NCBI RefSeq assembly: GCF_016862375.1
Contig: NZ_BOMV01000069.1
Span: forward strand, 124,001-188,000
Direction of reading: 5' to 3'
Origin: Paractinoplanes rishiriensis
Lineage (GTDB): Bacteria > Actinomycetota > Actinomycetes > Mycobacteriales > Micromonosporaceae
Length of the DNA: 64,000 nt
Numbering within the stretch: position 1 is the first letter of the stretch; every line of letters starts with the position of its first letter. Under the pieces are notes generated by a model. That model saw only the letters and a list, made by a program, of their open reading frames with translations. It did no database searches and was not told the origin of the DNA. Shown piece by piece: positions 1 to 64,000 of this stretch. The position numbers and the translations under genes are program-made.

Positions 1-1
1 C

Positions 2-688
2 CTGGCCGACCTGCAAACGGTGGAGAAGGCCCTGCCCCGCCTGCAGAAGGAGGCCAAGCTCAAGAAGGAGAAGGCCCCCGCGGCGGCCGCGGCCGAAGCA
101 GCGTTCAAGCTGCTCAACGACGGCGTGACCCTCTACCAGGGCGCGGCCGGCGCGGGCATCGACGTGGCCCTGCTGGCCGAGTTGCACCTGCTGACCACCA
201 AGCCGTTCCTGTACGTCTTCAACGTCGACGAGGCCGAATTGGGCAACGCCGCGTTCCTGGACGAACTGCGCGCGCTGGTGGCCCCCGCCGAGGCCATCTT
301 CATGGACGCGAAGATCGAGTCCGAGCTGATCGACCTGGACCCCGAGGAGGCCCAGGAGCTCCTGGAGTCCACCGGCCAGACCGAGCCGGGCCTCAACCAG
401 CTGATCCGTGTCGGCTTCGACACGCTGGGCCTGCAGACATACCTGACCGCGGGCCCCAAGGAGGCGCGCGCGTGGGTGATCCCGCGCAACGCGACGGCCC
501 CCGAGGCGGCCGGCGTCATCCACAGTGACTTCCAGAGGGGCTTCATCAAGGCCGAAATCGTCAGCTTCGACGAATTGATGGCAGCGGGCTCGATGTCCGC
601 GGCGAAGGCGGCCGGCAAGGTCCGCATGGAGGGCAAGGACTACATCATGAAAGACGGCGACGTGGTCGAGTTCAGGTTCAACGTCTGA
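2..688 (+). CDS. ychF: Redox-regulated ATPase YchF, 3' part only
   Basis: This is the C-terminal part of YchF (OLA1 family), a cytosolic ribosome-associated P-loop NTPase that hydrolyses ATP rather than GTP. The window opens inside the gene: the frame is open from base 2 and reads LADLQTVEKALPRLQ, a typical YchF helical segment. The G-domain motifs lie upstream, outside the window. The end carries the TGS domain, with the family-typical KDYIMKDGDVVEFRFNV finish just before the TGA. About 228 residues of the usual ~360 are present. A PIN-domain scrap and an acetyltransferase gene follow on the same strand. The identification is strong even though the nucleotide-binding half cannot be seen. Confidence 0.95.
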   Translation: MADLQTVEKALPRLQKEAKLKKEKAPAAAAAEAAFKLLNDGVTLYQGAAGAGIDVALLAELHLLTTKPFLYVFNVDEAELGNAAFLDELRALVAPAEAIFMDAKIESELIDLDPEEAQELLESTGQTEPGLNQLIRVGFDTLGLQTYLTAGPKEARAWVIPRNATAPEAAGVIHSDFQRGFIKAEIVSFDELMAAGSMSAAKAAGKVRMEGKDYIMKDGDVVEFRFNV

Positions 689-689
689 T

Positions 690-797
690 TCCGGCCCGAC
701 GGCTCGACAACTCCCTGCGCCAGTGGTGATGCTGACCTCCGATGTCGACGACATGGTCAAGCTGCGCGGGAAGCGGGTCCGGATCATCGGTCTGTAG
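690..797 (+). pseudogene. C-terminal scrap of a PIN-domain (VapC-like) protein
   Basis: Directly after ychF one frame reads APVVMLTSDVDDMVKLRGKR and then VRIIGL before a TAG stop at 795-797. This matches the usual end of actinobacterial PIN-domain ribonucleases, in which a hydrophobic strand is followed by TSDxDD and a closing basic strand. The rest of the PIN fold is missing: reading back, the frame runs into the ychF end with no recognisable upstream domain. I read it as the relic of a toxin-type PIN gene deleted down to its last ~25 codons. The match rests on a short motif, so it could be coincidental. Confidence 0.45.
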
Positions 798-837
798 GCG
801 GCGGCCGGTCCTCCGCGAGTCGGACTACGGTGGCCGG

Positions 838-1338
838 GTGATTATCCGAGACGCTTCGGGCGCGGACTGGCCGGCCATCTATCCGTTCTTCCGCGAGATC
901 GTTGCGGCGGGGGATTCGTACGCCTATCCGGAAGATCTTGGGTTGGAGCAGGCCCGCGAATGGTGGATGGAGCGGGCGCCCGGTCGGACGGTGGTGGCGG
1001 TGGACGGGGCGGTGGTGCTCGGCAGCGCCAAGATGGGGCCCAACCGGCCGGGGCGTGGGGCGCACGTGGCCACCGCCAGTTTCATGGTTGATCCGGCGCA
1101 CTCGGGGCGTGGTGTTGGGCGGGCGCTGGGCGAGTATGTCGTGGCGTGGGCGCGGGCCGGTGGGTACCGCAGCATTCAGTTCAACGCCGTCGTGGAGACC
1201 AACGAGATTGCCGTACGCCTGTGGCGCTCGCTCGGGTTCGAGGTGCTGGCCACGGTGCCGGAAGCGTTCGACCACCCGGAGCATGGCCTGGTCGGGCTGC
1301 ACGTGATGTTTCTGAACCTGCGCGAGTCGCGAGCCTGA
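838..1338 (+). CDS. GNAT-family N-acetyltransferase
   Basis: A single GNAT domain spans nearly the whole 166-residue protein. The start region IIRDASGADWPAIYPFFREI is the usual beta1-alpha1 of the family. The acetyl-CoA loop is visible as HSGRGVGRALGEYV around residues 85-100, followed by the QFNAVVETNEIAVRLWRSLGF segment typical of phosphinothricin/L-methionine sulfoximine-type acetyltransferases. The substrate is unknown. I chose the GTG at 838 because a TACGGT hexamer ends 6 bases before it, predicting a leaderless transcript. The frame can be extended upstream to 742, but that part shows no family similarity and overlaps the PIN scrap. Confidence 0.85.
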   Translation: MIIRDASGADWPAIYPFFREIVAAGDSYAYPEDLGLEQAREWWMERAPGRTVVAVDGAVVLGSAKMGPNRPGRGAHVATASFMVDPAHSGRGVGRALGEYVVAWARAGGYRSIQFNAVVETNEIAVRLWRSLGFEVLATVPEAFDHPEHGLVGLHVMFLNLRESRA

Positions 1339-1347
1339 CGGGGCAGC

Positions 1348-1893
1348 ATGGAGGGTATGTCAATCGCGCCCGAGCAGGTGCAGGCGCCGGCAACCGACGC
1401 GGTGTTGTTCCGGTCGTCGCCGGTGCGGACGTTTGTGGTGGTGTTCGTGTTGCTGATGGTGTCGTTCGGGCTGGTGTCGCCGATTGTGGCGCTGGTGTCC
1501 GGCGGGACCGGGAACCCCTGGTGGCACACCGCCATTCAGGCGGGAGCGATCAGCCTGCTCGCCTCGGGATGCTACGCGTGGTCGATCCGGGGGGCGCTGA
1601 CCACGTGGGTGCGGGTCTCGTCGGGTGGGCTGGAGCTGGCCGCCCAGGGCAGCGACCCGATCCTGCTGGCCTGGGCGGACATCTCGGCCGTGGTGGTGCG
1701 GCGGGTGGGTTTGCGCTCGGTGCTCGAGGTCACGCCGGTCGACCTGGACCGGGTGCACCCGGTGCAGGACGAGGACCTCGGTGGACCGCCGATGAGCGAG
1801 ACCGCCGACGTGCCCGCCTTCACAGCCGACCTCAGCGAGCTCTGGCCGGGGCCGCGGGCGCTGCGCCGCGAGCTTGACCGCCGGATGAGCTAA
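1348..1893 (+). CDS. Two-TM membrane protein, function unknown
   Basis: A 181-residue protein of unknown function. It has two predicted membrane helices (about residues 28-50, VRTFVVVFVLLMVSFGLVSP, and about 63-85). A cytoplasmic-looking beta-rich domain follows, with WADISAVVVRRVGLRSVLEV in the middle, which recalls small bacterial PH-like domains. The layout resembles other PH-type membrane proteins of actinomycetes, but I cannot name the family. It starts 9 bases after the acetyltransferase stop and may be cotranscribed with it. An in-frame ATG at 1357 is an alternative start. Its stop is 2 bases from that of the opposing gene at 1896. Confidence 0.75.
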   Translation: MEGMSIAPEQVQAPATDAVLFRSSPVRTFVVVFVLLMVSFGLVSPIVALVSGGTGNPWWHTAIQAGAISLLASGCYAWSIRGALTTWVRVSSGGLELAAQGSDPILLAWADISAVVVRRVGLRSVLEVTPVDLDRVHPVQDEDLGGPPMSETADVPAFTADLSELWPGPRALRRELDRRMS

Positions 1894-1895
1894 AG

Positions 1896-2648
1896 CTAGA
1901 AGTCGAAGCCGCCGCCAAAATCGCCGCCGCCGAAGTCACCGCCGCCGAAGTCGCCGCCGCCCATGTCGCCGCTCGCGTCGCCGCCGAAGTCGCCGGCGTT
2001 CGCGTCCTCGAAGCCGTCCTGGTAGCCGCCGCCGTAGCCCATGTCGCCGAAGGAGGGCGAGAACAGGGCGTCGAAGATGAGCATGCCGCCCAGGACGCCG
2101 GCGCCGGCACCCAGCGCGGTCTTCCACACCGGGGTCGAATACCAGCCGGCCGGCACCGGGCGGCCCTGCACCCGGCCGCCGGGGTAGTAGTACGGCGTCT
2201 CGGGGCCCGGCCGCGGGCCCGCCTTGTAGGCGTGGCCCTGCACGCTGACCTCGCGATCCATGGTCAGCTGCCCGGCGCCGCGGGCACCCGCGAGCGGGGG
2301 CAGCTCCGGACCGGGGTCGATGCCCATGGCGGTGCGCGCCGCCCGCACGTACGTCAAACCCTCCAGCGCCGACTCGCGGGCCAGTTCGTACTGCTTGACG
2401 GTCTTGGCCTGCTGCAGCTGACCGCCGGCCGCGTTGTAGCGCTCGCCGGCGTCGGCCAGCGCCTGACGGGCCGCCGCGTCCTCGGCATGCAGGTTCATCA
2501 CCTGGCCGCCGAGCCGCTCATACCAGCGCTGGGCGTCGGCGCGCGCGTCGTCCAGCCGATTCCGGTCCGCGCTCCGGACGCCCTGCCGGACCAGCAGAAT
2601 GACCAGCAGCACCACGATCACAATGGCGAGAACCAGCAACACGCTCAT
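1896..2648 (-). CDS. Membrane-anchored protein with Gly/Asp/Phe-repeat tail
   Basis: A 250-residue protein with an N-terminal membrane helix (residues 2-22, MSVLLVLAIVIVVLLVILLV) and a helical region around residues 25-110 that looks coiled-coil. A Pro/Tyr-rich stretch (GPETPYYYPGGRVQGRP) follows, then a second hydrophobic patch and a low-complexity tail of repeated GGGDF units ending in FDF. The tail is like those of TPM/YgcG-type surface proteins, but no TPM domain is seen. The ATG at 2648 has GGAAA about 5 bases upstream. Longer in-frame starts run into rmuC on the other strand and add no domain. It is divergent from rmuC, and its function is unknown. Confidence 0.75.
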   Translation of the reverse strand: MSVLLVLAIVIVVLLVILLVRQGVRSADRNRLDDARADAQRWYERLGGQVMNLHAEDAAARQALADAGERYNAAGGQLQQAKTVKQYELARESALEGLTYVRAARTAMGIDPGPELPPLAGARGAGQLTMDREVSVQGHAYKAGPRPGPETPYYYPGGRVQGRPVPAGWYSTPVWKTALGAGAGVLGGMLIFDALFSPSFGDMGYGGGYQDGFEDANAGDFGGDASGDMGGGDFGGGDFGGGDFGGGFDF

Positions 2649-2703
2649 GTTTTCCACGGTACCCTCGCGGTTCTTGTCGTACCGGTCTGGCAATCTGCGC
2701 TTT

Positions 2704-3849
2704 GTGACCGTTTCGACGCTGGCTGTGGTGGTTGTCTGTCTTGCGGTCGGGGCCGCGCTCGGCTGGCTGGCGGCCCGGCTGCGGGCGGCCACCGACATCG
2801 CCCGGCTCGAGGCGACCGTGCAGGCCCACCGCGACGGCGAGGAGCGGCTCGAGCAGTCGTTGCGCGCGCTCTCCTACGAGTCGGCCGCCCAGTCCCAGGA
2901 GGCGGTCGCCATCGCGGTCGCCCCGCTGCAGGACGCGTTGCGCCGCTACGAGCTGCGGGTGGTCGAGCTGGAACGGGAACGCATCGACGCCTACGCCGAA
3001 CTGCGTGAGCAGGTCCGCGCCATGGGCGCCGTCTCGGGTGAGCTGCGCACCGAGACGAAGCAGCTGGTGGCGGCACTGCGGTCGCCGCAGGTGCGGGGCC
3101 GGTGGGGCGAACACCAGCTGCGCCGGGTGGTCGAGGCGGCCGGGCTGTTGGAGCACTGCGACTTCGCCGAGCAGGTCAGTGGCACCACCGACCGGCAGGG
3201 CGTACGCCCCGACCTGGTGGTGCGGCTGCACGGCGGGCGCAGCGTGGTGGTCGACGCCAAGGCGCCGCTGGACGCCTACCTGTCGGCCATGGAGGCGCGG
3301 GACGAGCGCGGGCGCGACGCGTCGCTCGGCCAGCACGCCCGGCACCTGCGCGGGCACGTCGACGCGCTGGCCGCCAAGGAATACTGGACCGCCTTCGAGC
3401 CGGCCCCGGACTTCGTGATCCTGTTCGTGCCGGCCGACCCGTTCCTGGACGCGGCGCTCCAGCACGACCCGTCACTGATGGAGCACGCGTTCCGGCGCAA
3501 CGTGGTGCTGGCCACCCCGGCCACGCTGGTGGCGATGCTGCGCACGGTGGCCTACTCGTGGCGCCAGGAGTCGCTGACCCGCAACGCGGTGGCCGTGCAC
3601 GGGCTGGCCCGTGAGCTGTACGGGCGGCTGGCCACGCTCGGCGACCACGTCGGCAAGCTGGGCACGGCCCTGGGTGGCGCGGTCACGGCGTACAACCGCG
3701 CGGTCGGCTCGCTGGAGTCCCGGGTGCTGGTCAGCGCCCGCAAGCTGTCCGAGATGGGGGTCTCCGACCACCCACTCCCGGTGCCCGCCCAGGTCGAGCT
3801 GGCGCCCCGGCAACCGCAGGCCCCCGAGCTGATGGAGGAGGCCAGTTAG
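2704..3849 (+). CDS. rmuC: DNA recombination protein RmuC
   Basis: RmuC-family proteins are membrane-tethered, endonuclease-fold proteins that limit recombination at inverted repeats. In this 381-residue protein the parts are in family order: an N-terminal membrane helix (about residues 4-24), a coiled coil (about 30-105) and the RmuC core. The core contains the conserved [20 protein letters not shown] block, [22 protein letters not shown] (the PD-(D/E)XK-like acidic/lysine centre) and [12 protein letters not shown]. The GTG at 2704 was chosen because a CAATCT hexamer lies 7 bases before it and the hydrophobic helix begins at once. Its TAG stop overlaps the ispH stop on the other strand, so the two genes converge with no spacer. 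Confidence 0.9.
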
Positions 3850-4823
3850 CTGGCACGAGCGGCAGCAGCCGCCGCTTTCATGTCGCGGCGCAGCTCCTGG
3901 GGCAGCGAGAAGGTGAGGCGTTCCTCGGCCGTCGTGTATTCGGTTACTTCGCCGAAGCCGCGCTCGGCCAGGTGTGCCAGCACCTCCATGACGAGATCTT
4001 CGGGCACGCTCGCGCCGGACGAGACGCCGACCGTGGTGGCGCCGGCCAGCCACTCGTCCTGGATCTCGGAGGCGTAGTCGACCAGGTGGCCGGCCCGGGC
4101 GCCGGCGTCGAGCGCGACCTCGACCAGGCGCACCGAGTTGGACGAGTTGGTCGAGCCGACGACGATCACCACGTCGCAGTCGGGGGCGATCTCCTTGACC
4201 ACGTGCTGGCGGTTTTGGGTGGCGTAGCAGATGTCGTCGCTGGGCGGCGACTGGAGCAGCGGGAGCCGGGTCTTGAGCCGGGCTACGGTCTCCATGGTCT
4301 CGTCGACCGAGAGCGTGGTCTGCGACAGCCACACCACCTTGGCCGGGTCACGGACCACGACCTGGTCGACCGAGTCGGGGCCGTCGACCAGCTGGATGTG
4401 CTCGGGGGCCTCGCCGGACGTGCCGATGACCTCCTCGTGGCCCTCGTGGCCGATGAGCAGGATGTCGTAGTCGTCGGCGGCGAACCGCTTGGCCTCGTGG
4501 TGCACCTTGGTGACCAGCGGGCAGGTGGCGTCGATCGCCTTGAGGTTGCGCTCGCGGGCCTGCTCGTGCACCTCGGGCGCGACACCGTGCGCCGAGAAGA
4601 CGACGGTGGACCCCTCGGGGACCTCCTCGTTCTCCTCGACGAAGATCGCACCGCGGGCCTCGAGCGTGCTCACCACGTGTTTGTTGTGCACGATCTGCTT
4701 GCGTACGTAGACCGGCGCACCGTACAGCTTCAGCGCCTCCTCGACGGTCTGCACCGCCCGGTCGACGCCGGCGCAGTAGCCGCGCGGCTTGGCCAGCAAC
4801 ACACGCTTACGGGGTTCGGTCAC
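3846..4823 (-). CDS. ispH: 4-hydroxy-3-methylbut-2-enyl diphosphate reductase
   Basis: IspH (LytB) is the last enzyme of the MEP isoprenoid pathway, reducing HMBPP to IPP and DMAPP with a [4Fe-4S] cluster in the cytosol. The three cluster cysteines are visible in [28 protein letters not shown] and [11 protein letters not shown]. The substrate-binding HEGHEE and SSNSVRL motifs are also in place. At 325 residues the length is normal. The GTG at 4823 is preceded by TACCAT with a 6-base spacer, consistent with a leaderless transcript. It supplies precursors for the cis-prenyltransferase at 16.1-16.8 kb. The gene converges on rmuC with overlapping stop codons. Confidence 0.97.
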
Positions 4824-4916
4824 GCGGCAATGGTACGTGCCGGTCACCCGTGGCTGCTCGTCTGCGAGGTGCGCCACAGGCTGCCGCTCGGGCCGGGAGA
4901 GGGCCATACTCGTGCG

Positions 4917-5456
4917 ATGGCGGACACCCCCCAAGCCGACGAAACTCGTATTGATGACGAAACCGCCCACGCCGACCCCTGGTGGGCTCCAGTTCTGCGC
5001 TTGCTCCGGTTCCTGCTCGGCGCCGTCACCCTGGTGGGCGGCCTCACCTGGATCCTGGTCAACCTGACCGGGCCCAATCCGTTCCTCGACCTGCTGGTCG
5101 GCGTGGTGCTGTCGGCCGGCGCGCTGGTGCTGCTCATGCCACACCGGATCCGGCTGCCCCGGATGGCCACCACGGTCACGGTGGCCGGCGCCGCGCTGGC
5201 CGGCACCGTCGCGGGCCTGTTCGCCAGTACGGCGCAGATCTGCTGTGCCTACGCGTACGTCATCGACCGTGGCTGGCCGTTCAGCTGGGCCGGGCGCGGT
5301 GCGGTCGCCGAGGACCCGGACACCGCGTACCGGTTGGCCCAGGACGCCGACTGGCAGATCAATGTGATCTCGCTGACCGGCAACCTGCTGCTGTGGGCGT
5401 ACGTCGGCCTGTTGCTTGTGGTCGTCGCCGTGCTGGTGCGTCGCGACCGAGAGTGA
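4917..5456 (+). CDS. Four-TM membrane protein, paralogue of the next gene
   Basis: A 179-residue protein with about four membrane helices (approximate residues 28-50, 55-72, 80-103, 150-173). Between helices 3 and 4 is an external-looking loop with adjacent cysteines, [18 protein letters not shown]. The next gene (5508-6080) repeats this plan with a CC pair followed by HGFPF, so the two are paralogues. No known family is recognised. A CATACT hexamer ends 6 bases before the ATG, which supports a leaderless start and argues against the much longer upstream open frame, which is antisense to ispH. A short GC hairpin follows the stop. Confidence 0.8.
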
Positions 5457-5459
5457 GTT

Positions 5460-5474
5460 GGGCCGATTCGGCCC
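5460..5474 (+). terminator. Small GC hairpin between paralogous membrane genes
   Basis: GGGCCG, a 3-base loop and CGGCCC lie just after the 4917-5456 stop. There is no clear T-run, so this may be a weak or Rho-assisted terminator, or simply a GC-rich spacer. Confidence 0.35.
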
Positions 5475-5507
5475 GGTAGGGTCGGTTTCAGACGGGATAC
5501 TCGGCGC

Positions 5508-6080
5508 ATGGCTGTGCCGACCGCCGAGGCGGACGAACCCGGTCTGATCGAGTCCGCGGTGACCATGCTCCGGCTGCTCGCCGGGTGGGCCGGCACCGCA
5601 CTCGGCCTGCTCGGGCTGGCCATGGGCATCGACACCGGTCCGGGCAGCACCGACGGGCCCTACCTGATCTTCCACGGCATGCTGCTGTCGACCGGCCTGG
5701 CCCTGCTCGCGGTGGGGCTGCTGCGCAAACGGTCCGGACCGGCGGGGTATCTGGCCGGTGGTGCGGTCGCGGTGGCCGGCCTGGTGCTGAGTGCGCTGCC
5801 GTCCACCTCGGCCGGGTGCTGCCTGCGTCAGTATCCGGAACGGCACGGCTTTCCGTTCACCCTGCTGGGCGGCGGTGCCGGCGAATGGCACGTCGACGTG
5901 TCGCATCTGGTCGCCGACCTGATCTTCTGGGGTTGCGCGGGCTTCTTCGTGCTGGTCCTGGTCACGCAGCTGCGCCCGGCCGGCGGGCGGTCCCGGCGCG
6001 CACCGGCCGGCCGGCACGCCACGCACGCCGAGCACCGGGCCCCGGCACCGCGCGACGAAAATGTCGGAGGGCTTCCGTAA
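5508..6080 (+). CDS. Four-TM membrane protein, paralogue of the previous gene
   Basis: A 190-residue protein with helices at about residues 22-42, 55-72, 80-100 and 135-155. Before the last helix it carries [20 protein letters not shown], the same CC and (R/H)G(W/F)PF arrangement as in the preceding gene, followed by [21 protein letters not shown]. The paired cysteines and the histidines near the membrane face could bind a metal or form a disulfide, but this is inference. The basic C-terminal tail is poorly conserved in type. A GATACT hexamer ends 6 bases before the ATG. xseA follows after 9 bases. Confidence 0.8.
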
Positions 6081-6083
6081 TCT
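6078..6083 (+). promoter_or_regulatory. Predicted -10 element of leaderless xseA
   Basis: TAATCT with a 6-base spacer to the GTG start of xseA. It lies over the last codons and stop of the upstream gene, implying an internal promoter for xseAB. Confidence 0.5.
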
Positions 6084-6089
6084 GGCCGG

Positions 6090-7325
6090 GTGAGCGAGCC
6101 CGAGGCGACCGCGCCCCCCAAGAGCACCGCCGACGAGCCGTGGCCGGTTCGGGTGGTCAGCCAAAAGGTCGGCGCCTGGATCGCCAAGCTGGGCTGGGTG
6201 TGGGTGGACGGTCAGGTCGCCCAGATCAGCCGGCGGCCCGGCTCGTCGGTCGTCTTCCTCACCCTGCGCGATCCCTCGGCCGATCTCAGCCTCACCGTCA
6301 CCGCCCACCGCGACGTGCTCGACAGCGGCGCCCCCGAGCTGGCCGAGGGCGCCCGGGTCACGCTGCACGCCAAACCCGAGTTCTATCCCGCCCGCGGCAC
6401 GCTGAGCCTGCGCGCCGACGAGATCCGCCAGGTCGGCCTCGGCGAGTTGCTGGCCCGCCTCGAGCGGCTGAAAAAGCTGCTCGCCGCCGAGGGGCTGTTC
6501 GCCCGCGAGCGCAAGCGCCGGTTGCCGTTCCTGCCCGGCCGGATCGGCCTGATCACCGGACGGGCCAGCGCGGCCGAGCGCGACGTGCTGATGAACACGC
6601 GCCGCCGCTGGCCCGCCGTCGACTTCCGGGTGATCAACGTGCCCGTCCAGGGCCCCACCGCCGTCCCGCAGATCATCGACGCGCTCAAGGTGCTCGACAA
6701 CGACGACACCATCGACGTTATCGTGATCGCCCGCGGCGGCGGGAGCGTCGAGGATCTGCTGCCGTTCTCCGACGAGGCGCTGTGCCGGGCGGTCTTCGGC
6801 TGCCGCACGCCGGTGGTCAGCGCCATCGGGCACGAGACCGATGCGCCGCTGCTCGACTACGTGGCCGACCTGCGCGCCTCCACGCCCACCGACGCGGCCA
6901 AGCGGATCGTGCCCGACCTGGCCGAGGAACGCCAGCTGATCGACATCGCCCGCCGCCGGATCGAGCGGGCCGTGCTCACCCTGGTCGAGCGCGAGGAACA
7001 CCGGATCGAGGCGTGGCGGTCGCGGCCCTCGCTGGCCCGGCCCGAGCTGCTGATCGACCAGCGCGCCGGCGACGTGACGGCGCTGCGCGAGCGGGCGGTC
7101 CGCAGCCTCGACCACCGGCTGCGCCGCGCCGACGACGACCTGCGGCACACGGTGGCCCGGCTGCGCGCGCTGTCACCGGCCGCCACGCTTCAGCGCGGAT
7201 ACGCGATCGTCCAGCGCGACGACGGCCATGTGGTGCGCGCGGCAGACGAAGTGAAAATCGACGAGATTCTCCGGGTGCGGCTCGCCGAGGGCGAGCTGCG
7301 TGCGGCGGTACGGGAGAACGAATGA
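6090..7325 (+). CDS. xseA: Exodeoxyribonuclease VII large subunit
   Basis: XseA is the catalytic subunit of exonuclease VII, which degrades single-stranded DNA from both ends to oligonucleotides. The 411-residue protein has an N-terminal OB-fold domain (about residues 20-110) and the catalytic domain with [40 protein letters not shown] and [27 protein letters not shown], all family hallmarks. A coiled-coil region (about 275-370) that binds the small subunit and a short QRGYAIV tail follow. The GTG start is supported by the TAATCT hexamer. Its TGA overlaps the ATG of xseB, so the subunits are translationally coupled. Confidence 0.97.
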
Positions 7326-7531
7326 CCGACGAAAAGCTGAGTTACGAACAGGCCCGCAGCGAGCTCGCCTCGGTGGTGGAGCGGCTGGAACAGGGCGGCA
7401 GTTCGCTGGAGGAGTCACTGGCCCTCTGGGAACGCGGCGAAAAACTGGCCGACGTCTGCCAGCGCTGGCTGGACGGCGCGCGGGAGCGGATCGACGCGGC
7501 CCGGGCAGCCCGAGCAGAGGCAGACGGCTAG
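7322..7531 (+). CDS. xseB: Exodeoxyribonuclease VII small subunit
   Basis: The small helical partner of XseA, present in several copies per complex. The 69-residue protein has the standard XseB pattern: [40 protein letters not shown] and a final basic amphipathic helix. The ATG overlaps the xseA stop in an ATGA arrangement. The region after the stop contains a GC hairpin, and the next gene converges on it. Confidence 0.95.
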
Positions 7532-7598
7532 GGCCGGCCCGGCGGCAAGGACGCCGACCGGCGACGCAGGACCCGACGCGACCCGCCGCCGGGCGACG

Positions 7599-7621
7599 GC
7601 CTGGCGGCGCGGCGGCCAGGC
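7599..7621. terminator. GC hairpin between convergent xseB and lipoprotein gene
   Basis: GCCTGGC and GCCAGGC form a 7-base stem with a 9-base loop in the 7532-7654 gap, the only convincing structure there. There is no T-run, and the whole gap is extremely GC-rich. Confidence 0.4.
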
Positions 7622-7654
7622 GCCTGGCGACCGTTTGGCGGGGCGGAGCGGCTG

Positions 7655-8494
7655 TCAGCCGTCTACCGCCTCGTAGCCGCTCGCCGGCATCTCCTTCACT
7701 GCGCCGGTCGGCTTTGCGGTCGGTGCCTGTTCGCCATACCCAGCGATGGAAATGCTCCATTTGCCGGCCGGTACGTCGTCGGCGGCGGGTGCGTCGAACT
7801 CCAGTCTGGTGAGGCGGCCTCGGTCGTCCAGCGTTGCAGTGAACGGCAGGGACTTTGCGGCGGCGCCCATCGCGGCTGCCGTGTCGGTGTCCAGCAGGCC
7901 GGAGCCGCCAGCCTTCGAGGCGTCCAGCCTGCCGGTGATCGTGCGGTTGTCGCGCTGCACCGTCAGTGCGCCGGCGACCAGGGCCGACGCGCCGGTCAGG
8001 TCCGGATCGGACAGGTCGATGTCCAGGTCGCCGCCCGGCTTCGCCTTGCCGGCTTCGACGTGCAGCCAGGACTGGCCGCTGAACAGTTCGACCGTCTCGC
8101 GCAGGCCGGCCGCCAGCGCCGCGGCCTCCGCGTCGGTGGTGTCGACGTTGTCCAGCGCGGCCGCCAAACCCGACGTGTCCGCGGTGAGCCGCACCCAGCG
8201 GTCCGGCTCGACCACGACCGCCTCGAACCTGGTCGGCTCCGGGCCGGTGGTGGTCAGCTCCACGGTCGCGCTCTTGCTGGCCAAGTGCACCGCGCCCCGC
8301 GCCGCGCCGGTCGGTGTCTGGGCGGTGAAGGCGTAGTTCCCGGCACGCAGCTCCGTGGTGGAGGCGGCGAGCGCGGCCTTCGGGTCGGTGGGCACCACCA
8401 CCGGCGGGTCGGACTCATCCGGATTGCCGGAGCTGGTGCATCCGGCCAGGAAGATGCCGGCCACCAGGACGACCAGGACCCGCTGAGCAGTCAT
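7655..8494 (-). CDS. Lipoprotein, LppX/LprG-like
   Basis: A 279-residue exported lipoprotein. The signal peptide MTAQRVLVVLVAGIFLAGC ends in a clear lipobox (LAGC), so the mature protein is anchored by Cys19. The mature part starts with a Ser/Pro linker, then a beta-rich domain with repeated alternating strands (YAFTAQTPTGAARGAVHLAS and RTITGRLDASK), which resembles LppX/LprAFG-type lipid-binding lipoproteins. That assignment is by fold impression only. A TAAGCT hexamer lies 8 bases upstream of the ATG. It sits 24 bases downstream of the DUF4245 gene on the same strand, and both may act at the cell envelope. Confidence 0.8.
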   Translation of the reverse strand: MTAQRVLVVLVAGIFLAGCTSSGNPDESDPPVVVPTDPKAALAASTTELRAGNYAFTAQTPTGAARGAVHLASKSATVELTTTGPEPTRFEAVVVEPDRWVRLTADTSGLAAALDNVDTTDAEAAALAAGLRETVELFSGQSWLHVEAGKAKPGGDLDIDLSDPDLTGASALVAGALTVQRDNRTITGRLDASKAGGSGLLDTDTAAAMGAAAKSLPFTATLDDRGRLTRLEFDAPAADDVPAGKWSISIAGYGEQAPTAKPTGAVKEMPASGYEAVDG

Positions 8495-8518
8495 GGCCGG
8501 GGAGCTTAGATCAACGCG

Positions 8519-9076
8519 CTACCGCAGCGAGGTGGCAAGCGTCTCAAGATTGGCGAGGTCGGTGCGGCCCACCACGACGATTGTCCGGTTCGCCTCGGTC
8601 AGCACGATCGCCCGCTCGCCCGGCCGCGCGTCGTAGACCCGCCAGACCCCCACCGCGTTGCGGACGTTGCCCAGCGCCTTGGCCGAGTCGCCCAGTTCGC
8701 TCCGCAGCAGGGTGGCCGGCGCGACGCTGCTCTGCAGCAGCTGGACCGGGTCGTCGTCCGGGTCGACGTAGCCGAGCCGCAGCGTCGCCCCGCCGTCGTG
8801 CCGGTTGAACGTCGCGGACGACGTGTGCCAGTCCTCGCCCAGTTCGTGCGGCACCAGGACGGTGAACGCCGCCGCCCGCCGCGCCTCGTCGATGGCCGGC
8901 GCCGGGTCGACCGTAATCGGCGCGTCGCCGCTGAGCACCACCCGGTAGAAGACGAGCAGCAGGGCGATCGGGATCAGCAGCACGGCCAGCGACATGGCCA
9001 TGTCGCGGGGCGAGCGTTCCTGTCCACGCTCCAGGCGAGGCGGGGATGCGGGTTCCACACACCCATTGTTAACCAT
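8519..9076 (-). CDS. DUF4245-family membrane protein
   Basis: A 185-residue protein with a cytoplasmic N-terminus (RLERGQERSPRDMAMSL), one membrane helix (about residues 31-50, SLAVLLIPIALLLVFYRVVL) and an external domain of DUF4245 type. The domain shows FTVLVPHELGEDWHTSSATF, TLRLGYVDPDD and a closing VVVGRTDLANLETLATSL. The function is unknown. From memory, the same divergent arrangement of a DUF4245 protein and glpX occurs in mycobacteria (Rv1100/Rv1099c). The ATG at 9076 (MVNNGCVEPASPP) was chosen. A longer frame exists, but no ribosome-binding site supports it. Confidence 0.85.
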   Translation of the reverse strand: MVNNGCVEPASPPRLERGQERSPRDMAMSLAVLLIPIALLLVFYRVVLSGDAPITVDPAPAIDEARRAAAFTVLVPHELGEDWHTSSATFNRHDGGATLRLGYVDPDDDPVQLLQSSVAPATLLRSELGDSAKALGNVRNAVGVWRVYDARPGERAIVLTEANRTIVVVGRTDLANLETLATSLR

Positions 9077-9180
9077 GTCGCTGATGCGGGACTTTGCGCA
9101 TCCGGGCATGTGAGGATCGGTGGACCACCAGCCCGACCAACAGCCCGACCACCAACCCCGCAGCGCAGCGAGGAGGCCGC

Positions 9181-10212
9181 ATGCCCGCCCGCGTCCCGCA
9201 GGATCTCGACCGCAACATCGCCCTCGATCTGGTCCGTGTCACCGAGGCCGCCGCCATGGCGGCCGGACGCTGGGTCGGGCGCGGCGACAAGAACGGCGGC
9301 GACGGCGCGGCCGTCGATGCCATGCGCAAGCTCATCAACTCGATCCAGATGCGCGGGATCGTGGTGATCGGCGAGGGTGAGAAGGACGAGGCACCCATGC
9401 TGTTCAACGGTGAGCAGGTGGGCGACGGCACCGGTCCCGAGGTCGACGTGGCGGTCGACCCGATCGACGGCACCACGCTGATGAGCAAGGGCATGCCCGG
9501 TTCGATCGCGGTGCTGGCGGTGGCCGAGCGCGGCGCCATGTTCGACCCGAGCGCCGTCTTCTACATGGACAAGATCGCCGTGGGCCCGGACTGCGCAGAC
9601 GTGGTCGACATCAACGCCGGCACCGCGGAAAACCTGCGGCGGATCGCCAAGGCCAAGCGGTCCAGCGTCTCCGACGTCACGGTCTGCATCCTGGACCGGC
9701 CCCGGCACGCCAAGCTCGTCGACGAGGTCCGCCAGGCCGGCGCCAACATCAAATTCATCGCGGACGGGGACATCGCCGGCGCCATCTCGGCGGCCCGGAT
9801 GGAGTCCGACGTGGACGTGCTGATGGGCGTCGGCGGCACCCCGGAGGGCATCACGGCGGCGTGCGCGCTCAAGTGCCTGGGCGGCATGATCCAGGCGAAG
9901 CTGTGGCCGCAGGACGACGCCGAACGGGAAAAGGCGCTGGCCGGCGGCCACGACCTCGACCGGGTGCTGACCACCGACGACCTGGTGACCGGTGACAACT
10001 GCTTCTTCGTTGCCACCGGCGTCACCGGCGGCGACCTGCTCAAGGGGGTGCGCTACCGGTCCGGTGGCGCGCATACCCAGTCGATCGTGATGCGGTCCAA
10101 GAGCGGCACGATCCGGGTCATCGACTCGTACCACCGCCTGGAGAAGCTGGCCCTCTACTCAGCGGTCGACTTCGACGGTCACCTGCCCACCGTGCCGCTC
10201 GCCTCCGCGTAG
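9181..10212 (+). CDS. glpX: Class II fructose-1,6-bisphosphatase
   Basis: GlpX hydrolyses fructose 1,6-bisphosphate to fructose 6-phosphate, the committed step of gluconeogenesis, in the cytosol. The 343-residue protein shows the class II metal- and phosphate-binding motifs: [50 protein letters not shown] and the [14 protein letters not shown] segment. An AGGAGG ribosome-binding site precedes the ATG. In actinobacteria this is commonly the only FBPase, and the nearby pckG supplies the other gluconeogenic gate. Its last 34 bases overlap the end of the convergent nucleotidyltransferase gene. Confidence 0.97.
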
Positions 10213-10961
10213 GCGGCGAACGCGTACGTCTCCGCCATGCTGCCCGGCCGCGGTGGTGCGGCCGGGTCCCAGCCCAGTGCGCGGTCCTCGATCGCCTGGG
10301 TGAGCAGCGGACGCCAGCGCGGGTCGAGGTGGTCCCGCGCCCACTCCATCGCCTGCCGCTTGTACGCCACCTCGGCGGTGTCCAGCGTGTACAGCGTCCG
10401 GCAGTAGGTCGCCACCGCGTACCGCTGGGTCCAGGCGATGTCGAACGGCGCCCAGGTGCGCAGGTCGGACATGATCGTCGGCAGCGCCGCACGGGCTTCG
10501 TCGCGCAGCGCCTCCGGCGGCACCTCGTCGACCAGGTCGGTGACCGGCGGCCCGGCCATGGTGATGCCGCGGTTGCGCAGGATCCAGCGCGCGTGCGGGT
10601 TGTTGCAGTGGGTGTCCCAGGTCAGCTCGCGGTGCCCGTGGTTGTTGAACAGCCACGGCACGCCCATGTCGGCCACGCTCCGCAGCGAGGCGATGTCCGC
10701 GTACGAGCCCTCGAGCTCGCTGGTCCACGGTCCGGTGCGGGTGGGTATCTCGTCGTGCAGGCGGCGCAGGTCGGCCTCGGCCCGGCCGCTGGGCAGGACC
10801 GTTGTCGCGATGATGAAGTCGCAGTCGCTGTGCTCGTCACCACCGCCAAGAGCAAAAGAGCCTTGGATGTACGCCCCGACGAACGTGTTGCCGAGAATGT
10901 CGCGCGCGGTGCCGACCAGTTCGGTCAGTAGCGCGTCAAGTGCCGGAAATCGAGTGAGCAT
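10179..10961 (-). CDS. AadA-like nucleotidyltransferase (DUF4111-type)
   Basis: A 260-residue protein, close to the length of aminoglycoside (3'')(9)-adenylyltransferases. The nucleotidyltransferase signature is clear: [16 protein letters not shown], with Gly34-Ser35 and metal-binding Asp46 and Asp48. A helical C-terminal half follows with [26 protein letters not shown], the family's DUF4111-type region. It probably adenylylates a small hydroxylated substrate. Whether that is an aminoglycoside cannot be told, since actinomycetes carry many such genes of unknown role. The ATG has GGAG 7 bases upstream. The gene converges on glpX with a 34-base overlap. Confidence 0.85.
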
Positions 10962-11087
10962 GCGTTTTCTCCGTACCCGTAAGAAGTTGATGTTTGGCTT
11001 CTCAGGGCACAGCGGGTCCGCAGGGCGGCGAAGCAGGAACAGCTCACCGGAGCAAGGTACCCCGCGGCGGCGGCCGGTGCGACGGGA

Positions 11088-11723
11088 TTAGAAGTCGGTG
11101 AGCGTCGTCGTGTTGAGCGACGACGACGACCGCTTGCGCCGGAACATGATCGCCGCGAGCACACCGCCGAGCAGGCCCAGCAGGTGGCCCTGCCAGGAGA
11201 CCGGCTGGTCGGTGGGCAGGATGTTGTAGAGCTGGTACCAGTACAGCAGGCCGATGAACGCGGCCACCCCCAGGTTCCACCAGCTGCGCTCGACCAGGCC
11301 GCGGGTCACCAGCAGGCCCAGGTATCCGAAGATGACGCCGCTCGCGCCCACCACGACGCTCTGCGGGTCGCCCACGAACCACACGCCGATGCCGCTGACC
11401 ATCATGATCACGAAGGTCGACCAGATGAACCGGCGGCTGCCGCCGGCCAGCGCGAACGTGCCGACCAGGATGAGCGGTACGGCGTTGCCGTAGAGGTGGT
11501 CCCAGCCGGCGTGCAGGAACGGGCTGAACAGGATGCCGTCGAGCCCGTCGATGCGGTGCGGGATGATGCCACCGGCCAGGTCGAGCTCGCCGGCGCCGAT
11601 GCCCACGTCGATCGCCTCGATGAGGAAGAGCACCGGGATCACGGCGCACATCGTCACGAAGGCACGCCCCAGCGAGGCGTAGAACGGGTCGGTGCCGAAT
11701 TTGGCCGCTGGGTCGTAACTCAT
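11088..11723 (-). CDS. Rhomboid-family intramembrane serine protease
   Basis: A polytopic protein of about 211 residues with six or seven membrane helices. The rhomboid catalytic serine is in GASGVIFGYLGLL, the partner histidine in WQGHLLGLLGGVLAAI, and the HAGWDHLYGNAVPL helix-2 motif supplies the oxyanion residues. Rhomboids cut membrane proteins within or next to a helix, and the substrate here is unknown. A start at the ATG at 11723 (MSYDPAAKF) has a distant GGA. The ATG at 11750 (MATAWNY) is equally possible and lies only 10 bases after the protease gene. The two proteases look like an operon, which could mean that both process exported proteins. Confidence 0.88.
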   Translation of the reverse strand: MSYDPAAKFGTDPFYASLGRAFVTMCAVIPVLFLIEAIDVGIGAGELDLAGGIIPHRIDGLDGILFSPFLHAGWDHLYGNAVPLILVGTFALAGGSRRFIWSTFVIMMVSGIGVWFVGDPQSVVVGASGVIFGYLGLLVTRGLVERSWWNLGVAAFIGLLYWYQLYNILPTDQPVSWQGHLLGLLGGVLAAIMFRRKRSSSSLNTTTLTDF

Positions 11724-11760
11724 AGTTCGATAGTTCCAGGCAGTCGCCATCCCTGCCACG

Positions 11761-12540
11761 TCAGCTGAGTTTGCGGACCGCCCGGCGGATCTCGTCGCGG
11801 AACGTGGAGATCTGCGTGTAGACGCCGGGGTAGCCGGGCCGGGCGCAGCCGAGACCCCAGCTGACGATGCCGACCTGCACCCATTCGCCCTTGGCGTCCT
11901 TGCCGGCCATCGGTCCGCCGGAATCACCCTGGCAGGTGTCAATGCCCGATTTGCCGGCGCAGATGGACTCCCTCGGCACCAGCTTGACGTGAGCCTTCTC
12001 ATACTCGGCCACGCACTGCCCGTCGGGCACGGTCGGCACCTTCGCGTAGTGCAGCCGACGTTCCTGTTTCAACGCGTTTTCACGGGTTTGTCCCCAACCC
12101 ATCACCACGAAAACGCCGCGGTCGTTGTCGTCCTTGGTGAGCGGCAGGGTGGGCAGGTCGAGGGCGCGGTCGAGCTTGATGACCGCCCAGTCCTCGCCGC
12201 GTACCTCATCCCGGAAACCCACCGCCCGGATGACGGTGATCGAACGCGCGGTGAGTGCCTTAGGTGATCGGAGGTCCACGGTGCCGGCGGTCACCTTGAT
12301 GGACTTGTCGTCGCCCGAGCCGTCGACGCAGTGGCCGGCGGTGAGCACCACCCGGGGTGCGGTGAGCGCGCCGCCGCAGCCCACCGACAGCCGCACCACC
12401 CAGGGGAACTTGCCCGCCGGGGCAAGCCGGCCGCCGACCACCTCGCGGATCGGCTGCGGCTCGGTGCCCGCGTGGGCCGGAGTGGCCAGTGTGGCCGCCA
12501 GCACACCGACCAGCACCAGCGAAGCGACATTTCGGACCAT
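11761..12540 (-). CDS. Secreted trypsin-like serine protease
   Basis: An S1-family endopeptidase of 259 residues. The signal peptide covers residues 1-24, ending TPAHA. A short propeptide follows and the mature protein probably begins near VVGGRLAPAG, the usual activation site. The catalytic triad is complete: His70 in LTAGHC, Asp117 in EDWAVIKL and Ser207 in CQGDSGGP. Paired cysteines and a GIVSWGLGCARPGYPGVYTQ C-terminal block match trypsins with P1 Arg/Lys preference. It has no membrane anchor, so it is expected outside the cell. The ATG lacks a strong ribosome-binding site. It probably shares an operon with the downstream rhomboid gene. Confidence 0.93.
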   Translation of the reverse strand: MVRNVASLVLVGVLAATLATPAHAGTEPQPIREVVGGRLAPAGKFPWVVRLSVGCGGALTAPRVVLTAGHCVDGSGDDKSIKVTAGTVDLRSPKALTARSITVIRAVGFRDEVRGEDWAVIKLDRALDLPTLPLTKDDNDRGVFVVMGWGQTRENALKQERRLHYAKVPTVPDGQCVAEYEKAHVKLVPRESICAGKSGIDTCQGDSGGPMAGKDAKGEWVQVGIVSWGLGCARPGYPGVYTQISTFRDEIRRAVRKLS

Positions 12541-12559
12541 GTCAACATTTGATCACAAC

Positions 12560-12596
12560 AAAACGGGCCGAGCGGTGATGCCGCGCGGCCCGTTTT
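12560..12596. terminator. Strong bidirectional terminator hairpin
   Basis: AAAACGGGCCG and CGGCCCGTTTT form a perfect 11-base stem with a 15-base loop, ending in a T-run on either strand. It lies after the transglycosylase stop and before the protease start, so it serves the minus-strand transglycosylase gene. Confidence 0.85.
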
Positions 12597-12617
12597 GGCG
12601 GGTTTGTCTACTTAGTA

Positions 12618-13310
12618 CTAGTACCAGCCGACGTCCTGCGAGTGGCCCCAGGCGCCACAGGGGGTGCCGTAGCGACCCTTGATGTAGCCGAGACCCCACT
12701 CGATCTGGGTGGCCGGATTGGTCTTCCAGTCCGAGCCGGCCGAGGCCATCTTGCCGCCGGGCAGCGCCTGCGGGATGCCGTACGCGCCGGAACTGCGGTT
12801 GGTGGCCCGGTAGTTCCAGCCACTCTCCTTCTTCCACAGCTTGTCCAGGCACGGGAACTGGTCGAGACCGAATCCCTTGTCGAGCATCAGCGTGCACCCG
12901 ATCGCGCGGCTGCCGCTGTACTCGCTGCACGAGCTGGGAATGGGACCGGTGAAGGCCACCGGGCCGCCGGTCTCCTCGGCCTTCTTCTTGGCCTCGGCCG
13001 CCTTCTTTTCGGCGATCACCTTGGCCTCGAGTTCGTGCGCCTTACCGGCTGCGGCCTTGGCCTCGGCGGCCGCCTTTTCGGCGGCGTCACCCTCGGCCTG
13101 GCGCTGCCACGCGCGGGCGGCGGCGTGCTCGTTCTGCCGCTGCTTGAGCAGCTGCATGTCGTCGACATCCACCTGGACGACGGTCGACTCTTCGGCACTC
13201 CGCTGCTGGACTACCCGGTCCTGTCCGAGGTAGATGCCGCCGATCAAACCCGCCACCAGCAGGCCGACCGACGTAGCTCGTACTCCGACCCGGCTCCAGA
13301 GCCGATTCAC
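12618..13310 (-). CDS. Secreted lytic transglycosylase (SLT-like)
   Basis: A 230-residue exported protein with an N-terminal membrane or signal helix (about residues 6-28, VRATSVGLLVAGLIGGIYLG). A long Ala/Lys/Glu-rich coiled coil follows (about 50-125), then a C-terminal lysozyme-like domain that begins SSCSEYSGSRAIGCTLML. The catalytic glutamate is in LWKKESGWNYRATN, and the GAYGIPQALPGGKMASAG motif is the usual SLT groove. It should cleave peptidoglycan glycan strands. The GTG at 13310 was chosen because a GAAGGGA site lies about 8 bases upstream. It sits downstream of phoH with a 280-base leader. A strong terminator ends it. Confidence 0.9.
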   Translation of the reverse strand: MNRLWSRVGVRATSVGLLVAGLIGGIYLGQDRVVQQRSAEESTVVQVDVDDMQLLKQRQNEHAAARAWQRQAEGDAAEKAAAEAKAAAGKAHELEAKVIAEKKAAEAKKKAEETGGPVAFTGPIPSSCSEYSGSRAIGCTLMLDKGFGLDQFPCLDKLWKKESGWNYRATNRSSGAYGIPQALPGGKMASAGSDWKTNPATQIEWGLGYIKGRYGTPCGAWGHSQDVGWY

Positions 13311-13437
13311 GAAGTATCCCTTCGTCGGGGGCAATGACGCGGCACGTCCCACCACCGCGAAGGTGGCCGGCCGTGCCGCGAGCACCGCGACCTACCGGGC
13401 CGCGACCTCGACCGTTTTCGATCGAGGAGGTGGCCCG

Positions 13438-13500
13438 ATGTCGATCCCCGACGTCGTTGACCACGCGATGATGCTCGCCGAACACCATGGCGCAAGGTGA
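13438..13500 (+). CDS. Possible 20-residue small protein
   Basis: In the 282-base gap between the transglycosylase and phoH genes, the plus strand has a consensus AGGAGGT 7 bases before an ATG. The frame encodes 20 residues (MSIPDVVDHAMMLAEHHGAR) and ends in TGA. The ribosome-binding site is in the right arm of a CCTCGA/TCGAGG hairpin, which could control it. No homologue is recognised. Because the flanking genes are on the other strand, the signal could be fortuitous. Confidence 0.3.
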   Translation: MSIPDVVDHAMMLAEHHGAR

Positions 13501-13573
13501 AGTCGATGTGAAACGGTGGCGCGCTCTTGTGAGCTTGCCCACACCAATTTTCAGCGCAAACCGGTCGATAACT

Positions 13574-13587
13574 CCCCCGGTCGGGGG
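13574..13587 (-). terminator. Hairpin just after phoH
   Basis: Within five bases of the phoH stop codon the minus strand has CCCCC, GACC and GGGGG followed by AGTTAT. It is a short but very GC-rich hairpin and a plausible terminator of phoH. Confidence 0.4.
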
Positions 13588-13592
13588 TCACC

Positions 13593-14981
13593 TCACTGGG
13601 GGATGTCCTCCAGCAATTCGGTGACGACCTCGGCGATCGGCGACCGCTCGGAACGGGTCAGCGTCACGTGCGCGAAGATCGGATGGCCCTTGAGCGCCTC
13701 AATCACCGCGGTGACGCCGTCGTGCCGGCCGACCCGCAGGTTGTCCCGCTGGGCGACGTCGTGGGTCAGCACGACCCTCGATCCCTGCCCGATCCGGGAG
13801 AGCACGGTCAGCAGCACGTTGCGTTCCAGCGACTGCGCCTCGTCCACGATCACGAAGGCGTCGTGCAGGCTGCGGCCACGGATGTGGGTCAGCGGCAGCA
13901 CCTCGAGCATGCCGCGGGCCAGGACCTCCTCCATCACGTTGGCGTGCACCACCGCGCCGAGGGTGTCGAAGACCGCCTGCGCCCAGGGCGACATCTTTTC
14001 CGACTCGGTGCCGGGCAGATAGCCCAGTTCCTGGCCGCCGACCGCGTAGAGCGGGCGGAACACGACGACCTTCTTGTGGCGGTTGCGCTCCATGGTGGCC
14101 TCGAGACCGGCGCAGAGCGCGAGCGCGGACTTGCCGGTGCCGGCCCGGCCGCCGAGCGAGACGATGCCGATCGTCTCGTCCAGCAGGATGTCGAGCGCGA
14201 CCCGCTGCTCGGCGGAGCGGCCACGGATGCCGAATGCCTCCCGGTCGCCGCGCACCAGGCGTACGGTCTTGTCGGGGTTGACCCGGGCCAGCGCCGAACC
14301 CTTCGGCGAGTGAATCACCAGGCCGGTGTGGCAGGGCAGGTGCTCGGCCTCCTCAAGCTCGAGTTCCTCGCCGCCGTACAGCGCCGAGACCTGGTCCTCG
14401 CCGAGTTTCAGGTCGGCCATGCCGGTCCAGGTCGGGTCGCTCGCCTGGCCGTGCCGGTATTCGTCGGCGGACAGGCCCACCGACGCAGCCTTGACCCGAA
14501 GCGGCATGTCCTTGCTGACCAGCGTGACGCCCCGGCCCTCGGCGGCCAGCCCGAGGGCGACGGAGAGGATCCGGGTGTCGTTGCTGTCGTTGCGGAAGCC
14601 GTGCGGCAGGGCGCTCTGGTCGGCGTGGTTCAGCTCGACCCGCAGGGTGCCACCCTCGTCGTTGCAGAGCACCGGCTGGTCCAGCCGGCCGTGCTTGATA
14701 CGCAGTTCGTCCAGCATGCGCAGCGCCTGCCGCGCGAACCAGCCCAGCTCGGGATGGTGCCGCTTGCCCTCCAGTTCAGAGATGACCACGAGCGGAATGA
14801 CGACCTCGTGATCGGTGAACCGGCGAATCGCCGCCGGGTCGGACAGCAGGACCGAGGTGTCCAGAACGAAAACACGGCCCGCTGGGGCCGGTTCCGCGTC
14901 CGCGTGCCGATCCCGGGTCTTGCGACCCGTCGCGGTGCGGCTGGAGGTTGTGCTCTCGGCGTCAGAACGGCGTGATGTCAC
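13593..14981 (-). CDS. phoH2: PIN domain-PhoH fusion protein (PhoH2 type)
   Basis: A 462-residue fusion of an N-terminal PIN ribonuclease domain (about residues 30-170; [18 protein letters not shown] gives the first acidic residues, and [11 protein letters not shown] the later ones) and a PhoH ATPase domain (about 250-460). The ATPase part shows the Walker [14 protein letters not shown] and the Walker [14 protein letters not shown]. Mycobacterial PhoH2 is reported to be an ATP-dependent RNA helicase and RNase, which is established knowledge for that family. The GTG at 14981 ([10 protein letters not shown]) is my choice. The frame is open further upstream, but that sequence is low-complexity and basic. 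It is divergent from otsB. Confidence 0.93.
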
Positions 14982-15225
14982 AGGCCTGCTCCAGCGGGCG
15001 TGCAACCCGTTGACGCCCGCGGTCCGCCACCTCCGGCGCCCGGCACGTTTGCACGGGGACGGATTGCGGGCCCCGTGGCGCACTTGTCGCAGGTCCGGGC
15101 CGGCCGGCTGGCTCGGGATGACCCCGTGCCATGTCTAGAACGCTAGCGGTCAACTGCCCTACGCGGTAGTACGCAAAACACTGGTCGCGGCAATTTCCCG
15201 GGCTCGCAACCGGACGTCAGGCAGG

Positions 15226-15231
15226 TAATCT
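15226..15231 (+). promoter_or_regulatory. Predicted -10 element of leaderless otsB
   Basis: TAATCT with a 6-base spacer to the GTG of otsB. No good -35 is visible. The 256-base gap upstream (14982-15237) must also hold the divergent phoH promoter. Confidence 0.5.
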
Positions 15232-15237
15232 GACGCT

Positions 15238-16053
15238 GTGGCAGAGACACCGCGCCCGACCCATCCGTTGAGCGTCGCCGAGGCCTGGTCGGTCACCGCC
15301 GACCGCGCGGCGGACACCACCTTCTTCTTCGACTTCGACGGCGTCCTCTCGCCGGTCACCGACGACCCGGAGGCTTCACAACCGGTCGCCGCCGTGCCCG
15401 GCGTGCTGGAGCAACTGGCCGCCTCCGTCCGGCGGGTGGCGATCGTTTCCGCCCGGCCGGTGAGCTTCCTCCGCTCGAGATTTGCGTCACTCGAGCGGGT
15501 CGACCTCTACGGCCTGTACGGGCTCGAGGTGTGGCACGAGGGCGAGGTGGTCACCGAGCCGGCCGCGCTGCCCTGGATTCCCGCCATGGCCGACCTGACC
15601 GAGCGGGCCCGGGCCGAACTGCCCGACGCCGTGCTGGTCGAGTTCAAGCGGCTCTCGGTGGCCCTGCACTGGCGCACCGCGCCGCAGTTGGCGCCGGTGG
15701 TCGAGCGCTGGGGTCACGAGCAGGCCGAGCGCCTCGGTCTCAAGATCCAGGGTGGCCGCATGGTGGTCGAGCTCAAGCCGCCGGTCGACCAGGACAAGGG
15801 CATGGTGATCACCGAGGGCGTCCGGGACGCGGGCTGCGCCTGGTATTTCGGTGACGACATGTCCGACATCAAGGCGTTCGACGCGCTGCGCGCCCGCGAG
15901 GCGGTCGACCCGGCGTTCTTCGGCGTCGCGGTCGCGGTGGCCAACCCCGAGACGGGTGCCGACGTGTCCAACGCGGCCGACCTCACCCTGGAGTCACCGG
16001 ACGCGGTCACCGCGTTCCTGACCGATGGGCTACGGCGAATTCAGGCCCAATAG
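15238..16053 (+). CDS. otsB: Trehalose-6-phosphate phosphatase
   Basis: OtsB dephosphorylates trehalose 6-phosphate to trehalose, the last step of the OtsAB route to this stress protectant. It is a 271-residue HAD-superfamily protein. Motif I is FFFDFDGVLSPVTDD with nucleophile Asp32 and acid/base Asp34. Motif III is around LKPPVDQDKGMVI, and motif IV is YFGDDMSDIKAF. The cap domain between about residues 110 and 190 fits the T6PP type. No otsA is seen in the window. The gene stops exactly one base before the stop of the convergent uppS gene, leaving no intergenic space. Confidence 0.92.
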   Translation: MAETPRPTHPLSVAEAWSVTADRAADTTFFFDFDGVLSPVTDDPEASQPVAAVPGVLEQLAASVRRVAIVSARPVSFLRSRFASLERVDLYGLYGLEVWHEGEVVTEPAALPWIPAMADLTERARAELPDAVLVEFKRLSVALHWRTAPQLAPVVERWGHEQAERLGLKIQGGRMVVELKPPVDQDKGMVITEGVRDAGCAWYFGDDMSDIKAFDALRAREAVDPAFFGVAVAVANPETGADVSNAADLTLESPDAVTAFLTDGLRRIQAQ

Positions 16054-16824
16054 TCAGGCACCGTAACGGCGCTGGCGTCCGGCATAGGAGCGCAGCGCCC
16101 GGAGGAAGTCGGTCCGCCGGAAATCTGGCCAGTTGGCGTCGTGGAAGTAAAACTCCGAGTGCGCCGACTGCCAGAGCAGAAAGCCGGACAGCCGCTGCTC
16201 GCCGCTGGTGCGGATGACCAGGTCAGGATCGGGCTGGCCACGGGTGTAGAGGTGCTCGGCGATGTGCTCGACGTCGAGGATCTCGGCCAGTTCCTCGAGG
16301 GTGCCGCCGCGGGCGGCGTGTTCCTGGAGGAGCGAGCGCACCGCGTCGGCGATCTCGCGCCGGCCGCCGTAGCCGACCGCCATGTTGACCTCGACGCCGA
16401 CCGTACGGTCGCGGGTTTTTTCCTGGGCTGCCTTGAGCGCGGTGGCCGTCGGGCCGGGCAGCACGTCGAGCGCGCCCACCATGCGCAGCCGCCACGGGTT
16501 GCCGTCCTCGGCCAGCTCGGTGGCGAGGTCCTCGATGATTTTGACGAGCGGGTCGAGTTCGGCGGCTGGGCGCTGGAGGTTGTCGGTGGCCAGCAGATAG
16601 AGCGTGACGTGCTCGATGCCGGCCTGGTCGCACCAGGTGAGCAGTTCCTTGACCCGGGCGGCGCCCACCCGGTGGCCGTCGTTGGGGTCGACGAAGCCCA
16701 TTTCGCGGGCCCAGCGGCGGTTGCCGTCGCACATGACACCGACGTGTTTGGGCACGGGTTTACCGGCCAGCTTTCCGGCCAGCCGCCGCTCGTAGAAGGT
16801 GTAGACCAGGGACCGCAGACTCAT
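16054..16824 (-). CDS. uppS: Short-chain (Z)-isoprenyl diphosphate synthase
   Basis: A cis-prenyltransferase of 256 residues that condenses IPP onto an allylic diphosphate in the cytosol. The metal-binding Asp33 is in VMCDGNRRWARE, where a Cys precedes the Asp and an Asn-Arg-Arg follows. With YLLATDNLQRP, VNMAVGYGGRREI and DLVIRTSGEQRLSGFLLWQS this matches the mycobacterial Rv1086 (Z-farnesyl diphosphate synthase) type better than long-chain UppS. The product length is therefore likely short, though this is inferred from motifs. A TAGGGT hexamer lies 8 bases before the ATG. It would work upstream of a long-chain enzyme making the lipid carrier for cell-wall polymers. Confidence 0.93.
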   Translation of the reverse strand: MSLRSLVYTFYERRLAGKLAGKPVPKHVGVMCDGNRRWAREMGFVDPNDGHRVGAARVKELLTWCDQAGIEHVTLYLLATDNLQRPAAELDPLVKIIEDLATELAEDGNPWRLRMVGALDVLPGPTATALKAAQEKTRDRTVGVEVNMAVGYGGRREIADAVRSLLQEHAARGGTLEELAEILDVEHIAEHLYTRGQPDPDLVIRTSGEQRLSGFLLWQSAHSEFYFHDANWPDFRRTDFLRALRSYAGRQRRYGA

Positions 16825-16832
16825 CGTCTAAG

Positions 16833-16838
16833 ACCCTA
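16833..16838 (-). promoter_or_regulatory. Predicted -10 element of leaderless uppS
   Basis: On the minus strand TAGGGT precedes the uppS ATG with an 8-base spacer. Confidence 0.45.
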
Positions 16839-16952
16839 GCCCGCGACGGTTGACGCTCAAGGGTTGCCCGGCGCGTCCGGGGCGTGATGCGTCCGATCAT
16901 GCGAAGACGGAGAAGCCGGTCAGGGCGGGGTAACTCCACCATCCGGGCGAAA

Positions 16953-16986
16953 AGCCGGCCCCCGGACAGGCACCGGGAGGCCGGCT
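16953..16986 (-). terminator. Terminator of pckG
   Basis: AGCCGGCC and GGCCGGCT form the outer stem, CCCGG and CCGGG the inner stem, with a single bulged A and a 7-base loop. Reading on the minus strand, the stem is followed by TTTT. It sits 5 bases after the pckG stop. Confidence 0.8.
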
Positions 16987-16991
16987 CTGCC

Positions 16992-18842
16992 TCAGCCGTT
17001 GTGGAGCCGGGCGCGCAGGGCGTCCAGTTCGGCCCAGAGCACCGCGGGCAGCTTGTCGCCGAACTTGGCGAACCACTCGGTCACCTGCGGGATCTCGGCA
17101 AGCCACTCGTCACGGTCGACGGTCAGCACGGCCCGGAGGTCGGCCTCGTCGAGGTCCAGGCCGGTGCGGTCGAGAGCCGCCACGGTCGGCACGTGACCGA
17201 TCGGCGTCTCGACCGCCTGGCCCTCTCCGTCCAGCCGCTCGCAGACCCACTTGAGCACCCGGCCGTTCTCGCCGAAGCCCGGCCACAGGAACCGGCCGTC
17301 GTCGCCGCGCCGGAACCAGTTGACGTAGAAGATCTTGGGCAGCTTGGCGGCGTCGCCCGGAGCGTTCTTGGCGATGTCGATCCAGTGCTGGAAGTAGTCG
17401 CCGGCGTGGTAGCCGATGAACGGCAGCATCGCCATCGGGTCGCGGCGGACCACACCGACCTGGCCCACCGCGGCGGCCGTGGTCTCGGACGACAGGGTGG
17501 CGCCGAGATAGACGCCGTGCACCCAGTCGCGGGCCTCGGTCACCAGCGGCACGGTCGTCTTGCGCCGGCCACCGAAGAGAATCGCGTCGATCGGTACGCC
17601 GCGCGGGTCGTGATACTCGTCGGCGAGAATCGGGCACTGCTCGATCGGCGTACAGAATCGGCTGTTGGGGTGGCTTGACGGGTTTTCCGAGGCCGGTGTC
17701 CAGTCGTGGTTCTTCCAGTCGGTGAGGTGCGCGGGCGGCTCCCCCATGCCCTCCCACCAGATGTCGCCGTCGTCGGTGAGCGCGACGTTGGTGAAAACCG
17801 AGTTGCCCCGGGCCAGCGTGCGCATCGCGTTCGGGTTGGTGTGGAAGTCGGTGCCGGGTGCGACGCCGAACAGGCCGAACTCGGGGTTGGTGGCCCACAG
17901 CCGGCCGTCCTCGCCGAACCGCATCCAGGCGATGTCGTCGCCGATGGTCTCGACCTTCCAGCCCGGCAGCGTCGGCTCGAGCATGGCCAGATTGGTCTTG
18001 CCGCACGCCGACGGGAACGCGCCCGCGATGTAGCGGACCTGACCCTCCGGCGAGGTCAGCTTCATGATCAGCATGTGCTCGGCAAGCCAGCCCTCGTCCC
18101 GGGCGGCCACGCTGGCGATCCGCAGCGCGTAGCACTTCTTGCCGAGCAGCGAGTTGCCGCCGTAGCCGGACCCGTACGACCAGATCTCGCGGGTCTCCGG
18201 GAAGTGCGAGATGTACTTCGTCTCGTTGCACGGCCAGGCCACGTCCTCCTGGCCCGGTTCGAGCGGCGCGCCCACCGAGTGCAGCGCCGGGACGAAGTCG
18301 GCGTCGTCGCCCATCGCGTCCAGGACCTCGGCCCCCATCCGGGTCATGATGCGCATGCTGGCGACGACGTACGGGCTGTCGGTGAGCTCGACGCCGAACA
18401 TCGGGTGCTCGGCCTCGATCAGGCCCATACAGAACGGGATGACGTACATGGTCCGGCCCCGCATGCAGCCGGTGTAGAGCCCGGTCATGGTGGCGCGCAT
18501 CTCGGCCGGCGCCACCCAGTTGTTGGTCGGTCCGGCGTCGGCCTCGTCGGCCGAGCAGATGAACGTGCGTTCCTCGACGCGGGCCACGTCACCCGGATCG
18601 GTCCGGGCCCAGAACGAGTTGGGTTTCTTCTCCGGATCGAGCCGGACCAGGGCACCCGAGTCGACCAGCGCATCCGTGATGGCGGTCCACTCGTCCTTGG
18701 ATCCGTCGCACCAGACGATCCGGTCGGGCGTGGTCAGGGCGGCTACCTCGTCGACCCAGGCGAGCAGACGGCCGTGCTCGGTGGGGCCAGGGGAGGTGGG
18801 GCCGGGGGAGGTGGGGCCAGCGGAGGTCGGGGGCTGCAGCAA
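16992..18842 (-). CDS. pckG: GTP-dependent phosphoenolpyruvate carboxykinase
   Basis: PckG interconverts oxaloacetate and PEP using GTP, the entry to gluconeogenesis. The 616-residue length is normal for the GTP family. The kinase P-loop is [15 protein letters not shown], and the metal and nucleotide segments include [40 protein letters not shown] and [13 protein letters not shown] chose TTG at 18842 because AAGGAG lies 6 bases before it. A GTG at 18893 in the same frame has no ribosome-binding site. The N-terminus carries a [13 protein letters not shown] stretch encoded by a 15-bp tandem repeat, probably a dispensable linker. A stem-loop terminator follows. Confidence 0.96.
18781..18825. repeat. 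Three 15-bp tandem repeats in the pckG 5' coding end
   Basis: Three adjacent units of about GTGGGGCCAGGGGAG (plus strand) differ by one or two bases. They encode repeated Gly-Pro-Thr-Ser-Pro near the PckG N-terminus. The length may vary between strains. Confidence 0.85.
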
Positions 18843-19151
18843 GATGATCTCCTTCGGTCGGCACTGACCAATGACCGCAGCGGCCGGCGGCACCGGCCCG
18901 TGGTCATGGGAGTCAGCTCAGCCTAAGCCGATGTGACTGGAGGTTCATCGGTTGTTCCTGTGGACAACCGCACAATCCTCGGAAACTTTGCTTGCAGACG
19001 ATCGATTCTTCACCGCTTGATGCACGTACGCGCAGCGCTGGCTTAACGGACAGGACAGGCCCGCCCGTTCGGCGACTTTCACAAAACGGACCAAACGTCT
19101 TAAGCTTCCGGTAACTGGTCTTTCCTCCCACTCCCGCATCAGGAGGCAGGA
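18843..19151. other. Divergent promoter region between pckG and the sigma factor gene
   Basis: A 309-base gap with lower GC than its surroundings, especially 18940-19110. It must hold the promoters of both divergent genes, and the pckG ribosome-binding site is at its edge. I see no convincing palindrome, riboswitch or small reading frame. Confidence 0.6.
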
Positions 19152-19931
19152 ATGACGATCACGGGCAGCGAATCGGACTCGGACACCAACCTGCTGGCCG
19201 CGGTCCGCGCCGGCGACACCGCGGCCTACGGCGTGCTGTACGAACGCCATCGCGCCGCGGCTCGGCAACTCGCCTTCGGCCTGGCCCGCGACCCCGCCGA
19301 CGCCGACGACCTGGTCGCCGAGACGTTCGCCAAGGTGTTCGCGTCACTGCGCGCCGGGCGCGGGCCACTGGTCGCCTTCCGCGCCTACCTGCACACGACC
19401 ATGCGGCACGTCTGCTACCACCGGGCCCGGCGCGATCGGCGGCTCGAATTCACCGACGACCTGACCAGGTACGACGAGGGCCAGCCGTTCACCGACCCGG
19501 CGCTGGACCGGCTGGAGCGCGCCTACGCCGCGGCCGCGTTCCGGCAACTGCCCGAACGATGGCGCGACGTGCTGTGGCAGACCGCGGTGGAGGGCAACAC
19601 GCCGGCCGAGGTGGCCGGGATGCTCGGGATGACGCCGAACGCGGTGGCCGTGCTCGCGCACCGGGCCCGGGAGGGACTGCGCAGTCTCTACCTACAGCAA
19701 CACGTGGCGGTGGCCGATCACCCGGAGTGCCGATGGGCCGGCGACCGGCTCGGCAGCCATCTGCGCGGTCGCCTGGCACCGCGCGACGACGCCCGGATGC
19801 GTTCCCACCTGGGCTGGTGCGGTGACTGCCGGAGCCGGTTCGCCGAGATCAGCGAGATCGACGGATTGCGTCACCGGCCGTATCGGCAGCGTCACCGGTT
19901 AAGACTCGCCAACGAAAACAGCGGTGCGTGA
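19152..19931 (+). CDS. ECF-type sigma factor with C-terminal zinc-finger tail
   Basis: A 259-residue RNA polymerase sigma factor. Region 2 is at about residues 12-95 (YGVLYERHRAAARQLAFGLA, then DADDLVAETFAKVF). Region 4 is at about 120-182, with the helix-turn-helix TPAEVAGMLGMTPNAVAVLAHRA. A tail of about 75 residues follows with Cys193 and His219-X3-Cys223-X2-Cys226, the pattern of zinc-binding anti-sigma (ZAS/zf-HC2) domains. So the regulator seems fused to its own sensor. An AGGAGGCAGGA site precedes the ATG. No separate anti-sigma gene is adjacent, since a GtrA gene follows. The target promoters cannot be deduced here. Confidence 0.9.
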   Translation: MTITGSESDSDTNLLAAVRAGDTAAYGVLYERHRAAARQLAFGLARDPADADDLVAETFAKVFASLRAGRGPLVAFRAYLHTTMRHVCYHRARRDRRLEFTDDLTRYDEGQPFTDPALDRLERAYAAAAFRQLPERWRDVLWQTAVEGNTPAEVAGMLGMTPNAVAVLAHRAREGLRSLYLQQHVAVADHPECRWAGDRLGSHLRGRLAPRDDARMRSHLGWCGDCRSRFAEISEIDGLRHRPYRQRHRLRLANENSGA

Positions 19932-19953
19932 CTGCCCCCGGTACTCTCGGAGC

Positions 19954-20505
19954 GTGCCCGAGATACCCGCCACGCAGCCGCACCGACTGCGCACCAAGTT
20001 TCGGGCGCTGCTCCGCGAGTTGAGCAAGTTCGGCACGGTCGGCGGCATCGCGTTCACCATCGACCTGGCCATCTTCAACGTGCTGCTCCAGTCGGACGTG
20101 GAGACCCTGGTCGCCAAGACGATCTCCACGGTGCTCGCGACCACCGTCGCGTTCACCGGCAATCGCTTTTGGACGTGGCGACACCGCGCCCACTCGCACA
20201 TGGCCCGGCAGTACACGATGTTCTTCGTGCTGAACGCGATCGGCCTCGGCATCGGCCTGTCCTGCCTCGCGATCAGCCACTACGGGCTCGGCCAGATCTG
20301 GCCGGCGTTCCAGACCCCGCTGGCCGACAACATCTCGGGCCAGTTGGTCGGCACCGCGGTGGGCACCCTGTTCCGGTTCTGGTCCTATCGCCGGTTCGTG
20401 TTCCGCGACACACCCGCACACGATCCGGTCAGCACGGGACAGCATCCCGAGCACCGCCCGACTAATGTGTCCACGCCGCCCTCCCCCGTACGTGACACGG
20501 CGTGA
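19954..20505 (+). CDS. GtrA-family membrane protein (first copy)
   Basis: A 183-residue protein with four membrane helices and the GtrA layout: LLRELSKFGTVGGIAFTIDLAIFN, NRFWTWRHR, ARQYTMFFVLNAIGLGIGL and VGTLFRFWSYRRFVFR. GtrA proteins are thought to help flip polyprenyl-phosphate-linked sugars across the membrane for decoration of cell-wall polymers. The GTG at 19954 was chosen because TACTCT ends 6 bases before it, giving a leaderless start just after the sigma gene. A second GtrA gene follows on the same strand. A partner glycosyltransferase is not seen nearby. Confidence 0.88.
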   Translation: MPEIPATQPHRLRTKFRALLRELSKFGTVGGIAFTIDLAIFNVLLQSDVETLVAKTISTVLATTVAFTGNRFWTWRHRAHSHMARQYTMFFVLNAIGLGIGLSCLAISHYGLGQIWPAFQTPLADNISGQLVGTAVGTLFRFWSYRRFVFRDTPAHDPVSTGQHPEHRPTNVSTPPSPVRDTA

Positions 20506-20536
20506 CCGTCGCCACATCTTCCCGTTAGGTAGCCAC

Positions 20537-21082
20537 ATGCCTTCAGCCAGTTCGCTGACGGATCGCCTGCGCCGTCTCGCCCCCGAAGCGATCGCGTTCG
20601 GGGTCATCGGCGCCGGTAACACCATGCTCTACATGGCGATCACCTGGGTGTGCCTGCCGATCGGCGCGGTCAAGGCGAGTGTCATCGCGACGCTGGTGAC
20701 CACCACACTGGCCTACTTCGCGAACCGCTACTGGACCTACCGGCACCACACCCGGACGGCACTGCGCCGGGAGTACACGCTGTTCTTCGGGTTCAACCTG
20801 GTCGGCATGGTCATCCAGTCCGGCACCATCGCGATCGGCAAGTACGGCTTCGGCCTCACCGAGGAGCACGACGAGCTGATGTTCCTCGGGGTCACGGCGC
20901 TCGGCGTGGCCATCGGCACGGTGTTCCGCTTCTGGGCGTACCGCACCTTCGTCTTTCTCAAGCCGCCGGTGGACGGACACGAGGCCGAACTGGCCGACCT
21001 GGACGCGGTGGCCGGCCTGGCCGAGCTGAGCACGGAGAACGAGCCGGGCAGCATCGCCAAGCTGGACGCGACCGCTACCTGA
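20537..21082 (+). CDS. GtrA-family membrane protein (second copy)
   Basis: A 181-residue paralogue of the preceding gene with the same four-helix GtrA plan: IAFGVIGAGNTMLYMAITWV, FANRYWTYRHHTRTALRREY and ALGVAIGTVFRFWAYRTFVF. The shared NRxWTWRH/NRYWTYRH and GTxFRFWxYRxFVF motifs show the duplication. It has an extra acidic cytoplasmic tail of about 40 residues. The ATG at 20537 has a weak purine-rich upstream region. From memory, a GtrA protein also precedes the PH-domain/birA/accD5 block of mycobacteria (Rv3277), so this copy may be the ancestral one. Confidence 0.88.
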   Translation: MPSASSLTDRLRRLAPEAIAFGVIGAGNTMLYMAITWVCLPIGAVKASVIATLVTTTLAYFANRYWTYRHHTRTALRREYTLFFGFNLVGMVIQSGTIAIGKYGFGLTEEHDELMFLGVTALGVAIGTVFRFWAYRTFVFLKPPVDGHEAELADLDAVAGLAELSTENEPGSIAKLDATAT

Positions 21083-21092
21083 CTGAGCGGGG

Positions 21093-21650
21093 TCAGCGGC
21101 GGAAGATCCGCCGGCGGGCCGGCGGCGCCTCCTCCACTTCCTCTTCCTCGTCCTCGGGGTGGCGCACGCGGTCCTGCTCGATCAGCTCGTAGAGCACGGT
21201 CTGCACCTGCTGCGCGTCCGGCACCGCGGCCAGCACCGCGGCCTGGTCGCCGATCGAGTCGACGGTCAGCGTCCCGGAGCCGAACAGACGGTCCACGAAC
21301 GACTGTGTCACCACGTGGTCGTTGATCCGGTTGAGCGGCAGGTCGCGGCGCTCGCGGGCGATCACACCGTCCTGGAGCAGGACCCGCTCGTCGGTCAGCA
21401 CGTAGTGGGTGCACCGCCAGATCACCAGCGGGCTGATCCCGTACCGGATCCCGTGGTAGAGCATGATCGCCGAGACCACGCCGAAGCCCAGGAAGCCGCC
21501 GCTGTTCTGCGGCAACATCACCCAGGTCAGGGTCATCACGGCCAGGGCCAGCACCACGACCAGGGCCGGGCGCACCGCCGTCTTCCAATGCGGGTGCAGG
21601 TGGAGGACGACCTCTTCCTCTTCGGTCAACACCTCGTCCGGGAACGCCAC
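21093..21650 (-). CDS. PH-domain (bPH_2) membrane protein
   Basis: A 185-residue protein with two membrane helices (about residues 30-75, PALVVVLALAVMTLTWVMLP then FLGFGVVSAIMLYHGIRYG). A bacterial PH domain follows, with YVLTDERVLLQDGVIARERR, DLPLNRINDHVVTQSFVDRL and FGSGTLTVDSIGDQ, all characteristic of PF03703. A very acidic stretch and a basic Arg-rich end finish it. The function is unknown. The GTG at 21650 has TACGCT 6 bases before it, inside the end of birA, and lies 4 bases after the birA stop. Such a protein next to birA is also known in mycobacteria (Rv3278c, from memory). Confidence 0.88.
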   Translation of the reverse strand: MAFPDEVLTEEEEVVLHLHPHWKTAVRPALVVVLALAVMTLTWVMLPQNSGGFLGFGVVSAIMLYHGIRYGISPLVIWRCTHYVLTDERVLLQDGVIARERRDLPLNRINDHVVTQSFVDRLFGSGTLTVDSIGDQAAVLAAVPDAQQVQTVLYELIEQDRVRHPEDEEEEVEEAPPARRRIFRR

Positions 21651-21654
21651 AGCG

Positions 21655-22509
21655 TCAGCGTACGTGCAGCACGTCACCGGCCGAGACGCGATGGTCGGTG
21701 CCGTCAGCCGTACGGATCACCAACTGACCGCCGTCGTCCACCGCGGTCGCGTCGCCGGCCAGTTCGCCGCCGCCCGGCAGCAGCACCCGGACCTGGCGGC
21801 CCACCGTGTCCGACCCGCGCCGGTACGCCGCCAGCAGGCCGGACAACTCGGCGTCGCCGTCCGCCTCGCGCCAGCCCGCGTACCAGCCGGCCATCCCGCG
21901 CAGCAGCGCGCGCAGCAGCGGGTCGCGGTCGGTAGCGGCGGCGCCGGCCAGCCGGAGCGACGTCGGCGGCAGACCGGTGGTCGCGGGCAGTTCCTCGGAC
22001 CGGGTGGTGACGTTCAGTCCGATCCCGACGATCACCGCGTCGCCGCTCACCTCGGCCAGGATGCCGGCGCATTTGCCGCCGCCGACCACCAGGTCGTTCG
22101 GCCACTTCAGGGCGGCCTCGACCTCGGCCACCCGGTGCACCGCCTCGAGCAGCGCGACCCCGGCCAGCAGCGGCAGCCAGCTGAACGCTCCCGGAGCGAC
22201 GGCCGGCCAGCCGCGGTCCGGGCGGGCCTCGCCGGGGCGCAGCAGGATGCTCAGGGTGAGGCCGGCGCGCGGCGGCGAGACCCACTGCCGGTCGCGGCGG
22301 CCCCGGCCGGCGGCCTGCTGCTCGGCCACCACGACGAGGCCCTCGGGCGCACCGGTCGCGGCGGCCGTGGCGACGTCGGCGTTGGTGGAACCGGTCTCGG
22401 CGCGGACGTCGATCCGGGTCCAGAGACCGCCGGGGGTGAGCAGGGCGCGGTCGAGGGCCCGCGCGGAGAGCGGCGGACGGTCCAGATCGGTGTACGGCGA
22501 CGCGGGCAC
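21655..22509 (-). CDS. birA: Biotin--[acetyl-CoA-carboxylase] ligase
   Basis: BirA attaches biotin to the carrier lysine of acyl-CoA carboxylases, here surely including the biotin domain of the carboxylase alpha subunit at 36959-38710. The 284-residue protein has no N-terminal DNA-binding helix-turn-helix, so it is a ligase-only type without repressor function. The motifs are AETGSTNADVATAAATGA, QAAGRGRRDRQWVSPP (the biotinoyl-AMP loop GRGRR), LKWPNDLVVGGGKCAGILAE and VVGIGLNV-like IVGIGLNVTT. The GTG at 22509 has TAGGCT 6 bases upstream, indicating a leaderless mRNA. Confidence 0.95.
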   Translation of the reverse strand: MPASPYTDLDRPPLSARALDRALLTPGGLWTRIDVRAETGSTNADVATAAATGAPEGLVVVAEQQAAGRGRRDRQWVSPPRAGLTLSILLRPGEARPDRGWPAVAPGAFSWLPLLAGVALLEAVHRVAEVEAALKWPNDLVVGGGKCAGILAEVSGDAVIVGIGLNVTTRSEELPATTGLPPTSLRLAGAAATDRDPLLRALLRGMAGWYAGWREADGDAELSGLLAAYRRGSDTVGRQVRVLLPGGGELAGDATAVDDGGQLVIRTADGTDHRVSAGDVLHVR

Positions 22510-22515
22510 CGGTCG

Positions 22516-22521
22516 AGCCTA
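22516..22521 (-). promoter_or_regulatory. Predicted -10 element of leaderless birA
   Basis: On the minus strand TAGGCT precedes the birA GTG with a 6-base spacer. Confidence 0.5.
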
Positions 22522-22532
22522 GTGCTAGCTGG

Positions 22533-23687
22533 TCAGTGCGGCGGGTCGGCGGCGTGCCGGCTGACGTACACCGTGCGGTTCTCGGCCGGGGGATCCGGCT
22601 GCGGGCGCGGGCGGGGCCGGCGACGCGGTTCGTGCTCGGCCTTCTCGTTCCGGCTCGACCAGGAACGCGGCAGCCGGATCCGGCTCGGCCGCTCCTCGTC
22701 GCCGGCCGACCAGACCGGTACCACCTCGGTGGGTTCGCTGGCCACCGGGACCAGGTCGAACCCGGTGGCCGGCTCGTAGGCCGGCACGGCCGGGAGACGC
22801 TCGACAGGCAGCGGCCAGCCGTAGCCCTTGGCCGACGGTTCCGGGTCACCGCCGAGGTCGACCGGGATGGGCGTCCAGTACTCGCCGGGGCGCGGTTCCT
22901 CGGACGGCGACTGGTATTCGGGGCGCACCCAGCCGTCGATGCGGTCGCCGTAGCGGTCCGGGTGGCGGACGGGTTCGGCGGGCTCGTCCGGCAGTTCCTC
23001 GTGCACCAGGGCCTGCTCGTGCACCAGCGTCTGGAGGTCCTCGCGGGCGATGACCTTCTGCTCCTCGTGCGCAAAGATCGCCTGCTCGTCCTGCCCAGCG
23101 GCAGCGGCGTCCGTCCCGAAGCCGTCGTCGTCACGCTCGGGACCTTCGTCCTCGCGCCCGAGAACTTCATCGCGGTCGCGCGTGAAGTTCTCGTCGTCGG
23201 CGACGAGAACCTCCGGCGCCGCGGCCTCCGGCAGGCCGTCTTCGTCCGCTTCGGCGAAGCCGATCGAGGCGAGCCCGCCCCGCTCGTCATCCGCCCCCAG
23301 GCCGAGCGCGGCCAGACTCCCCCGCTCGTCCTCGTCCGCGTCTTCCGGATGGAGCGAGTGACTCCCCGCCGAGACCAGCGCCCGCCGACGCCCGCGCCGC
23401 CCGCGCCGTCGAGGCGCCTCCTCGACAATCGGCACAAATTCGCCCGAACCCGGCTCACCCGAAACCGGCTCGTCCACCACCGGCACCGCGTCCGCCGCAT
23501 CGGGCCCGAGCACCGGCTCGACCGGCCCCGCCAGCGCGGCCCGCCGCCGCGGTGCGTCGATGGCCCGCCGCTGGCGCCGTCCGGCCCGCCGTTCGCCCCC
23601 GCCGAACAGCACCGAGCGGAAGCTGATCAATGTGGCGAGGCCACCGGCGATGAGGGCGAGCCCGGCCGCGGTCATCCAGTTCGTCAC
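22533..23687 (-). CDS. Single-TM acidic low-complexity protein
   Basis: A protein of about 384 residues with one N-terminal membrane helix (TAAGLALIAGGLATLISF), a basic patch (ERRAGRRQRR) and then a long acidic, disordered-looking cytoplasmic or external region. This region is rich in Glu, Asp and Arg-Arg pairs, with short repeats such as EDLQTLVHEQALVHEE. No enzyme domain is recognised, so the function is unknown. The start is uncertain: the GTG at 23687 puts the helix at the N-terminus, while the GTG at 23726 would place the start codon inside the 23712-23728 palindrome. It is divergent from the carboxylase beta gene. Confidence 0.7.
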   Translation of the reverse strand: MTNWMTAAGLALIAGGLATLISFRSVLFGGGERRAGRRQRRAIDAPRRRAALAGPVEPVLGPDAADAVPVVDEPVSGEPGSGEFVPIVEEAPRRRGRRGRRRALVSAGSHSLHPEDADEDERGSLAALGLGADDERGGLASIGFAEADEDGLPEAAAPEVLVADDENFTRDRDEVLGREDEGPERDDDGFGTDAAAAGQDEQAIFAHEEQKVIAREDLQTLVHEQALVHEELPDEPAEPVRHPDRYGDRIDGWVRPEYQSPSEEPRPGEYWTPIPVDLGGDPEPSAKGYGWPLPVERLPAVPAYEPATGFDLVPVASEPTEVVPVWSAGDEERPSRIRLPRSWSSRNEKAEHEPRRRPRPRPQPDPPAENRTVYVSRHAADPPH

Positions 23688-23711
23688 GCTCGGAGTAACG
23701 AATGGGGCATT

Positions 23712-23728
23712 GGGTGCGAAACGCACCC
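23712..23728. promoter_or_regulatory. Perfect 7-bp inverted repeat, candidate operator
   Basis: GGGTGCG, AAA, CGCACCC lies in the gap between the divergent acidic-protein and carboxylase beta genes, 27 bases upstream of the TACGAT hexamer proposed below. Its position suits an operator for the carboxylase promoter. The bound protein is unknown. Confidence 0.45.
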
Positions 23729-23754
23729 GTAGCGACGCCGGATCGGTACCGGAT

Positions 23755-23760
23755 TACGAT
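23755..23760 (+). promoter_or_regulatory. Predicted -10 element of the carboxylase beta gene
   Basis: TACGAT about 45 bases before the GTG at 23805 leaves room for a leader with a GAGGA site, unlike the leaderless genes around it. The -35 is not clear. Confidence 0.4.
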
Positions 23761-23804
23761 CACAAAGTTAGCGAGAGTTAAGGCGACGAGGATTGGTGGA
23801 TCCC

Positions 23805-25379
23805 GTGACGACTCAGCAGGACGCGGTCCAGGCCGACATCCACACCACCGCCGGCAAGCTTGCCGACCTCGAGCAGCGCACCGACGAGGCGGTACACGCC
23901 GGTTCCGCCCGGGCCGTCGAGAAGCAGCACGCCCGCGGCAAGAAGACCGCCCGCGAACGGATCGACCTGCTGCTCGACGACGACTCGTTCGTCGAACTGG
24001 ACGGGCTGGCCCGGCACCGGTCGACCGCCTTCGGCATGGACGCCAACCGCCCGTACGGCGACGGCGTGGTGACCGGCTACGGCACCGTCGACGGCCGGCA
24101 GGTGTGCGTCTTCTCGCAGGACTTCACGGTATTCGGCGGCTCCCTCGGCGAGGTCTTCGGCGAAAAGATCGTCAAGGTCCTCGACCTGGCCATGAAGATC
24201 GGCTGCCCGATCATCGGCATCAACGACTCCGGCGGCGCTCGCATCCAGGAGGGCGTGGTGGCGCTCGGCCTGTACGCCGACATCTTCTTCCGCAACGTGC
24301 GGGCCAGCGGCGTCATCCCGCAGATCTCGCTGATCATGGGCCCGTGCGCGGGCGGCGCCGTGTACTCGCCGGCGATCACCGACTTCACCGTGATGGTCGA
24401 CCAGACCTCGCACATGTTCATCACCGGCCCCGACGTGATCAAGACGGTGACCGGCGAGGAGGTCGGCTTCGAGGAGTTGGGCGGGGCCCGCACCCACAAC
24501 TCCCGCAGCGGCAACGCGCACTATCTGGCCAGTGACGAGGAGGACGCGATCGACTATGTGCGCGCTCTCCTCTCGTACCTCCCCAGCAATAACCTGGACG
24601 AACCGACCACCTATGACGTTCCCGCCCACCTCGACCCCGGCGAAGCTGATCGTGCTCTGGACGCGCTGATCCCGGACTCGGCCAATCAGCCCTACGACAT
24701 CAAGAAGGTCGTCGAGACGGTGGTCGACGACTTCCTCGAGGTGCAGCCGCTCTACGCGCAGAACATCGTGGTCGGCTTCGGGCGCGTCGAGGGCCGCCCG
24801 GTCGGCGTGGTCGCCAACCAGCCGATGCACTTCGCCGGCACGCTCGACATCGCGGCCAGCGAGAAAGCGGCCCGGTTCGTGCGCACCTGCGACGCGTTCA
24901 ACATCCCGGTGGTGACGTTCGTCGACGTGCCCGGCTTCCTGCCGGGCACGTCGCAGGAGTGGGACGGCATCATCCGGCGGGGTGCCAAGCTGATTTACGC
25001 GTACGCCGAAGCGACCGTCCCCAAGGTCACCGTCATCACGCGTAAGGCGTACGGCGGCGCGTACGACGTCATGGGTTCGAAGCATCTCGGCGCCGACCTC
25101 AACTTCGCCTGGCCCACCGCCCAGATCGCGGTGATGGGCGCCCAGGGCGCGGTCAACATCCTCTACCGCGGCGAGATCGGCACCGCCGAGCGACGGGCCG
25201 AACTCATTCAGGAATACGAGGACACGCTGGCCAACCCCTATATCGCGGCCGAACGCGGTTACGTCGACGCCGTCATCCGCCCGTCCGAGACCCGCGGGCA
25301 GATCGTCCGGGCGCTGCGCACGCTACGCACCAAACGCGAGACGCTGCCGCCCAAGAAGCACGGCAACATCCCGCTCTAA
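23805..25379 (+). CDS. accD5: Acyl-CoA carboxylase beta (carboxyltransferase) subunit
   Basis: The 524-residue carboxyltransferase subunit moves CO2 from biotin to acetyl- or propionyl-CoA, giving malonyl- or methylmalonyl-CoA. Family features are [35 protein letters not shown], the oxyanion glycines [14 protein letters not shown] and [18 protein letters not shown] in the N-domain, and [24 protein letters not shown] and [21 protein letters not shown] in the C-domain. It resembles the propionyl-CoA type (AccD5/PccB). Possible starts are TTG 23793, GTG 23796 and GTG 23805; the last best matches family N-termini. It works with the alpha subunit at 36959 and the epsilon subunit at 30627. Its stop overlaps that of the convergent M50 gene. 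Confidence 0.95.
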
Positions 25380-26035
25380 GGCTGGTTCCGCAGCAGCAGG
25401 ACGCCGCCGAACACCAGCGCGGCCAACGACCCCAGCCAGAACAGTGCGACGAAGAACGCGCTGGACAGGTGGGTCTTGGCGGCGAGCTGCCCGGTGTCCG
25501 GCTCGCCGCCGGCCTGCCAGTTGAAATAGAGCTCCGGGATCTGGCGCGCCCCGCCCATCAGCAGGAACCACACCCAGATGTAGGCGAAGACCAGCTGCAC
25601 CTGCTCGTTGGCTCGCATCGCCACGGTCCAGATCAGCAGCCCGGTCAACGGCACCACGAACAGGCCGAACACGTTGCGCACCATGATCAGCAACAACGCC
25701 ATGAGGACCAGCGTCAGGAGCAGGATGGTGCGCGGCGCGACGCCGTGCACCAGCATCCACGCGCCCGCCAGCCCGAAGATCGACGGTCCCAGGTAACCGG
25801 CCAGGCCCATCGCGAGCGTCTGCAGCACCGTCGCTTCGGTGTTGCGGAAGACCACGCTGCCGGCGCCGCCCCGGTCCACCCGGACCTTCTTGATCAGCAG
25901 TCCGGTCAGCCGGCCGAACATCGCGTGGCCACCCTCGTGCGCGATGGTGATGGCGTGCGTCGTGAACCGCCACAGCGGCACGGCGGCCACGAAGGCGACC
26001 ACCCCTGTGGTCCAGGCGATACCGGGATCCGCCAT
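25376..26035 (-). CDS. M50-type membrane metalloprotease (first copy)
   Basis: A 219-residue polytopic protein with about six helices. The zinc motif is [11 protein letters not shown] in the N-terminal half (HExxH with Gly-Gly). A later NxxPxxD-type second motif is not obvious, but [16 protein letters not shown] is the typical glycine-rich helix of the M50B family. Members of this group resemble SpoIVFB and S2P and cut within membranes, and the substrate here is unknown. TACGTT ends 6 bases before the ATG. The next gene upstream is a paralogue. The pair separates the carboxylase beta subunit from its usual neighbours. Confidence 0.85.
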
Positions 26036-26097
26036 CGCCGCAACGTATCGACGTCGCTAAGCGGTGGCTGTCACCCTGCGGACTGACTCGCGGTCGG

Positions 26098-26829
26098 CTA
26101 AGCGGCGGCCGGCAGCCATTGCCCGGCCAGCAGGAAGGCGCCGACCACCAGCGCCGCCACATTGACCAGCAGGAAAAAGCCAACCCAAAACAGCGCGGGT
26201 ACGTGGGTGACGTGCGCCAACTGGTCGGCGTCCGACTCGGGCATCCGGCCGCGGCTGCGCAGACTCTGCAACTCGAAGACCGGCCGCACACCACCGAAAA
26301 GCAAAAACCAGACGCCCGCGTACGCGAAAGCCGCCTGCACCTCGGGCGACGCGTACCAGGAAACGGCGACCACGATCGCACCGGTCACCAGCAGCGACAC
26401 CACGCCGAACAGGTTCCGGATGTTGATCAGCATCACCAGCAGCAGCACCGCGGCCAGCCAGAGCAACAGGGTGATCCGGTTGCCGCCGAGCAGCCAGGCG
26501 CCGAGCACACCCACCAGCGAAGGTGCGATATAGCCGCCGAGCAGGGTGAACATCATCCCCGGCCCGGTCGGTCGCCCGGACGAGAGGGTGAGGCCCGAGG
26601 TGTCGAACTCGAGCCGGATGCCGCGCAACCGGCGCCCGGTGAGCAGGGCCGCAAGCGCGTGACCGCCCTCGTGCGCGATGGTCACGGCGTTGCGGGCGAC
26701 CCGCCACACCGGACGGAACGCCACGGCCACGAGCCCGGCCAGCGCGGTGAGCAACACGAGCAGCCCTGGCGGATCCGGTTGGGCGCCGAGCAGCTTGTCC
26801 CAGAGGTCAGTCACACCGTCGATCGACAC
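26098..26829 (-). CDS. M50-type membrane metalloprotease (second copy)
   Basis: A 243-residue paralogue of the previous gene. The zinc motif is [50 protein letters not shown] block follows in the same place as [17 protein letters not shown] in its neighbour. About six membrane helices are predicted. The GTG at 26829 is preceded by TACAGT with a 7-base spacer, predicting its own leaderless transcript, although the two genes lie only 62 bases apart. The target is unknown. A nearby anti-sigma factor would be a natural substrate, but none is visible. Confidence 0.85.
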   Translation of the reverse strand: MSIDGVTDLWDKLLGAQPDPPGLLVLLTALAGLVAVAFRPVWRVARNAVTIAHEGGHALAALLTGRRLRGIRLEFDTSGLTLSSGRPTGPGMMFTLLGGYIAPSLVGVLGAWLLGGNRITLLLWLAAVLLLVMLINIRNLFGVVSLLVTGAIVVAVSWYASPEVQAAFAYAGVWFLLFGGVRPVFELQSLRSRGRMPESDADQLAHVTHVPALFWVGFFLLVNVAALVVGAFLLAGQWLPAAA

Positions 26830-26852
26830 GACCGGGACTGTAGCCGATCACG

Positions 26853-27092
26853 CTAGGCGCGGCGGCGGACGACCGCTGCTTCGGCGGACCGTTGCCGCAC
26901 CGGAACCGGAGTCCGCTGGGAGTTCATGAGCATGCGGGCGGCGACCACACCGCCACCGAGCACCAGAAGTCCGGCGAGGATGAGCAGCATCGTGACGACG
27001 CCGGCCGCAGCGACCAGGATCGCCACATCGGCAATCGCCACCAGCATCCAGAGTGCGATCGTGGGCTTCTTGCCGTGTCGTCGGCAGTTCAT
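26853..27092 (-). CDS. Small two-TM membrane protein
   Basis: A 79-residue protein with a basic, His/Cys-containing N-terminus (MNCRRHGKKPTIALW), two adjacent hydrophobic helices (about residues 14-52) and an Arg/Val tail (TPVPVRQRSAEAAVVRRRA). The family is not recognised. The GGAGGT site 6 bases before the ATG is among the best ribosome-binding sites in this region, which supports a real gene. It lies between the M50 pair and the giant kinase on the same strand, 66 bases after the kinase stop. Confidence 0.7.
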   Translation of the reverse strand: MNCRRHGKKPTIALWMLVAIADVAILVAAAGVVTMLLILAGLLVLGGGVVAARMLMNSQRTPVPVRQRSAEAAVVRRRA

Positions 27093-27158
27093 GACTGCAC
27101 CTCCATCCGTGATGAAGGGGTCATACCCAGTTATCGAGGATCACGCACATCCGGTGCC

Positions 27159-30100
27159 CTACTTCGGCTGAAACCCCTGGTAGAGCAGCTGCAAATCCTT
27201 CTGCGAAGCCTGCCAGTCGTCGGGCGACACATACCAGTTGAGCGAGTACGCGGCCCCGGCGTCGACCCGGAAGTTGCGGCGGATCACCCGCTGCGGGTTC
27301 CCGCTGTCATCGGTCGTGTAGGTGAACTCCCAGTCGGCCGCCGACTCGTAGTCCCGGTAATTCACCCGGGCGAGCCGGAGCAGGCTGTAGTTCCGGTAGG
27401 TGCCACGGCGACTGGCTTCCTGACGCTTCCAGTCGTCATACGCATCCGCTTGCGGCGACGTGGTCCGTCCCAGAATCAGCAACCGGTTGTTCCACCGGAA
27501 CCGCATCTCCTGTCCGCTCCCGCTGACGTTCGCGCCGTCGGGAATCGGCAGCACGAAGGCCGGCGCGTTGCCGGTAGCCCTACCCGTGTACCACTTCCAG
27601 CCGGCCGGAAGCTTCACCGCCCCCGGCGCCGCGGCCGTGGTCGGTGCCGCACTGGGCGACGACGGACCGGTAGTCGGCGGCTGAGGGTCACCCCCGCCGG
27701 GCCCGGCCGCGGGTGCACCGGCGCTGGGCCGCTCACCACCGGCCGCCGCGGTAGGAACCGCCTTCGGCTCACCACCGGCCGGCTCTTTCTCCTCTTCGCC
27801 AAACGCACCAACCACCAGCGTGCCGATCAGGACCAGCACCAGCAGCACAATGCCCGCACCGACGGCGGCCTGCCGATAGGTGAGCCGGGTCCCGAAGACC
27901 GTGACCCCGCTGGGCAGCGGCCGGGGCTCCATGGGCTGCCAGGCCGGCCGGGTAGACCGCCCCATAGGCGAAATGGGTGCAACCGACGCGTCGTCGTCAT
28001 CGTCGTCGAGCGGCGCCCCACTCCCCGACCGGCCATCGCCCGTCGAGGCACTGCTCGCCGAGCGGCCTACCGGGACTCGGACCTGAGACGGCACCGCCTC
28101 CTCGCCGCCCATTTCCGACTTATCCGTGGCGTCTTGCTTATCCGTGACGTCTTGGCGCTCGGCGGCCGGTTTGCCCTTCGCGCCCCCGGCCACATCCGTC
28201 GATGTGTCGGTCACGCCCGCGGCTGCACCGGTCACCTGGCCTGCCGGCGTGGCATCGACGGCGCCGGCGCTCGCTCCCGTGCTCCCAGCCGAACCCGCAG
28301 CACCCTCGCGGTCAGTCTCGTCCGCGCTCGGGCTCGCCGCGGCCTTCTTTGCCGCCGCCTTCCGCTTCTTCGAGGTGCGGCCGCTCGCAGCTTGGCCGGC
28401 AGCCGTCTGCTCCGCAGCGACTCCGTCGACGTCCGCATCGCTGGTCGCAGCTTTTCCGGCGGTAGCCGATTTGTCCGCTGTCGACTCGTCCCCTGCCGGC
28501 GTGCCAGTTGCCGACTTGTCCGCCGCCGGCGTGTTCGCTGTCGACCTGTCCGCCACCGGCGTGTTCGCTGTCGGCCTGTTCGCTGTCGGCCTGCCCGCCG
28601 TCGGCCTGTCTGCTGTCGGCCTGTCTGCTGTCGGCCTGTCCGCTGTCGGCGTGCTCGCGGAAGCAACTCCACCCGGGGCTACGCCGCTCGCCGCAGCATC
28701 GTCGGCGACCGAGTCTGACTTCTCGGTGTCCGCAGACGCCGGATGCGGCGGGCTCGCCGCCGCGTTGCCGGTCGCGGCCGACTCACCCGTCTGCGCCGCG
28801 CCCTCGGCGTCCGAAGTCGCCTTACCGCCAACCCTCGTGCCACTGCTCGAGGCGACCGTCGCAGCCCCGGCCGGGGCTGCGGCACTCCTCGCCGAGTCGC
28901 TGGTTTCCGATTGCGCACCCGTCGCCGCGCCGCTCGTCGCCGACTTGGCACCTGCCGCCGAGCCGGCCGCATTGCTCTGGTCGGTGGCTGTCTCGCTGGG
29001 CGTCTCGTCTGTGGCTGGCGGTGCCGTGGCTTCCTTACTAACGGCTGCACTGGCGGCTGCGCGACTGGCGGCTGCGCGCTCCCCAGCAATCCCACCCGCC
29101 GGCGATTTGTCCTTTGTCGCCCTATCGGTGGACGGGTCGCCCACCGTCGTGGCGTCCACCGGCGGGCCGCTCACCACCGTGGTGGGGTCGGCCGGCGGGT
29201 TGCCTACGCGACTGATCAGGGCCGTCGGGTCGGTGGGCGGCGGCAGGGGTCGCCGGCCACGCGGGGCGGCGTCGGGCGGGGCCGCGAAAGCACCCTGAAC
29301 GCCGCAACCCCGGGCAGGCGGGTTGGCCGGCGGCTGCCCCGTCGGCGGGGGGCTGCCTGGTCGCGTACCAAATCTGTCATCTCGGACCGGAGGTGTATCC
29401 ACCCGCGTGGCATCGAGGTGTGGTTTGTCGATCTTTGGGCCGTCGACCCTGGTCGGCGTGTCGGCGGGGCGGCCTACCTGGGCCTTGCCCGGCACATAGA
29501 CCGGCGGCCGGCCACCGCCGGCCGCCGGGCGGCCACCCGAAGCTGGTGGGCGGCCCGGCGGATCGACCGGGCGGGCGGGCACGACCGGCGGCCGGGGACC
29601 GGGAACCACCGGCGCCGAGCCGGTCGGCGACGCCAGCGCCGGACGCTCCCGGCCGACGCCCGGGCGGCGCATGGTCGGGCTCATCGGGAAGGTCACTCGC
29701 GACCGGCGGCCGGCGGCCCGGTTGAGCAGGCGCTCCGCCTCCTCGGCGTTGATCCGGTGCGACGGATCCTTGCGGAGCAGGCCGTTGAGCACCGGCTTGA
29801 GCGGGCCGGCGTTGCGCGCGGTCGGCGGATTTTCGGTGGCCAGGGCGGCCAGAGTGGCGATGGCCGAGGGGCGGGCGAACGGCGAGGCACCCTCGACCGC
29901 AGCGTAGAGCGTGGCACCGAGCGACCAGAGGTCGGCGGCGGGTCCGGCGCTGCCGTCCCGGGCGCGCTCCGGAGCGATGTACGCCGGGGAGCCGAGCACC
30001 AGGCCGGTGCGGGTCACGTTGGGGTCGCCCGGAACGGTGGCCAGGCCGAAGTCGGTGAGCACCACACGGCCGTCGGCGCCGATCAGCACGTTGCCGGGTT

Positions 30101-30524
30101 TCACGTCCCGGTGCACGACACCGGCCCGGTGCGCGGCCCGCAGCGCCCCGAGCACGCCCAGGCCGATCTCGGCGGCCCGCACCGGCTGGAACGGCCCGTC
30201 GCTGGCCAGCGTGTCCTGCAGCGACCGAGACGGCACGTATTCCATGACGATCCACGGGTCGGCGTCGGTGCGCAGGACGTCGAAGACGCGTACCACGTTG
30301 ACGTGGTTGAGCCGGGCAATCGCGCGCGCCTCACGCAGCGACCGCTCGCGCATCTCCTGTCGCTCGCCCGCCGTGAGGCCCGGAGGCGGGACGAGCTCTT
30401 TGATGGCCACGTCACGGTGCAGGACGACGTCGGTCGCCCGCCAGACACGACCCATCCCGCCCTGACCGAGCGGCGCGACGAGCCGGTAACGGTCAGCGAC
30501 AACAAGCGGGGGAGAAGAAGACAT
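27159..30524 (-). CDS. Giant transmembrane Ser/Thr protein kinase (1121 aa)
   Basis: A PknB-type receptor kinase. The kinase domain covers residues 13-270: P-loop GQGGMGRVW, Lys42 in VAIKEL, catalytic loop HRDVKPGNVLI, LTDFGLATV, and APE as IAPERARD. A Pro/Ala/Thr-rich cytoplasmic linker of roughly 600 residues follows, with tandem TADRP/TANTP repeats. One membrane helix comes next (QAAVGAGIVLLVLVLIGTLV), and a C-terminal extracellular domain of about 150 residues (WKWYTGRATGNAPAFVLPIP to the end) is shared in style with the kinase at 54548. Most bacterial kinases of this type have 500-700 residues, so the linker is exceptional. TATTTT lies 7 bases before the ATG. It is divergent from accE. 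Confidence 0.93.
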   Translation of the reverse strand: MSSSPPLVVADRYRLVAPLGQGGMGRVWRATDVVLHRDVAIKELVPPPGLTAGERQEMRERSLREARAIARLNHVNVVRVFDVLRTDADPWIVMEYVPSRSLQDTLASDGPFQPVRAAEIGLGVLGALRAAHRAGVVHRDVKPGNVLIGADGRVVLTDFGLATVPGDPNVTRTGLVLGSPAYIAPERARDGSAGPAADLWSLGATLYAAVEGASPFARPSAIATLAALATENPPTARNAGPLKPVLNGLLRKDPSHRINAEEAERLLNRAAGRRSRVTFPMSPTMRRPGVGRERPALASPTGSAPVVPGPRPPVVPARPVDPPGRPPASGGRPAAGGGRPPVYVPGKAQVGRPADTPTRVDGPKIDKPHLDATRVDTPPVRDDRFGTRPGSPPPTGQPPANPPARGCGVQGAFAAPPDAAPRGRRPLPPPTDPTALISRVGNPPADPTTVVSGPPVDATTVGDPSTDRATKDKSPAGGIAGERAAASRAAASAAVSKEATAPPATDETPSETATDQSNAAGSAAGAKSATSGAATGAQSETSDSARSAAAPAGAATVASSSGTRVGGKATSDAEGAAQTGESAATGNAAASPPHPASADTEKSDSVADDAAASGVAPGGVASASTPTADRPTADRPTADRPTAGRPTANRPTANTPVADRSTANTPAADKSATGTPAGDESTADKSATAGKAATSDADVDGVAAEQTAAGQAASGRTSKKRKAAAKKAAASPSADETDREGAAGSAGSTGASAGAVDATPAGQVTGAAAGVTDTSTDVAGGAKGKPAAERQDVTDKQDATDKSEMGGEEAVPSQVRVPVGRSASSASTGDGRSGSGAPLDDDDDDASVAPISPMGRSTRPAWQPMEPRPLPSGVTVFGTRLTYRQAAVGAGIVLLVLVLIGTLVVGAFGEEEKEPAGGEPKAVPTAAAGGERPSAGAPAAGPGGGDPQPPTTGPSSPSAAPTTAAAPGAVKLPAGWKWYTGRATGNAPAFVLPIPDGANVSGSGQEMRFRWNNRLLILGRTTSPQADAYDDWKRQEASRRGTYRNYSLLRLARVNYRDYESAADWEFTYTTDDSGNPQRVIRRNFRVDAGAAYSLNWYVSPDDWQASQKDLQLLYQGFQPK
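28472..28660. repeat. 15-bp tandem repeats in the kinase linker
   Basis: Degenerate copies of a 15-bp unit, about GTCGGCCTGTCCGCT on the plus strand, run in phase with the reading frame. They encode repeats such as TADRP, TAGRP, TANRP and TANTP. The cleanest copies are at 28565-28655. The tract is likely variable in length. Confidence 0.85.
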
Positions 30525-30531
30525 CACGCAG

Positions 30532-30537
30532 AAAATA
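30532..30537 (-). promoter_or_regulatory. Predicted -10 element of the giant kinase gene
   Basis: On the minus strand TATTTT precedes the ATG at 30524 with a 7-base spacer. Confidence 0.45.
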
Positions 30538-30614
30538 CCCGGTCATGTCCACCGGCAGCGAATCGATCAGCCGAGTGTGGGACGCGTGTCACCGGATATC
30601 CCCCGGTTTCGTCG

Positions 30615-30620
30615 TACGCT
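30615..30620 (+). promoter_or_regulatory. Predicted -10 element of leaderless accE
   Basis: TACGCT with a 6-base spacer to the ATG of accE. This suggests the epsilon subunit gene has its own promoter after separation from the beta subunit gene. Confidence 0.45.
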
Positions 30621-30626
30621 CGGTCG

Positions 30627-30824
30627 ATGGATAAGGAACCGCTGGTCAGAGTAGTTCGCGGCACCCTGACCGACGTAGAGCTGGCCGCCCTGGTCGCCGT
30701 CGTGGCGACCCGATCCACCTCGGTGGATGCCCTACCGCCCCGCCCGGCCGTGTCCGCCTGGGCAAGATCAGCCCGCCCGTCCACCCGCCCCGCCTCGTGG
30801 CGCCACTCCGCCCACCCCCGATAG
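30627..30824 (+). CDS. accE: Acyl-CoA carboxylase epsilon subunit
   Basis: A 65-residue accessory subunit found only in actinobacterial acyl-CoA carboxylases, where it stimulates the beta subunit. It has the conserved start EPLVRVVRGTLTDVELAALV, a Pro-rich variable middle, and the SAWARSARP and SWRHSAHPR end that matches the family's AWxxSxxPR finish. The ATG at 30627 follows a TACGCT hexamer. The gene normally follows the beta subunit directly and precedes maf. Here it lies 5.2 kb from the beta subunit and 3.1 kb from maf, with foreign-looking genes on both sides. Confidence 0.85.
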   Translation: MDKEPLVRVVRGTLTDVELAALVAVVATRSTSVDALPPRPAVSAWARSARPSTRPASWRHSAHPR

Positions 30825-30975
30825 ATTCCTCGCCGTCGATCGATCTCGGTCCCGTTGCGACTGTCCACAGGCACGCACCGGGGCTCTCCGCCGGTGGCCG
30901 GGACCGACTACGCTGACCAATGCTTCACCGGTAGTCCGCTTGCCGGTGGCGAGGTTTCTGTCGGGGGAGGCAGGG

Positions 30976-31404
30976 ATGATTCCGGAGGAGGACCGCGGCC
31001 CCGCGTGGCTGCGCGACTACGGCTACACCGACTACAGCCAGATCGAAGCCGACATCCAGGCAATGGAGCAGTTCGCCACAAAACTCTCCGCGAACGTGAA
31101 GGACGACTACGCCCCTCACCTCTCCACCGTCTCCACCGCGATGTCCACCCGCCTCCCGGAGCCGGACGGCGGCTTCTACGAACTCGTGTCGTTCCTGACC
31201 GTCCACCACGACGCCCAGAACGTCGCTCACCAGAACGTGTACAACTACGCAAACGGCACGCAGGGCCTTGCGACGGCAGCCCAGGACATCAGCAAGAAGT
31301 ACAGCGGCGCCGACGCCTTCGCCCACGCCAATGTCACCGACGTGACCAAGGCACTGGACCAGGTGGGCGTGCCGACCGGCCAGACCACCGAGGGAGACGT
31401 CTGA
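30976..31404 (+). CDS. Type VII secretion-associated helical protein
   Basis: A 142-residue, mostly helical protein without a signal peptide. It starts MIPEEDRGPAWLRDYGYTDY and has a central QFATKLSANVKDDYAPHLSTV helix. Its size, acidic nature and position directly before a WXG/PPE-like gene and a mycosin gene are typical of small proteins in type VII secretion (ESX-like) loci of Micromonosporaceae. I do not see a WXG motif, so it may be a chaperone or an Esp-like partner rather than a substrate. A GGGGGAGGCAGG site precedes the ATG. Its TGA overlaps the next start (TGATG), so the two are translationally coupled. Confidence 0.75.
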   Translation: MIPEEDRGPAWLRDYGYTDYSQIEADIQAMEQFATKLSANVKDDYAPHLSTVSTAMSTRLPEPDGGFYELVSFLTVHHDAQNVAHQNVYNYANGTQGLATAAQDISKKYSGADAFAHANVTDVTKALDQVGVPTGQTTEGDV

Positions 31405-32768
31405 TGCTGGACGCAGGCGGTGGTGGAGGCGGCGGCACCCCGTGGGCGTTGCTCACCGTCGACAAGATGTACGAGCTGATCAAGAGTGCCGACACCGACA
31501 AGCAGTGGACCCTGGCCGACGGTTGGAAGAAGTCCGCCGAACTGATCTCCTCCCACCGCTTCCAGGTCCAGGACTACCGCGACAACCTGGCCAGCGCGTG
31601 GCCTCCGGACAGGAGTCAGGCCTCGGCGGCATACCTGGACCGCCTGGACGTCATGATCGCCAGCCTGACGGAAACCTACGAGGCCGCCCTCCAGAACTAC
31701 GACGCCGTCGTTTCAGCGACCGGATCCATCTACCAGGCCCAGGTCCAGATGGAAAAGATCTACCAGGAGTACAAAAACAACGAGACCCTCCTGGCCAACT
31801 TCGCCGCAAAACAGCAGGAGCAACAAAACAACCCCACCCCGACGCCAAGCCCGAGCCCAAGCGGCGGCGAGCAGCCACCGGTAGCCACCGGCCGCCAGGA
31901 AGCCTTGCGACTACAGGCGTCATCAATGCTCAACGGCGTAAGCACCGACTTGGCCCAGGCCCAGGCCCGCATTGCCAGGCCGGCCCCATACCAAAAGCCG
32001 GGTGACCTCAAGGGCGAGCAGCCTACCGGCGACGATGGCGGCTACTTCCCGCCGCCGATTCCGCCAATCACACCCAATTACGGTGGCAGCAACTCATCGG
32101 GGTCGGGATCCACAAGGCCCTCAACGACTTTCCCTGCGGCGACGAGTGTGCCCACCCCTCCGGCGACGACGCAACCGGGCCTGATTCTCGGCGGTACCAC
32201 TCCGCAGGGCCTGACTCCGCCTACCCCCATCAACCCGGCTTTGCCGACGCCCGCCGGCCCAGGCGTTCTTCCGTCTCCTGGTGCACTTCCCCCGAGCAAC
32301 CCTCTCCTCCCCGGCGGAGGCCAGTCTGTCGTGCCGACAACTGGGCCAGGCTCAGGTCGCAACCTCGGCACACCGCGTGATGGTGTTGTCCGTCCAGGTG
32401 CCCGCCCGGACATGCTTCGGCCTATGCCGCCCGGCGGCGTCATAGGCGCCGCCCCGGCCATCGGTCCCGTCCATCCGGGCGCTGGACGACCGGGGAGCAC
32501 GCGGGTCAATCCAGTTGGTGGAGTGATCGGCGAGGGTCAAGGCGTAGGCGCCAGGCCCGGGAACAGTGCCGGTGGGTCCCTCGCCGCACCACACGCAGGT
32601 GGCGCTTACGGCCCCGGCGGTCGTGGCAATTCGGGCCGACGCGAAGACGCGGACGGTTCTCATTGGGACCCCGATAATCCCTGGGAGACCGCGGAGGGCG
32701 TCGCGCCCGTGGTAATGCCTCCGCGAGAGCAGCGCGTCGATCCAGGTCCGGCGATCGGACTCCATTGA
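31404..32768 (+). CDS. PPE/WXG-like type VII substrate with Pro-Gly-rich tail
   Basis: A 454-residue protein. Residues about 15-150 form a helical hairpin domain (MYELIKSADTDKQWTLADGW, then NLASAWPPDRSQASAAYLDR and a coiled coil MEKIYQEYKNNETLLANFA) like the N-domains of WXG100/PPE proteins. Residues about 155-420 are a Pro/Gly/Thr-rich low-complexity region similar to EspI/PPE tails. The end, WDPDNPWETAEGVAPVVMPP, resembles C-terminal segments of actinomycete type VII substrates. There is no Sec signal, which fits ESX export. It is coupled to the gene before and overlaps the mycosin gene after it. The cargo function is unknown. Confidence 0.75.
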   Translation: MLDAGGGGGGGTPWALLTVDKMYELIKSADTDKQWTLADGWKKSAELISSHRFQVQDYRDNLASAWPPDRSQASAAYLDRLDVMIASLTETYEAALQNYDAVVSATGSIYQAQVQMEKIYQEYKNNETLLANFAAKQQEQQNNPTPTPSPSPSGGEQPPVATGRQEALRLQASSMLNGVSTDLAQAQARIARPAPYQKPGDLKGEQPTGDDGGYFPPPIPPITPNYGGSNSSGSGSTRPSTTFPAATSVPTPPATTQPGLILGGTTPQGLTPPTPINPALPTPAGPGVLPSPGALPPSNPLLPGGGQSVVPTTGPGSGRNLGTPRDGVVRPGARPDMLRPMPPGGVIGAAPAIGPVHPGAGRPGSTRVNPVGGVIGEGQGVGARPGNSAGGSLAAPHAGGAYGPGGRGNSGRREDADGSHWDPDNPWETAEGVAPVVMPPREQRVDPGPAIGLH

Positions 32769-33901
32769 GAATTCGTCGCATCGCGAGTGCGGCCGCAGCT
32801 CTATCGATTGCGGCCGTCTCAGTCCCAGCAAGCCCCGCATTCGCAGATAGTGTCCGCGACCGCCAATGGCACCTGCGCAGCCTGAATATCGCACAGACTC
32901 GACCGATTTCGACCGGATCCGGAGTTGTCGTCGCAGTTCTCGACTCTGGGACCTATCCACATCCGGACTTGCGGCGGAATCTCCTCAACGGAACCGACGA
33001 GATTGCAGGCAGCGGAAACGGGAAGGTCGACAGCATCGGCCACGGAACTAATATGGCTTCCCTGATCGCCGCGCACGGCAAAACCACAAATAGCGGAGTC
33101 CAGGGAATAGCACCATCCGCCAAAATACTACCTGTGCGGATCTCGAAGGTTGGCAAGGATATCCAGCCCACCACTCTGGCCAGTGGAATCAAATGGGCCG
33201 CCGACCATGACGCGAAAGTGATCAATGTTTCCGCCGGAACCGGGCCCGACTTCGCCCTGCAGGATGCCGTAGACGCTGCCCTCGATGGCGACGCGGTCGT
33301 AGTCGCAGCCTCCGGAAATACCTCATCGGATGCCGTGATCAACTTCCCGGCTGCTCTTGACGGAGTCCTCGCCGTAGGCGCAACCGGTCGAAACGGCAAG
33401 TATTCTCCGATTTCCGTAAAGGATCCCAAGGTTCAGATTTGCGCACCCGGTGTCGATATCACCAGCGCCCAGCCCAAAGATCGATACGTAACGGTCAGCG
33501 GAACATCAGAATCGACGGCCATTGTTTCTGGGGCTGTGGCGCTTGTGCGGGCTAAGTTTCCGGATCTCTCTGGGCCTGAAGTCATTGAGCGGATCACCTC
33601 GACAGCCGATGACATCGGGCCGCCTGGGCGGGACAACGAGTGTGGCTTCGGGCTTCTGAATATCGTCAAGGCGCTCACCGCTGACGCGCCCGCAGGCGGC
33701 ACCCCGACATCTGCGGCCGCGAGCAGTGCTGCCGCAACCACCGCACCAGCCACCCTCCCGCCCACCTCCGCCACCGCGTCCGACGACGGTGCCGAACCCG
33801 CCTCCAGCGCCACCCCCCTGGTCCTCGGTGGCCTAGCCGGCCTCGTCGTTGCCGGTGGCCTCGTTGCGGCCCTCGCTGTCCGGCGGCGGCGGCGCCTCTG
33901 A
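32765..33901 (+). CDS. Mycosin-type membrane-anchored subtilisin protease
   Basis: An S8-family protease of 378 residues with a signal peptide (about 1-27, ending SPAFA), the peptidase domain and a Ala/Thr/Ser-rich spacer. A C-terminal membrane helix (VLGGLAGLVVAGGLVAALAV) and an Arg-rich stop-transfer follow. This is the MycP layout of type VII systems. The triad is Asp60 (VLDSG), His93 (GHGT) and Ser248 (GTSES), with Asn185 as the oxyanion residue. GTSES replaces the usual GTSMA. The start is a TTG that overlaps the upstream TGA. GC is low for this genome: the 60-base rows at 33061 and 33121 have 60% and 53% GC. Confidence 0.9.
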   Translation: MRIRRIASAAAALSIAAVSVPASPAFADSVRDRQWHLRSLNIAQTRPISTGSGVVVAVLDSGTYPHPDLRRNLLNGTDEIAGSGNGKVDSIGHGTNMASLIAAHGKTTNSGVQGIAPSAKILPVRISKVGKDIQPTTLASGIKWAADHDAKVINVSAGTGPDFALQDAVDAALDGDAVVVAASGNTSSDAVINFPAALDGVLAVGATGRNGKYSPISVKDPKVQICAPGVDITSAQPKDRYVTVSGTSESTAIVSGAVALVRAKFPDLSGPEVIERITSTADDIGPPGRDNECGFGLLNIVKALTADAPAGGTPTSAAASSAAATTAPATLPPTSATASDDGAEPASSATPLVLGGLAGLVVAGGLVAALAVRRRRRL

Positions 33902-33956
33902 GAAGAAGGGGCTGGAAACACCGGGTCTGTGGTGCTTCTGTGGGGTCCTGGGCTTG

Positions 33957-33962
33957 TAGCCT
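33957..33962 (+). promoter_or_regulatory. Predicted -10 element of leaderless maf
   Basis: TAGCCT with a 7-base spacer to the maf GTG start. Confidence 0.45.
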
Positions 33963-33969
33963 CGAAAGC

Positions 33970-34608
33970 GTGCAGAACGACATCGCGTACCGGTTGATCC
34001 TTGCCTCGGCCAGTCCGGCTCGGCGGGCTCTGCTCAAGTCGGCGGGGATTGATGCCGAGGTCATGGTCAGCGGGGTGGATGAGTCGGGGGTGGAGGCGGC
34101 GGACGCGTACACGCTCTGCTTGGCTCTTGCTCGGATGAAGGCTCGCACCGTGGCCGCCGAGTTGCCCGCCGACCCCGGGATTCTGGTGCTCGGGTGTGAC
34201 TCGGTGCTGGCCTTCGAAGGGCAGGTTTTCGGGAAGCCCGCCAACGCCGAGGAAGCCGCCAAGCGCTGGGCCATGATGCGCGGGCGCTCCGGCGTGCTGC
34301 ACACCGGCCACCACCTGACCGGCCTCGTCAGCGGGCGGCAGGCGGAGAGCGTCGGGACGACCGTGGTGCATTTTGCCGACGTCACCGATGCGGAGATCGA
34401 AGCCTACGTCGCCACCGACGAGCCGCTGAACGTTGCCGGGTCCTTCACGCTCGACGGACGCGGGGGCGCATTCGTCGAGCGCATCGAAGGAGACCCGGGC
34501 AACGTCATCGGGCTTTCGCTGCCGCTGCTGCGCAGGCTGCTCATGGAGATGGACGTCTCGATCACCAGCCTGTGGCGGACCGAAAACCGGGCCGAAAACC
34601 GGGCCTAA
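33970..34608 (+). CDS. maf: Maf-like nucleotide pyrophosphatase
   Basis: Maf proteins are house-cleaning nucleoside triphosphate pyrophosphatases that remove non-canonical nucleotides, and some inhibit septum formation. The 212-residue protein shows the substrate motif ILASASPARRALLKSAG near the start, the catalytic GCDSVLAFEGQVFGKP, and VGSF-like NVAGSFTLDGRGGAFVERIEGDPGNVIGLSLPLL. The GTG at 33970 is supported by a TAGCCT hexamer. The last codons (ENRAENRA) come from a 12-bp tandem repeat that continues past the stop. In relatives maf follows accE directly. Confidence 0.94.
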   Translation: MQNDIAYRLILASASPARRALLKSAGIDAEVMVSGVDESGVEAADAYTLCLALARMKARTVAAELPADPGILVLGCDSVLAFEGQVFGKPANAEEAAKRWAMMRGRSGVLHTGHHLTGLVSGRQAESVGTTVVHFADVTDAEIEAYVATDEPLNVAGSFTLDGRGGAFVERIEGDPGNVIGLSLPLLRRLLMEMDVSITSLWRTENRAENRA

Positions 34609-34641
34609 CCCCGCGCCGAAAACCGGTCCTAAAACCGGTTA
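34582..34641. repeat. Five 12-bp tandem repeats across the maf stop
   Basis: Five consecutive 12-base units with consensus GAAAACCGGGCC run from the last codons of maf to the stop codon of the convergent ABC permease gene. Units 1 and 2 are identical. Unit 3 carries the maf TAA, unit 4 differs by one base, and unit 5 ends in the permease stop. The repeat fills the whole intergenic space. Confidence 0.85.
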
Positions 34642-35394
34642 CCGCACGCTCCGGGCGAACTCCCGCGCCGCCCACAGCACGGCCAGCACCGCCAGGACCG
34701 TCATGATCAGCAGGCCCTGCCAGACCTCGGGGGCGCCCAGGTCGCCGCGGAACAGGGACCGGGTGCCGTTCACCGCCCAGGAGAACGGGTTCCAGTCGGC
34801 GATGCCCTGCAGCCAGCCGGGCGCGAAGGTCATCGGCAGCAGGATGCCGCTGAGCAGCAGGACCGGCTGGGCGACCGTGTTCATCATCGGGGCCAGGGCG
34901 TCCTCGCTGCGCACCTTCAGCGCCACGCCGTAGCTGACCGCCGACGTCATCAGCGAGATCAGCCCCAGCATCAGGTAGGCCAGCAGCAGGTAGCCGATGA
35001 ACACGCGCAGGTCGAACAGCAGGGCCAGCAGCGTGATGATGACCGCCTGGGCGATCAGCGACACCACGTCGCGCAGCGAGCGGCCCAGCAGCAGCGCCAG
35101 GCGGCTCACCGGAGTCACCCGGGAGCGCTCGATCACGCCCGCCCGCAACTCGGCGATCAGGCCGAACCCCTGGAACAGGCCGCCGAAGATGGCGAGCAAA
35201 ACCAAAAGACCAGGCACAAAGATCTCGTACGCCTCGGCGTTGGAGTTGACCTGGAGTGCGGGTTTGAGCAGCGGGGCGAACAGCAGCAGGTACATCACCG
35301 GCTGGAAGACGCCGACCAGGATCCACACCGGATTGCGCAGCAGCAACTGCAACTGTCGCTGCAGGATCAGTGACGTGTCACGCAGGAGTTTCAT
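34639..35394 (-). CDS. ABC-2 type exporter permease, DrrB-like
   Basis: A 251-residue permease with six membrane helices, an N-terminal amphipathic helix (MKLLRDTSLILQRQLQLLLR) and the ABC-2 signature region SRLALLLGRSLRDVVSLIAQ. The conserved end PMTFAPGWLQGIADWNPFSWAVNGTR is also present. This is the DrrB family, which pairs with DrrA-type ATPases to export hydrophobic drugs or lipids. It starts 3 bases downstream of the ATPase gene, so the two form one operon under the PadR-type regulator upstream. The substrate is unknown. Confidence 0.92.
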   Translation of the reverse strand: MKLLRDTSLILQRQLQLLLRNPVWILVGVFQPVMYLLLFAPLLKPALQVNSNAEAYEIFVPGLLVLLAIFGGLFQGFGLIAELRAGVIERSRVTPVSRLALLLGRSLRDVVSLIAQAVIITLLALLFDLRVFIGYLLLAYLMLGLISLMTSAVSYGVALKVRSEDALAPMMNTVAQPVLLLSGILLPMTFAPGWLQGIADWNPFSWAVNGTRSLFRGDLGAPEVWQGLLIMTVLAVLAVLWAAREFARSVR

Positions 35395-35397
35395 GGC

Positions 35398-36351
35398 TCA
35401 GTCCTCCCGCAGGGATCGGCCGGTCTTGGTCAGGAAGACGTCGTCGAGGCTGGGGCGGTGCAACTCGATCGCGCCCAGCGGCACCCCGGCGGCGTCCAGC
35501 GCGCGCAGGATCTGCGGAATGGCCACGGCACCGTCGTCGACATAGAGGCGGACGTTGTCGTCGTACGTCTCCATCTTGTAGGAGGAGAGGGCCTGCGTCG
35601 CCGCGGCCACCGCATCCACCGGCAGGTCGACCCGGACCACGTCGCCGCTGATCTCGCGCTTGAGTTCGGCTGGCGTGCCGGACGCGACGATCTCGCCGTG
35701 GTCCATGATGGAGATCCGGTCGCAGAGCGCGTCGGCCTCCTCGAGGTAGTGGGTCGTGATGAAGACGGTCATGCCCTCGCCCCGCAGCCGGCGGACCTCG
35801 TCCCACATGTGCGCGCGACTCTGCGGGTCGAGGCCGGTGGTCGGCTCGTCGAGAAAGACGACCTTGGGTTCGTGGATGATGCCGAGCGCGATGTCGACCC
35901 GGCGCCGCTGACCACCGGAGTAGGTCTTGCACCTGCGGTCCGCGTACTCGCTCAGCTGGAAGCCGTCGAGCACCCGGGCCGCCCGTTCCATAGAGGAAGC
36001 CTTGCTGATGCCGTAGAGCCGGGCCTGCAGGACGAGTTCCTCCCGGGCCGTCGAGTCGTCCCAGGTGCTGCCGCCCTGCGCCACGTACCCGATCCGCCTC
36101 CGCACGGCACCGGGATCGGTGAGCAGGTCGGCGCCCGCGATGGTCGCGGTGCCGCCGTCGGGCTCGATCAGCGTGGCGAGCATCCGCAGCGTGGTGGTCT
36201 TGCCGGCCCCGTTGGGACCGAGGAAGCCGAAGATCTCGCCCTCGGCCACGTCCAGGTCGACGCCGCGTACGGCCTCGACGATCTTTTTCTCCCGCCCCTG
36301 GCGTGAGGTGAACGACTTGCGTAGTCCGCGAGTCTCTATCATGCCGGGCAT
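35398..36351 (-). CDS. ABC exporter ATPase, DrrA-like
   Basis: A 317-residue ATPase. Walker A is [16 protein letters not shown], the signature [16 protein letters not shown], Walker [17 protein letters not shown], and the switch histidine is in [11 protein letters not shown]. The C-terminal domain of about 80 residues, ending [21 protein letters not shown], is the DrrA-type regulatory extension. It energises the permease encoded 3 bases downstream. A GGA lies 6 bases before the ATG at 36351, and a second in-frame ATG is at 36342. The 24-bp palindrome begins 11 bases upstream of the start, well placed for control by the adjacent PadR protein. Confidence 0.95.
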
Positions 36352-36361
36352 GTTACGTCCG

Positions 36362-36385
36362 TCAAGTTTGACTAGTCAAACTTGA
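36362..36385. promoter_or_regulatory. Perfect 24-bp palindrome, candidate PadR operator
   Basis: Each half reads TCAAGTTTGACT and the two halves are perfect inverted copies with no spacer. It covers the last codons and TAG stop of the PadR gene and ends 10 bases before the ABC ATPase ATG. Its AT-rich core contrasts with the surrounding GC. It fits a dimeric winged-helix repressor site controlling the exporter, although in RNA it could also form a stem-loop. Confidence 0.6.
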
Positions 36386-36923
36386 TTAAGCCAGCCTCCA
36401 GACGCTCGGCCGTCTTCTCGCACCACGCGATCTCGGCCTCGGCCATGGCAATGCTGCGCTCCCACAGCCAGGAAACATAGATCGGCTTGTTGTCCGCCCA
36501 GTCCGCCGTGGTCGCCGCGGTCAGCTGAGCCGCACCGGCCCTCAGTTGCAGCGCCCGGTTGCGGAGCGCCGACACCGCCTCGTCCTGGCCAAGCGCCGGC
36601 AGGAACGAGAACGCGGCCATGAACGGGTCGGGCCCGGGCGCCAGATTCCACCAGCCGGCCCGCAGCAGCGACTGGAACTCGGCCTTGCCCTTCTCGGTGA
36701 TCTCGTACGACGTGCGGGCCGGCCGGCCACCGACCTGCTCGGTGGCCACCTCGTGGAGCAGGCCCTCCTCGGAGAGCTTGCGCAACGCGTGATAGATCGA
36801 TCCGGGTTGCACGTTGGCCCACTTGTCGGCGCTCCAGCTCAGCAACTCCCGGCGGACGTCGTATCCGTGCACCGGCTGCATCCACTGGACCAGGCCGAGA
36901 ATCATCATGCGGGTCGCAGACAC
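36372..36923 (-). CDS. PadR-family transcriptional regulator
   Basis: A 183-residue PadR protein of subfamily 1. The winged helix is at about residues 5-85 ([39 protein letters not shown], then the wing [12 protein letters not shown]). A C-terminal helical dimerisation domain follows (residues 100-183). Such repressors next to DrrAB exporters usually sense the exported compound. The GTG at 36923 is the natural start, and a TATTAC hexamer sits further upstream. The gene end is part of the 24-bp palindrome, suggesting that the regulator controls the exporter promoter located within its own 3' end. Confidence 0.92.
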
Positions 36924-36945
36924 TACTTAAGAGTAATACTGGCGC

Positions 36946-36951
36946 TAGGCT
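36946..36951 (+). promoter_or_regulatory. Predicted -10 element of leaderless carboxylase alpha gene
   Basis: TAGGCT with a 7-base spacer to the GTG start of the biotin carboxylase gene. Confidence 0.5.
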
Positions 36952-36958
36952 CTCATTC

Positions 36959-38710
36959 GTGCGCAAGGTTTTGATCGCGAATCGAGCCGAGATTGCGGTC
37001 CGGGTGATCCGGGCCTGTCAGGACTCCGGCCTGGCCAGCGTCGCCGTTTATGCCGACAGTGACCGGGACGGGCTACCCGCCCGGCTCGCCGACGAGGCGT
37101 ACGCCCTGGGCGGGGAGACGGCCGCCGACACGTATCTGCGCATCGACAAACTGCTCGACGTCGCGGCCCGCAGCGGCGCCGACGCCGTGCACCCGGGTTA
37201 CGGCTTCCTCTCCGAGAACGCCGAGTTCGCCCGGGCCGTGCAGGACGCGGGCTTGACCTGGATCGGGCCGGCCCCGCAGGCCATCCGCGACCTCGGCGAC
37301 AAGGTGACCGCCCGGCACATCGCCCAGCGGGCCGGCGCTCCGCTGGTGGCCGGCACCGCCGAACCGGTGAGCGGCCCCGATGAGATCGTCGCGTTCGCCC
37401 GCGAGCACGGCCTGCCCGTCGCGATCAAGGCGGCGTTCGGCGGCGGCGGCCGGGGGCTCAAGGTGGCCCGCACGATCGAGGAGATCCCGGCGCTGTTCGA
37501 GAGCGCAACCCGGGAGGCGGTGGCCGCGTTCGGGCGCGGCGAGTGCTTCGTGGAGCGCTACCTGGACCAGCCCCGGCACGTCGAGGCGCAGGTCCTGGCC
37601 GACACCCACGGCAACGTGGTGGTGGTCGGCACCCGGGACTGCTCGCTCCAGCGCCGCCACCAGAAACTGGTCGAGGAGGCGCCGGCCCCCTTTCTCACCG
37701 ACGCGCAGCGCGAACAGATCCACTCCAGCGCCAAGGCGATCTGCCGGGAGGCCGGATACCACGGCGCCGGCACCGTCGAATACCTGGTGGGCCAGGACGG
37801 CACCATCTCGTTCCTCGAGGTCAACACCCGGCTCCAGGTGGAACATCCGGTGAGCGAGGAGACCGCAGGCATTGATCTGGTACGCGAGCAGTTCCGGATC
37901 GCCGACGGCGCGGTGCTGGCGCTGACCGACGACCCGGCGCCGCGCGGGCACGCCCTCGAGTTCCGCATCAACGGCGAGGATCCGGGCCGCAACTTCCTGC
38001 CCGCCCCCGGCTCGGTCACGGCGCTGACCTGGCCGCTCGGCCCGGGCGTCCGGGTGGACGCGGGCGTCGAGGCGGGCAGCGTGATCGGCGGCAACTTCGA
38101 CTCTCTGCTCGCCAAGATCATCGTGACCGGCGCGACCCGGGCCGAGGCGCTGGAGCGGTCCCGCCGGGTGCTCGACGAGACCGTGGTCGAGGGCATCGCG
38201 ACCGTGCTGCCGTTCCACCGTGCTGTGGTGCGCGACCCGGCGTTCACCGGCGAGCCGTTCACCGTGCACACCCGCTGGATCGAGACCGAGTGGGCGGGCG
38301 GGGTGGAGCCGTTCGGTGCGGCGGCCCCGGCCGGCGAGCCGGCCGAGCGCGAGACCGTCGTGGTCGAGGTGGGTGGCAAGCGACTCGAGGTGAGCCTCCC
38401 CAAAAACCTGGTGGCCGGTACGGGTCAGCCCGCCGCCGCAAGCCGTCCGGCCGCGCGCCGGTCGTCGGCTTCGGCGAGCGCGTCCGGCGGCGGCAACGCG
38501 GCCACGCTGACCGCGCCGATGCAGGGCACGATCGTGAAGGTGGCGGTGTCCGACGGCGACGAGGTGCAGGAGGGCGACACGATCGTCGTGGTCGAGGCCA
38601 TGAAGATGGAACAGCCGCTGCAGGCGCACCGGCCGGGCACCGTGTCCGGACTGTCCATCGAGGTCGGCACCACGGTCACCGCCGGCACCGCGATCTGCTC
38701 GATCGACTGA
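36959..38710 (+). CDS. accA3: Acyl-CoA carboxylase alpha subunit (biotin carboxylase + BCCP)
   Basis: A 583-residue bifunctional subunit. The biotin carboxylase domain (residues 1-445) begins [20 protein letters not shown] and includes the ATP-grasp glycine loop [14 protein letters not shown] and [34 protein letters not shown] and [15 protein letters not shown]. After a linker comes the biotinyl carrier domain with the biotin-accepting lysine in [11 protein letters not shown]. It charges biotin with CO2 for the beta subunit at 23805. BirA at 21655 would biotinylate it. The GTG start follows TAGGCT. It may serve both acetyl- and propionyl-CoA carboxylases, as AccA3 does in mycobacteria. Confidence 0.97.
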
Positions 38711-38727
38711 CGGGACCGGCCGGCGGG

Positions 38728-39591
38728 TCAGCGCAGCCGGGTGATGGTCACCTCGACGACCTGCCCGGTGCTCTTCGGTCCGGCGTAGACACCCTTGAGC
38801 GGCGGGACGTCACCGTACTCCCGCCCGCGTCCCACCACGACGTGCCGCTCGCCCACCGGGCAGCCGTTGGTCGGGTCGAACGCCGTCCACCGGCCCACCC
38901 ACCACTCGACCCAGGCGTGACTCTGGCCCACCACGCTCTCGCCGATCCCGGCCGACGGTTTCGGGTGCAGATAGCCGGAGACGTACCGCGCCGGCAGCCC
39001 CATCTCGCGCAGCATGCCCACGGTCAGGTGGCTGATGTCCTGGCAGACGCCCTTGCGCTGGGCCCACGCGTGCAGCGCGTCGCTCTGCACGCCGGTGGCA
39101 CCGGGCTGGTAGGTGACCTCGCCGCGGACGAACTCGCAGACCGCCAGCGCCGCCGCGTGCGGAGTGGCGTGCGCCGCCCGGATGTCGGCCACGATGCCGG
39201 CCAGTTCCTCGTCGAGGCCGGTGCGCTGGGTCGGCAGCCGCAGCTCGTACCAGCGGTCGACGCTCTCCGCGCGTTCCAGCGCCTCCCAGGTGGAGCCCTC
39301 GCCGGCGTCGAGCAGGTCGCCAGGCGGCAGCGTCTCCACCGTGGACGTCGCGGTCACCGTCAGCTCCGCGTGCTTGGCGTGCACGTCGAACGCGGTGACC
39401 ACGGTGCCCCAGTAGTCCTCGTACCGGTAGGTGCGGGCCGGCGGCCACACCTCGACCCGCGCGTCGAGCACCGCCTGCCGGGCCTCGTTGCGGGGCCACA
39501 TCCGGGCTTCGTTGTACGACGAGGACACCTGCCCCGCGTACTCGAAACCGCTCTTGTGCTGGATCCGCAAACGCCAGGAATCCACGCTCAC
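38728..39591 (-). CDS. Transglutaminase-like protease-fold protein
   Basis: A 287-residue protein with an N-terminal beta-rich domain (about 1-110, starting LRIQHKSGFEYAG) and a transglutaminase core with Cys183 (KGVCQDISH), His225 (QSHAWVEWW) and Asp239 (FDPTNG), so the triad is complete. Together with the two upstream genes it forms the widespread alpha-E / circularly permuted ATP-grasp / transglutaminase cluster. From comparative genomics this cluster is believed to make or cut peptide-type amide bonds, but it remains biochemically unproven. It is the last gene of that cluster and converges on the carboxylase alpha gene. Confidence 0.93.
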   Translation of the reverse strand: MSVDSWRLRIQHKSGFEYAGQVSSSYNEARMWPRNEARQAVLDARVEVWPPARTYRYEDYWGTVVTAFDVHAKHAELTVTATSTVETLPPGDLLDAGEGSTWEALERAESVDRWYELRLPTQRTGLDEELAGIVADIRAAHATPHAAALAVCEFVRGEVTYQPGATGVQSDALHAWAQRKGVCQDISHLTVGMLREMGLPARYVSGYLHPKPSAGIGESVVGQSHAWVEWWVGRWTAFDPTNGCPVGERHVVVGRGREYGDVPPLKGVYAGPKSTGQVVEVTITRLR

Positions 39592-39658
39592 GCTGTGTCC
39601 TCCTTAGGCATGCCCTTCTGGCCCTCGCCTGCGGCTGGATGCCGCTCGGTGCAGGCGG

Positions 39659-40597
39659 TCATGCGACCGCCCCCCGCACCCAGTTGACCGCCGTCGTCTG
39701 CCGGAAGTAGCGCCGAGACACCGCGTCATTCACCTGCGAGCAGGTCTTTTCCAGGCTGGACAGCACCGCGGAGAGATCGCCGATGATCTCGTCGGCGCCG
39801 CGGAACTCCAGGTTGGTGCGGGCCCGGCCGACGATCCGCTGCGCGTCGGTGGCCACCCCGGCCCGGCCCGGGTCGGGTTCCAGGTCGGCCAGGCAGCCCT
39901 CGGCGGTGGACAGCGCCGCGAACACCGAGCGCGGGAACAGCCGGTCGAGCAGCAGGAACTCGGCCGCGTGCCGGTCGTCGAGCGCGCCCCGGTAGGTGCG
40001 CAGGAACGTCTCCCAGGCGCCGCTGGACCGCAGCAGCGTCATCCAGGATGGAATGCTGCCGCCGGCCCGCTCGTGCGTGCGCAGCAGCCGGGCGGTCATG
40101 TCGACCCGCTCGACGCTGCGGCCGAGCACCAGGAACAGCCAGCCCTCGTCCCGGCTCATGGTGGCGTCGGTGAGCCCGGCCATCACCGCGCAGCGCTCCC
40201 GCACCCACCGGAAGAACGCGTGCACGCCCTGCTGCTCGACCCGGCGCCGGGCGTTCGGCAGACCGTGCCAGGTGGCGTTGAGGCACTCCCACATCTCCGA
40301 CGACACGGTCTCGCGGGCGCCGCGGGCGTTTTCCCGGGCCGCGGCCAGCGAGCCGACCACCGAGCTCGGGTTGCGGTCGTCAAGGCCGAGCAGTCCGACC
40401 ACCCGCGCCGAGGTGAACGGGCCGTCCTCGGTCGGCATGCCCATCACCCCCAGCAGCGAGTGGCAGGCCGCGTCCTCGTGGGTCCACGGGTCGGCGAGCA
40501 TCCGCTGGAGGTGGACGTCGAGGATGCGGGCGGTGTCCTCGGCCCGCTCGACGTACCGCCCGATCCAGTACAGCGACTCGGCGATGCGGCTCAGCAT
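39659..40597 (-). CDS. Alpha-E domain protein
   Basis: A 312-residue all-helical protein of the alpha-E (DUF403) family. The start MLSRIAESLYWIGRYVERAEDTARIL is diagnostic, and conserved blocks such as DEGWLFLVLGRSVERVDMTARLL and FLLLDRLFPRSVFAAL follow. The function is unknown. It always travels with the ATP-grasp gene that overlaps it here by 7 bases, and with a transglutaminase, so the three are thought to act as one peptide-modifying unit. The ATG at 40597 has an AGGTGC upstream. An in-frame GTG lies 6 bases further up. The conserved acidic and Arg residues might be catalytic or only structural. Confidence 0.93.
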   Translation of the reverse strand: MLSRIAESLYWIGRYVERAEDTARILDVHLQRMLADPWTHEDAACHSLLGVMGMPTEDGPFTSARVVGLLGLDDRNPSSVVGSLAAARENARGARETVSSEMWECLNATWHGLPNARRRVEQQGVHAFFRWVRERCAVMAGLTDATMSRDEGWLFLVLGRSVERVDMTARLLRTHERAGGSIPSWMTLLRSSGAWETFLRTYRGALDDRHAAEFLLLDRLFPRSVFAALSTAEGCLADLEPDPGRAGVATDAQRIVGRARTNLEFRGADEIIGDLSAVLSSLEKTCSQVNDAVSRRYFRQTTAVNWVRGAVA

Positions 40598-42180
40598 GTG
40601 CACCTGCCCTGTTGTTGCCGGCCCTGTTGCTGCTGCTGTTGCTGTTCCTCGGTGCCGGATACGCCCGGGCCCAGGTCGGGGCTGGCGGCCGGCGGCAGCG
40701 GCGCCGGGTCGGCCGGCAGGTGCGGCACCTCGAACGGGACCACGTCGTCGGCGCCGGCCAGCACCCAGGTGTCCTTGGAGCCGCCGCCCTGGCTCGAGTT
40801 GACGACCAGCGCGCCCTCGGGCAGCGCCACCCGGGTCAGCCCGCCCGGCAACACCCAGATCTTGTCGCCGTCGTTCACCGCGAACGGCCGCAGGTCGACA
40901 TGCCGGCCGCGGAGCCGATTGCCGATCAGGGTCGGGACCATGGAGAGCTTGACCTCGCGCTGCGCGATCCATCCTCGGGGATTTTCCAGGACCTTTTCCC
41001 GTACGTCTGAAAGGTCTTTTTCAGTTGCCTGTGAGCCGATCACGATGCCCGCGCCGCCCGCGCCGTCGACCGGCTTGAGGACCAGCCGGTCGAGTTGCGG
41101 CAGCACCTCGTCGAGCACCCCCGGTTCGTCCAGCCGGTAGGTGTCGACGTTCGGGAGCAGCGGCTCCTCGTTCAGGTAATACCGGATCAGGTCGGGCACG
41201 TACGTGTACAGCAGCTTGTCGTCGGCCACCCCGTTGCCCACCGCGTTGGCGATCGTGACCCGACCGGCCCGGGCCGCGTTGAGCAGGCCCGCCACCCCGA
41301 TCACCGAGTCGGCCCGGAAGTGCACCGGATCGAGGAAGTCGTCGTCGATCCGCCGGTAGATCACGTCGACCCGCTGCTCGCCGGCCGTGGTGCGCATCGC
41401 CACGTCGTTGCCCACGCAGACCAGGTCTCGCCCCTCGACCAACTCGACGCCCATCTCCCGGGCGATCAGCGCGTGCTCGAAGTATGCCGAGTTGTAGACG
41501 CCGGGGCTGAGCACCACCACCGCGGGATCGGGCACCCCGACCGGCGCGGCCGCCCGCAGCGCCCGCAGCAGCATCGCGGGATACGACTCGACCGGCAGTA
41601 TCCGGGTGGACGCGAAGACCTCGGGCAGCACCTGGGCCATGGCCCGCCGGTTTTCCATGACGTAGCTCACCCCGGACGGGATGCGCACGTTGTCCTCGAG
41701 GACCCGGAACGCGCCCTCCTCGTCCCGGATCAGGTCGACGCCGGCGACGTGGATGCGGACCCCGTTGGGCGGGTTGATGCCGGCCGCCGCGCGCAGGAAG
41801 TGGGCGCTGGTCGCGATGATCCGCCGGGGCACCACGCCGTCGGCGAGCACCTGACCGGCGCCGTACACGTCGGCGAGGAACGCCTCGAGTGCCCGGATCC
41901 GCTGGGCCACGCCGCGCTCGACCGAGCGCCACTCGGCGGCCGCGATGATCCGCGGGACGATGTCGAGCGGGAACGGGCGTTCGACGCCCTTGAGGGCGAA
42001 CGTGATGCCCTGATCGAGGAACGCCCGGGCCAGCACCTCGGCGCGTACGCCCAGCTCGGCGCTGGACAGGGGCTGGAGGGTGGCGTGCAGCGCCTCGTAG
42101 CTCTCGCGGGGCATGCCGAGGGCGCTGAACATCTCGTCCCAGCCGGGGCCGAGGCGGTACTCCTCGAAAAGATCCGCCAT
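40591..42180 (-). CDS. Circularly permuted ATP-grasp protein with poly-Gln tail
   Basis: A 529-residue protein of the circularly permuted ATP-grasp type 2 family. Recognisable blocks are the start GPGWDEMFSALGMPRESYEA, IRDEEGAFRVLEDNVRIPSGVSY, VDVIYRRIDDDFLDP, ANAVGNGVADDKLLYTYVPD and VLKPVDGAGGAGIVIG. It should ligate an amine to a carboxylate using ATP, perhaps making a short peptide. The C-terminus is odd: after a Pro-rich stretch it ends in seven glutamines, GR, three glutamines and GRCTC, encoded by CAG/CAA-type repeats that reach into the alpha-E start. TAGATT with a 6-base spacer precedes the ATG. Confidence 0.93.
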   Translation of the reverse strand: MADLFEEYRLGPGWDEMFSALGMPRESYEALHATLQPLSSAELGVRAEVLARAFLDQGITFALKGVERPFPLDIVPRIIAAAEWRSVERGVAQRIRALEAFLADVYGAGQVLADGVVPRRIIATSAHFLRAAAGINPPNGVRIHVAGVDLIRDEEGAFRVLEDNVRIPSGVSYVMENRRAMAQVLPEVFASTRILPVESYPAMLLRALRAAAPVGVPDPAVVVLSPGVYNSAYFEHALIAREMGVELVEGRDLVCVGNDVAMRTTAGEQRVDVIYRRIDDDFLDPVHFRADSVIGVAGLLNAARAGRVTIANAVGNGVADDKLLYTYVPDLIRYYLNEEPLLPNVDTYRLDEPGVLDEVLPQLDRLVLKPVDGAGGAGIVIGSQATEKDLSDVREKVLENPRGWIAQREVKLSMVPTLIGNRLRGRHVDLRPFAVNDGDKIWVLPGGLTRVALPEGALVVNSSQGGGSKDTWVLAGADDVVPFEVPHLPADPAPLPPAASPDLGPGVSGTEEQQQQQQQGRQQQGRCTC

Positions 42181-42186
42181 GCGGTG

Positions 42187-42192
42187 AATCTA
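42187..42192 (-). promoter_or_regulatory. Predicted -10 element of the ATP-grasp operon
   Basis: On the minus strand TAGATT precedes the ATG at 42180 with a 6-base spacer. It would make the three-gene operon mRNA leaderless. Confidence 0.45.
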
Positions 42193-42253
42193 CGCACGGC
42201 TCATTGCGTGCGCGTAACACGCGTAACAGAGGAAACAGGCCGGCACCGGGGGC

Positions 42254-42284
42254 GGGCCGTCGGTACGGGACCTACCGACGGCCC
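42254..42284. other. Perfect 12-bp stem, 7-base loop hairpin in a divergent gap
   Basis: GGGCCGTCGGTA pairs perfectly with TACCGACGGCCC around the loop CGGGACC. It lies inside the 378-base gap (42181-42558) between the divergent ATP-grasp and DedA genes, so it is upstream of both and is not an ordinary terminator. The same gap holds a GCGTAACA direct repeat near 42213-42229. No reading frame is credible there. Confidence 0.7.
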
Positions 42285-42558
42285 GGGCCGGAGCACCGAG
42301 AACGGGGGACCCGGCGTCTCCGGCAACTTCACGGTACGCCGAGGCCGCCTGCGCGAAAAATCGGTTCGCCCAGGCGTGGGGAAATATGGGAATAAAACCG
42401 GCGCGGGTAAACCCCTTTCCAAGACCGGGACCGAGACAATACCGTGTCCGGCATCACCGCCCAGGGGGCCTGGCCAGGGCGCATGCTTGAACACAGCACT
42501 TTCTCAGGTATGCCCGTCGACAATGTGGTGAGCCCGACGCCGTGAGGTGGCCGATCTG

Positions 42559-43317
42559 ATGACCGAATTGTTGACCATGGTGGCTACCCCGGTGTGGGCC
42601 TATCTGGCGCTGTTCGGCTTCCTCACCGTCGACGCGCTGATCCCGGTGATCCCGATCCAGGCCATCATGATCACGTCCGGGGCGCTGACCGTTTACGGCA
42701 ACCTCAACCTGGCGCTGGTGATCGCGATCGGCGCGTTCGGCATGCTGCTGGGCGACTCGATCGCGTTCGCGCTGGGCCGCTCCACCGGTACCGTCGGCCG
42801 CGGCTGGCTCACCGGCCGGCTCGGCGAGTTGCGCAACCGGTACGCCCCGCGCAACGACGACGACCGCGCGGAGTCCCGCACCCGGCGCGCCGCGGTCCGC
42901 TTCACCCGCGGCCTGCGCCGGCCCGGTCCCCTGGTGCTGCTGCTCTGCCGATTCGTGCCGGGCGGGCGGATGGCGGCCGGCTTCCACGCCGGCCGCACCG
43001 GTTACCCGATCAAACTCTTCCTGCTCTACGACGGGGCCGCCGCGATCGGCTGGGCGAGCTACGGCGGCCTGGTCGGTCACGTCGGCGGCACCGCGGTGAC
43101 CCAGTCGGCGTGGCGGCTGTTCGCGATCGCCGCCACCGCGGCCCTGGTCTTCGGCACCGCCGGCTGGATCCTCGCCCTGTTCGGCGGCAAGCCGGCGGAC
43201 GGGAACGCGGTCGCGGCCGCCGCCCGGTCGGCCGGCGCCGCCGACGTCACTGCAGCTCGTGCTGCATCAGCTGACGCGCCGCCTCGGCGATCGACCCGGA
43301 CAATGACGGGTAGATAG
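42559..43317 (+). CDS. DedA-family membrane protein
   Basis: A DedA (SNARE-associated/VTT domain) protein of about 252 residues. Members are thought to be lipid scramblases or flippases for undecaprenyl phosphate and phospholipids, driven by protons. The re-entrant motifs are present: LFGFLTVDALIPVIPIQAIM early, GMLLGDSIAFALGRSTG in the middle, LLLCRFVPGGRMAAGFHAG with the conserved Arg, and a WASYGGLVG segment. The ATG at 42559 has GAGGTGG about 9 bases upstream. A GTG at 42547 is the alternative. The last 71 bases run over the end of lpdA on the other strand, encoding a non-conserved basic tail. Confidence 0.9.
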   Translation: MTELLTMVATPVWAYLALFGFLTVDALIPVIPIQAIMITSGALTVYGNLNLALVIAIGAFGMLLGDSIAFALGRSTGTVGRGWLTGRLGELRNRYAPRNDDDRAESRTRRAAVRFTRGLRRPGPLVLLLCRFVPGGRMAAGFHAGRTGYPIKLFLLYDGAAAIGWASYGGLVGHVGGTAVTQSAWRLFAIAATAALVFGTAGWILALFGGKPADGNAVAAAARSAGAADVTAARAASADAPPRRSTRTMTGR

Positions 43318-44692
43318 TGATGGTGTGGGCCAGCTGGTCCACGGTCAGGTTGTTCTCGATCGCCATGGTGATCGGCAGGATCAGCTCGCTCGCCTTGGGC
43401 GCCACCACCACGCCGCCGATGATCTGCGCGGTGGCCGGCCGGCAGAACAGCTTGACGAAACCGTCGTGCAGATCGGCCATCTTGGCCCGGGCGTTTCCGC
43501 TGAGCGGCAGCATCACCTGACGGGCCTGCACCCGGCCGGCGTCCACGTCGTTCTGCGAGACGCCGACGGTGGCCAACTCGGGGTCGGTGAAGACGTTGGC
43601 CGACACGGTGCGCAGCCGCAGCGGGGCCACCGCCTCGCCCATCGCGTGCCAGATCGCGATCCGGCCCTGCATGGCGGCCACGCTGGCCAGCGGCAGGACG
43701 CCGGTGCAGTCGCCGGCCGCGTAGATGCCCGGCACGTTGGTGCGCGACACCCGGTCGACGGTCACGTAGCCGCCGTCCGCGACGTCGACGCCGTACTCGC
43801 GCAGGCCCAGTTCGGCCGTGTTGGGGATGGCGCCGACCGCCATTAGCGCGTGCGAGCCCGCCACGGTTCTCCCGTCGGCGAGCGTGACCAGCACGCCGGA
43901 GCCGGTGTTGACCACCGACTCGGCCCGGGACTGGTTGAGGATCGTCATGCCGCGCTCGCGGAACACCCGCTCGATGGCCATCGCGGCGTCGGCGTCCTCG
44001 TGCGGCATGACCCGCTCGCGGCTGGAGACCAGGGTCACCTTGGCACCCATCGCCAGATAGGCGCTGGCGAACTCGGCGCCGGTCACGCCGGAACCGACCA
44101 CCACCAGGTGCTCGGGCAGTTCGGTGAGGTCGTAGACCTGGCGCCAGTCGAGCACCCGCTCGCCGTCCGGCCGGGCGCTGGCCAGCACCCGCGGGGTGGC
44201 GCCGGTGGCCAGCAGCACCATCGACGCGTCCACCGCGTACGCCTGCCCGTCCGACCGCCCCGCCATCGCCCTAGACCGGACTGAAGTCTCCCTTTTGTCT
44301 GGGGTGATCAGCACCTGATGGGTGTGACCGAGCGTGTCCTCGCCCAGCTGCGCCCGGCCCTGCACCACGTCGACGCCGGCCTTGACCAGCTTGGCCTGGA
44401 TGTCGGCCGACTGGGCCAGGGCCAGCTTCTTGACCCGGGAGTTGACCGCCACCGCGTCGACCGAGACACCCTCGAGACCGGCCGACCGGATACCGAACCG
44501 CTCATTGTGCCGATAACCGGTCATCACCTCGGAACTGGCGATGAAAGTCTTGGACGGCACGCAGTCGGTGAGCACGCAGGCGCCGCCGGGTCCCTCCGCC
44601 TCGACGAGGGTGACGTCCGCGTCGAGTTGTGCGGCGACCAGCGCCGCCTCATACCCGCCCGGGCCCCCACCGATGATCACGATCCGGCTCAC
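43247..44692 (-). CDS. lpdA: LpdA-type NAD(P)H-quinone dehydrogenase
   Basis: A 481-residue flavoprotein disulfide reductase. The FAD motif is VIIGGGPGGYEAALVAA, the redox cysteines are Cys39 and Cys44 in GGACVLTDCVPSK, the NAD(P) motif is VVVGSGVTGAEFAS, and the second FAD motif is GIYAAGDCTGVLPL. At the dimer interface the lipoamide dehydrogenase HxHPTxxE is changed to ITIYPSLSGS, so the catalytic His-Glu pair is lost. This is the hallmark of mycobacterial LpdA (Rv3303c), which reduces quinones rather than lipoamide. The GTG at 44692 has GGAG about 5 bases upstream. It is divergent from the cyclotransferase-like gene. Confidence 0.92.
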   Translation of the reverse strand: MSRIVIIGGGPGGYEAALVAAQLDADVTLVEAEGPGGACVLTDCVPSKTFIASSEVMTGYRHNERFGIRSAGLEGVSVDAVAVNSRVKKLALAQSADIQAKLVKAGVDVVQGRAQLGEDTLGHTHQVLITPDKRETSVRSRAMAGRSDGQAYAVDASMVLLATGATPRVLASARPDGERVLDWRQVYDLTELPEHLVVVGSGVTGAEFASAYLAMGAKVTLVSSRERVMPHEDADAAMAIERVFRERGMTILNQSRAESVVNTGSGVLVTLADGRTVAGSHALMAVGAIPNTAELGLREYGVDVADGGYVTVDRVSRTNVPGIYAAGDCTGVLPLASVAAMQGRIAIWHAMGEAVAPLRLRTVSANVFTDPELATVGVSQNDVDAGRVQARQVMLPLSGNARAKMADLHDGFVKLFCRPATAQIIGGVVVAPKASELILPITMAIENNLTVDQLAHTITIYPSLSGSIAEAARQLMQHELQ

Positions 44693-44762
44693 GACGCTCC
44701 GCCTCCTGTGGTTCTTGTGCCGACACGCACTGGTTGTATTCTCCCCCACCGTCCGGTCCGGC

Positions 44763-44768
44763 TATCGT
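44763..44768 (+). promoter_or_regulatory. Predicted -10 element of the cyclotransferase-like gene
   Basis: TATCGT with a 7-base spacer to the GTG at 44776. Confidence 0.45.
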
Positions 44769-44775
44769 CATCGCC

Positions 44776-45237
44776 GTGCGTCATTACGCCGCGTATGGCT
44801 CAAACCTGGACCCGGCCCGCATGCGGGCCTACTGTCCGCACTCGCCGATGGTCGGCGTGGGGTGGATAGAAGGCTGGCGCCTGACCTTCGCCGGTGAGGG
44901 GGAAATGGGCTGGGAGGGCGCGGTCACCACGATCGTCGAGTCGGAGGGCGACCGGGTCTTCGTGTCGCTGTACGACGTGCACCCGTGGGACGCGGCCCAA
45001 CTCGACGAGGTCGAGGGGGTAGCCGCCGGCGCCTACCAGAAGCTCACCGTGCGTGTTTCGACGCTGGAGGGCGAGTTCAGCGCCTGGGTGTACGTCTACG
45101 ACGGCTACGAGGGCGGCCTGCCCACGGCGTGGTACCTCTCCGAGATCGCCAACGCGGCCGAGAAGGCCGGTGCTCCCGACGACTACGTCGAAGACTTGCG
45201 CCGGCGCCCCAGCCGCACCTCGATCCCGGAGATCTAG
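44776..45237 (+). CDS. Gamma-glutamylcyclotransferase-like protein
   Basis: A 153-residue protein of the gamma-glutamylcyclotransferase (GGCT/AIG2-like) fold. The substrate-binding motif YGSNLDPARM is right at the N-terminus, and WRLTFAGEGEMGWEGAVTTIVES and YVYDGYEGGLPTAWYLSEI follow in family order. Members convert gamma-glutamyl amines to 5-oxoproline, though many bacterial ones have unknown substrates. The GTG start is supported by the TATCGT hexamer and by the motif's position. In mycobacteria a similar gene (Rv3304) also sits divergent from lpdA, which I recall from memory. Confidence 0.88.
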   Translation: MRHYAAYGSNLDPARMRAYCPHSPMVGVGWIEGWRLTFAGEGEMGWEGAVTTIVESEGDRVFVSLYDVHPWDAAQLDEVEGVAAGAYQKLTVRVSTLEGEFSAWVYVYDGYEGGLPTAWYLSEIANAAEKAGAPDDYVEDLRRRPSRTSIPEI

Positions 45238-45244
45238 ACCCGGA

Positions 45245-46198
45245 TCAGCCGGCGGCCGCCGTTACGTAGGTGCGGTAGACGTTTGCCAGGTAGAGCGGGG
45301 TCATGCCGACAGCCTCGTAGAGGCGGGCCGCTCCGGTCGGGTTCTGCAGGTCGACGCTCAGGCCGACGTGGGTGCGGCCCTTGGCGGCGTACACCGCGAA
45401 GGCCCGGCGCAGCAGCGCCGAACCGATGCCCCGGTTGCGGTACGCCCGCAGCGTTCCGAGGTCGGCCACCCAGCCCTCCTGGTCGGCCACCCCGAAGTCG
45501 GACGACTGCAGCACGCCGGCGATCTCGCCGTGCACCTCGGCGACGAACCATTCGTCGTACGAGATGCTGGTTTGGTTTTTGATCTGTTGCTGCCAGGCCT
45601 CGTAGCCGGGAATCTGGTGGTCGCTGTCCCGGAAGGCCGTCTCGATCACCGTGTGGAAACGGGGCATGTCGTCGGGGCGCACCTCGCGGATGGTCACCCC
45701 GGGCGGCGGCTCGGGCGGCTTCGCGGAGACGCCGGCCAGCGACATCTGCATCCGGGCCTGCTGTTTGAAAAACGCGAAGCCGGCGTCGGTCAGGGCGTCG
45801 ATGTACGCCTGCTGCGCCGGAATCGCGGCGGCTCGCACCTCGTAGCGGTCGTGGCCGAACTCCGCGGCGCGCTCCGCCATCCGCTCCATGATCAGCGCGA
45901 GCAGCGGGCGCATTGCCGGCAGGCCGCGCTCCGGCCAGACGAACACGTCGGCGAAGTCGCGCGGGCCGGCGGCGGCGTTCTGCGGATAGGCCCAGCCGAC
46001 GATCGTGCCGTCGCCGTCCAGGGCCAGCCAGCTGTCCCGGCTCAGGTCCGTGTTCGGCGCGATGAGGGTCTCGTGCACCTCGTCGGCTGTGTAGTCGGGC
46101 CGGCCGACGGCGGCGATGTCGCTGGCCTCGGTCAGCGCGAGGATCCCGGCGACGTCGTCGAGCGTGGGCCGGCGGGTGGTCCAGCCAGCGGGCAGCAC
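45245..46198 (-). CDS. Double-GNAT acetyltransferase (copy 2)
   Basis: A 317-residue protein with two GNAT domains in tandem, as in mycothiol synthase-like and Eis-like proteins. The first half starts TTRRPTLDDVAGILALTEAS. The second half has the acetyl-CoA loop LRAYRNRGIGSALLRRAFAVY and then VGLSVDLQNPTGAARLYEAVGM. The double layout resembles MshD, but MshD identity cannot be claimed. The GTG start lies 3 bases after the stop of the upstream paralogue (46202-47191), with the same domain order and many shared blocks. The two arose by a tandem duplication. Confidence 0.88.
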   Translation of the reverse strand: MLPAGWTTRRPTLDDVAGILALTEASDIAAVGRPDYTADEVHETLIAPNTDLSRDSWLALDGDGTIVGWAYPQNAAAGPRDFADVFVWPERGLPAMRPLLALIMERMAERAAEFGHDRYEVRAAAIPAQQAYIDALTDAGFAFFKQQARMQMSLAGVSAKPPEPPPGVTIREVRPDDMPRFHTVIETAFRDSDHQIPGYEAWQQQIKNQTSISYDEWFVAEVHGEIAGVLQSSDFGVADQEGWVADLGTLRAYRNRGIGSALLRRAFAVYAAKGRTHVGLSVDLQNPTGAARLYEAVGMTPLYLANVYRTYVTAAAG

Positions 46199-46201
46199 GG
46201 C

Positions 46202-47191
46202 CTACACCGCCTTCGCCGCTACGTAGGTGCGGTAGACGTTCGCGCGGTACAGCGGGGTCATCCCGACCGCGTAGTAGAGCCGGGCCGCCTCGGTGGGGTT
46301 GGCCAGGTCGACCCCGAGCCCCGCATGGATCCGGCCCTTTCCGGCATAGACCGCGAAGGCCTGACGCAGCAGGGCCGCACCAACACCCTTTTTGCGGTAC
46401 GCCCGGAGGGTCGCGAGCCGGGTGACCCAACCCTCGTTGTCCTCGGCGCCGGAGTCGGACGACTGCAGCGCGCCGACGACCTCGCCGTCCACCTCGGCGA
46501 CGAACCACTCGTCGAACGAGTTGCTGGTGGCGTTGTCGACCTGTTTGCGCCAGTCGTCGTAGCCGGGGGCCTGGTGGTCGCTGTCCCGGAAGGCCGTCGC
46601 GATCACCTCGTGGAACCGGCGCATCTCGGTCTCGTCGTCGCTGCGCACCGTGCGTACGGTCACCCCCGGCGGCGGTGCGGGCGGCGTCGGCGACACCCCG
46701 GCCAGCGACATCTGCATCCGGGCGTGCTGCTTGAGAAAGACGAAGCCGGCGTCGGTGAGCGCGTCGATGTACGGCTGCTCGGTGGGGATGGCGCCGGCCC
46801 GCACCTCGTACGGGTCGTGGCCCAACTCGGCGGCCCGCTCGGACATCCGATCCATCATCAGCGCGAGCAGCGGCCGCATCGCGGGCAACCCGCGCTCCGG
46901 CCAGACGTAGATGTCGGCGAAGTCGCGGGGGCCGCCGTCCGCGTTGTGCGGGTAGGCCCAGCCCACGATCGCGCCGTCGCCGTCCAGCGCCACCCAGCTG
47001 TCCCGGGTCATGTCCGTGTTCGGCTCGGTGAGCGCCTCGCGCACCTCCTCGGCCGTGTAGTCGGGCGCGCCCACGGACGCGACGTCGCTGGCGTGGGCCA
47101 GAGCGAGGATCTCGGTGACGTCGTCGAGGGTGGGACGACGGAGGGTCCAGCCCTCGGGCAGCGCGGTGGTAACGGCGGTCATGCCCGGCAT
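46202..47191 (-). CDS. Double-GNAT acetyltransferase (copy 1)
   Basis: A 329-residue paralogue of the next gene. Shared blocks are RRPTLDDV, SRDSWLALDGDGTIVGWAYP versus TRDSWVALDGDGAIVGWAYP, FVWPERGLPAMRPLLAL, ARMQMSLAGVS and LYRANVYRTYV. The acetyl-CoA loop is LRAYRKKGVGAALLRQAFAVY in the C-terminal domain, and the N-terminal domain lacks a clear loop and is likely degenerate. The ATG at 47191 or 47182 may be used, as neither has a strong ribosome-binding site. The substrate is unknown. A mycothiol-type or antibiotic substrate would be guesses. Confidence 0.88.
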   Translation of the reverse strand: MPGMTAVTTALPEGWTLRRPTLDDVTEILALAHASDVASVGAPDYTAEEVREALTEPNTDMTRDSWVALDGDGAIVGWAYPHNADGGPRDFADIYVWPERGLPAMRPLLALMMDRMSERAAELGHDPYEVRAGAIPTEQPYIDALTDAGFVFLKQHARMQMSLAGVSPTPPAPPPGVTVRTVRSDDETEMRRFHEVIATAFRDSDHQAPGYDDWRKQVDNATSNSFDEWFVAEVDGEVVGALQSSDSGAEDNEGWVTRLATLRAYRKKGVGAALLRQAFAVYAGKGRIHAGLGVDLANPTEAARLYYAVGMTPLYRANVYRTYVAAKAV

Positions 47192-47230
47192 CGGACCACA
47201 CCGGCGCTGCCGGGCGCGACCGTTTTACTC

Positions 47231-47968
47231 TTACCTGGTCAGGCGCTGGCTGAGCGACTCCAGCAGGCCGACCAGCTCGATCCGCTCCGGCATCTCGAGG
47301 GTCGCGTACGCCTGCCCGGCCAGTGAGTCGGCCACCGAGTCGGCCCACATCAGCCGCCGGACGATCGGCCCGGCCGGCGGATAGGGCGGCTGCCAGCCGA
47401 ACGCCACCGCGCCGGTCTCGCCCTCCGGGCCCGCGATGATCGCCTGGAGCGGGGTGAGGCCGCTGGCCCGGATCGCCACCAGGTGCACGCCGAGCCGGTG
47501 CTCGTGCAGCAGGTGCAGGCGCACCGCGGCCCGGGCACCCGGTTCCTGGTCGGGCACCGGCATGGCCCGCCACGCGGCGAACAGCGGCAGACCCGCGTAG
47601 TCGACCGCCTCGACCACCCGGCCGGCCAGCTCCAGCAGCCGGTTGAGGCGCGGGAAGCCGCCCAGCTGCTCGGTGCCCCACTTGCACAGCTCGTGCAGGT
47701 GCCAGGTGGCCACCTCCATGGGGGCCGAGGTCTTGGCAGTCGCCTCCCAGCCGTCGATCACGGCCTCCGGCGCGATGAAACCGATCGCCGCGGCCACGGT
47801 CTCGGGGCGTACGTCGCCGAGCGCTCCGGCCCGCGCCGACACGTGGTAGGCCCAGCCGGACAGGCCCAGCAGCCGCGCCCGGCGCAGCGTCTGCGGCGAC
47901 TCGGCAAAGGCACCGACGAGCGAGGCGAGTCCCGTCTTGGCGTTGGCGGCAGCCTGTTCGGGGGTCAC
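47231..47968 (-). CDS. SCO6745-family protein
   Basis: A 245-residue, mainly helical protein that resembles the SCO6745 family of actinobacteria. It shows the early RRARLLGLSGWAYHVSARAGALGDV segment (equivalent to the family's GL..FW.GYFAGRAAPLG), a following FIAPEAVIDGW, and a late LMWADSVADSLAGQAYATLE. The function of the family is unknown. It is on the same strand as the coiled-coil and GNAT genes but separated by 39-67 bases. The start is a GTG, with a CACAAT hexamer 7 bases upstream as a weak leaderless signal. Confidence 0.75.
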   Translation of the reverse strand: MTPEQAAANAKTGLASLVGAFAESPQTLRRARLLGLSGWAYHVSARAGALGDVRPETVAAAIGFIAPEAVIDGWEATAKTSAPMEVATWHLHELCKWGTEQLGGFPRLNRLLELAGRVVEAVDYAGLPLFAAWRAMPVPDQEPGARAAVRLHLLHEHRLGVHLVAIRASGLTPLQAIIAGPEGETGAVAFGWQPPYPPAGPIVRRLMWADSVADSLAGQAYATLEMPERIELVGLLESLSQRLTR

Positions 47969-48035
47969 GCGCCCGATTGTGCTCTCCCTGACCGGTATTG
48001 GAAAACGTTCTTCCCGTTCCTCTTACTCGGGCCTC

Positions 48036-48944
48036 TTACTCGGGTGGGTCTCCTTCAAGATCCTCCAGCGCGGCCTGTACGTCGCCGACCTGACGGCGGG
48101 CCGCGGCGGTCTCCCGCTCGGCGGTACGTCGGGCCTGCTTGCGCCGGGCCACGTCGGCCTGCGCCTCGGTGCGGCGCCGCTCCAACTCGGCCAGTTCCGC
48201 GTCCAGGTCCTCCACAAGGTGACCCGCGTCACGTTCGGCGGCCTCGGCCCGGGCCAGTTGCTCATCTGCGCGACGCTCGGCGGCCTGCGCGGCGGACAGT
48301 TCCCGGGTGAGGTCCCGGTGGCGCTGCTCGTACTCGCGGCGACGGCGCTCGGCGGCGGCCCGCTCCCGGGACGACTGCTGCGGGAACTCGACGACCTCGC
48401 CCTCGTCCTCCGCCGGCTCGTCGTCGATGTCGGTGTCGTCGGTGACCAGGCGCAGCCGGGGGCGGGGCACCTCGCCGAACCCGGCGTAGCTGGCCGCCCG
48501 GATCAGCCGGCCGGTGCGGACCTGGGCGGCGATCTCGGGCTCGGCCAGCGCCGCGGTCAGCGTCGCCTCCACCTCGCCGAGCGGCAGCTTGGCGCCCGGC
48601 TCGGCCGCCAGCGCCAGCCGGCGGGCCGCGCCGACCAGCGCCGAGACCACCTGCCGGCGCTGCGCGGTCAGCTCCCGCAGCGAGTCGCCGTCCAGGCCGC
48701 GCTGGGCCTCGCGCAGCGCGGTGGACAGCTCGACCAGTTCGGCGATCAGGTCGGGGCGGCGCAGCGCGAGCAGGTTGACCACCCAGGCCGCGACGGTCGG
48801 CTTCTTGAGCGCGGCCAGGCGCTTGGCGGTGTCCTTGTCGCCGGACTGCCGGGCCTCGTTGATCGCGGCGGTCCGGGCCGCCACGAAACCGTCCGGCGGG
48901 TTCTCGTAGAGCCGCTGGATGAGCTCGTCGGTGGCGGGCGGCAC
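48036..48944 (-). CDS. Coiled-coil protein of unknown function
   Basis: A 302-residue soluble protein. The N-terminal third is helical and conserved-looking (DELIQRLYENPPDGFVAART, then KRLAALKKPTVAAWVVNLLA). An acidic spacer (DDTDIDDEPAEDEGEVVEF) follows, and a coiled coil of about 110 residues rich in Arg, Glu and Ala closes the protein. KKPTxxAWxxNxL recurs in actinobacterial proteins of this type, whose role is unknown. It starts one base after the stop of the upstream metallo-hydrolase gene, so the two form an operon. There is no signal or membrane helix. Confidence 0.78.
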   Translation of the reverse strand: MPPATDELIQRLYENPPDGFVAARTAAINEARQSGDKDTAKRLAALKKPTVAAWVVNLLALRRPDLIAELVELSTALREAQRGLDGDSLRELTAQRRQVVSALVGAARRLALAAEPGAKLPLGEVEATLTAALAEPEIAAQVRTGRLIRAASYAGFGEVPRPRLRLVTDDTDIDDEPAEDEGEVVEFPQQSSRERAAAERRRREYEQRHRDLTRELSAAQAAERRADEQLARAEAAERDAGHLVEDLDAELAELERRRTEAQADVARRKQARRTAERETAAARRQVGDVQAALEDLEGDPPE

Positions 48945-48945
48945 G

Positions 48946-49581
48946 TCAGGAGATCGTCGTCTCGGGCGCCACGTGCGCGTAGGCGGTGCCGGACAGGCGT
49001 TCCAGGTGGCCGTCGGACACCTTGGCCCCGGTCGGGTTCAGCAGGGCGTCGTGCAGCGCGTACGCCCGCCCGGGTTTGACCGCCCGGACGAAGTCGATCG
49101 ACTCCATGAGCTTCATCCAAGGAGCATTCAACGGGACGAACAAGGTGTCCACGACCGTGTCCTCCGGGACGGTGAACGAGTCACCGGGGGTGTAGACGTT
49201 CGTCTCGTCGTCGGCCACCAGATAGCCGAGGTTGGCGATCCGCGGGATGTCCGGGTGGATGACCGCGTGCTGCCCGCCGTACGCCCGCACCCGGTATCCC
49301 GCCGCCTCGAACTCCTGGCCCGGCTCGACCGCGGTGGCCACGTCACCGAACTGGGACAGCTTGGCCACCACGTCGGCGTGCGCGTACACCCGCAGTCCCG
49401 GTTGCCGGGCCAGCGCGCCGGCCACCTTGGCGAGGTCGAGGTGGTCGAAGTGCTCGTGCGTGATCAGCAGCGCGTCCGCGCCGGCCAGCGCCGACTCCTC
49501 GCTGAACTCACCCGGATCGACCACCAGCACCCCGGCACCCTCGATCCGCAGGCAGGAATGGGTGAACTTCGTAATCCGCAC
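48946..49581 (-). CDS. Metallo-beta-lactamase-fold hydrolase (UlaG/RomA-like)
   Basis: A 211-residue protein of the MBL superfamily. The start RITKFTHSCLRIEGAGVLVVDPG and the metal motif LITHEHFDHLDL (HxHxDH as HEHFDH) are diagnostic, and later ligands are in VYTPGDSF and ALHDALLNP. It looks like the small cytosolic group related to UlaG, with an unknown phosphodiester or lactone substrate. I chose the GTG at 49581, with AGGA 9 bases before it. A GTG at 49599 would overlap that site. It is the first gene of an operon with the coiled-coil protein. A broken transposase lies just upstream. Confidence 0.88.
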   Translation of the reverse strand: MRITKFTHSCLRIEGAGVLVVDPGEFSEESALAGADALLITHEHFDHLDLAKVAGALARQPGLRVYAHADVVAKLSQFGDVATAVEPGQEFEAAGYRVRAYGGQHAVIHPDIPRIANLGYLVADDETNVYTPGDSFTVPEDTVVDTLFVPLNAPWMKLMESIDFVRAVKPGRAYALHDALLNPTGAKVSDGHLERLSGTAYAHVAPETTIS

Positions 49582-49605
49582 GGGACTGCTTCCTTTCACT
49601 GCTCG

Positions 49606-49986
49606 TTGCTGAGCAGATTGGATAATTCGCTCTCCGCCCGGCAGGCCGGCTGGAGTCCGGGACCGGCAGTCTGGTCCGGCGGCGATCGGTCCGCTCTTGC
49701 AAGATCTGCCTCACTACGCGGTGCGGGGTGTGCAGGCCGATGTCGGAGTCGGCGGCTCGATGCAGGATGTTGATCGCGGCGTTCACGTCGGCCGGCCACA
49801 CCACCCCGCACGAGGTGCAGTGAAGCCGGTCTCCAGCACGACGCCCGAGGCCCACCGATCGGCCTTAAGGTCGTAGCGCTGCCACACCTCGGAGCGGACC
49901 CGCCCAAGCCGGGCCGCCTGCTCAACCAGTTTGGCGTACTTACCGGTGTTGATCCGGTGTGAATAGGCAATCCGGGTCACCTTCAC
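49606..49986 (-). pseudogene. Degenerate TnpB/OrfB-type (IS200/IS605) transposase
   Basis: Two frames on the minus strand carry the two ends of a TnpB-like protein. The N-terminal piece, VKVTRIAYSHRINTGKYAKL then LGRVRSEVWQRY (49986 to about 49852), is followed after a frame change by the C-terminal zinc-ribbon LHCTSCGVVWPADVNAAINI (about 49825 onward). The RuvC-like catalytic middle is missing, so an internal deletion plus a frameshift killed the gene. No terminal hairpins or TnpA were seen. It fills most of the 650-base gap between the MBL gene and the DUF4349 gene. Confidence 0.75.
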
Positions 49987-50232
49987 AGCCGGCCAACCGT
50001 TCCACAGCTGGAGAACGCGCGTTTCACGGTGGCCGCCCTCCGAATCCCACCCGCGGACAATGCCGACGGAACGGCCGATACGTTCCACGAACGTCCGGTC
50101 GGGTTAACGCTACAAGACCAATCGCAACTCCTTCGCTGCCGAAACGTAATCGCTCATCACGCAGTCTGCCGGAACCGGGGGGCGTGCGCCGCACGTCCCA
50201 GGTGGCACGCCCAACGGGGACGGGAGAAACCA

Positions 50233-51198
50233 ATGCGTGCACGATCCTCACTACTACTGATCACCGCGCTCGGCGCGGGACTTCTCTTCAGCGGCTGCGG
50301 GATGAGCGGCTCGGACACCGAGTCCGGCAGCGTGGCCGCTCAGAACGACGCCGGCGGCGCCCAGCTGGCGGCGCCCGAAGCCGCGCGAGATCAGGCCGAC
50401 GGCAGCGCCGCCCAGGGCAAGGACACCCCCGCGCAGGCCCCTGATCTGCGCGTCGACCAGCGGTCCATCATCTACCGGGGCTCGGTCACGGTGCGGGTCA
50501 AGGACGTGAACGCCGCGACCGGGCAGGCCACCGGCATCGCCACCACGGCCGGCGGCTTCATCGGCTCGGACAACCGCACCAGTACCACCAACGGCGCCGG
50601 CACCGCGACGCTGATGCTGCGGATCCCGGCCGACAAGTTCGGCACCACGGTGGACCAACTGTCCAAGCTGGGCACCGAGGAGCACCGCGAGATCAACACC
50701 GAGGACGTCACCGAGGAGACGGTCGACCTGGACGCCCGGATCGCGGTGCAGCAGGCCCGGGTGGACAGCGGCCGCAAGCTGCTGGCTCAGGCCAAGTCGC
50801 TGAACGAACTGGTGATGCTGGAGAAGGAGGTGGCCACCCGGGAGGCCGACCTGGCTTCGTTGCAGGGCAAGAAGCGCCGGCTGGCCGACCTCACCGCACT
50901 GTCCACGATCACCGTCACGTTCCTCGGCCCGGACGCCGCCGCGGTCGCGCCGGAGGAGCCGCCGGGCTTCCTGTCCGGTCTGGCTGCCGGCTGGGACGCG
51001 CTGCTGGCGTCGCTCAAGGTGCTGCTGACCGTGCTCGGCGCGCTGCTGCCCTGGGTGATCGCGCTGGGGCTGCCGATCTGGGGTCTGCTCTATCTCTACC
51101 GGCGGCTCGGGCGGGGCCGGCTCGGCCGGCCGGCCCTGGTGGCGGCAACCCCGTCGGCCACGCCGGACACCACGGAGAGCACCGCCCCCAAGGAATGA
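50233..51198 (+). CDS. DUF4349 lipoprotein
   Basis: A 321-residue exported lipoprotein. The signal peptide ends in the lipobox LFSGC (Cys21). The DUF4349 domain (about residues 70-240) has RSIIYRGSVTVRVKDVNAAT, TATLMLRIPADKFGTTVDQL, EEHREINTEDVTEETVDLDA and then a coiled coil with the ARIAVQQARVDSGRKLL block typical of the family. A C-terminal membrane helix (about 275-300) and a basic tail follow. The function is unknown but presumably in the envelope. The ATG at 50233 is preceded by GGGAGAAACCA. A strong hairpin terminator follows the stop. Confidence 0.9.
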   Translation: MRARSSLLLITALGAGLLFSGCGMSGSDTESGSVAAQNDAGGAQLAAPEAARDQADGSAAQGKDTPAQAPDLRVDQRSIIYRGSVTVRVKDVNAATGQATGIATTAGGFIGSDNRTSTTNGAGTATLMLRIPADKFGTTVDQLSKLGTEEHREINTEDVTEETVDLDARIAVQQARVDSGRKLLAQAKSLNELVMLEKEVATREADLASLQGKKRRLADLTALSTITVTFLGPDAAAVAPEEPPGFLSGLAAGWDALLASLKVLLTVLGALLPWVIALGLPIWGLLYLYRRLGRGRLGRPALVAATPSATPDTTESTAPKE

Positions 51199-51205
51199 CG
51201 GAAGG

Positions 51206-51229
51206 GCCCGCGGAGAAACCTCCGCGGGC
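51206..51229. terminator. Terminator between convergent DUF4349 and M20 genes
   Basis: GCCCGCGGAG and CTCCGCGGGC form a perfect 10-base stem with a 4-base AAAC loop. It lies between the two stop codons, so it can serve both strands. The following T-rich stretch is short. Confidence 0.7.
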
Positions 51230-51233
51230 TCTC

Positions 51234-52493
51234 TCAGAACGCGCCGGTGGCCAGCGCCGCGAGCGCGGTGTGCACCATGACCCGGACGCCGTACCCGATG
51301 CAGCTCTCGTCCACGTCGAAGCCGCCCTGGTGCAGGTCGTGCCGCTCGGCCGAGCCCGGCCGGCCGGTGCCCAGCCGGATCATGGCGCCCGGCACGTGTT
51401 CGAGGTAGAAGGCGAAGTCCTCGCCGCCCATGCTGATCTCGGCCTCGACCACCCGTTCGGCGCCGAGGGCCGCACCGGCCGCGCCGGCCACCACGGCGGC
51501 CGCCATCCGGTCGTTGATCACCGGCGGCACGCCGCGCACGTAGCCGACCTCGGCCCGGGCACCGGTCGGCGCCACCACGTCGTGGATCAGCTTGGTGATC
51601 AGCTCGGGTGCCTCGCGCCAGGCGTCGCGGCTCAGGATGCGGACCGTGCCGCGCAGCTCGCCGCCGGCCGGGATCGCGTTGAAGGCCTCCCCCGCGTGCA
51701 CCGCGCCCCAGACCAGCGAGACGCCGGCCCGCGGGTCGATCCGGCGGTCCAGCAGCGCCGGAACGTCCACGATCACCCGGCCCAGCGCGGACACCAGGTC
51801 GGCGGTCAGGTGCGGGCGGGCGGTGTGCCCGCCGGGACCGCTGAGCCGCACCTCGATGGTGTCGGCGGCGGCCGTGAACGGCCCGGAGCGGACCCCCACG
51901 AGGCCGGCCGGCAGCTGCGGGAAGCAGTGCAGCGCGTAGATCCCCGCGACGTCCTTGAGCGCGCCGGCCTCGATCACCTCGGGCACGCTCGACGGGATGT
52001 GCTCCTCGGCCGGCTGGAAGATCAGCCGGACCCGGCCGGACAGCTCGCCGCGTTCGGCCAGTTGGGCCAGGGCCAGCCCCAGCCCGAGCAGCACGGTGGT
52101 GTGCACGTCGTGCCCGCAGGCGTGGGCCACGCCGTCGACCGTCGAGCGGTACGGCACGTCCTTGGTGTCCTGCAGCGGCAGCGCGTCCAGGTCGGCCCGG
52201 AACGCGATGACCCGGTCGCCCTCGCCGATGTCGCAGATGACCCCGTTGCCCTTGGGCAGCAGCCGCGGGGACAGCCCGGCCACCGCGAGCTCGCGGGCGA
52301 CCAGCGCCGCGGTCTCGAACTCGTGGTGCGAGCGCTCGGGGTGAGCGTGAATGTGCCGACGAATCGCTACGAGCTCCGCGCCGTGCGAGGCGAGCCAGCG
52401 GTCGAGCTGGCCGGGCAGGGGCTCGGCGCCGGGCAGCGGCCCGGGCCACTCCGTCTGGGCCTCTTCTGCAGGCTCCGTCAGAGTAGTAGTCAC
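51234..52493 (-). CDS. M20-family amidohydrolase (hippurate-hydrolase-like)
   Basis: A 419-residue zinc amidohydrolase of the M20D group, which deacylates N-acyl amino acids. Metal and catalytic residues are in FRADLDALPL, DGVAHACGHDVHTTVLLGLG, FQPAEE and SMGGEDFAFY. The dimerisation lid SGPGGHTARPH is typical. The GTG at 52493 follows GGAAACCGAC, a good ribosome-binding site, and overlaps the stop of a possible 62-codon leader frame. In mycobacteria two AmiA/AmiB-type genes of this family lie between Rv3304 and the phosphohexomutase, the same order as here. The exact substrate is unknown. Confidence 0.92.
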   Translation of the reverse strand: MTTTLTEPAEEAQTEWPGPLPGAEPLPGQLDRWLASHGAELVAIRRHIHAHPERSHHEFETAALVARELAVAGLSPRLLPKGNGVICDIGEGDRVIAFRADLDALPLQDTKDVPYRSTVDGVAHACGHDVHTTVLLGLGLALAQLAERGELSGRVRLIFQPAEEHIPSSVPEVIEAGALKDVAGIYALHCFPQLPAGLVGVRSGPFTAAADTIEVRLSGPGGHTARPHLTADLVSALGRVIVDVPALLDRRIDPRAGVSLVWGAVHAGEAFNAIPAGGELRGTVRILSRDAWREAPELITKLIHDVVAPTGARAEVGYVRGVPPVINDRMAAAVVAGAAGAALGAERVVEAEISMGGEDFAFYLEHVPGAMIRLGTGRPGSAERHDLHQGGFDVDESCIGYGVRVMVHTALAALATGAF

Positions 52494-52678
52494 GTCGGTT
52501 TCCGTATCGCTCTCGAAGGTTTGTCGGGTTTTCTGGACGCGCGACAGCTTAGACCCATTTCGGTGACGCTGTGCAACGTCATTCCCGTGTACGCCGAGTT
52601 GCGCCGGGTCACGAATGCCCCGATAAGAGCGCTCGGTGGGGGCGTTGTGATGCTCGGGGTGTCGTCCCAACGGAGCAT
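52490..52678 (-). CDS. Possible 62-residue leader reading frame before the M20 gene
   Basis: On the minus strand a frame starts at ATG 52678, 10 bases after a perfect GGAGGT, and ends in a TGA that overlaps the GTG of the M20 gene (ACGTGA). This is the pattern of translational coupling. The encoded peptide (MLRWDDTPSITTPPPSALIG and on) has no recognised homologue. Its ribosome-binding site is in one arm of the 52685-52724 inverted repeat, so it may be a regulated leader. It could also be chance. Confidence 0.35.
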   Translation of the reverse strand: MLRWDDTPSITTPPPSALIGAFVTRRNSAYTGMTLHSVTEMGLSCRASRKPDKPSRAIRKPT

Positions 52679-52684
52679 CTCGCC

Positions 52685-52724
52685 CATCACCTCCTACAAC
52701 GGGTAACTGATCTCGGAGGTGATG
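52685..52724. promoter_or_regulatory. Inverted repeat of Shine-Dalgarno and anti-Shine-Dalgarno
   Basis: CATCACCTCC and GGAGGTGATG are perfect inverted 10-base copies separated by 20 bases. In RNA of either strand the GGAGGTGAT ribosome-binding sequence would be paired with its own complement, which matches the 3' end of 16S rRNA. On the minus strand it precedes the small leader frame and the M20 gene, so it could switch translation. Confidence 0.5.
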
Positions 52725-52787
52725 CTTTCCACGTTCACACAGGTTACAAAACAGCTAACACACCACGAGTCCGATTCGGGTCTTACC

Positions 52788-54353
52788 TCAGAAACGCTCC
52801 ACCGGGTGGTAGACGCCCCACACGCCACGCAACGTGTGGCATACCTCGCCCACGGTGGCATGTGCACGCAACGCTTCTTTCATCAACGGTAAGACGTTCT
52901 CTGTTCCCTGTGCGGCCTTCGCCAAATCAGCCAGCGCGACCTCGACCGCCGAACCGTCGCGATTCGCCCGCAACTCGGCCAGCCGGGCCACCTGCGCGGC
53001 CTCGATCGCCGGGTCGACCCGCAGCGGCTCGTACCGCTCCTCCTCGTCGGCGGCGAAGCGGTTGACGCCCACCACCACCCGGTCGCCCGCGTCGATCTCG
53101 TTGGCGATCTGGTACGCCGAGGACTCGATCTCCTGCTTCTGGAAGCCCTGCTCGATCGCGTCGACCGCCGAGCCGTACCCGAACACCCGCTCGATCAGCC
53201 CGGTCGCCTGGCGCTCCACCTCGTCGGTCATCGCCTCGATCGCGTACGAGCCGGCGAACGGGTCGACCGTGCCGGTCAGGCCGCTCTCGTAGGCGAGCAC
53301 CTGCTGGGTGCGCAGGGCCAGCCGGGCCGACTTCTCGGTGGGCAGCGCGATCGCCTCGTCGTACGCGTTGGTGTGCAGTGACTGGGTGCCGCCGGCCACC
53401 GCGCCGAGCGCCTGTATCGCCACCCGGACCAGGTTGACCTCGGGCTGCTGGGCGGTCAGCTGCACCCCCGCGGTCTGCGTGTGGAAGCGGAGCATCAGCG
53501 ATTTCGGGTCCTTGGCGCCGAACTCGTCGCGCATGATCCGGGCCCACATCCGGCGGGCCGCGCGGAACTTGGCGATCTCCTCGAGCAGGGTCGTGCGGGC
53601 CACGAAGAAGAACGAGAGCCGGGGCGCGAAATCGTCGACCGCGAGCCCGGCGGCCAGCGCGGCCCGGACGTACTCCATGCCGTTGGCCAGGGTGAACGCG
53701 ATCTCCTGCGCGGGCGACGCACCGGCCTCGGCCATGTGGTAGCCGGAGATCGAAATGGTGTTCCACTTCGGGATCTCGGACCGGCAGTAGGCGAACGTGT
53801 CGGCCACCAGCCGCAGCGAGGGTTTCGGCGGGAAGATGTACGTGCCGCGGGCGATGTACTCCTTCAGGATGTCGTTCTGGATCGTGCCCTGCAGGGCCGC
53901 GCCGGGCACCCCGTGCTCCTCGGCCACCAGCTGATAGAGCAGGAGCAGGACCGAACCGGGCGCGTTGATCGTCATCGAGGTGGACACCTGGTCGAGCGGG
54001 ATGCCGGCGAACAGCTGCCGCATGTCGTCGATCGAGTCGATGGCGACGCCGACCTTGCCCACCTCGCCGTGCGCGATCGGGTCGTCCGAGTCATACCCCA
54101 TCTGGGTGGGCAGGTCGAACGCCACCGAGAGGCCCATGGTGCCGGCCGCGAGCAGCTGGTGATAGCGCGCGTTGGACTCGGCCGCGGTGCCGAAGCCCGC
54201 GTACTGCCGCATGGTCCACGGGCGTTTCGTGTACATCGTCGGGTATACGCCGCGGGTGTACGGGAATTCGCCGGGCGTTCCGATCGCCCCGTCGCCCGTC
54301 ACGTCCGCCGGACCGTAAACCGGCTTGATCTCGAAACCCGACTCTGCGTTCAC
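52788..54353 (-). CDS. Coenzyme B12-dependent acyl-CoA mutase, large (catalytic) subunit
   Basis: A 521-residue TIM-barrel subunit of the methylmalonyl-CoA mutase superfamily, which rearranges the carbon skeleton of acyl-CoAs. Motifs include the start [67 protein letters not shown] and [16 protein letters not shown]. It lacks the C-terminal B12-binding domain of one-piece mutases, so a separate small subunit must exist elsewhere. Tyr41 and Arg169 fall where methylmalonyl-CoA mutase holds the carboxylate. Isobutyryl-CoA mutase has other residues there, so a methylmalonyl-like substrate is likelier. TAGGAT lies 7 bases before the GTG. Confidence 0.9.
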
Positions 54354-54360
54354 GACCCTG

Positions 54361-54366
54361 ATCCTA
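54361..54366 (-). promoter_or_regulatory. Predicted -10 element of the mutase gene
   Basis: On the minus strand TAGGAT precedes the GTG at 54353 with a 7-base spacer. Confidence 0.45.
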
Positions 54367-54547
54367 AATCGCCGTTCAGCCGAATAGCGTGAGGCCTTTT
54401 GCACAGAGAGTCCGATCAGGCGTACGCAGGGCGAAGAAGCCATCACGGTACGTCGAGTTCGGGACAACACCGGCCGCGCGGCTTTCAAATCAGGGGGCGC
54501 AGCGGGCAAGATAGCGTGGTTGGTCGACGGCCCCTACTTCCCCCTCG

Positions 54548-56464
<1,917 letters not shown>

Positions 56465-56492
56465 CCCGCCGGCGCCGTGCTATCAATCCCTG

Positions 56493-58133
56493 ATGGCACC
56501 TGACTTGGTGGAAGCGGCCGAAGCGTGGCTGGCCGACGATCCCGATCCGGCGTCCCGGGCCGAGCTTCGTGCGTTGCTCGACGGGTTGCCCGGCACCGCC
56601 GGCGAACTGCGTGACCGGTTCGCCGGGCCGCTCACCTTCGGCACCGCCGGGCTGCGCGGACGGCTGCGGGCCGGGCCCAACGGGATGAACCTCGCGGTGG
56701 TCACCCGGGCCGCGGCGGGGCTGGTCGGCTGGCTGGCCGAGCAGGGCGGCACCGGCCCGCTGGTGATCGGATACGACGCCCGGCACGGTTCCCGGGCGTT
56801 CGCCGAGCAGACCGCGCGGGTGACCACCGGCGCCGGCCGGGAGGCCCTGGTCCTGCCCGGCGTGCTGCCCACGCCCGTGCTGGCGTACGCGGTGCGCGCG
56901 CTGGACGCGGTGGCCGGCGTGATGGTGACCGCGAGCCACAACCCGCCGCAGGACAACGGGTACAAGGTCTATCTGGGCCGGCAGTTGGGTGGCCCGGCCG
57001 GCGACGGCGCGCAGATCGTCCCGCCGGCCGACACCGGGATCGAGGCCGCCATCCGGGCGGTCGGCACGCTTGCCGAGGTGCCGCTCGGCGACCCGGGCAC
57101 GGTGCTCGACCCCAAGGTCGCCGATGACTACGTCGACCGGGCCGCGGGGGTGATCGGGGACGGCCCGCGCGACCTGCGGATCGCGTACACGCCGCTGCAC
57201 GGCGTCGGCGGGCAGGTGCTGGCCGCCGCGTTCGAGCGGGCCGGCTTCGGCGCCCCGGCCGTGGTCGTCGACCAGGCCGAACCCGACCCGGCCTTCCCCA
57301 CCGTCTCGTTCCCCAACCCGGAGGAGCCCGGCGCGCTGGACCGGCTGGTGGCGCTGGCCACCGAAACGGGCGCCGACCTGGCGATCGCCAACGACCCGGA
57401 CGCCGATCGCTGCGCGATCATGTTCCCGGCCCCGGCCGGTGACTGGCGCCCGGCCACCGGCGACGAGCTGGGCGTGCTGCTCGCCGACCACCTGATGCGG
57501 CGCGGCCGGCCCGGCGTCTTCACCACCACGATCGTGTCGTCGTCGCTGCTCGGCGTCATGTGCGCGGCCCGCGAGGTGCCGTACGCCGAGACCCTCACCG
57601 GGTTCAAGTGGATCGTCCGGGGCGCGGCCGACCTGGCCTTCGGCTACGAGGAGGCGCTCGGCTACTGCGTGGCGCCCGACCTGGTGCGCGACAAGGACGG
57701 CATCACCGCGGCGCTGCTGATCGCCGAACTGGCCGCGGCGCTGAAGGCCGAGGGCCGCTCGCTCGGCGACCGGCTCGACGAGATCTACGCCGAGTTCGGG
57801 GTGTTCCGCACCAGCCAGCTGTCGGTCCGGGTGGACGATCTCGCCGAGATCACCCGGGCCATGCACCGGGTGCGGGACAACCCGCCGGACCGGCTGCTCG
57901 GCGACGAGGTCACCGCGGTCCAGGACCGGTTGCCCGAGGCCGACGTGCTCACCCTGCGCACCGGCCGGGCGCGGGTGGTGATCCGCCCGTCCGGCACCGA
58001 GCCGAAGCTCAAGGCGTACCTCGAGGTGGTCGAGCCGGTGCGCGACGGCGATGTCGCCGCGGCCCGCCTCCGGGCCGGGGCCGCTCTCGACGAGGGCCTC
58101 CGACCGGAGATCGCCGCCGCGTTGGGTCTTTAA
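56493..58133 (+). CDS. pmmB: Phospho-sugar mutase (phosphoglucomutase/phosphomannomutase)
   Basis: A 546-residue alpha-D-phosphohexomutase that interconverts the 1- and 6-phosphates of glucose, mannose or similar sugars. The active-site serine is Ser148 in VMVTASHNPPQDNGYKVY, the metal loop is AIANDPDADRCAI, the sugar-binding loop is GYEEALGYCV, and the phosphate-binding loop is IRPSGTEPKLKAYLE. The early FGTAGLRGRLRAGPNGMN fits the large PmmB/PGM subgroup, as in Rv3308. Its products feed nucleotide-sugar synthesis, possibly for the surface polymer operon downstream. It starts 28 bases after the kinase stop and its end overlaps the convergent GOLPH3 gene by 4 bases. Confidence 0.94.
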   Translation: MAPDLVEAAEAWLADDPDPASRAELRALLDGLPGTAGELRDRFAGPLTFGTAGLRGRLRAGPNGMNLAVVTRAAAGLVGWLAEQGGTGPLVIGYDARHGSRAFAEQTARVTTGAGREALVLPGVLPTPVLAYAVRALDAVAGVMVTASHNPPQDNGYKVYLGRQLGGPAGDGAQIVPPADTGIEAAIRAVGTLAEVPLGDPGTVLDPKVADDYVDRAAGVIGDGPRDLRIAYTPLHGVGGQVLAAAFERAGFGAPAVVVDQAEPDPAFPTVSFPNPEEPGALDRLVALATETGADLAIANDPDADRCAIMFPAPAGDWRPATGDELGVLLADHLMRRGRPGVFTTTIVSSSLLGVMCAAREVPYAETLTGFKWIVRGAADLAFGYEEALGYCVAPDLVRDKDGITAALLIAELAAALKAEGRSLGDRLDEIYAEFGVFRTSQLSVRVDDLAEITRAMHRVRDNPPDRLLGDEVTAVQDRLPEADVLTLRTGRARVVIRPSGTEPKLKAYLEVVEPVRDGDVAAARLRAGAALDEGLRPEIAAALGL

Positions 58134-58813
58134 ACGGTCTTGGGATTGCCCAGGGCGGCCTGGATGGCCTTGCCCAGGGTGGCGACCACCAGAGCCACGC
58201 TGGGGCGCACGATCGAGTCCTCCAGGTTGGCGTTGCCGGAGAAGCCCGCCCCGGCCGCGATCTGCTCGAGCCGCTCGTGCGCCTTGGCCGCCTCCTCCTC
58301 GGACAGCCGCAGCGCCGGTTCCATCCGGGTGGCGCAGAGCAGGGTGGCCAGCGCAGCCGTCCGCTCGTCACAGAGGCCGTCGGCGGTCAGCGCCTCGGCC
58401 AGCCGCTGCCGGATCTCGGCCTCGAACGCCGGGTCGGTGGTGGGGTAGCGGTGCACGTGGATATGCCCGAGCTGGGTCTCGTCCACGTCCTGCACCACGC
58501 CGCGGGCCACCAGATCTTCCAGGACCCGGCTGCGCAGCCGGTGCCGCAGGCGCTGAAGCCACTGCGCCGGCGTGTGCGGTTCGTCCTCGGCGGCCTTGGC
58601 CAGGACCGCGTCGGCGATCGGCTCACCGATCGGGGTCGCGTCAATGATCTTGAGGTAGCCGTCGACATAGGCCACGCGTCCCGCCAAGGCAAGATCGACC
58701 AGCACGGCCGCGGACATGCCGAGGTCGAGTCCGATGCGGGAACCGGTCGCCTTACCGGTCTGGTCGTCGTAGGCGAGGAGGAGTAACTCCTCCGCGAGCG
58801 GAATGGAGGTCAT
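58130..58813 (-). CDS. GOLPH3/VPS74-family (GPP34) protein
   Basis: A 227-residue protein of the GPP34 family, whose eukaryotic members bind phosphatidylinositol 4-phosphate on Golgi membranes. The bacterial proteins, frequent in actinomycetes, have no known role. Diagnostic parts are the start IPLAEELLLLAYDDQTGKAT, DLGMSAAVLVDLALAGRVAYVDGYLKIID, then LRHRLRSRVLEDLVARGVV and the late ERTAALATLLCATRM helix. The ATG at 58813 has TATCGT 8 bases upstream. It lies next to cell-surface polymer genes, but no link is proven. Confidence 0.9.
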   Translation of the reverse strand: MTSIPLAEELLLLAYDDQTGKATGSRIGLDLGMSAAVLVDLALAGRVAYVDGYLKIIDATPIGEPIADAVLAKAAEDEPHTPAQWLQRLRHRLRSRVLEDLVARGVVQDVDETQLGHIHVHRYPTTDPAFEAEIRQRLAEALTADGLCDERTAALATLLCATRMEPALRLSEEEAAKAHERLEQIAAGAGFSGNANLEDSIVRPSVALVVATLGKAIQAALGNPKTV

Positions 58814-58896
58814 GGCTCGCAACGATAGTGCGCCCGCGCACATCTCGCCGATCGCCAGGTCGGCTAATTCCGCTTCGCGCCCACCCGGCGCTAATG

Positions 58897-59997
58897 TCAG
58901 GAACGCGTGCTCAGGCCGGCCATCACATCCATGATCTGCGGGGCCGTGGTGCCGTCGCCGTACGGGTTGGCGATCGCTGCCATCCGCCGGTACTCGACCT
59001 CGTCGTCGAGCAGCCGGCAGGCCTCCCGCACGATGTCGTCCCGGCCGGTGCCCACCAGCCGCAGGGTGCCCGCGTCGACGCCCTCCGGCCGCTCGGTGGT
59101 GTCCCGCAGCACCAGCACCGGCTTGCCCAGGCTGGGTGCCTCCTCCTGGATGCCGCCGCTGTCGGTCATCACCAGGTACGAGTGGGCCAGCATGTTGTGG
59201 AAGTCGGTGGTGCCGAGCGGCTCGATGATCCGGATCGCGTCGGCGGTGAGGTACTGGTCGGCGGCCTGCCGGACCACCGGGTTCATGTGGATCGGGTAGA
59301 CCAGCCGGTGGGTGTCGCCGTACTTGATCGCCACGTCGTTGATCGCCGCGAAGATCTGGCTGAGCTCGGAGATGTTCTCCCGGCGGTGCACGGTGATCAG
59401 GATCAGCTTGCGATCGCCCGCCTCGTCGAGCACCGGGTGCCGGAAGTCGTCCTTGATCGTGTACTTGAGCATGTCGATCGCGGTGTTGCCGACCACGAAG
59501 ATGCGCTCCGGGTTTTTGCCCTCGCGCTCCAGGTTGGCCCGGGTCACCTCGGTGGGGGTGAAGTGGTAGTCGGCCAGCACGCCGGTGATCTGCCGGTTCA
59601 TCTCCTCGGGGAACGGGGAGAACTTGTTGTACGTACGCAGGCCGGCCTCGACGTGCGACAGCGGCACCTGCCGGTACAGCGAGATCAGGCTGCCGGCCAG
59701 CGTGGTCGAGGTGTCGCCGTGCACGAAGAGGTGATCGGGCCGGACCCGGTCCACCACCTCGTCCAGCGGGCCCAGGGTGCGGGCCAGGATCTCGGCGAGG
59801 CTCTGCTGATGGGTCATGACCTTGAGGTCGAAGTCGACCGTCACGCCCATCTCGTCCAGCAACTGGTCGAGCATCTCGCGGTGCTGGCCGGTGTTCACGA
59901 TCGTCACGTCGTGCTGCCGGCGCTGCGCCTCCATGATCACCGGGTACAGCTTGATGAACTCGGGACGGGTCCCGAAGACGAACATCATCCTGCTCAC
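58897..59997 (-). CDS. wecB: UDP-N-acetylglucosamine 2-epimerase (non-hydrolysing)
   Basis: WecB/MnaA converts UDP-GlcNAc to UDP-ManNAc, used for linkage units of teichoic acids and for capsules. The 366-residue protein has MMFVFGTRPEFIKLYPVIMEA, VHGDTSTTLAGSLISLYRQ, SHVEAGLRTYNKFSPFPEEMNR, ITVHRRENISE and VMTDSGGIQEEAPSLGKPVLVLRDTTERPE, all catalytic or UDP-binding blocks. The GTG at 59997 overlaps the stop of the upstream transferase gene (GTGA), so translation is coupled. It is the last gene of a three-gene operon with the bifunctional transferase and the Stealth protein. Confidence 0.95.
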   Translation of the reverse strand: MSRMMFVFGTRPEFIKLYPVIMEAQRRQHDVTIVNTGQHREMLDQLLDEMGVTVDFDLKVMTHQQSLAEILARTLGPLDEVVDRVRPDHLFVHGDTSTTLAGSLISLYRQVPLSHVEAGLRTYNKFSPFPEEMNRQITGVLADYHFTPTEVTRANLEREGKNPERIFVVGNTAIDMLKYTIKDDFRHPVLDEAGDRKLILITVHRRENISELSQIFAAINDVAIKYGDTHRLVYPIHMNPVVRQAADQYLTADAIRIIEPLGTTDFHNMLAHSYLVMTDSGGIQEEAPSLGKPVLVLRDTTERPEGVDAGTLRLVGTGRDDIVREACRLLDDEVEYRRMAAIANPYGDGTTAPQIMDVMAGLSTRS

Positions 59998-62231
59998 TTG
60001 GTGTTCCTCTCCAGGACCGCCTCGATGATCCGCTTGCAGTTCTGCCCGTCGTCGCCGAACGCGAAGAACGCGTCGGCCTGCTCGAGCTTCTCCGGCTCGG
60101 ACCGGAACTCCCGGCCGGCCGCCGCCAACACCGCGTCGACGACCGCTTCCGGGGTCTCCACCCGGTAGCCGAGTTCGCCGTACAGGTCGAGGTCGGCACC
60201 GGAGTTGGTGCTGTGCTTGCGGGTCTCCGGGAAGGTGAAGTAGACCACCGGGCGGCGCAGGTAGAGGACGTCGAACGAGATCGACGAGTAGTCGGTGACC
60301 AGCATCTGCGCCTCGGACAGCAGGTCGGCGAAGCTGATCACGTCCTCGTACCGGATCACCTTGACCTGCTCGGTCTCGCGGAAGCAGTTCGCGAACTGGC
60401 TGAGGCTGGAGTGCAGCACGAACTTGAGGTGCAGGCCGGCCGCGGCGAGCGTCTCGTGCAGCCGTGGGTCGTAGATCAGTTTCTGCCAGTTGATGAAGAA
60501 CTCGGAGGTGCGGAACTCCTGCTCGTCGACCTCCGCGAGGAAGTTGCGCCAGGTGGGGCTGACCAGGATGTAGTCGCCGGCCCGCCGCTCCAGCCGGTCG
60601 TGCCGGGCCAGGCCGGTGAGCTTGAGCGCCTGCGGGGTCAGGTTGTACCGCACGTTGTTGAGCAGGCCGTCGTACTCGCGCTGCGCCGACGAGCAGAAGG
60701 TGTGGTACTTCTTCGCACCCAGCCAGCCGGACAGATCGGAGCGGATGATGCCGTGCTGGAGGAAGTTCAGCTTGTAGCGCGGCTTGCCGGTGTCGCCGCC
60801 GAACTCGGTCCACGGCGTGATGATGACGTCGTCCACATGCGAGGCGAAGAAGTGCTCGCAGTTGTAGAGCAGCCGCCACTGGGCGACGGTGTTGTACTCC
60901 ACGACGTTGAAGCCGTCGGCCACCAGCCGGTCCCAGTCCGGGCAGTCCCGCCGGATCACGAACGCGATCTTGTCGTGGATCTTGTTGGCCCGGACGTAGC
61001 GGTAGAGCGCCTCGGCGTTGTCCGACGCCTTGTCCCGGCGGTCCATGAAGACCCAGTAGCCGTTCGCCGTACCGGACAGATTTTTGCGGACCCGGCTGGC
61101 CCAGACCTTGCCGAGACCGCGCTCGCGCACCACCCGGCGGCCCAGACCGATCGCCCGGGTGGCCTTCATGCCCAGCTTGACCGGCCGGGCCTCGAGGATC
61201 TTGAGCTCCTTGGCCTGGAGGCGGTTGCGCCGGGCCAGGCCGCGGGCCCGGTGGTCCATGAAGAACAGCATCAGCTGGCTGTACTTGCGGTCCCGCAGCA
61301 ACTCGATGATGCGGTGGTCGGTGGCGTTCGTGGTGAGCAGCAGCCGGTCGAACCCGAACGACTCGCACGCCTTGCGGGTCAGGTCGAGCGCGGAGTCGGT
61401 GAGCTCGGGGTCGAGCAAGAGCAACTTCGGGAAATAGAAGGTACGCAGCAGCGCCGCGACCCGGTACGCCACGATCGCCTCGCTGAAGTACACCGAGAGC
61501 GCGTCGTCGAGGCCCGCGAAAATGGGCTCGAGATCCTCGTACACCTTCAGTCTGATCTTGCTGGTGATGCTGCCGGTGCGGGCCACCGTGTAGAGGTAGA
61601 CGACGTCGTTGATCTTGGTGATCTTGCGGCACAGGAACAGGAACTTCTTGTCGAAGATCTCGTCCTCACTGCTGCTGACGCCCTCCAGGAAGCGCAGCCC
61701 GTACTCCTCGATCAGATCCCGCCGGTAGATCGTCTTGAGGATGACCGGGCGCTGCGAGAGCAGGTCCAGCTTGATCGCATAGTTGTCCTGGTTGACGTAC
61801 GGCTTGTCGGCGATCCAGTCGACCCAGACCTTGCTCTCCGGGCCCTGCTTCTCCTTGACCCCGTAGCGGGTGGCGATCACCACGTCGCTCTGGTGCTTCT
61901 CGATGGTCTTGAACAGCTTGCTGTAGCCGTCCTTGTGGATCCGGTCGTCCGGGTCCATGAAGATGACGTACTCGCCACGCGCCCGGTCGAGGCCGGCGTT
62001 GCGGGGCCGGCCGGGCCCGCCGGAGCCCTTGTCGAACCGGAGCGGGAAGAAGTTGTCCGGGTACTGGCGGCGGTACCGCTCGATGATCTCCCAGGTGCCG
62101 TCGGTGGAGCCGTCGTCGACCGGGATCACCTCGAAATTGGCGAACTCCGACTGCTTGACGATCGACTGGAACGCGTCATCGATGAAGGCTTCGACGTTGT
62201 AACACGCCAAAATGATCGAAACCCTGAACAA
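59994..62231 (-). CDS. Bifunctional GT2 glycosyltransferase / CDP-glycerol glycerophosphotransferase
   Basis: A 745-residue two-domain enzyme. Residues 1-330 form a GT-A family 2 transferase: SIILACYNVEAFIDDAFQSI, VIPVDDGSTDGTWEI and FMDPDDRIHKDG (DxD). Residues about 380-745 form a TagB/TagF-like CDP-glycerol:glycerophosphotransferase: YWVFMDRRDKASDNAEALYR, FLQHGIIRSDLSGWLG, ILVSPTWRNFLAE, VTDYSSISFDVLYLRRPVVYF. Such fusions build teichoic acid-like poly(sugar-glycerol phosphate) on the cytoplasmic face. The TTG at 62231 has GGAGGAG 6 bases upstream and abuts the stop of the Stealth gene. The actual donor sugar is unknown. Confidence 0.92.
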   Translation of the reverse strand: MFRVSIILACYNVEAFIDDAFQSIVKQSEFANFEVIPVDDGSTDGTWEIIERYRRQYPDNFFPLRFDKGSGGPGRPRNAGLDRARGEYVIFMDPDDRIHKDGYSKLFKTIEKHQSDVVIATRYGVKEKQGPESKVWVDWIADKPYVNQDNYAIKLDLLSQRPVILKTIYRRDLIEEYGLRFLEGVSSSEDEIFDKKFLFLCRKITKINDVVYLYTVARTGSITSKIRLKVYEDLEPIFAGLDDALSVYFSEAIVAYRVAALLRTFYFPKLLLLDPELTDSALDLTRKACESFGFDRLLLTTNATDHRIIELLRDRKYSQLMLFFMDHRARGLARRNRLQAKELKILEARPVKLGMKATRAIGLGRRVVRERGLGKVWASRVRKNLSGTANGYWVFMDRRDKASDNAEALYRYVRANKIHDKIAFVIRRDCPDWDRLVADGFNVVEYNTVAQWRLLYNCEHFFASHVDDVIITPWTEFGGDTGKPRYKLNFLQHGIIRSDLSGWLGAKKYHTFCSSAQREYDGLLNNVRYNLTPQALKLTGLARHDRLERRAGDYILVSPTWRNFLAEVDEQEFRTSEFFINWQKLIYDPRLHETLAAAGLHLKFVLHSSLSQFANCFRETEQVKVIRYEDVISFADLLSEAQMLVTDYSSISFDVLYLRRPVVYFTFPETRKHSTNSGADLDLYGELGYRVETPEAVVDAVLAAAGREFRSEPEKLEQADAFFAFGDDGQNCKRIIEAVLERNTK

Positions 62232-63830
62232 CTAAACTCCTCCGGACAGCTCGTACGGCGAGCGGAAGGGGTAATACGCGGGCAGGAAGCTCGCCAGCAT
62301 CGCGGCCTGCGCCTGAGCCTCGGCACCAGTCGAATTGGTGTCGTTCAGGCAGAACAATTGATGGTGTCGCCGGCGCAGCGTGGTGGCCAGGCGCTGGGGC
62401 GTCAACGGGTCGGCCAGGTCGCGGTACATGTACTGCACGTCGCCGAGCACGGCCCGGCCGGTCAGGTACGACCAGTGCTGCTGCAGCGACGAGGTGAGCG
62501 AGATGTCCTCGGGGTGCCGGAACTGGTGCGCCGCGGTGGCCGCGATCTGCTCCGGGTACCGCTCCACGATCTCGGCGAGCACGCTGCGCCGGGCCGCGTG
62601 CGGGGTGTGCTTGATCTTGAATCCGAGGAACCGGCCGAACTCCCGCTCGATCAGCGCGCGGTTGTTCTTGCCGGCCGACATCACCGGCGGCTCGTCGGCC
62701 GTCGGCGGGCCACAGTCCACCCGGATCCGGGACAGGAACACCCGGGTCTGCCCGGACGCGGTGAAGAAGAAGCCCGGCGGCAACGCCTGGCCGAAGAAGA
62801 CGTCGTCGTTCACGTACAGGAAATGCTCGGAAAGTCCTTCGATGTGGTGCAGCCGCGTCTCGATGGCCATCGAGTTGAACGTCGGCAGGCGGCCCTCGGT
62901 CCCGAAGATCTCCTTGTGGCTGACCACCGTGACCTGCGGGTGGTCCACGTTCAGCCACTCCGGCACCTGGTCGTCGGTGACCAGGAAGATCCGGCGGACC
63001 CAGGGCGCGTACGCGTGCAGCGAGCGCAGCGAGTAGCGCAGTTCGTCCCGGGAGACGTAGCGCGACGCGTTCGCGGCCTCCTCGTTGACGCTCACCCAGC
63101 CGTTCTCGACCAGGGCCGCGTTCTTGCGCGCCACCCAGGCCGGGTCGGCGCCGTCCACCCAGGTGTAGACGACGTCGATCGGGAAGTCGACGTGCTCCAG
63201 GGCGGGCAGCAGGAACGGCTGGCGGGTGCGGTACGTACGCCCGGGGGCGGCGGCCCGGAAGTCACCGAACGCGCTCTCGTCGGCCTCGACCTCGGCATCG
63301 GTGTGCAGCACCACGTCGACCGAGAGGTTGAACCGGGGTGCGACCAGCCGGTCGGCCTCCTCGCGCCAGAACTCGATCTCGCAGGCGTGCTCCACCCCGA
63401 GCAGCAGGTGCCGGCCGGGGTCGGTGATCGGCCAGTAGACCGCCGTGGCCACCGGCAGCCCGGCCTTGTCATCGACGACCGGCGCGACGGTGGCGCCGGC
63501 CCGGGCCAGACGGGCCAGGACGCGCTCCACCCCGGGACGGGCCGACTCGGGCACGGCCAGCGCGGTCCGCTGCCATTGCACCGGGGGCACCCGGAAGTAG
63601 CCCACCCCGGCCTCGTCCAGGGCGTCAACCACCCGGTCGAGGTTGCGGGTGCGTACCGAAAGGGGTGAGGCGTCCGGGTCGATGCCGGCCACGTTCCGCT
63701 CCTGGACCAGCGGATCCCGTCGCTCCTTGCGCTTCGCCAGCGCGTCCCGCACCGGCGCCGGCAGTGCGGTGAACACGAGCCGGCGGACCGGCCGGGGTAC
63801 GGCCTTCCGCACGAGACGCAGGGGGGACAC
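62232..63830 (-). CDS. Stealth-family sugar-phosphate transferase
   Basis: A 532-residue Stealth protein. The family makes capsule-like hexose-1-phosphate polymers and is related to eukaryotic GlcNAc-1-phosphotransferase. The conserved regions are in order: CR1 IDVVYTWVDGADPAW (about residue 240), CR2 NRYVSRDELRYSLRSLHAYAPW-type block with IFLVTDDQVPEWL and GRLPTFNSMAIETRLHHIEGLS, FLYVNDDVFFGQALPP, then CR3/CR4 (QHWSYLTGRAVLGDVQYMYR). A 200-residue N-terminal part precedes CR1. The GTG at 63830 has AAAGGA 8 bases upstream. It is the first gene of the surface polymer operon. The remaining 170 bases of the window show no gene. Confidence 0.93.
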   Translation of the reverse strand: MSPLRLVRKAVPRPVRRLVFTALPAPVRDALAKRKERRDPLVQERNVAGIDPDASPLSVRTRNLDRVVDALDEAGVGYFRVPPVQWQRTALAVPESARPGVERVLARLARAGATVAPVVDDKAGLPVATAVYWPITDPGRHLLLGVEHACEIEFWREEADRLVAPRFNLSVDVVLHTDAEVEADESAFGDFRAAAPGRTYRTRQPFLLPALEHVDFPIDVVYTWVDGADPAWVARKNAALVENGWVSVNEEAANASRYVSRDELRYSLRSLHAYAPWVRRIFLVTDDQVPEWLNVDHPQVTVVSHKEIFGTEGRLPTFNSMAIETRLHHIEGLSEHFLYVNDDVFFGQALPPGFFFTASGQTRVFLSRIRVDCGPPTADEPPVMSAGKNNRALIEREFGRFLGFKIKHTPHAARRSVLAEIVERYPEQIAATAAHQFRHPEDISLTSSLQQHWSYLTGRAVLGDVQYMYRDLADPLTPQRLATTLRRRHHQLFCLNDTNSTGAEAQAQAAMLASFLPAYYPFRSPYELSGGV

Positions 63831-64000
63831 GCCGCAATCCTTTCCGCCCGACCGCACCGGGATCCATAAGATGTCTGGGTTTTGGCGGCCGTGAGCCGCA
63901 CAGCACGCTGGCGCGCTGCTCGGACAGCGCGATCGGGCGGCTAGGTTACCACCTTGGAAATTCACCAAACGGCCGCATGACCGTCATCTGGACGCCCTGC

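Follow-up and report, generated by a model that had tools for sequence, protein, structure and literature searches.

A mycosin linked to a PPE-like gene pair between accE and maf in Micromonosporaceae: a candidate ESX cargo unit away from its machine

Among the closest described systems is EspB with its protease in the mycobacterial ESX-1 system. Passages of PMC9811218 and PMC5082899 describe cleavage of EspB by the mycosin MycP1 near the C-terminus of the substrate, and those of PMC5082899 present EspB as the only mycosin substrate then known in mycobacteria. A second group comprises the PE-PPE pairs with EspG (PE25-PPE41, PE8-PPE15, and PE5-PPE4), in which a small helical partner is encoded just 5' of the PPE-fold protein and, according to excerpts of PMC11217815, carries the YxxxD motif. 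The same excerpts describe the LXG proteins of T7SSb, which are long helical secreted proteins, and their Lap partners, which are small and helical and lack WXG.

How does a locus from outside the mycobacteria compare with these systems? In Paractinoplanes rishiriensis, three overlapping genes, here called A, B, and C, lie between accE and maf, all on the plus strand. They were studied in a window of 64,000 nucleotides (the whole stretch of DNA analysed; contig NZ_BOMV01000069.1, positions 124,001 to 188,000), with the following features:

30627..30824, plus strand: accE, acyl-CoA carboxylase epsilon subunit (Pfam ACC_epsilon, 2.7e-12, 47.6 bits), the left border
30976..31404, plus strand: gene A, 142 aa, a predicted helical hairpin and candidate PE-like partner
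31300..31314, plus strand: YxxxD motif of A (YSGAD, residues 109-113), directly after the second predicted helix
31404..32768, plus strand: gene B, 454 aa, a PPE-like helical domain with a long Pro/Gly-rich tail
31437..32003, plus strand: PPE-like domain of B, about residues 12-200
31599..31607, plus strand: WPP of B, residues 66-68, in the turn between helices 2 and 3
32016..32765, plus strand: tail of B, predicted to be disordered (block pLDDT mostly 41-60)
32664..32759, plus strand: C-terminal signature of B (WDPDNPW...DPGPAIG)
32765..33901, plus strand: gene C, 378 aa, a mycosin (subtilase; Peptidase_S8 2.9e-51, TIGR03921 277.1 bits)
33970..34608, plus strand: maf (Pfam Maf, 2.9e-53, 180.8 bits), the right border

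An earlier note, made from the letters of this DNA, had described the three genes as translationally coupled and inserted between accE and maf. Both points held: base 31404 is common to the stop of A and the start of B, the stop of B overlaps the start of C at 32765-32768, and the two borders were identified by Pfam. Gene A begins with ATG behind a purine-rich stretch, while C begins with TTG. A scan for promoter-like and terminator-like sequences gave counts near chance.

Gene A has 254 homologues at E <= 1e-3, and nothing specific was found for it in sequence searches of Pfam, NCBIfam, and the PDB. A weak match to Ntox10 (E 0.083) was taken as chance. The AF2 model places helices at residues 23-57 and 68-108 with a mean pLDDT of only 58.7, and Foldseek with this low-confidence model returned noise only. 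Y109 and D113 are invariant across 77 close sequences, and the pattern Y...[DE] is present in 59 of 61 copies of A from relatives, the remaining two having FxxxD. FxxxD also replaces YxxxD in the A proteins of the two other A-B-C sets that this genome carries, at C6:126-129 kb and C69:68-71 kb.

The predicted structure of B has the PPE helical fold and, among the entries ranked by Foldseek, matches best to PE-PPE-type structures, namely the three pairs named above. No Pfam PPE match was obtained for B, and just one of 39 relatives reached E 0.0044; for this reason B is called PPE-like and not a PPE protein. W66 and P68 are invariant across 75 sequences, and the strict WPP pattern occurs in 40 of 59 copies, so it is not universal among distant ones. 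WPP presumably stands at the WxG position of PPE proteins. At the other end of B, W421 is invariant and residues 446-452 are kept in at least 90% of the same 75 sequences; the strict tail-end pattern is found in 52 of 59 copies and is likewise not universal among distant ones. Elsewhere in the genome, the signature is clear in the B of C69 (E 1e-9) and weak in that of C6.

The trio resembles EspB/MycP1 in its PPE-type helical domain, long C-terminal region, YxxxD motif, and mycosin. By contrast, EspB is a single chain made of PE and PPE parts, where the trio has separate genes for its PE-like and PPE-like components, and the trio has an additional, cargo-linked mycosin, with no core or EspK gene alongside. 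The hosts also differ: Micromonosporales lack mycolic acids, unlike the hosts of EspB/MycP1 (a passage of PMC4791881). With the PE-PPE pairs the trio shares a small partner, here predicted to be helical, just 5' of a PPE-fold protein, and the YxxxD on that partner; clear sequence similarity to these pairs is absent, however, and WPP replaces WxG. EspG (PF14011) was not found above the cut-off in any of seven Micromonosporaceae genomes, with a single sub-cut-off match in one, while the same model matched in three of three genomes of a sister family. The long helical B and the small A, predicted to be helical, recall the LXG/Lap systems, but the tail that ends B is predicted to be disordered, Pfam shows no toxin domain in B, the pair is linked to a mycosin, and in the trio genomes the ESX genes belong to the EccB/C/D type.

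Gene C matches the mycosin model TIGR03921 at E 2.1e-82; its 277.1 bits lie just below the cut-off of 278.75, and this is by far its nearest specific family. It has the subtilase catalytic residues D60, H93, N185, and S248, and all four are present in 64 of 66 aligned sequences, C included. The two misses are a copy cut by the edge of its locus and one carrying N185D. Read by eye, the translation of C has a signal-peptide-like start and ends in a hydrophobic helix followed by Arg. In one Actinoplanes subclade, C has been lost from three genomes, and in a fourth the oxyanion asparagine has become Asp. These four genomes also have a degenerate WDPDNPW part in the B tail; a joint decay of this motif and C is possible, and is best treated as a lead from four genomes of one clade.

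Which machine might export A and B? The earlier note saw a substrate-like pair and a mycosin without a core, and indeed a search of the window gave no EccB, EccC, or EccD. Elsewhere in the same genome, contig C59 carries EccC and EccD, and EccB is encoded on C107 and C48, so a machine exists that could be borrowed. Its core runs EccD, EccC, mycosin, with no A-B between. Relatives' loci were scanned for the trio, for ESX genes, and for the neighbouring genes; across 163 loci and the window, EccB, EccC, or EccD appeared only at the C59 core and at ten loci of relatives. Each of the ten has EccD and EccC in divergent orientation, with A, B, and a mycosin coming next after EccC. At five of them a second mycosin stands at the other end; typing of one of these five identified, besides its two mycosins, EccB, EccD, and two WXG100 proteins. 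The expectation that the trio would not stand beside a full ESX core in relatives therefore largely failed, in that paralogous A-B-mycosin sets lie directly behind eccC at ten loci. These sets hold the same three families in the same order as the window trio; they adjoin EccC, whereas the trio stands alone between accE and maf.

In a tree of the mycosins, a branch with support 94, which is not starred, separates two groups. One comprises the mycosins linked to A-B and two that are not so linked; in the other are four first mycosins of the ESX loci just described, the mycosin of the C59 core, and four other subtilases of the same genome. EccC is present in 200 of 200 family genomes, and co-occurrence is therefore uninformative on ESX dependence. 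As a separate observation, the same genome has three mycosin-like subtilase genes of about 530-650 aa each within 7 kb (C4:45-52 kb), which branch apart from the window mycosin.

We think it fairly probable that A and B are a PE/PPE-like pair exported by ESX, that C is their dedicated mycosin, and that the trio comes from an eccC-A-B-mycosin operon and has mainly been inherited. A and B would be comparable to a split EspB, and the pair would leave the cell through its distant ESX (type VII) machine with the YxxxD of A as export signal. C would come from the same coupled operon, use its own signal peptide to reach the membrane and, dedicated to A-B, trim the long tail of B outside the cell; the pairing, the export, and the cleavage are what we infer. 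The trio would have begun as the cargo end of an eccC-A-B-mycosin operon, settled at the accE-maf site early in the history of Micromonosporaceae, and afterwards been passed on mainly by descent, with losses and tandem duplications. In our view the trio is a unit of ESX cargo and mycosin that has become separated from the machine and is retained at a housekeeping locus.

Alternatively, C might be a second structural mycosin for ESX complexes, its A-B cargo needing no cutting. According to passages of PMC5082899, mycosins lend stability to the membrane complexes of ESX, and secretion in mycobacteria does not require mycosin protease activity; moreover, A-B persists without C in three genomes. 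We nevertheless hold a structural role to be unlikely: the catalytic residues of C are almost always kept, C is coupled to B and not to core genes, and the core of the same genome already has a mycosin directly after EccC. A slightly less plausible account is that the trio works without ESX, C being a surface maturation protease and A-B either cytoplasmic or exported by another route. This would agree with the lack of EccB, EccC, or EccD near the trio and of EspG above the cut-off, but it fits poorly with the conserved YxxxD of A, the PPE-type fold of B, and the paralogues of the trio directly behind eccC.

Our preferred reading, a dedicated mycosin serving an ESX-exported pair, also proposes early settlement and inheritance. 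With the single window protein as query, A matched in 144 of 200 family genomes and 28 of 44 genera; its presence between accE and maf, which the earlier note had proposed to map, is thus frequent but not universal. The note had named universal presence there as a result that would refute it, and the frequency seen goes largely in that direction. A class-wide sample of 296 genomes gave eight matches to the A profile, three strong ones in the family and five weak ones elsewhere; no family genome is among the no-match genomes listed, with 268 rows outside that list. In the family, maf was found at E 1e-40 or better in 196 of 200 genomes. The A matches listed come from 133 genomes, of which 11 have no listed maf, leaving 122 for the count of position. 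Among these matches, 112 of 122 genomes have A upstream of maf, on the maf strand and no more than 8 kb away (0.5 to 5.3 kb). A and maf are on separate contigs in eight, and in the last two they are 10 kb apart on opposite strands and 1.3 Mb apart.

Gene order was read at 34 loci of relatives chosen by their A match. A, B, C, and maf occur together in 32 (29 as A-B-C, three as B-C-A); one of the others stops at a contig end and the other has the trio away from maf. The three B-C-A loci, where this order precedes maf, belong to two genera. A scan of named genomes added 44 loci from Actinoplanes, Paractinoplanes, Micromonospora, Asanoa, Jidongwangia, and Spirilliplanes; they were found by A and therefore give gene order, not frequency. 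All 44 have A-B-C, and 40 have accE-A-B-C-maf; at one, maf was not found and the locus ends soon after. Tandem duplication of the trio (A-B-C-A-B-C) between accE and maf was seen at three loci, and of B-C only at a fourth.

In some genera accE directly abuts maf, and at five loci other ordinary-looking genes lie between them. One locus retains only a remnant of B, and the three genomes mentioned above have A-B without C. The claim that accE and maf are neighbours in most actinobacteria was borne out in part: outside the family, at least six of 20 loci fetched around maf have accE on the maf strand and no more than 0.4 kb from that gene, a lower bound because accE is short and divergent.

Has the trio moved, or has it been inherited in place? 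A tree of the neighbouring genes accA and maf was built for 66 of 94 loci (91 had maf, 66 both), 52 from the family and 14 from outside. Presence (25 trios, three A-B, and one remnant) against absence takes five changes on this tree, a rough count from two genes and a quick search; the trio label alone takes eight (shuffled mean 20.3) and the no-trio label six (19.1). Early-branching family lineages are without the trio, and in one genus the site is empty in six members and occupied in one. This fits an early gain and several losses.

The earlier note rested its case for mobility partly on base composition, and its values were confirmed (60% GC at 33061, 53% at 33121, and 75% at 37261). Among 500-base stretches of the window, GC is lowest in the one that begins at 33101, at 58% against a mean of 70%. 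In 28 of 33 relatives, however, the GC of C is likewise below that of maf, with a mean gap of 6 points overall and 18 at third positions. The low GC is common to relatives and therefore an old trait of gene C, and a foreign origin argued from it was rejected for this reason.

The protein trees are less tidy. The 34 accE-maf mycosins need five changes in a tree of 67 rows and the 35 accE-maf copies of B need three in a tree of 59, all forced by starred branches, with copies from other sites interspersed. Neither set forms a single clean clade, which counts against a strictly single history. Related trios stand at other sites in ten loci of relatives and, in the same genome, on C6 and at C69:68-71 kb. 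Copying from the accE-maf site to other sites would explain the interspersed copies, and the trio may also have arrived at the accE-maf site repeatedly. A scattered position unexplained by descent was not found, although trios at other sites exist. The proposal of the earlier note, a self-contained mobile module of substrate and protease that was inserted at the accE-maf site recently, would suit the low GC of C, the trios elsewhere, the genera with accE and maf adjacent, and the lack of one clade, but is very improbable and, for the accE-maf copy, largely refuted by its vertical position, given the site shared by 112 of 122 genomes among the matches listed, the five changes, and the same low GC in relatives.

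PE and PPE proteins are called unique or exclusive to mycobacteria in the abstracts of two recent papers, PMC12209268 and PMC12607722. Our tentative suggestion is that cargo of this type is not exclusive to them, and that Micromonosporaceae, with no recognisable EspG and no mycolic acids, have a detachable PE-like/PPE-like pair with a dedicated mycosin and a distant ESX core acting in trans. If soil actinomycetes have a cargo pair with the PPE fold, this would inform ideas on the origin of the PE/PPE cargo class and offer a harmless model. The two jobs of mycosins, machine stability and cargo cutting, would be split between different genes; with an extra mycosin travelling with the cargo pair while the core keeps its own, the role of the protease activity would become testable. 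A literature search, in a collection with few subscription journals, found no paper on the A-B-C trio.

Other genes of the window were noted in addition. A large serine/threonine kinase gene (27159-30527, minus strand) is divergent from accE and has a long low-complexity stretch with TADRPTADRPTA-like repeats; it neighbours accE in most relatives read. Two adjacent genes for M50B-type peptidases lie at 25376-26035 and 26098-26829, both on the minus strand. Between maf and the carboxylase alpha gene, an ABC-2 transporter pair with a PadR regulator (34639-36923, minus strand) forms a group that is found in many relatives, not all.
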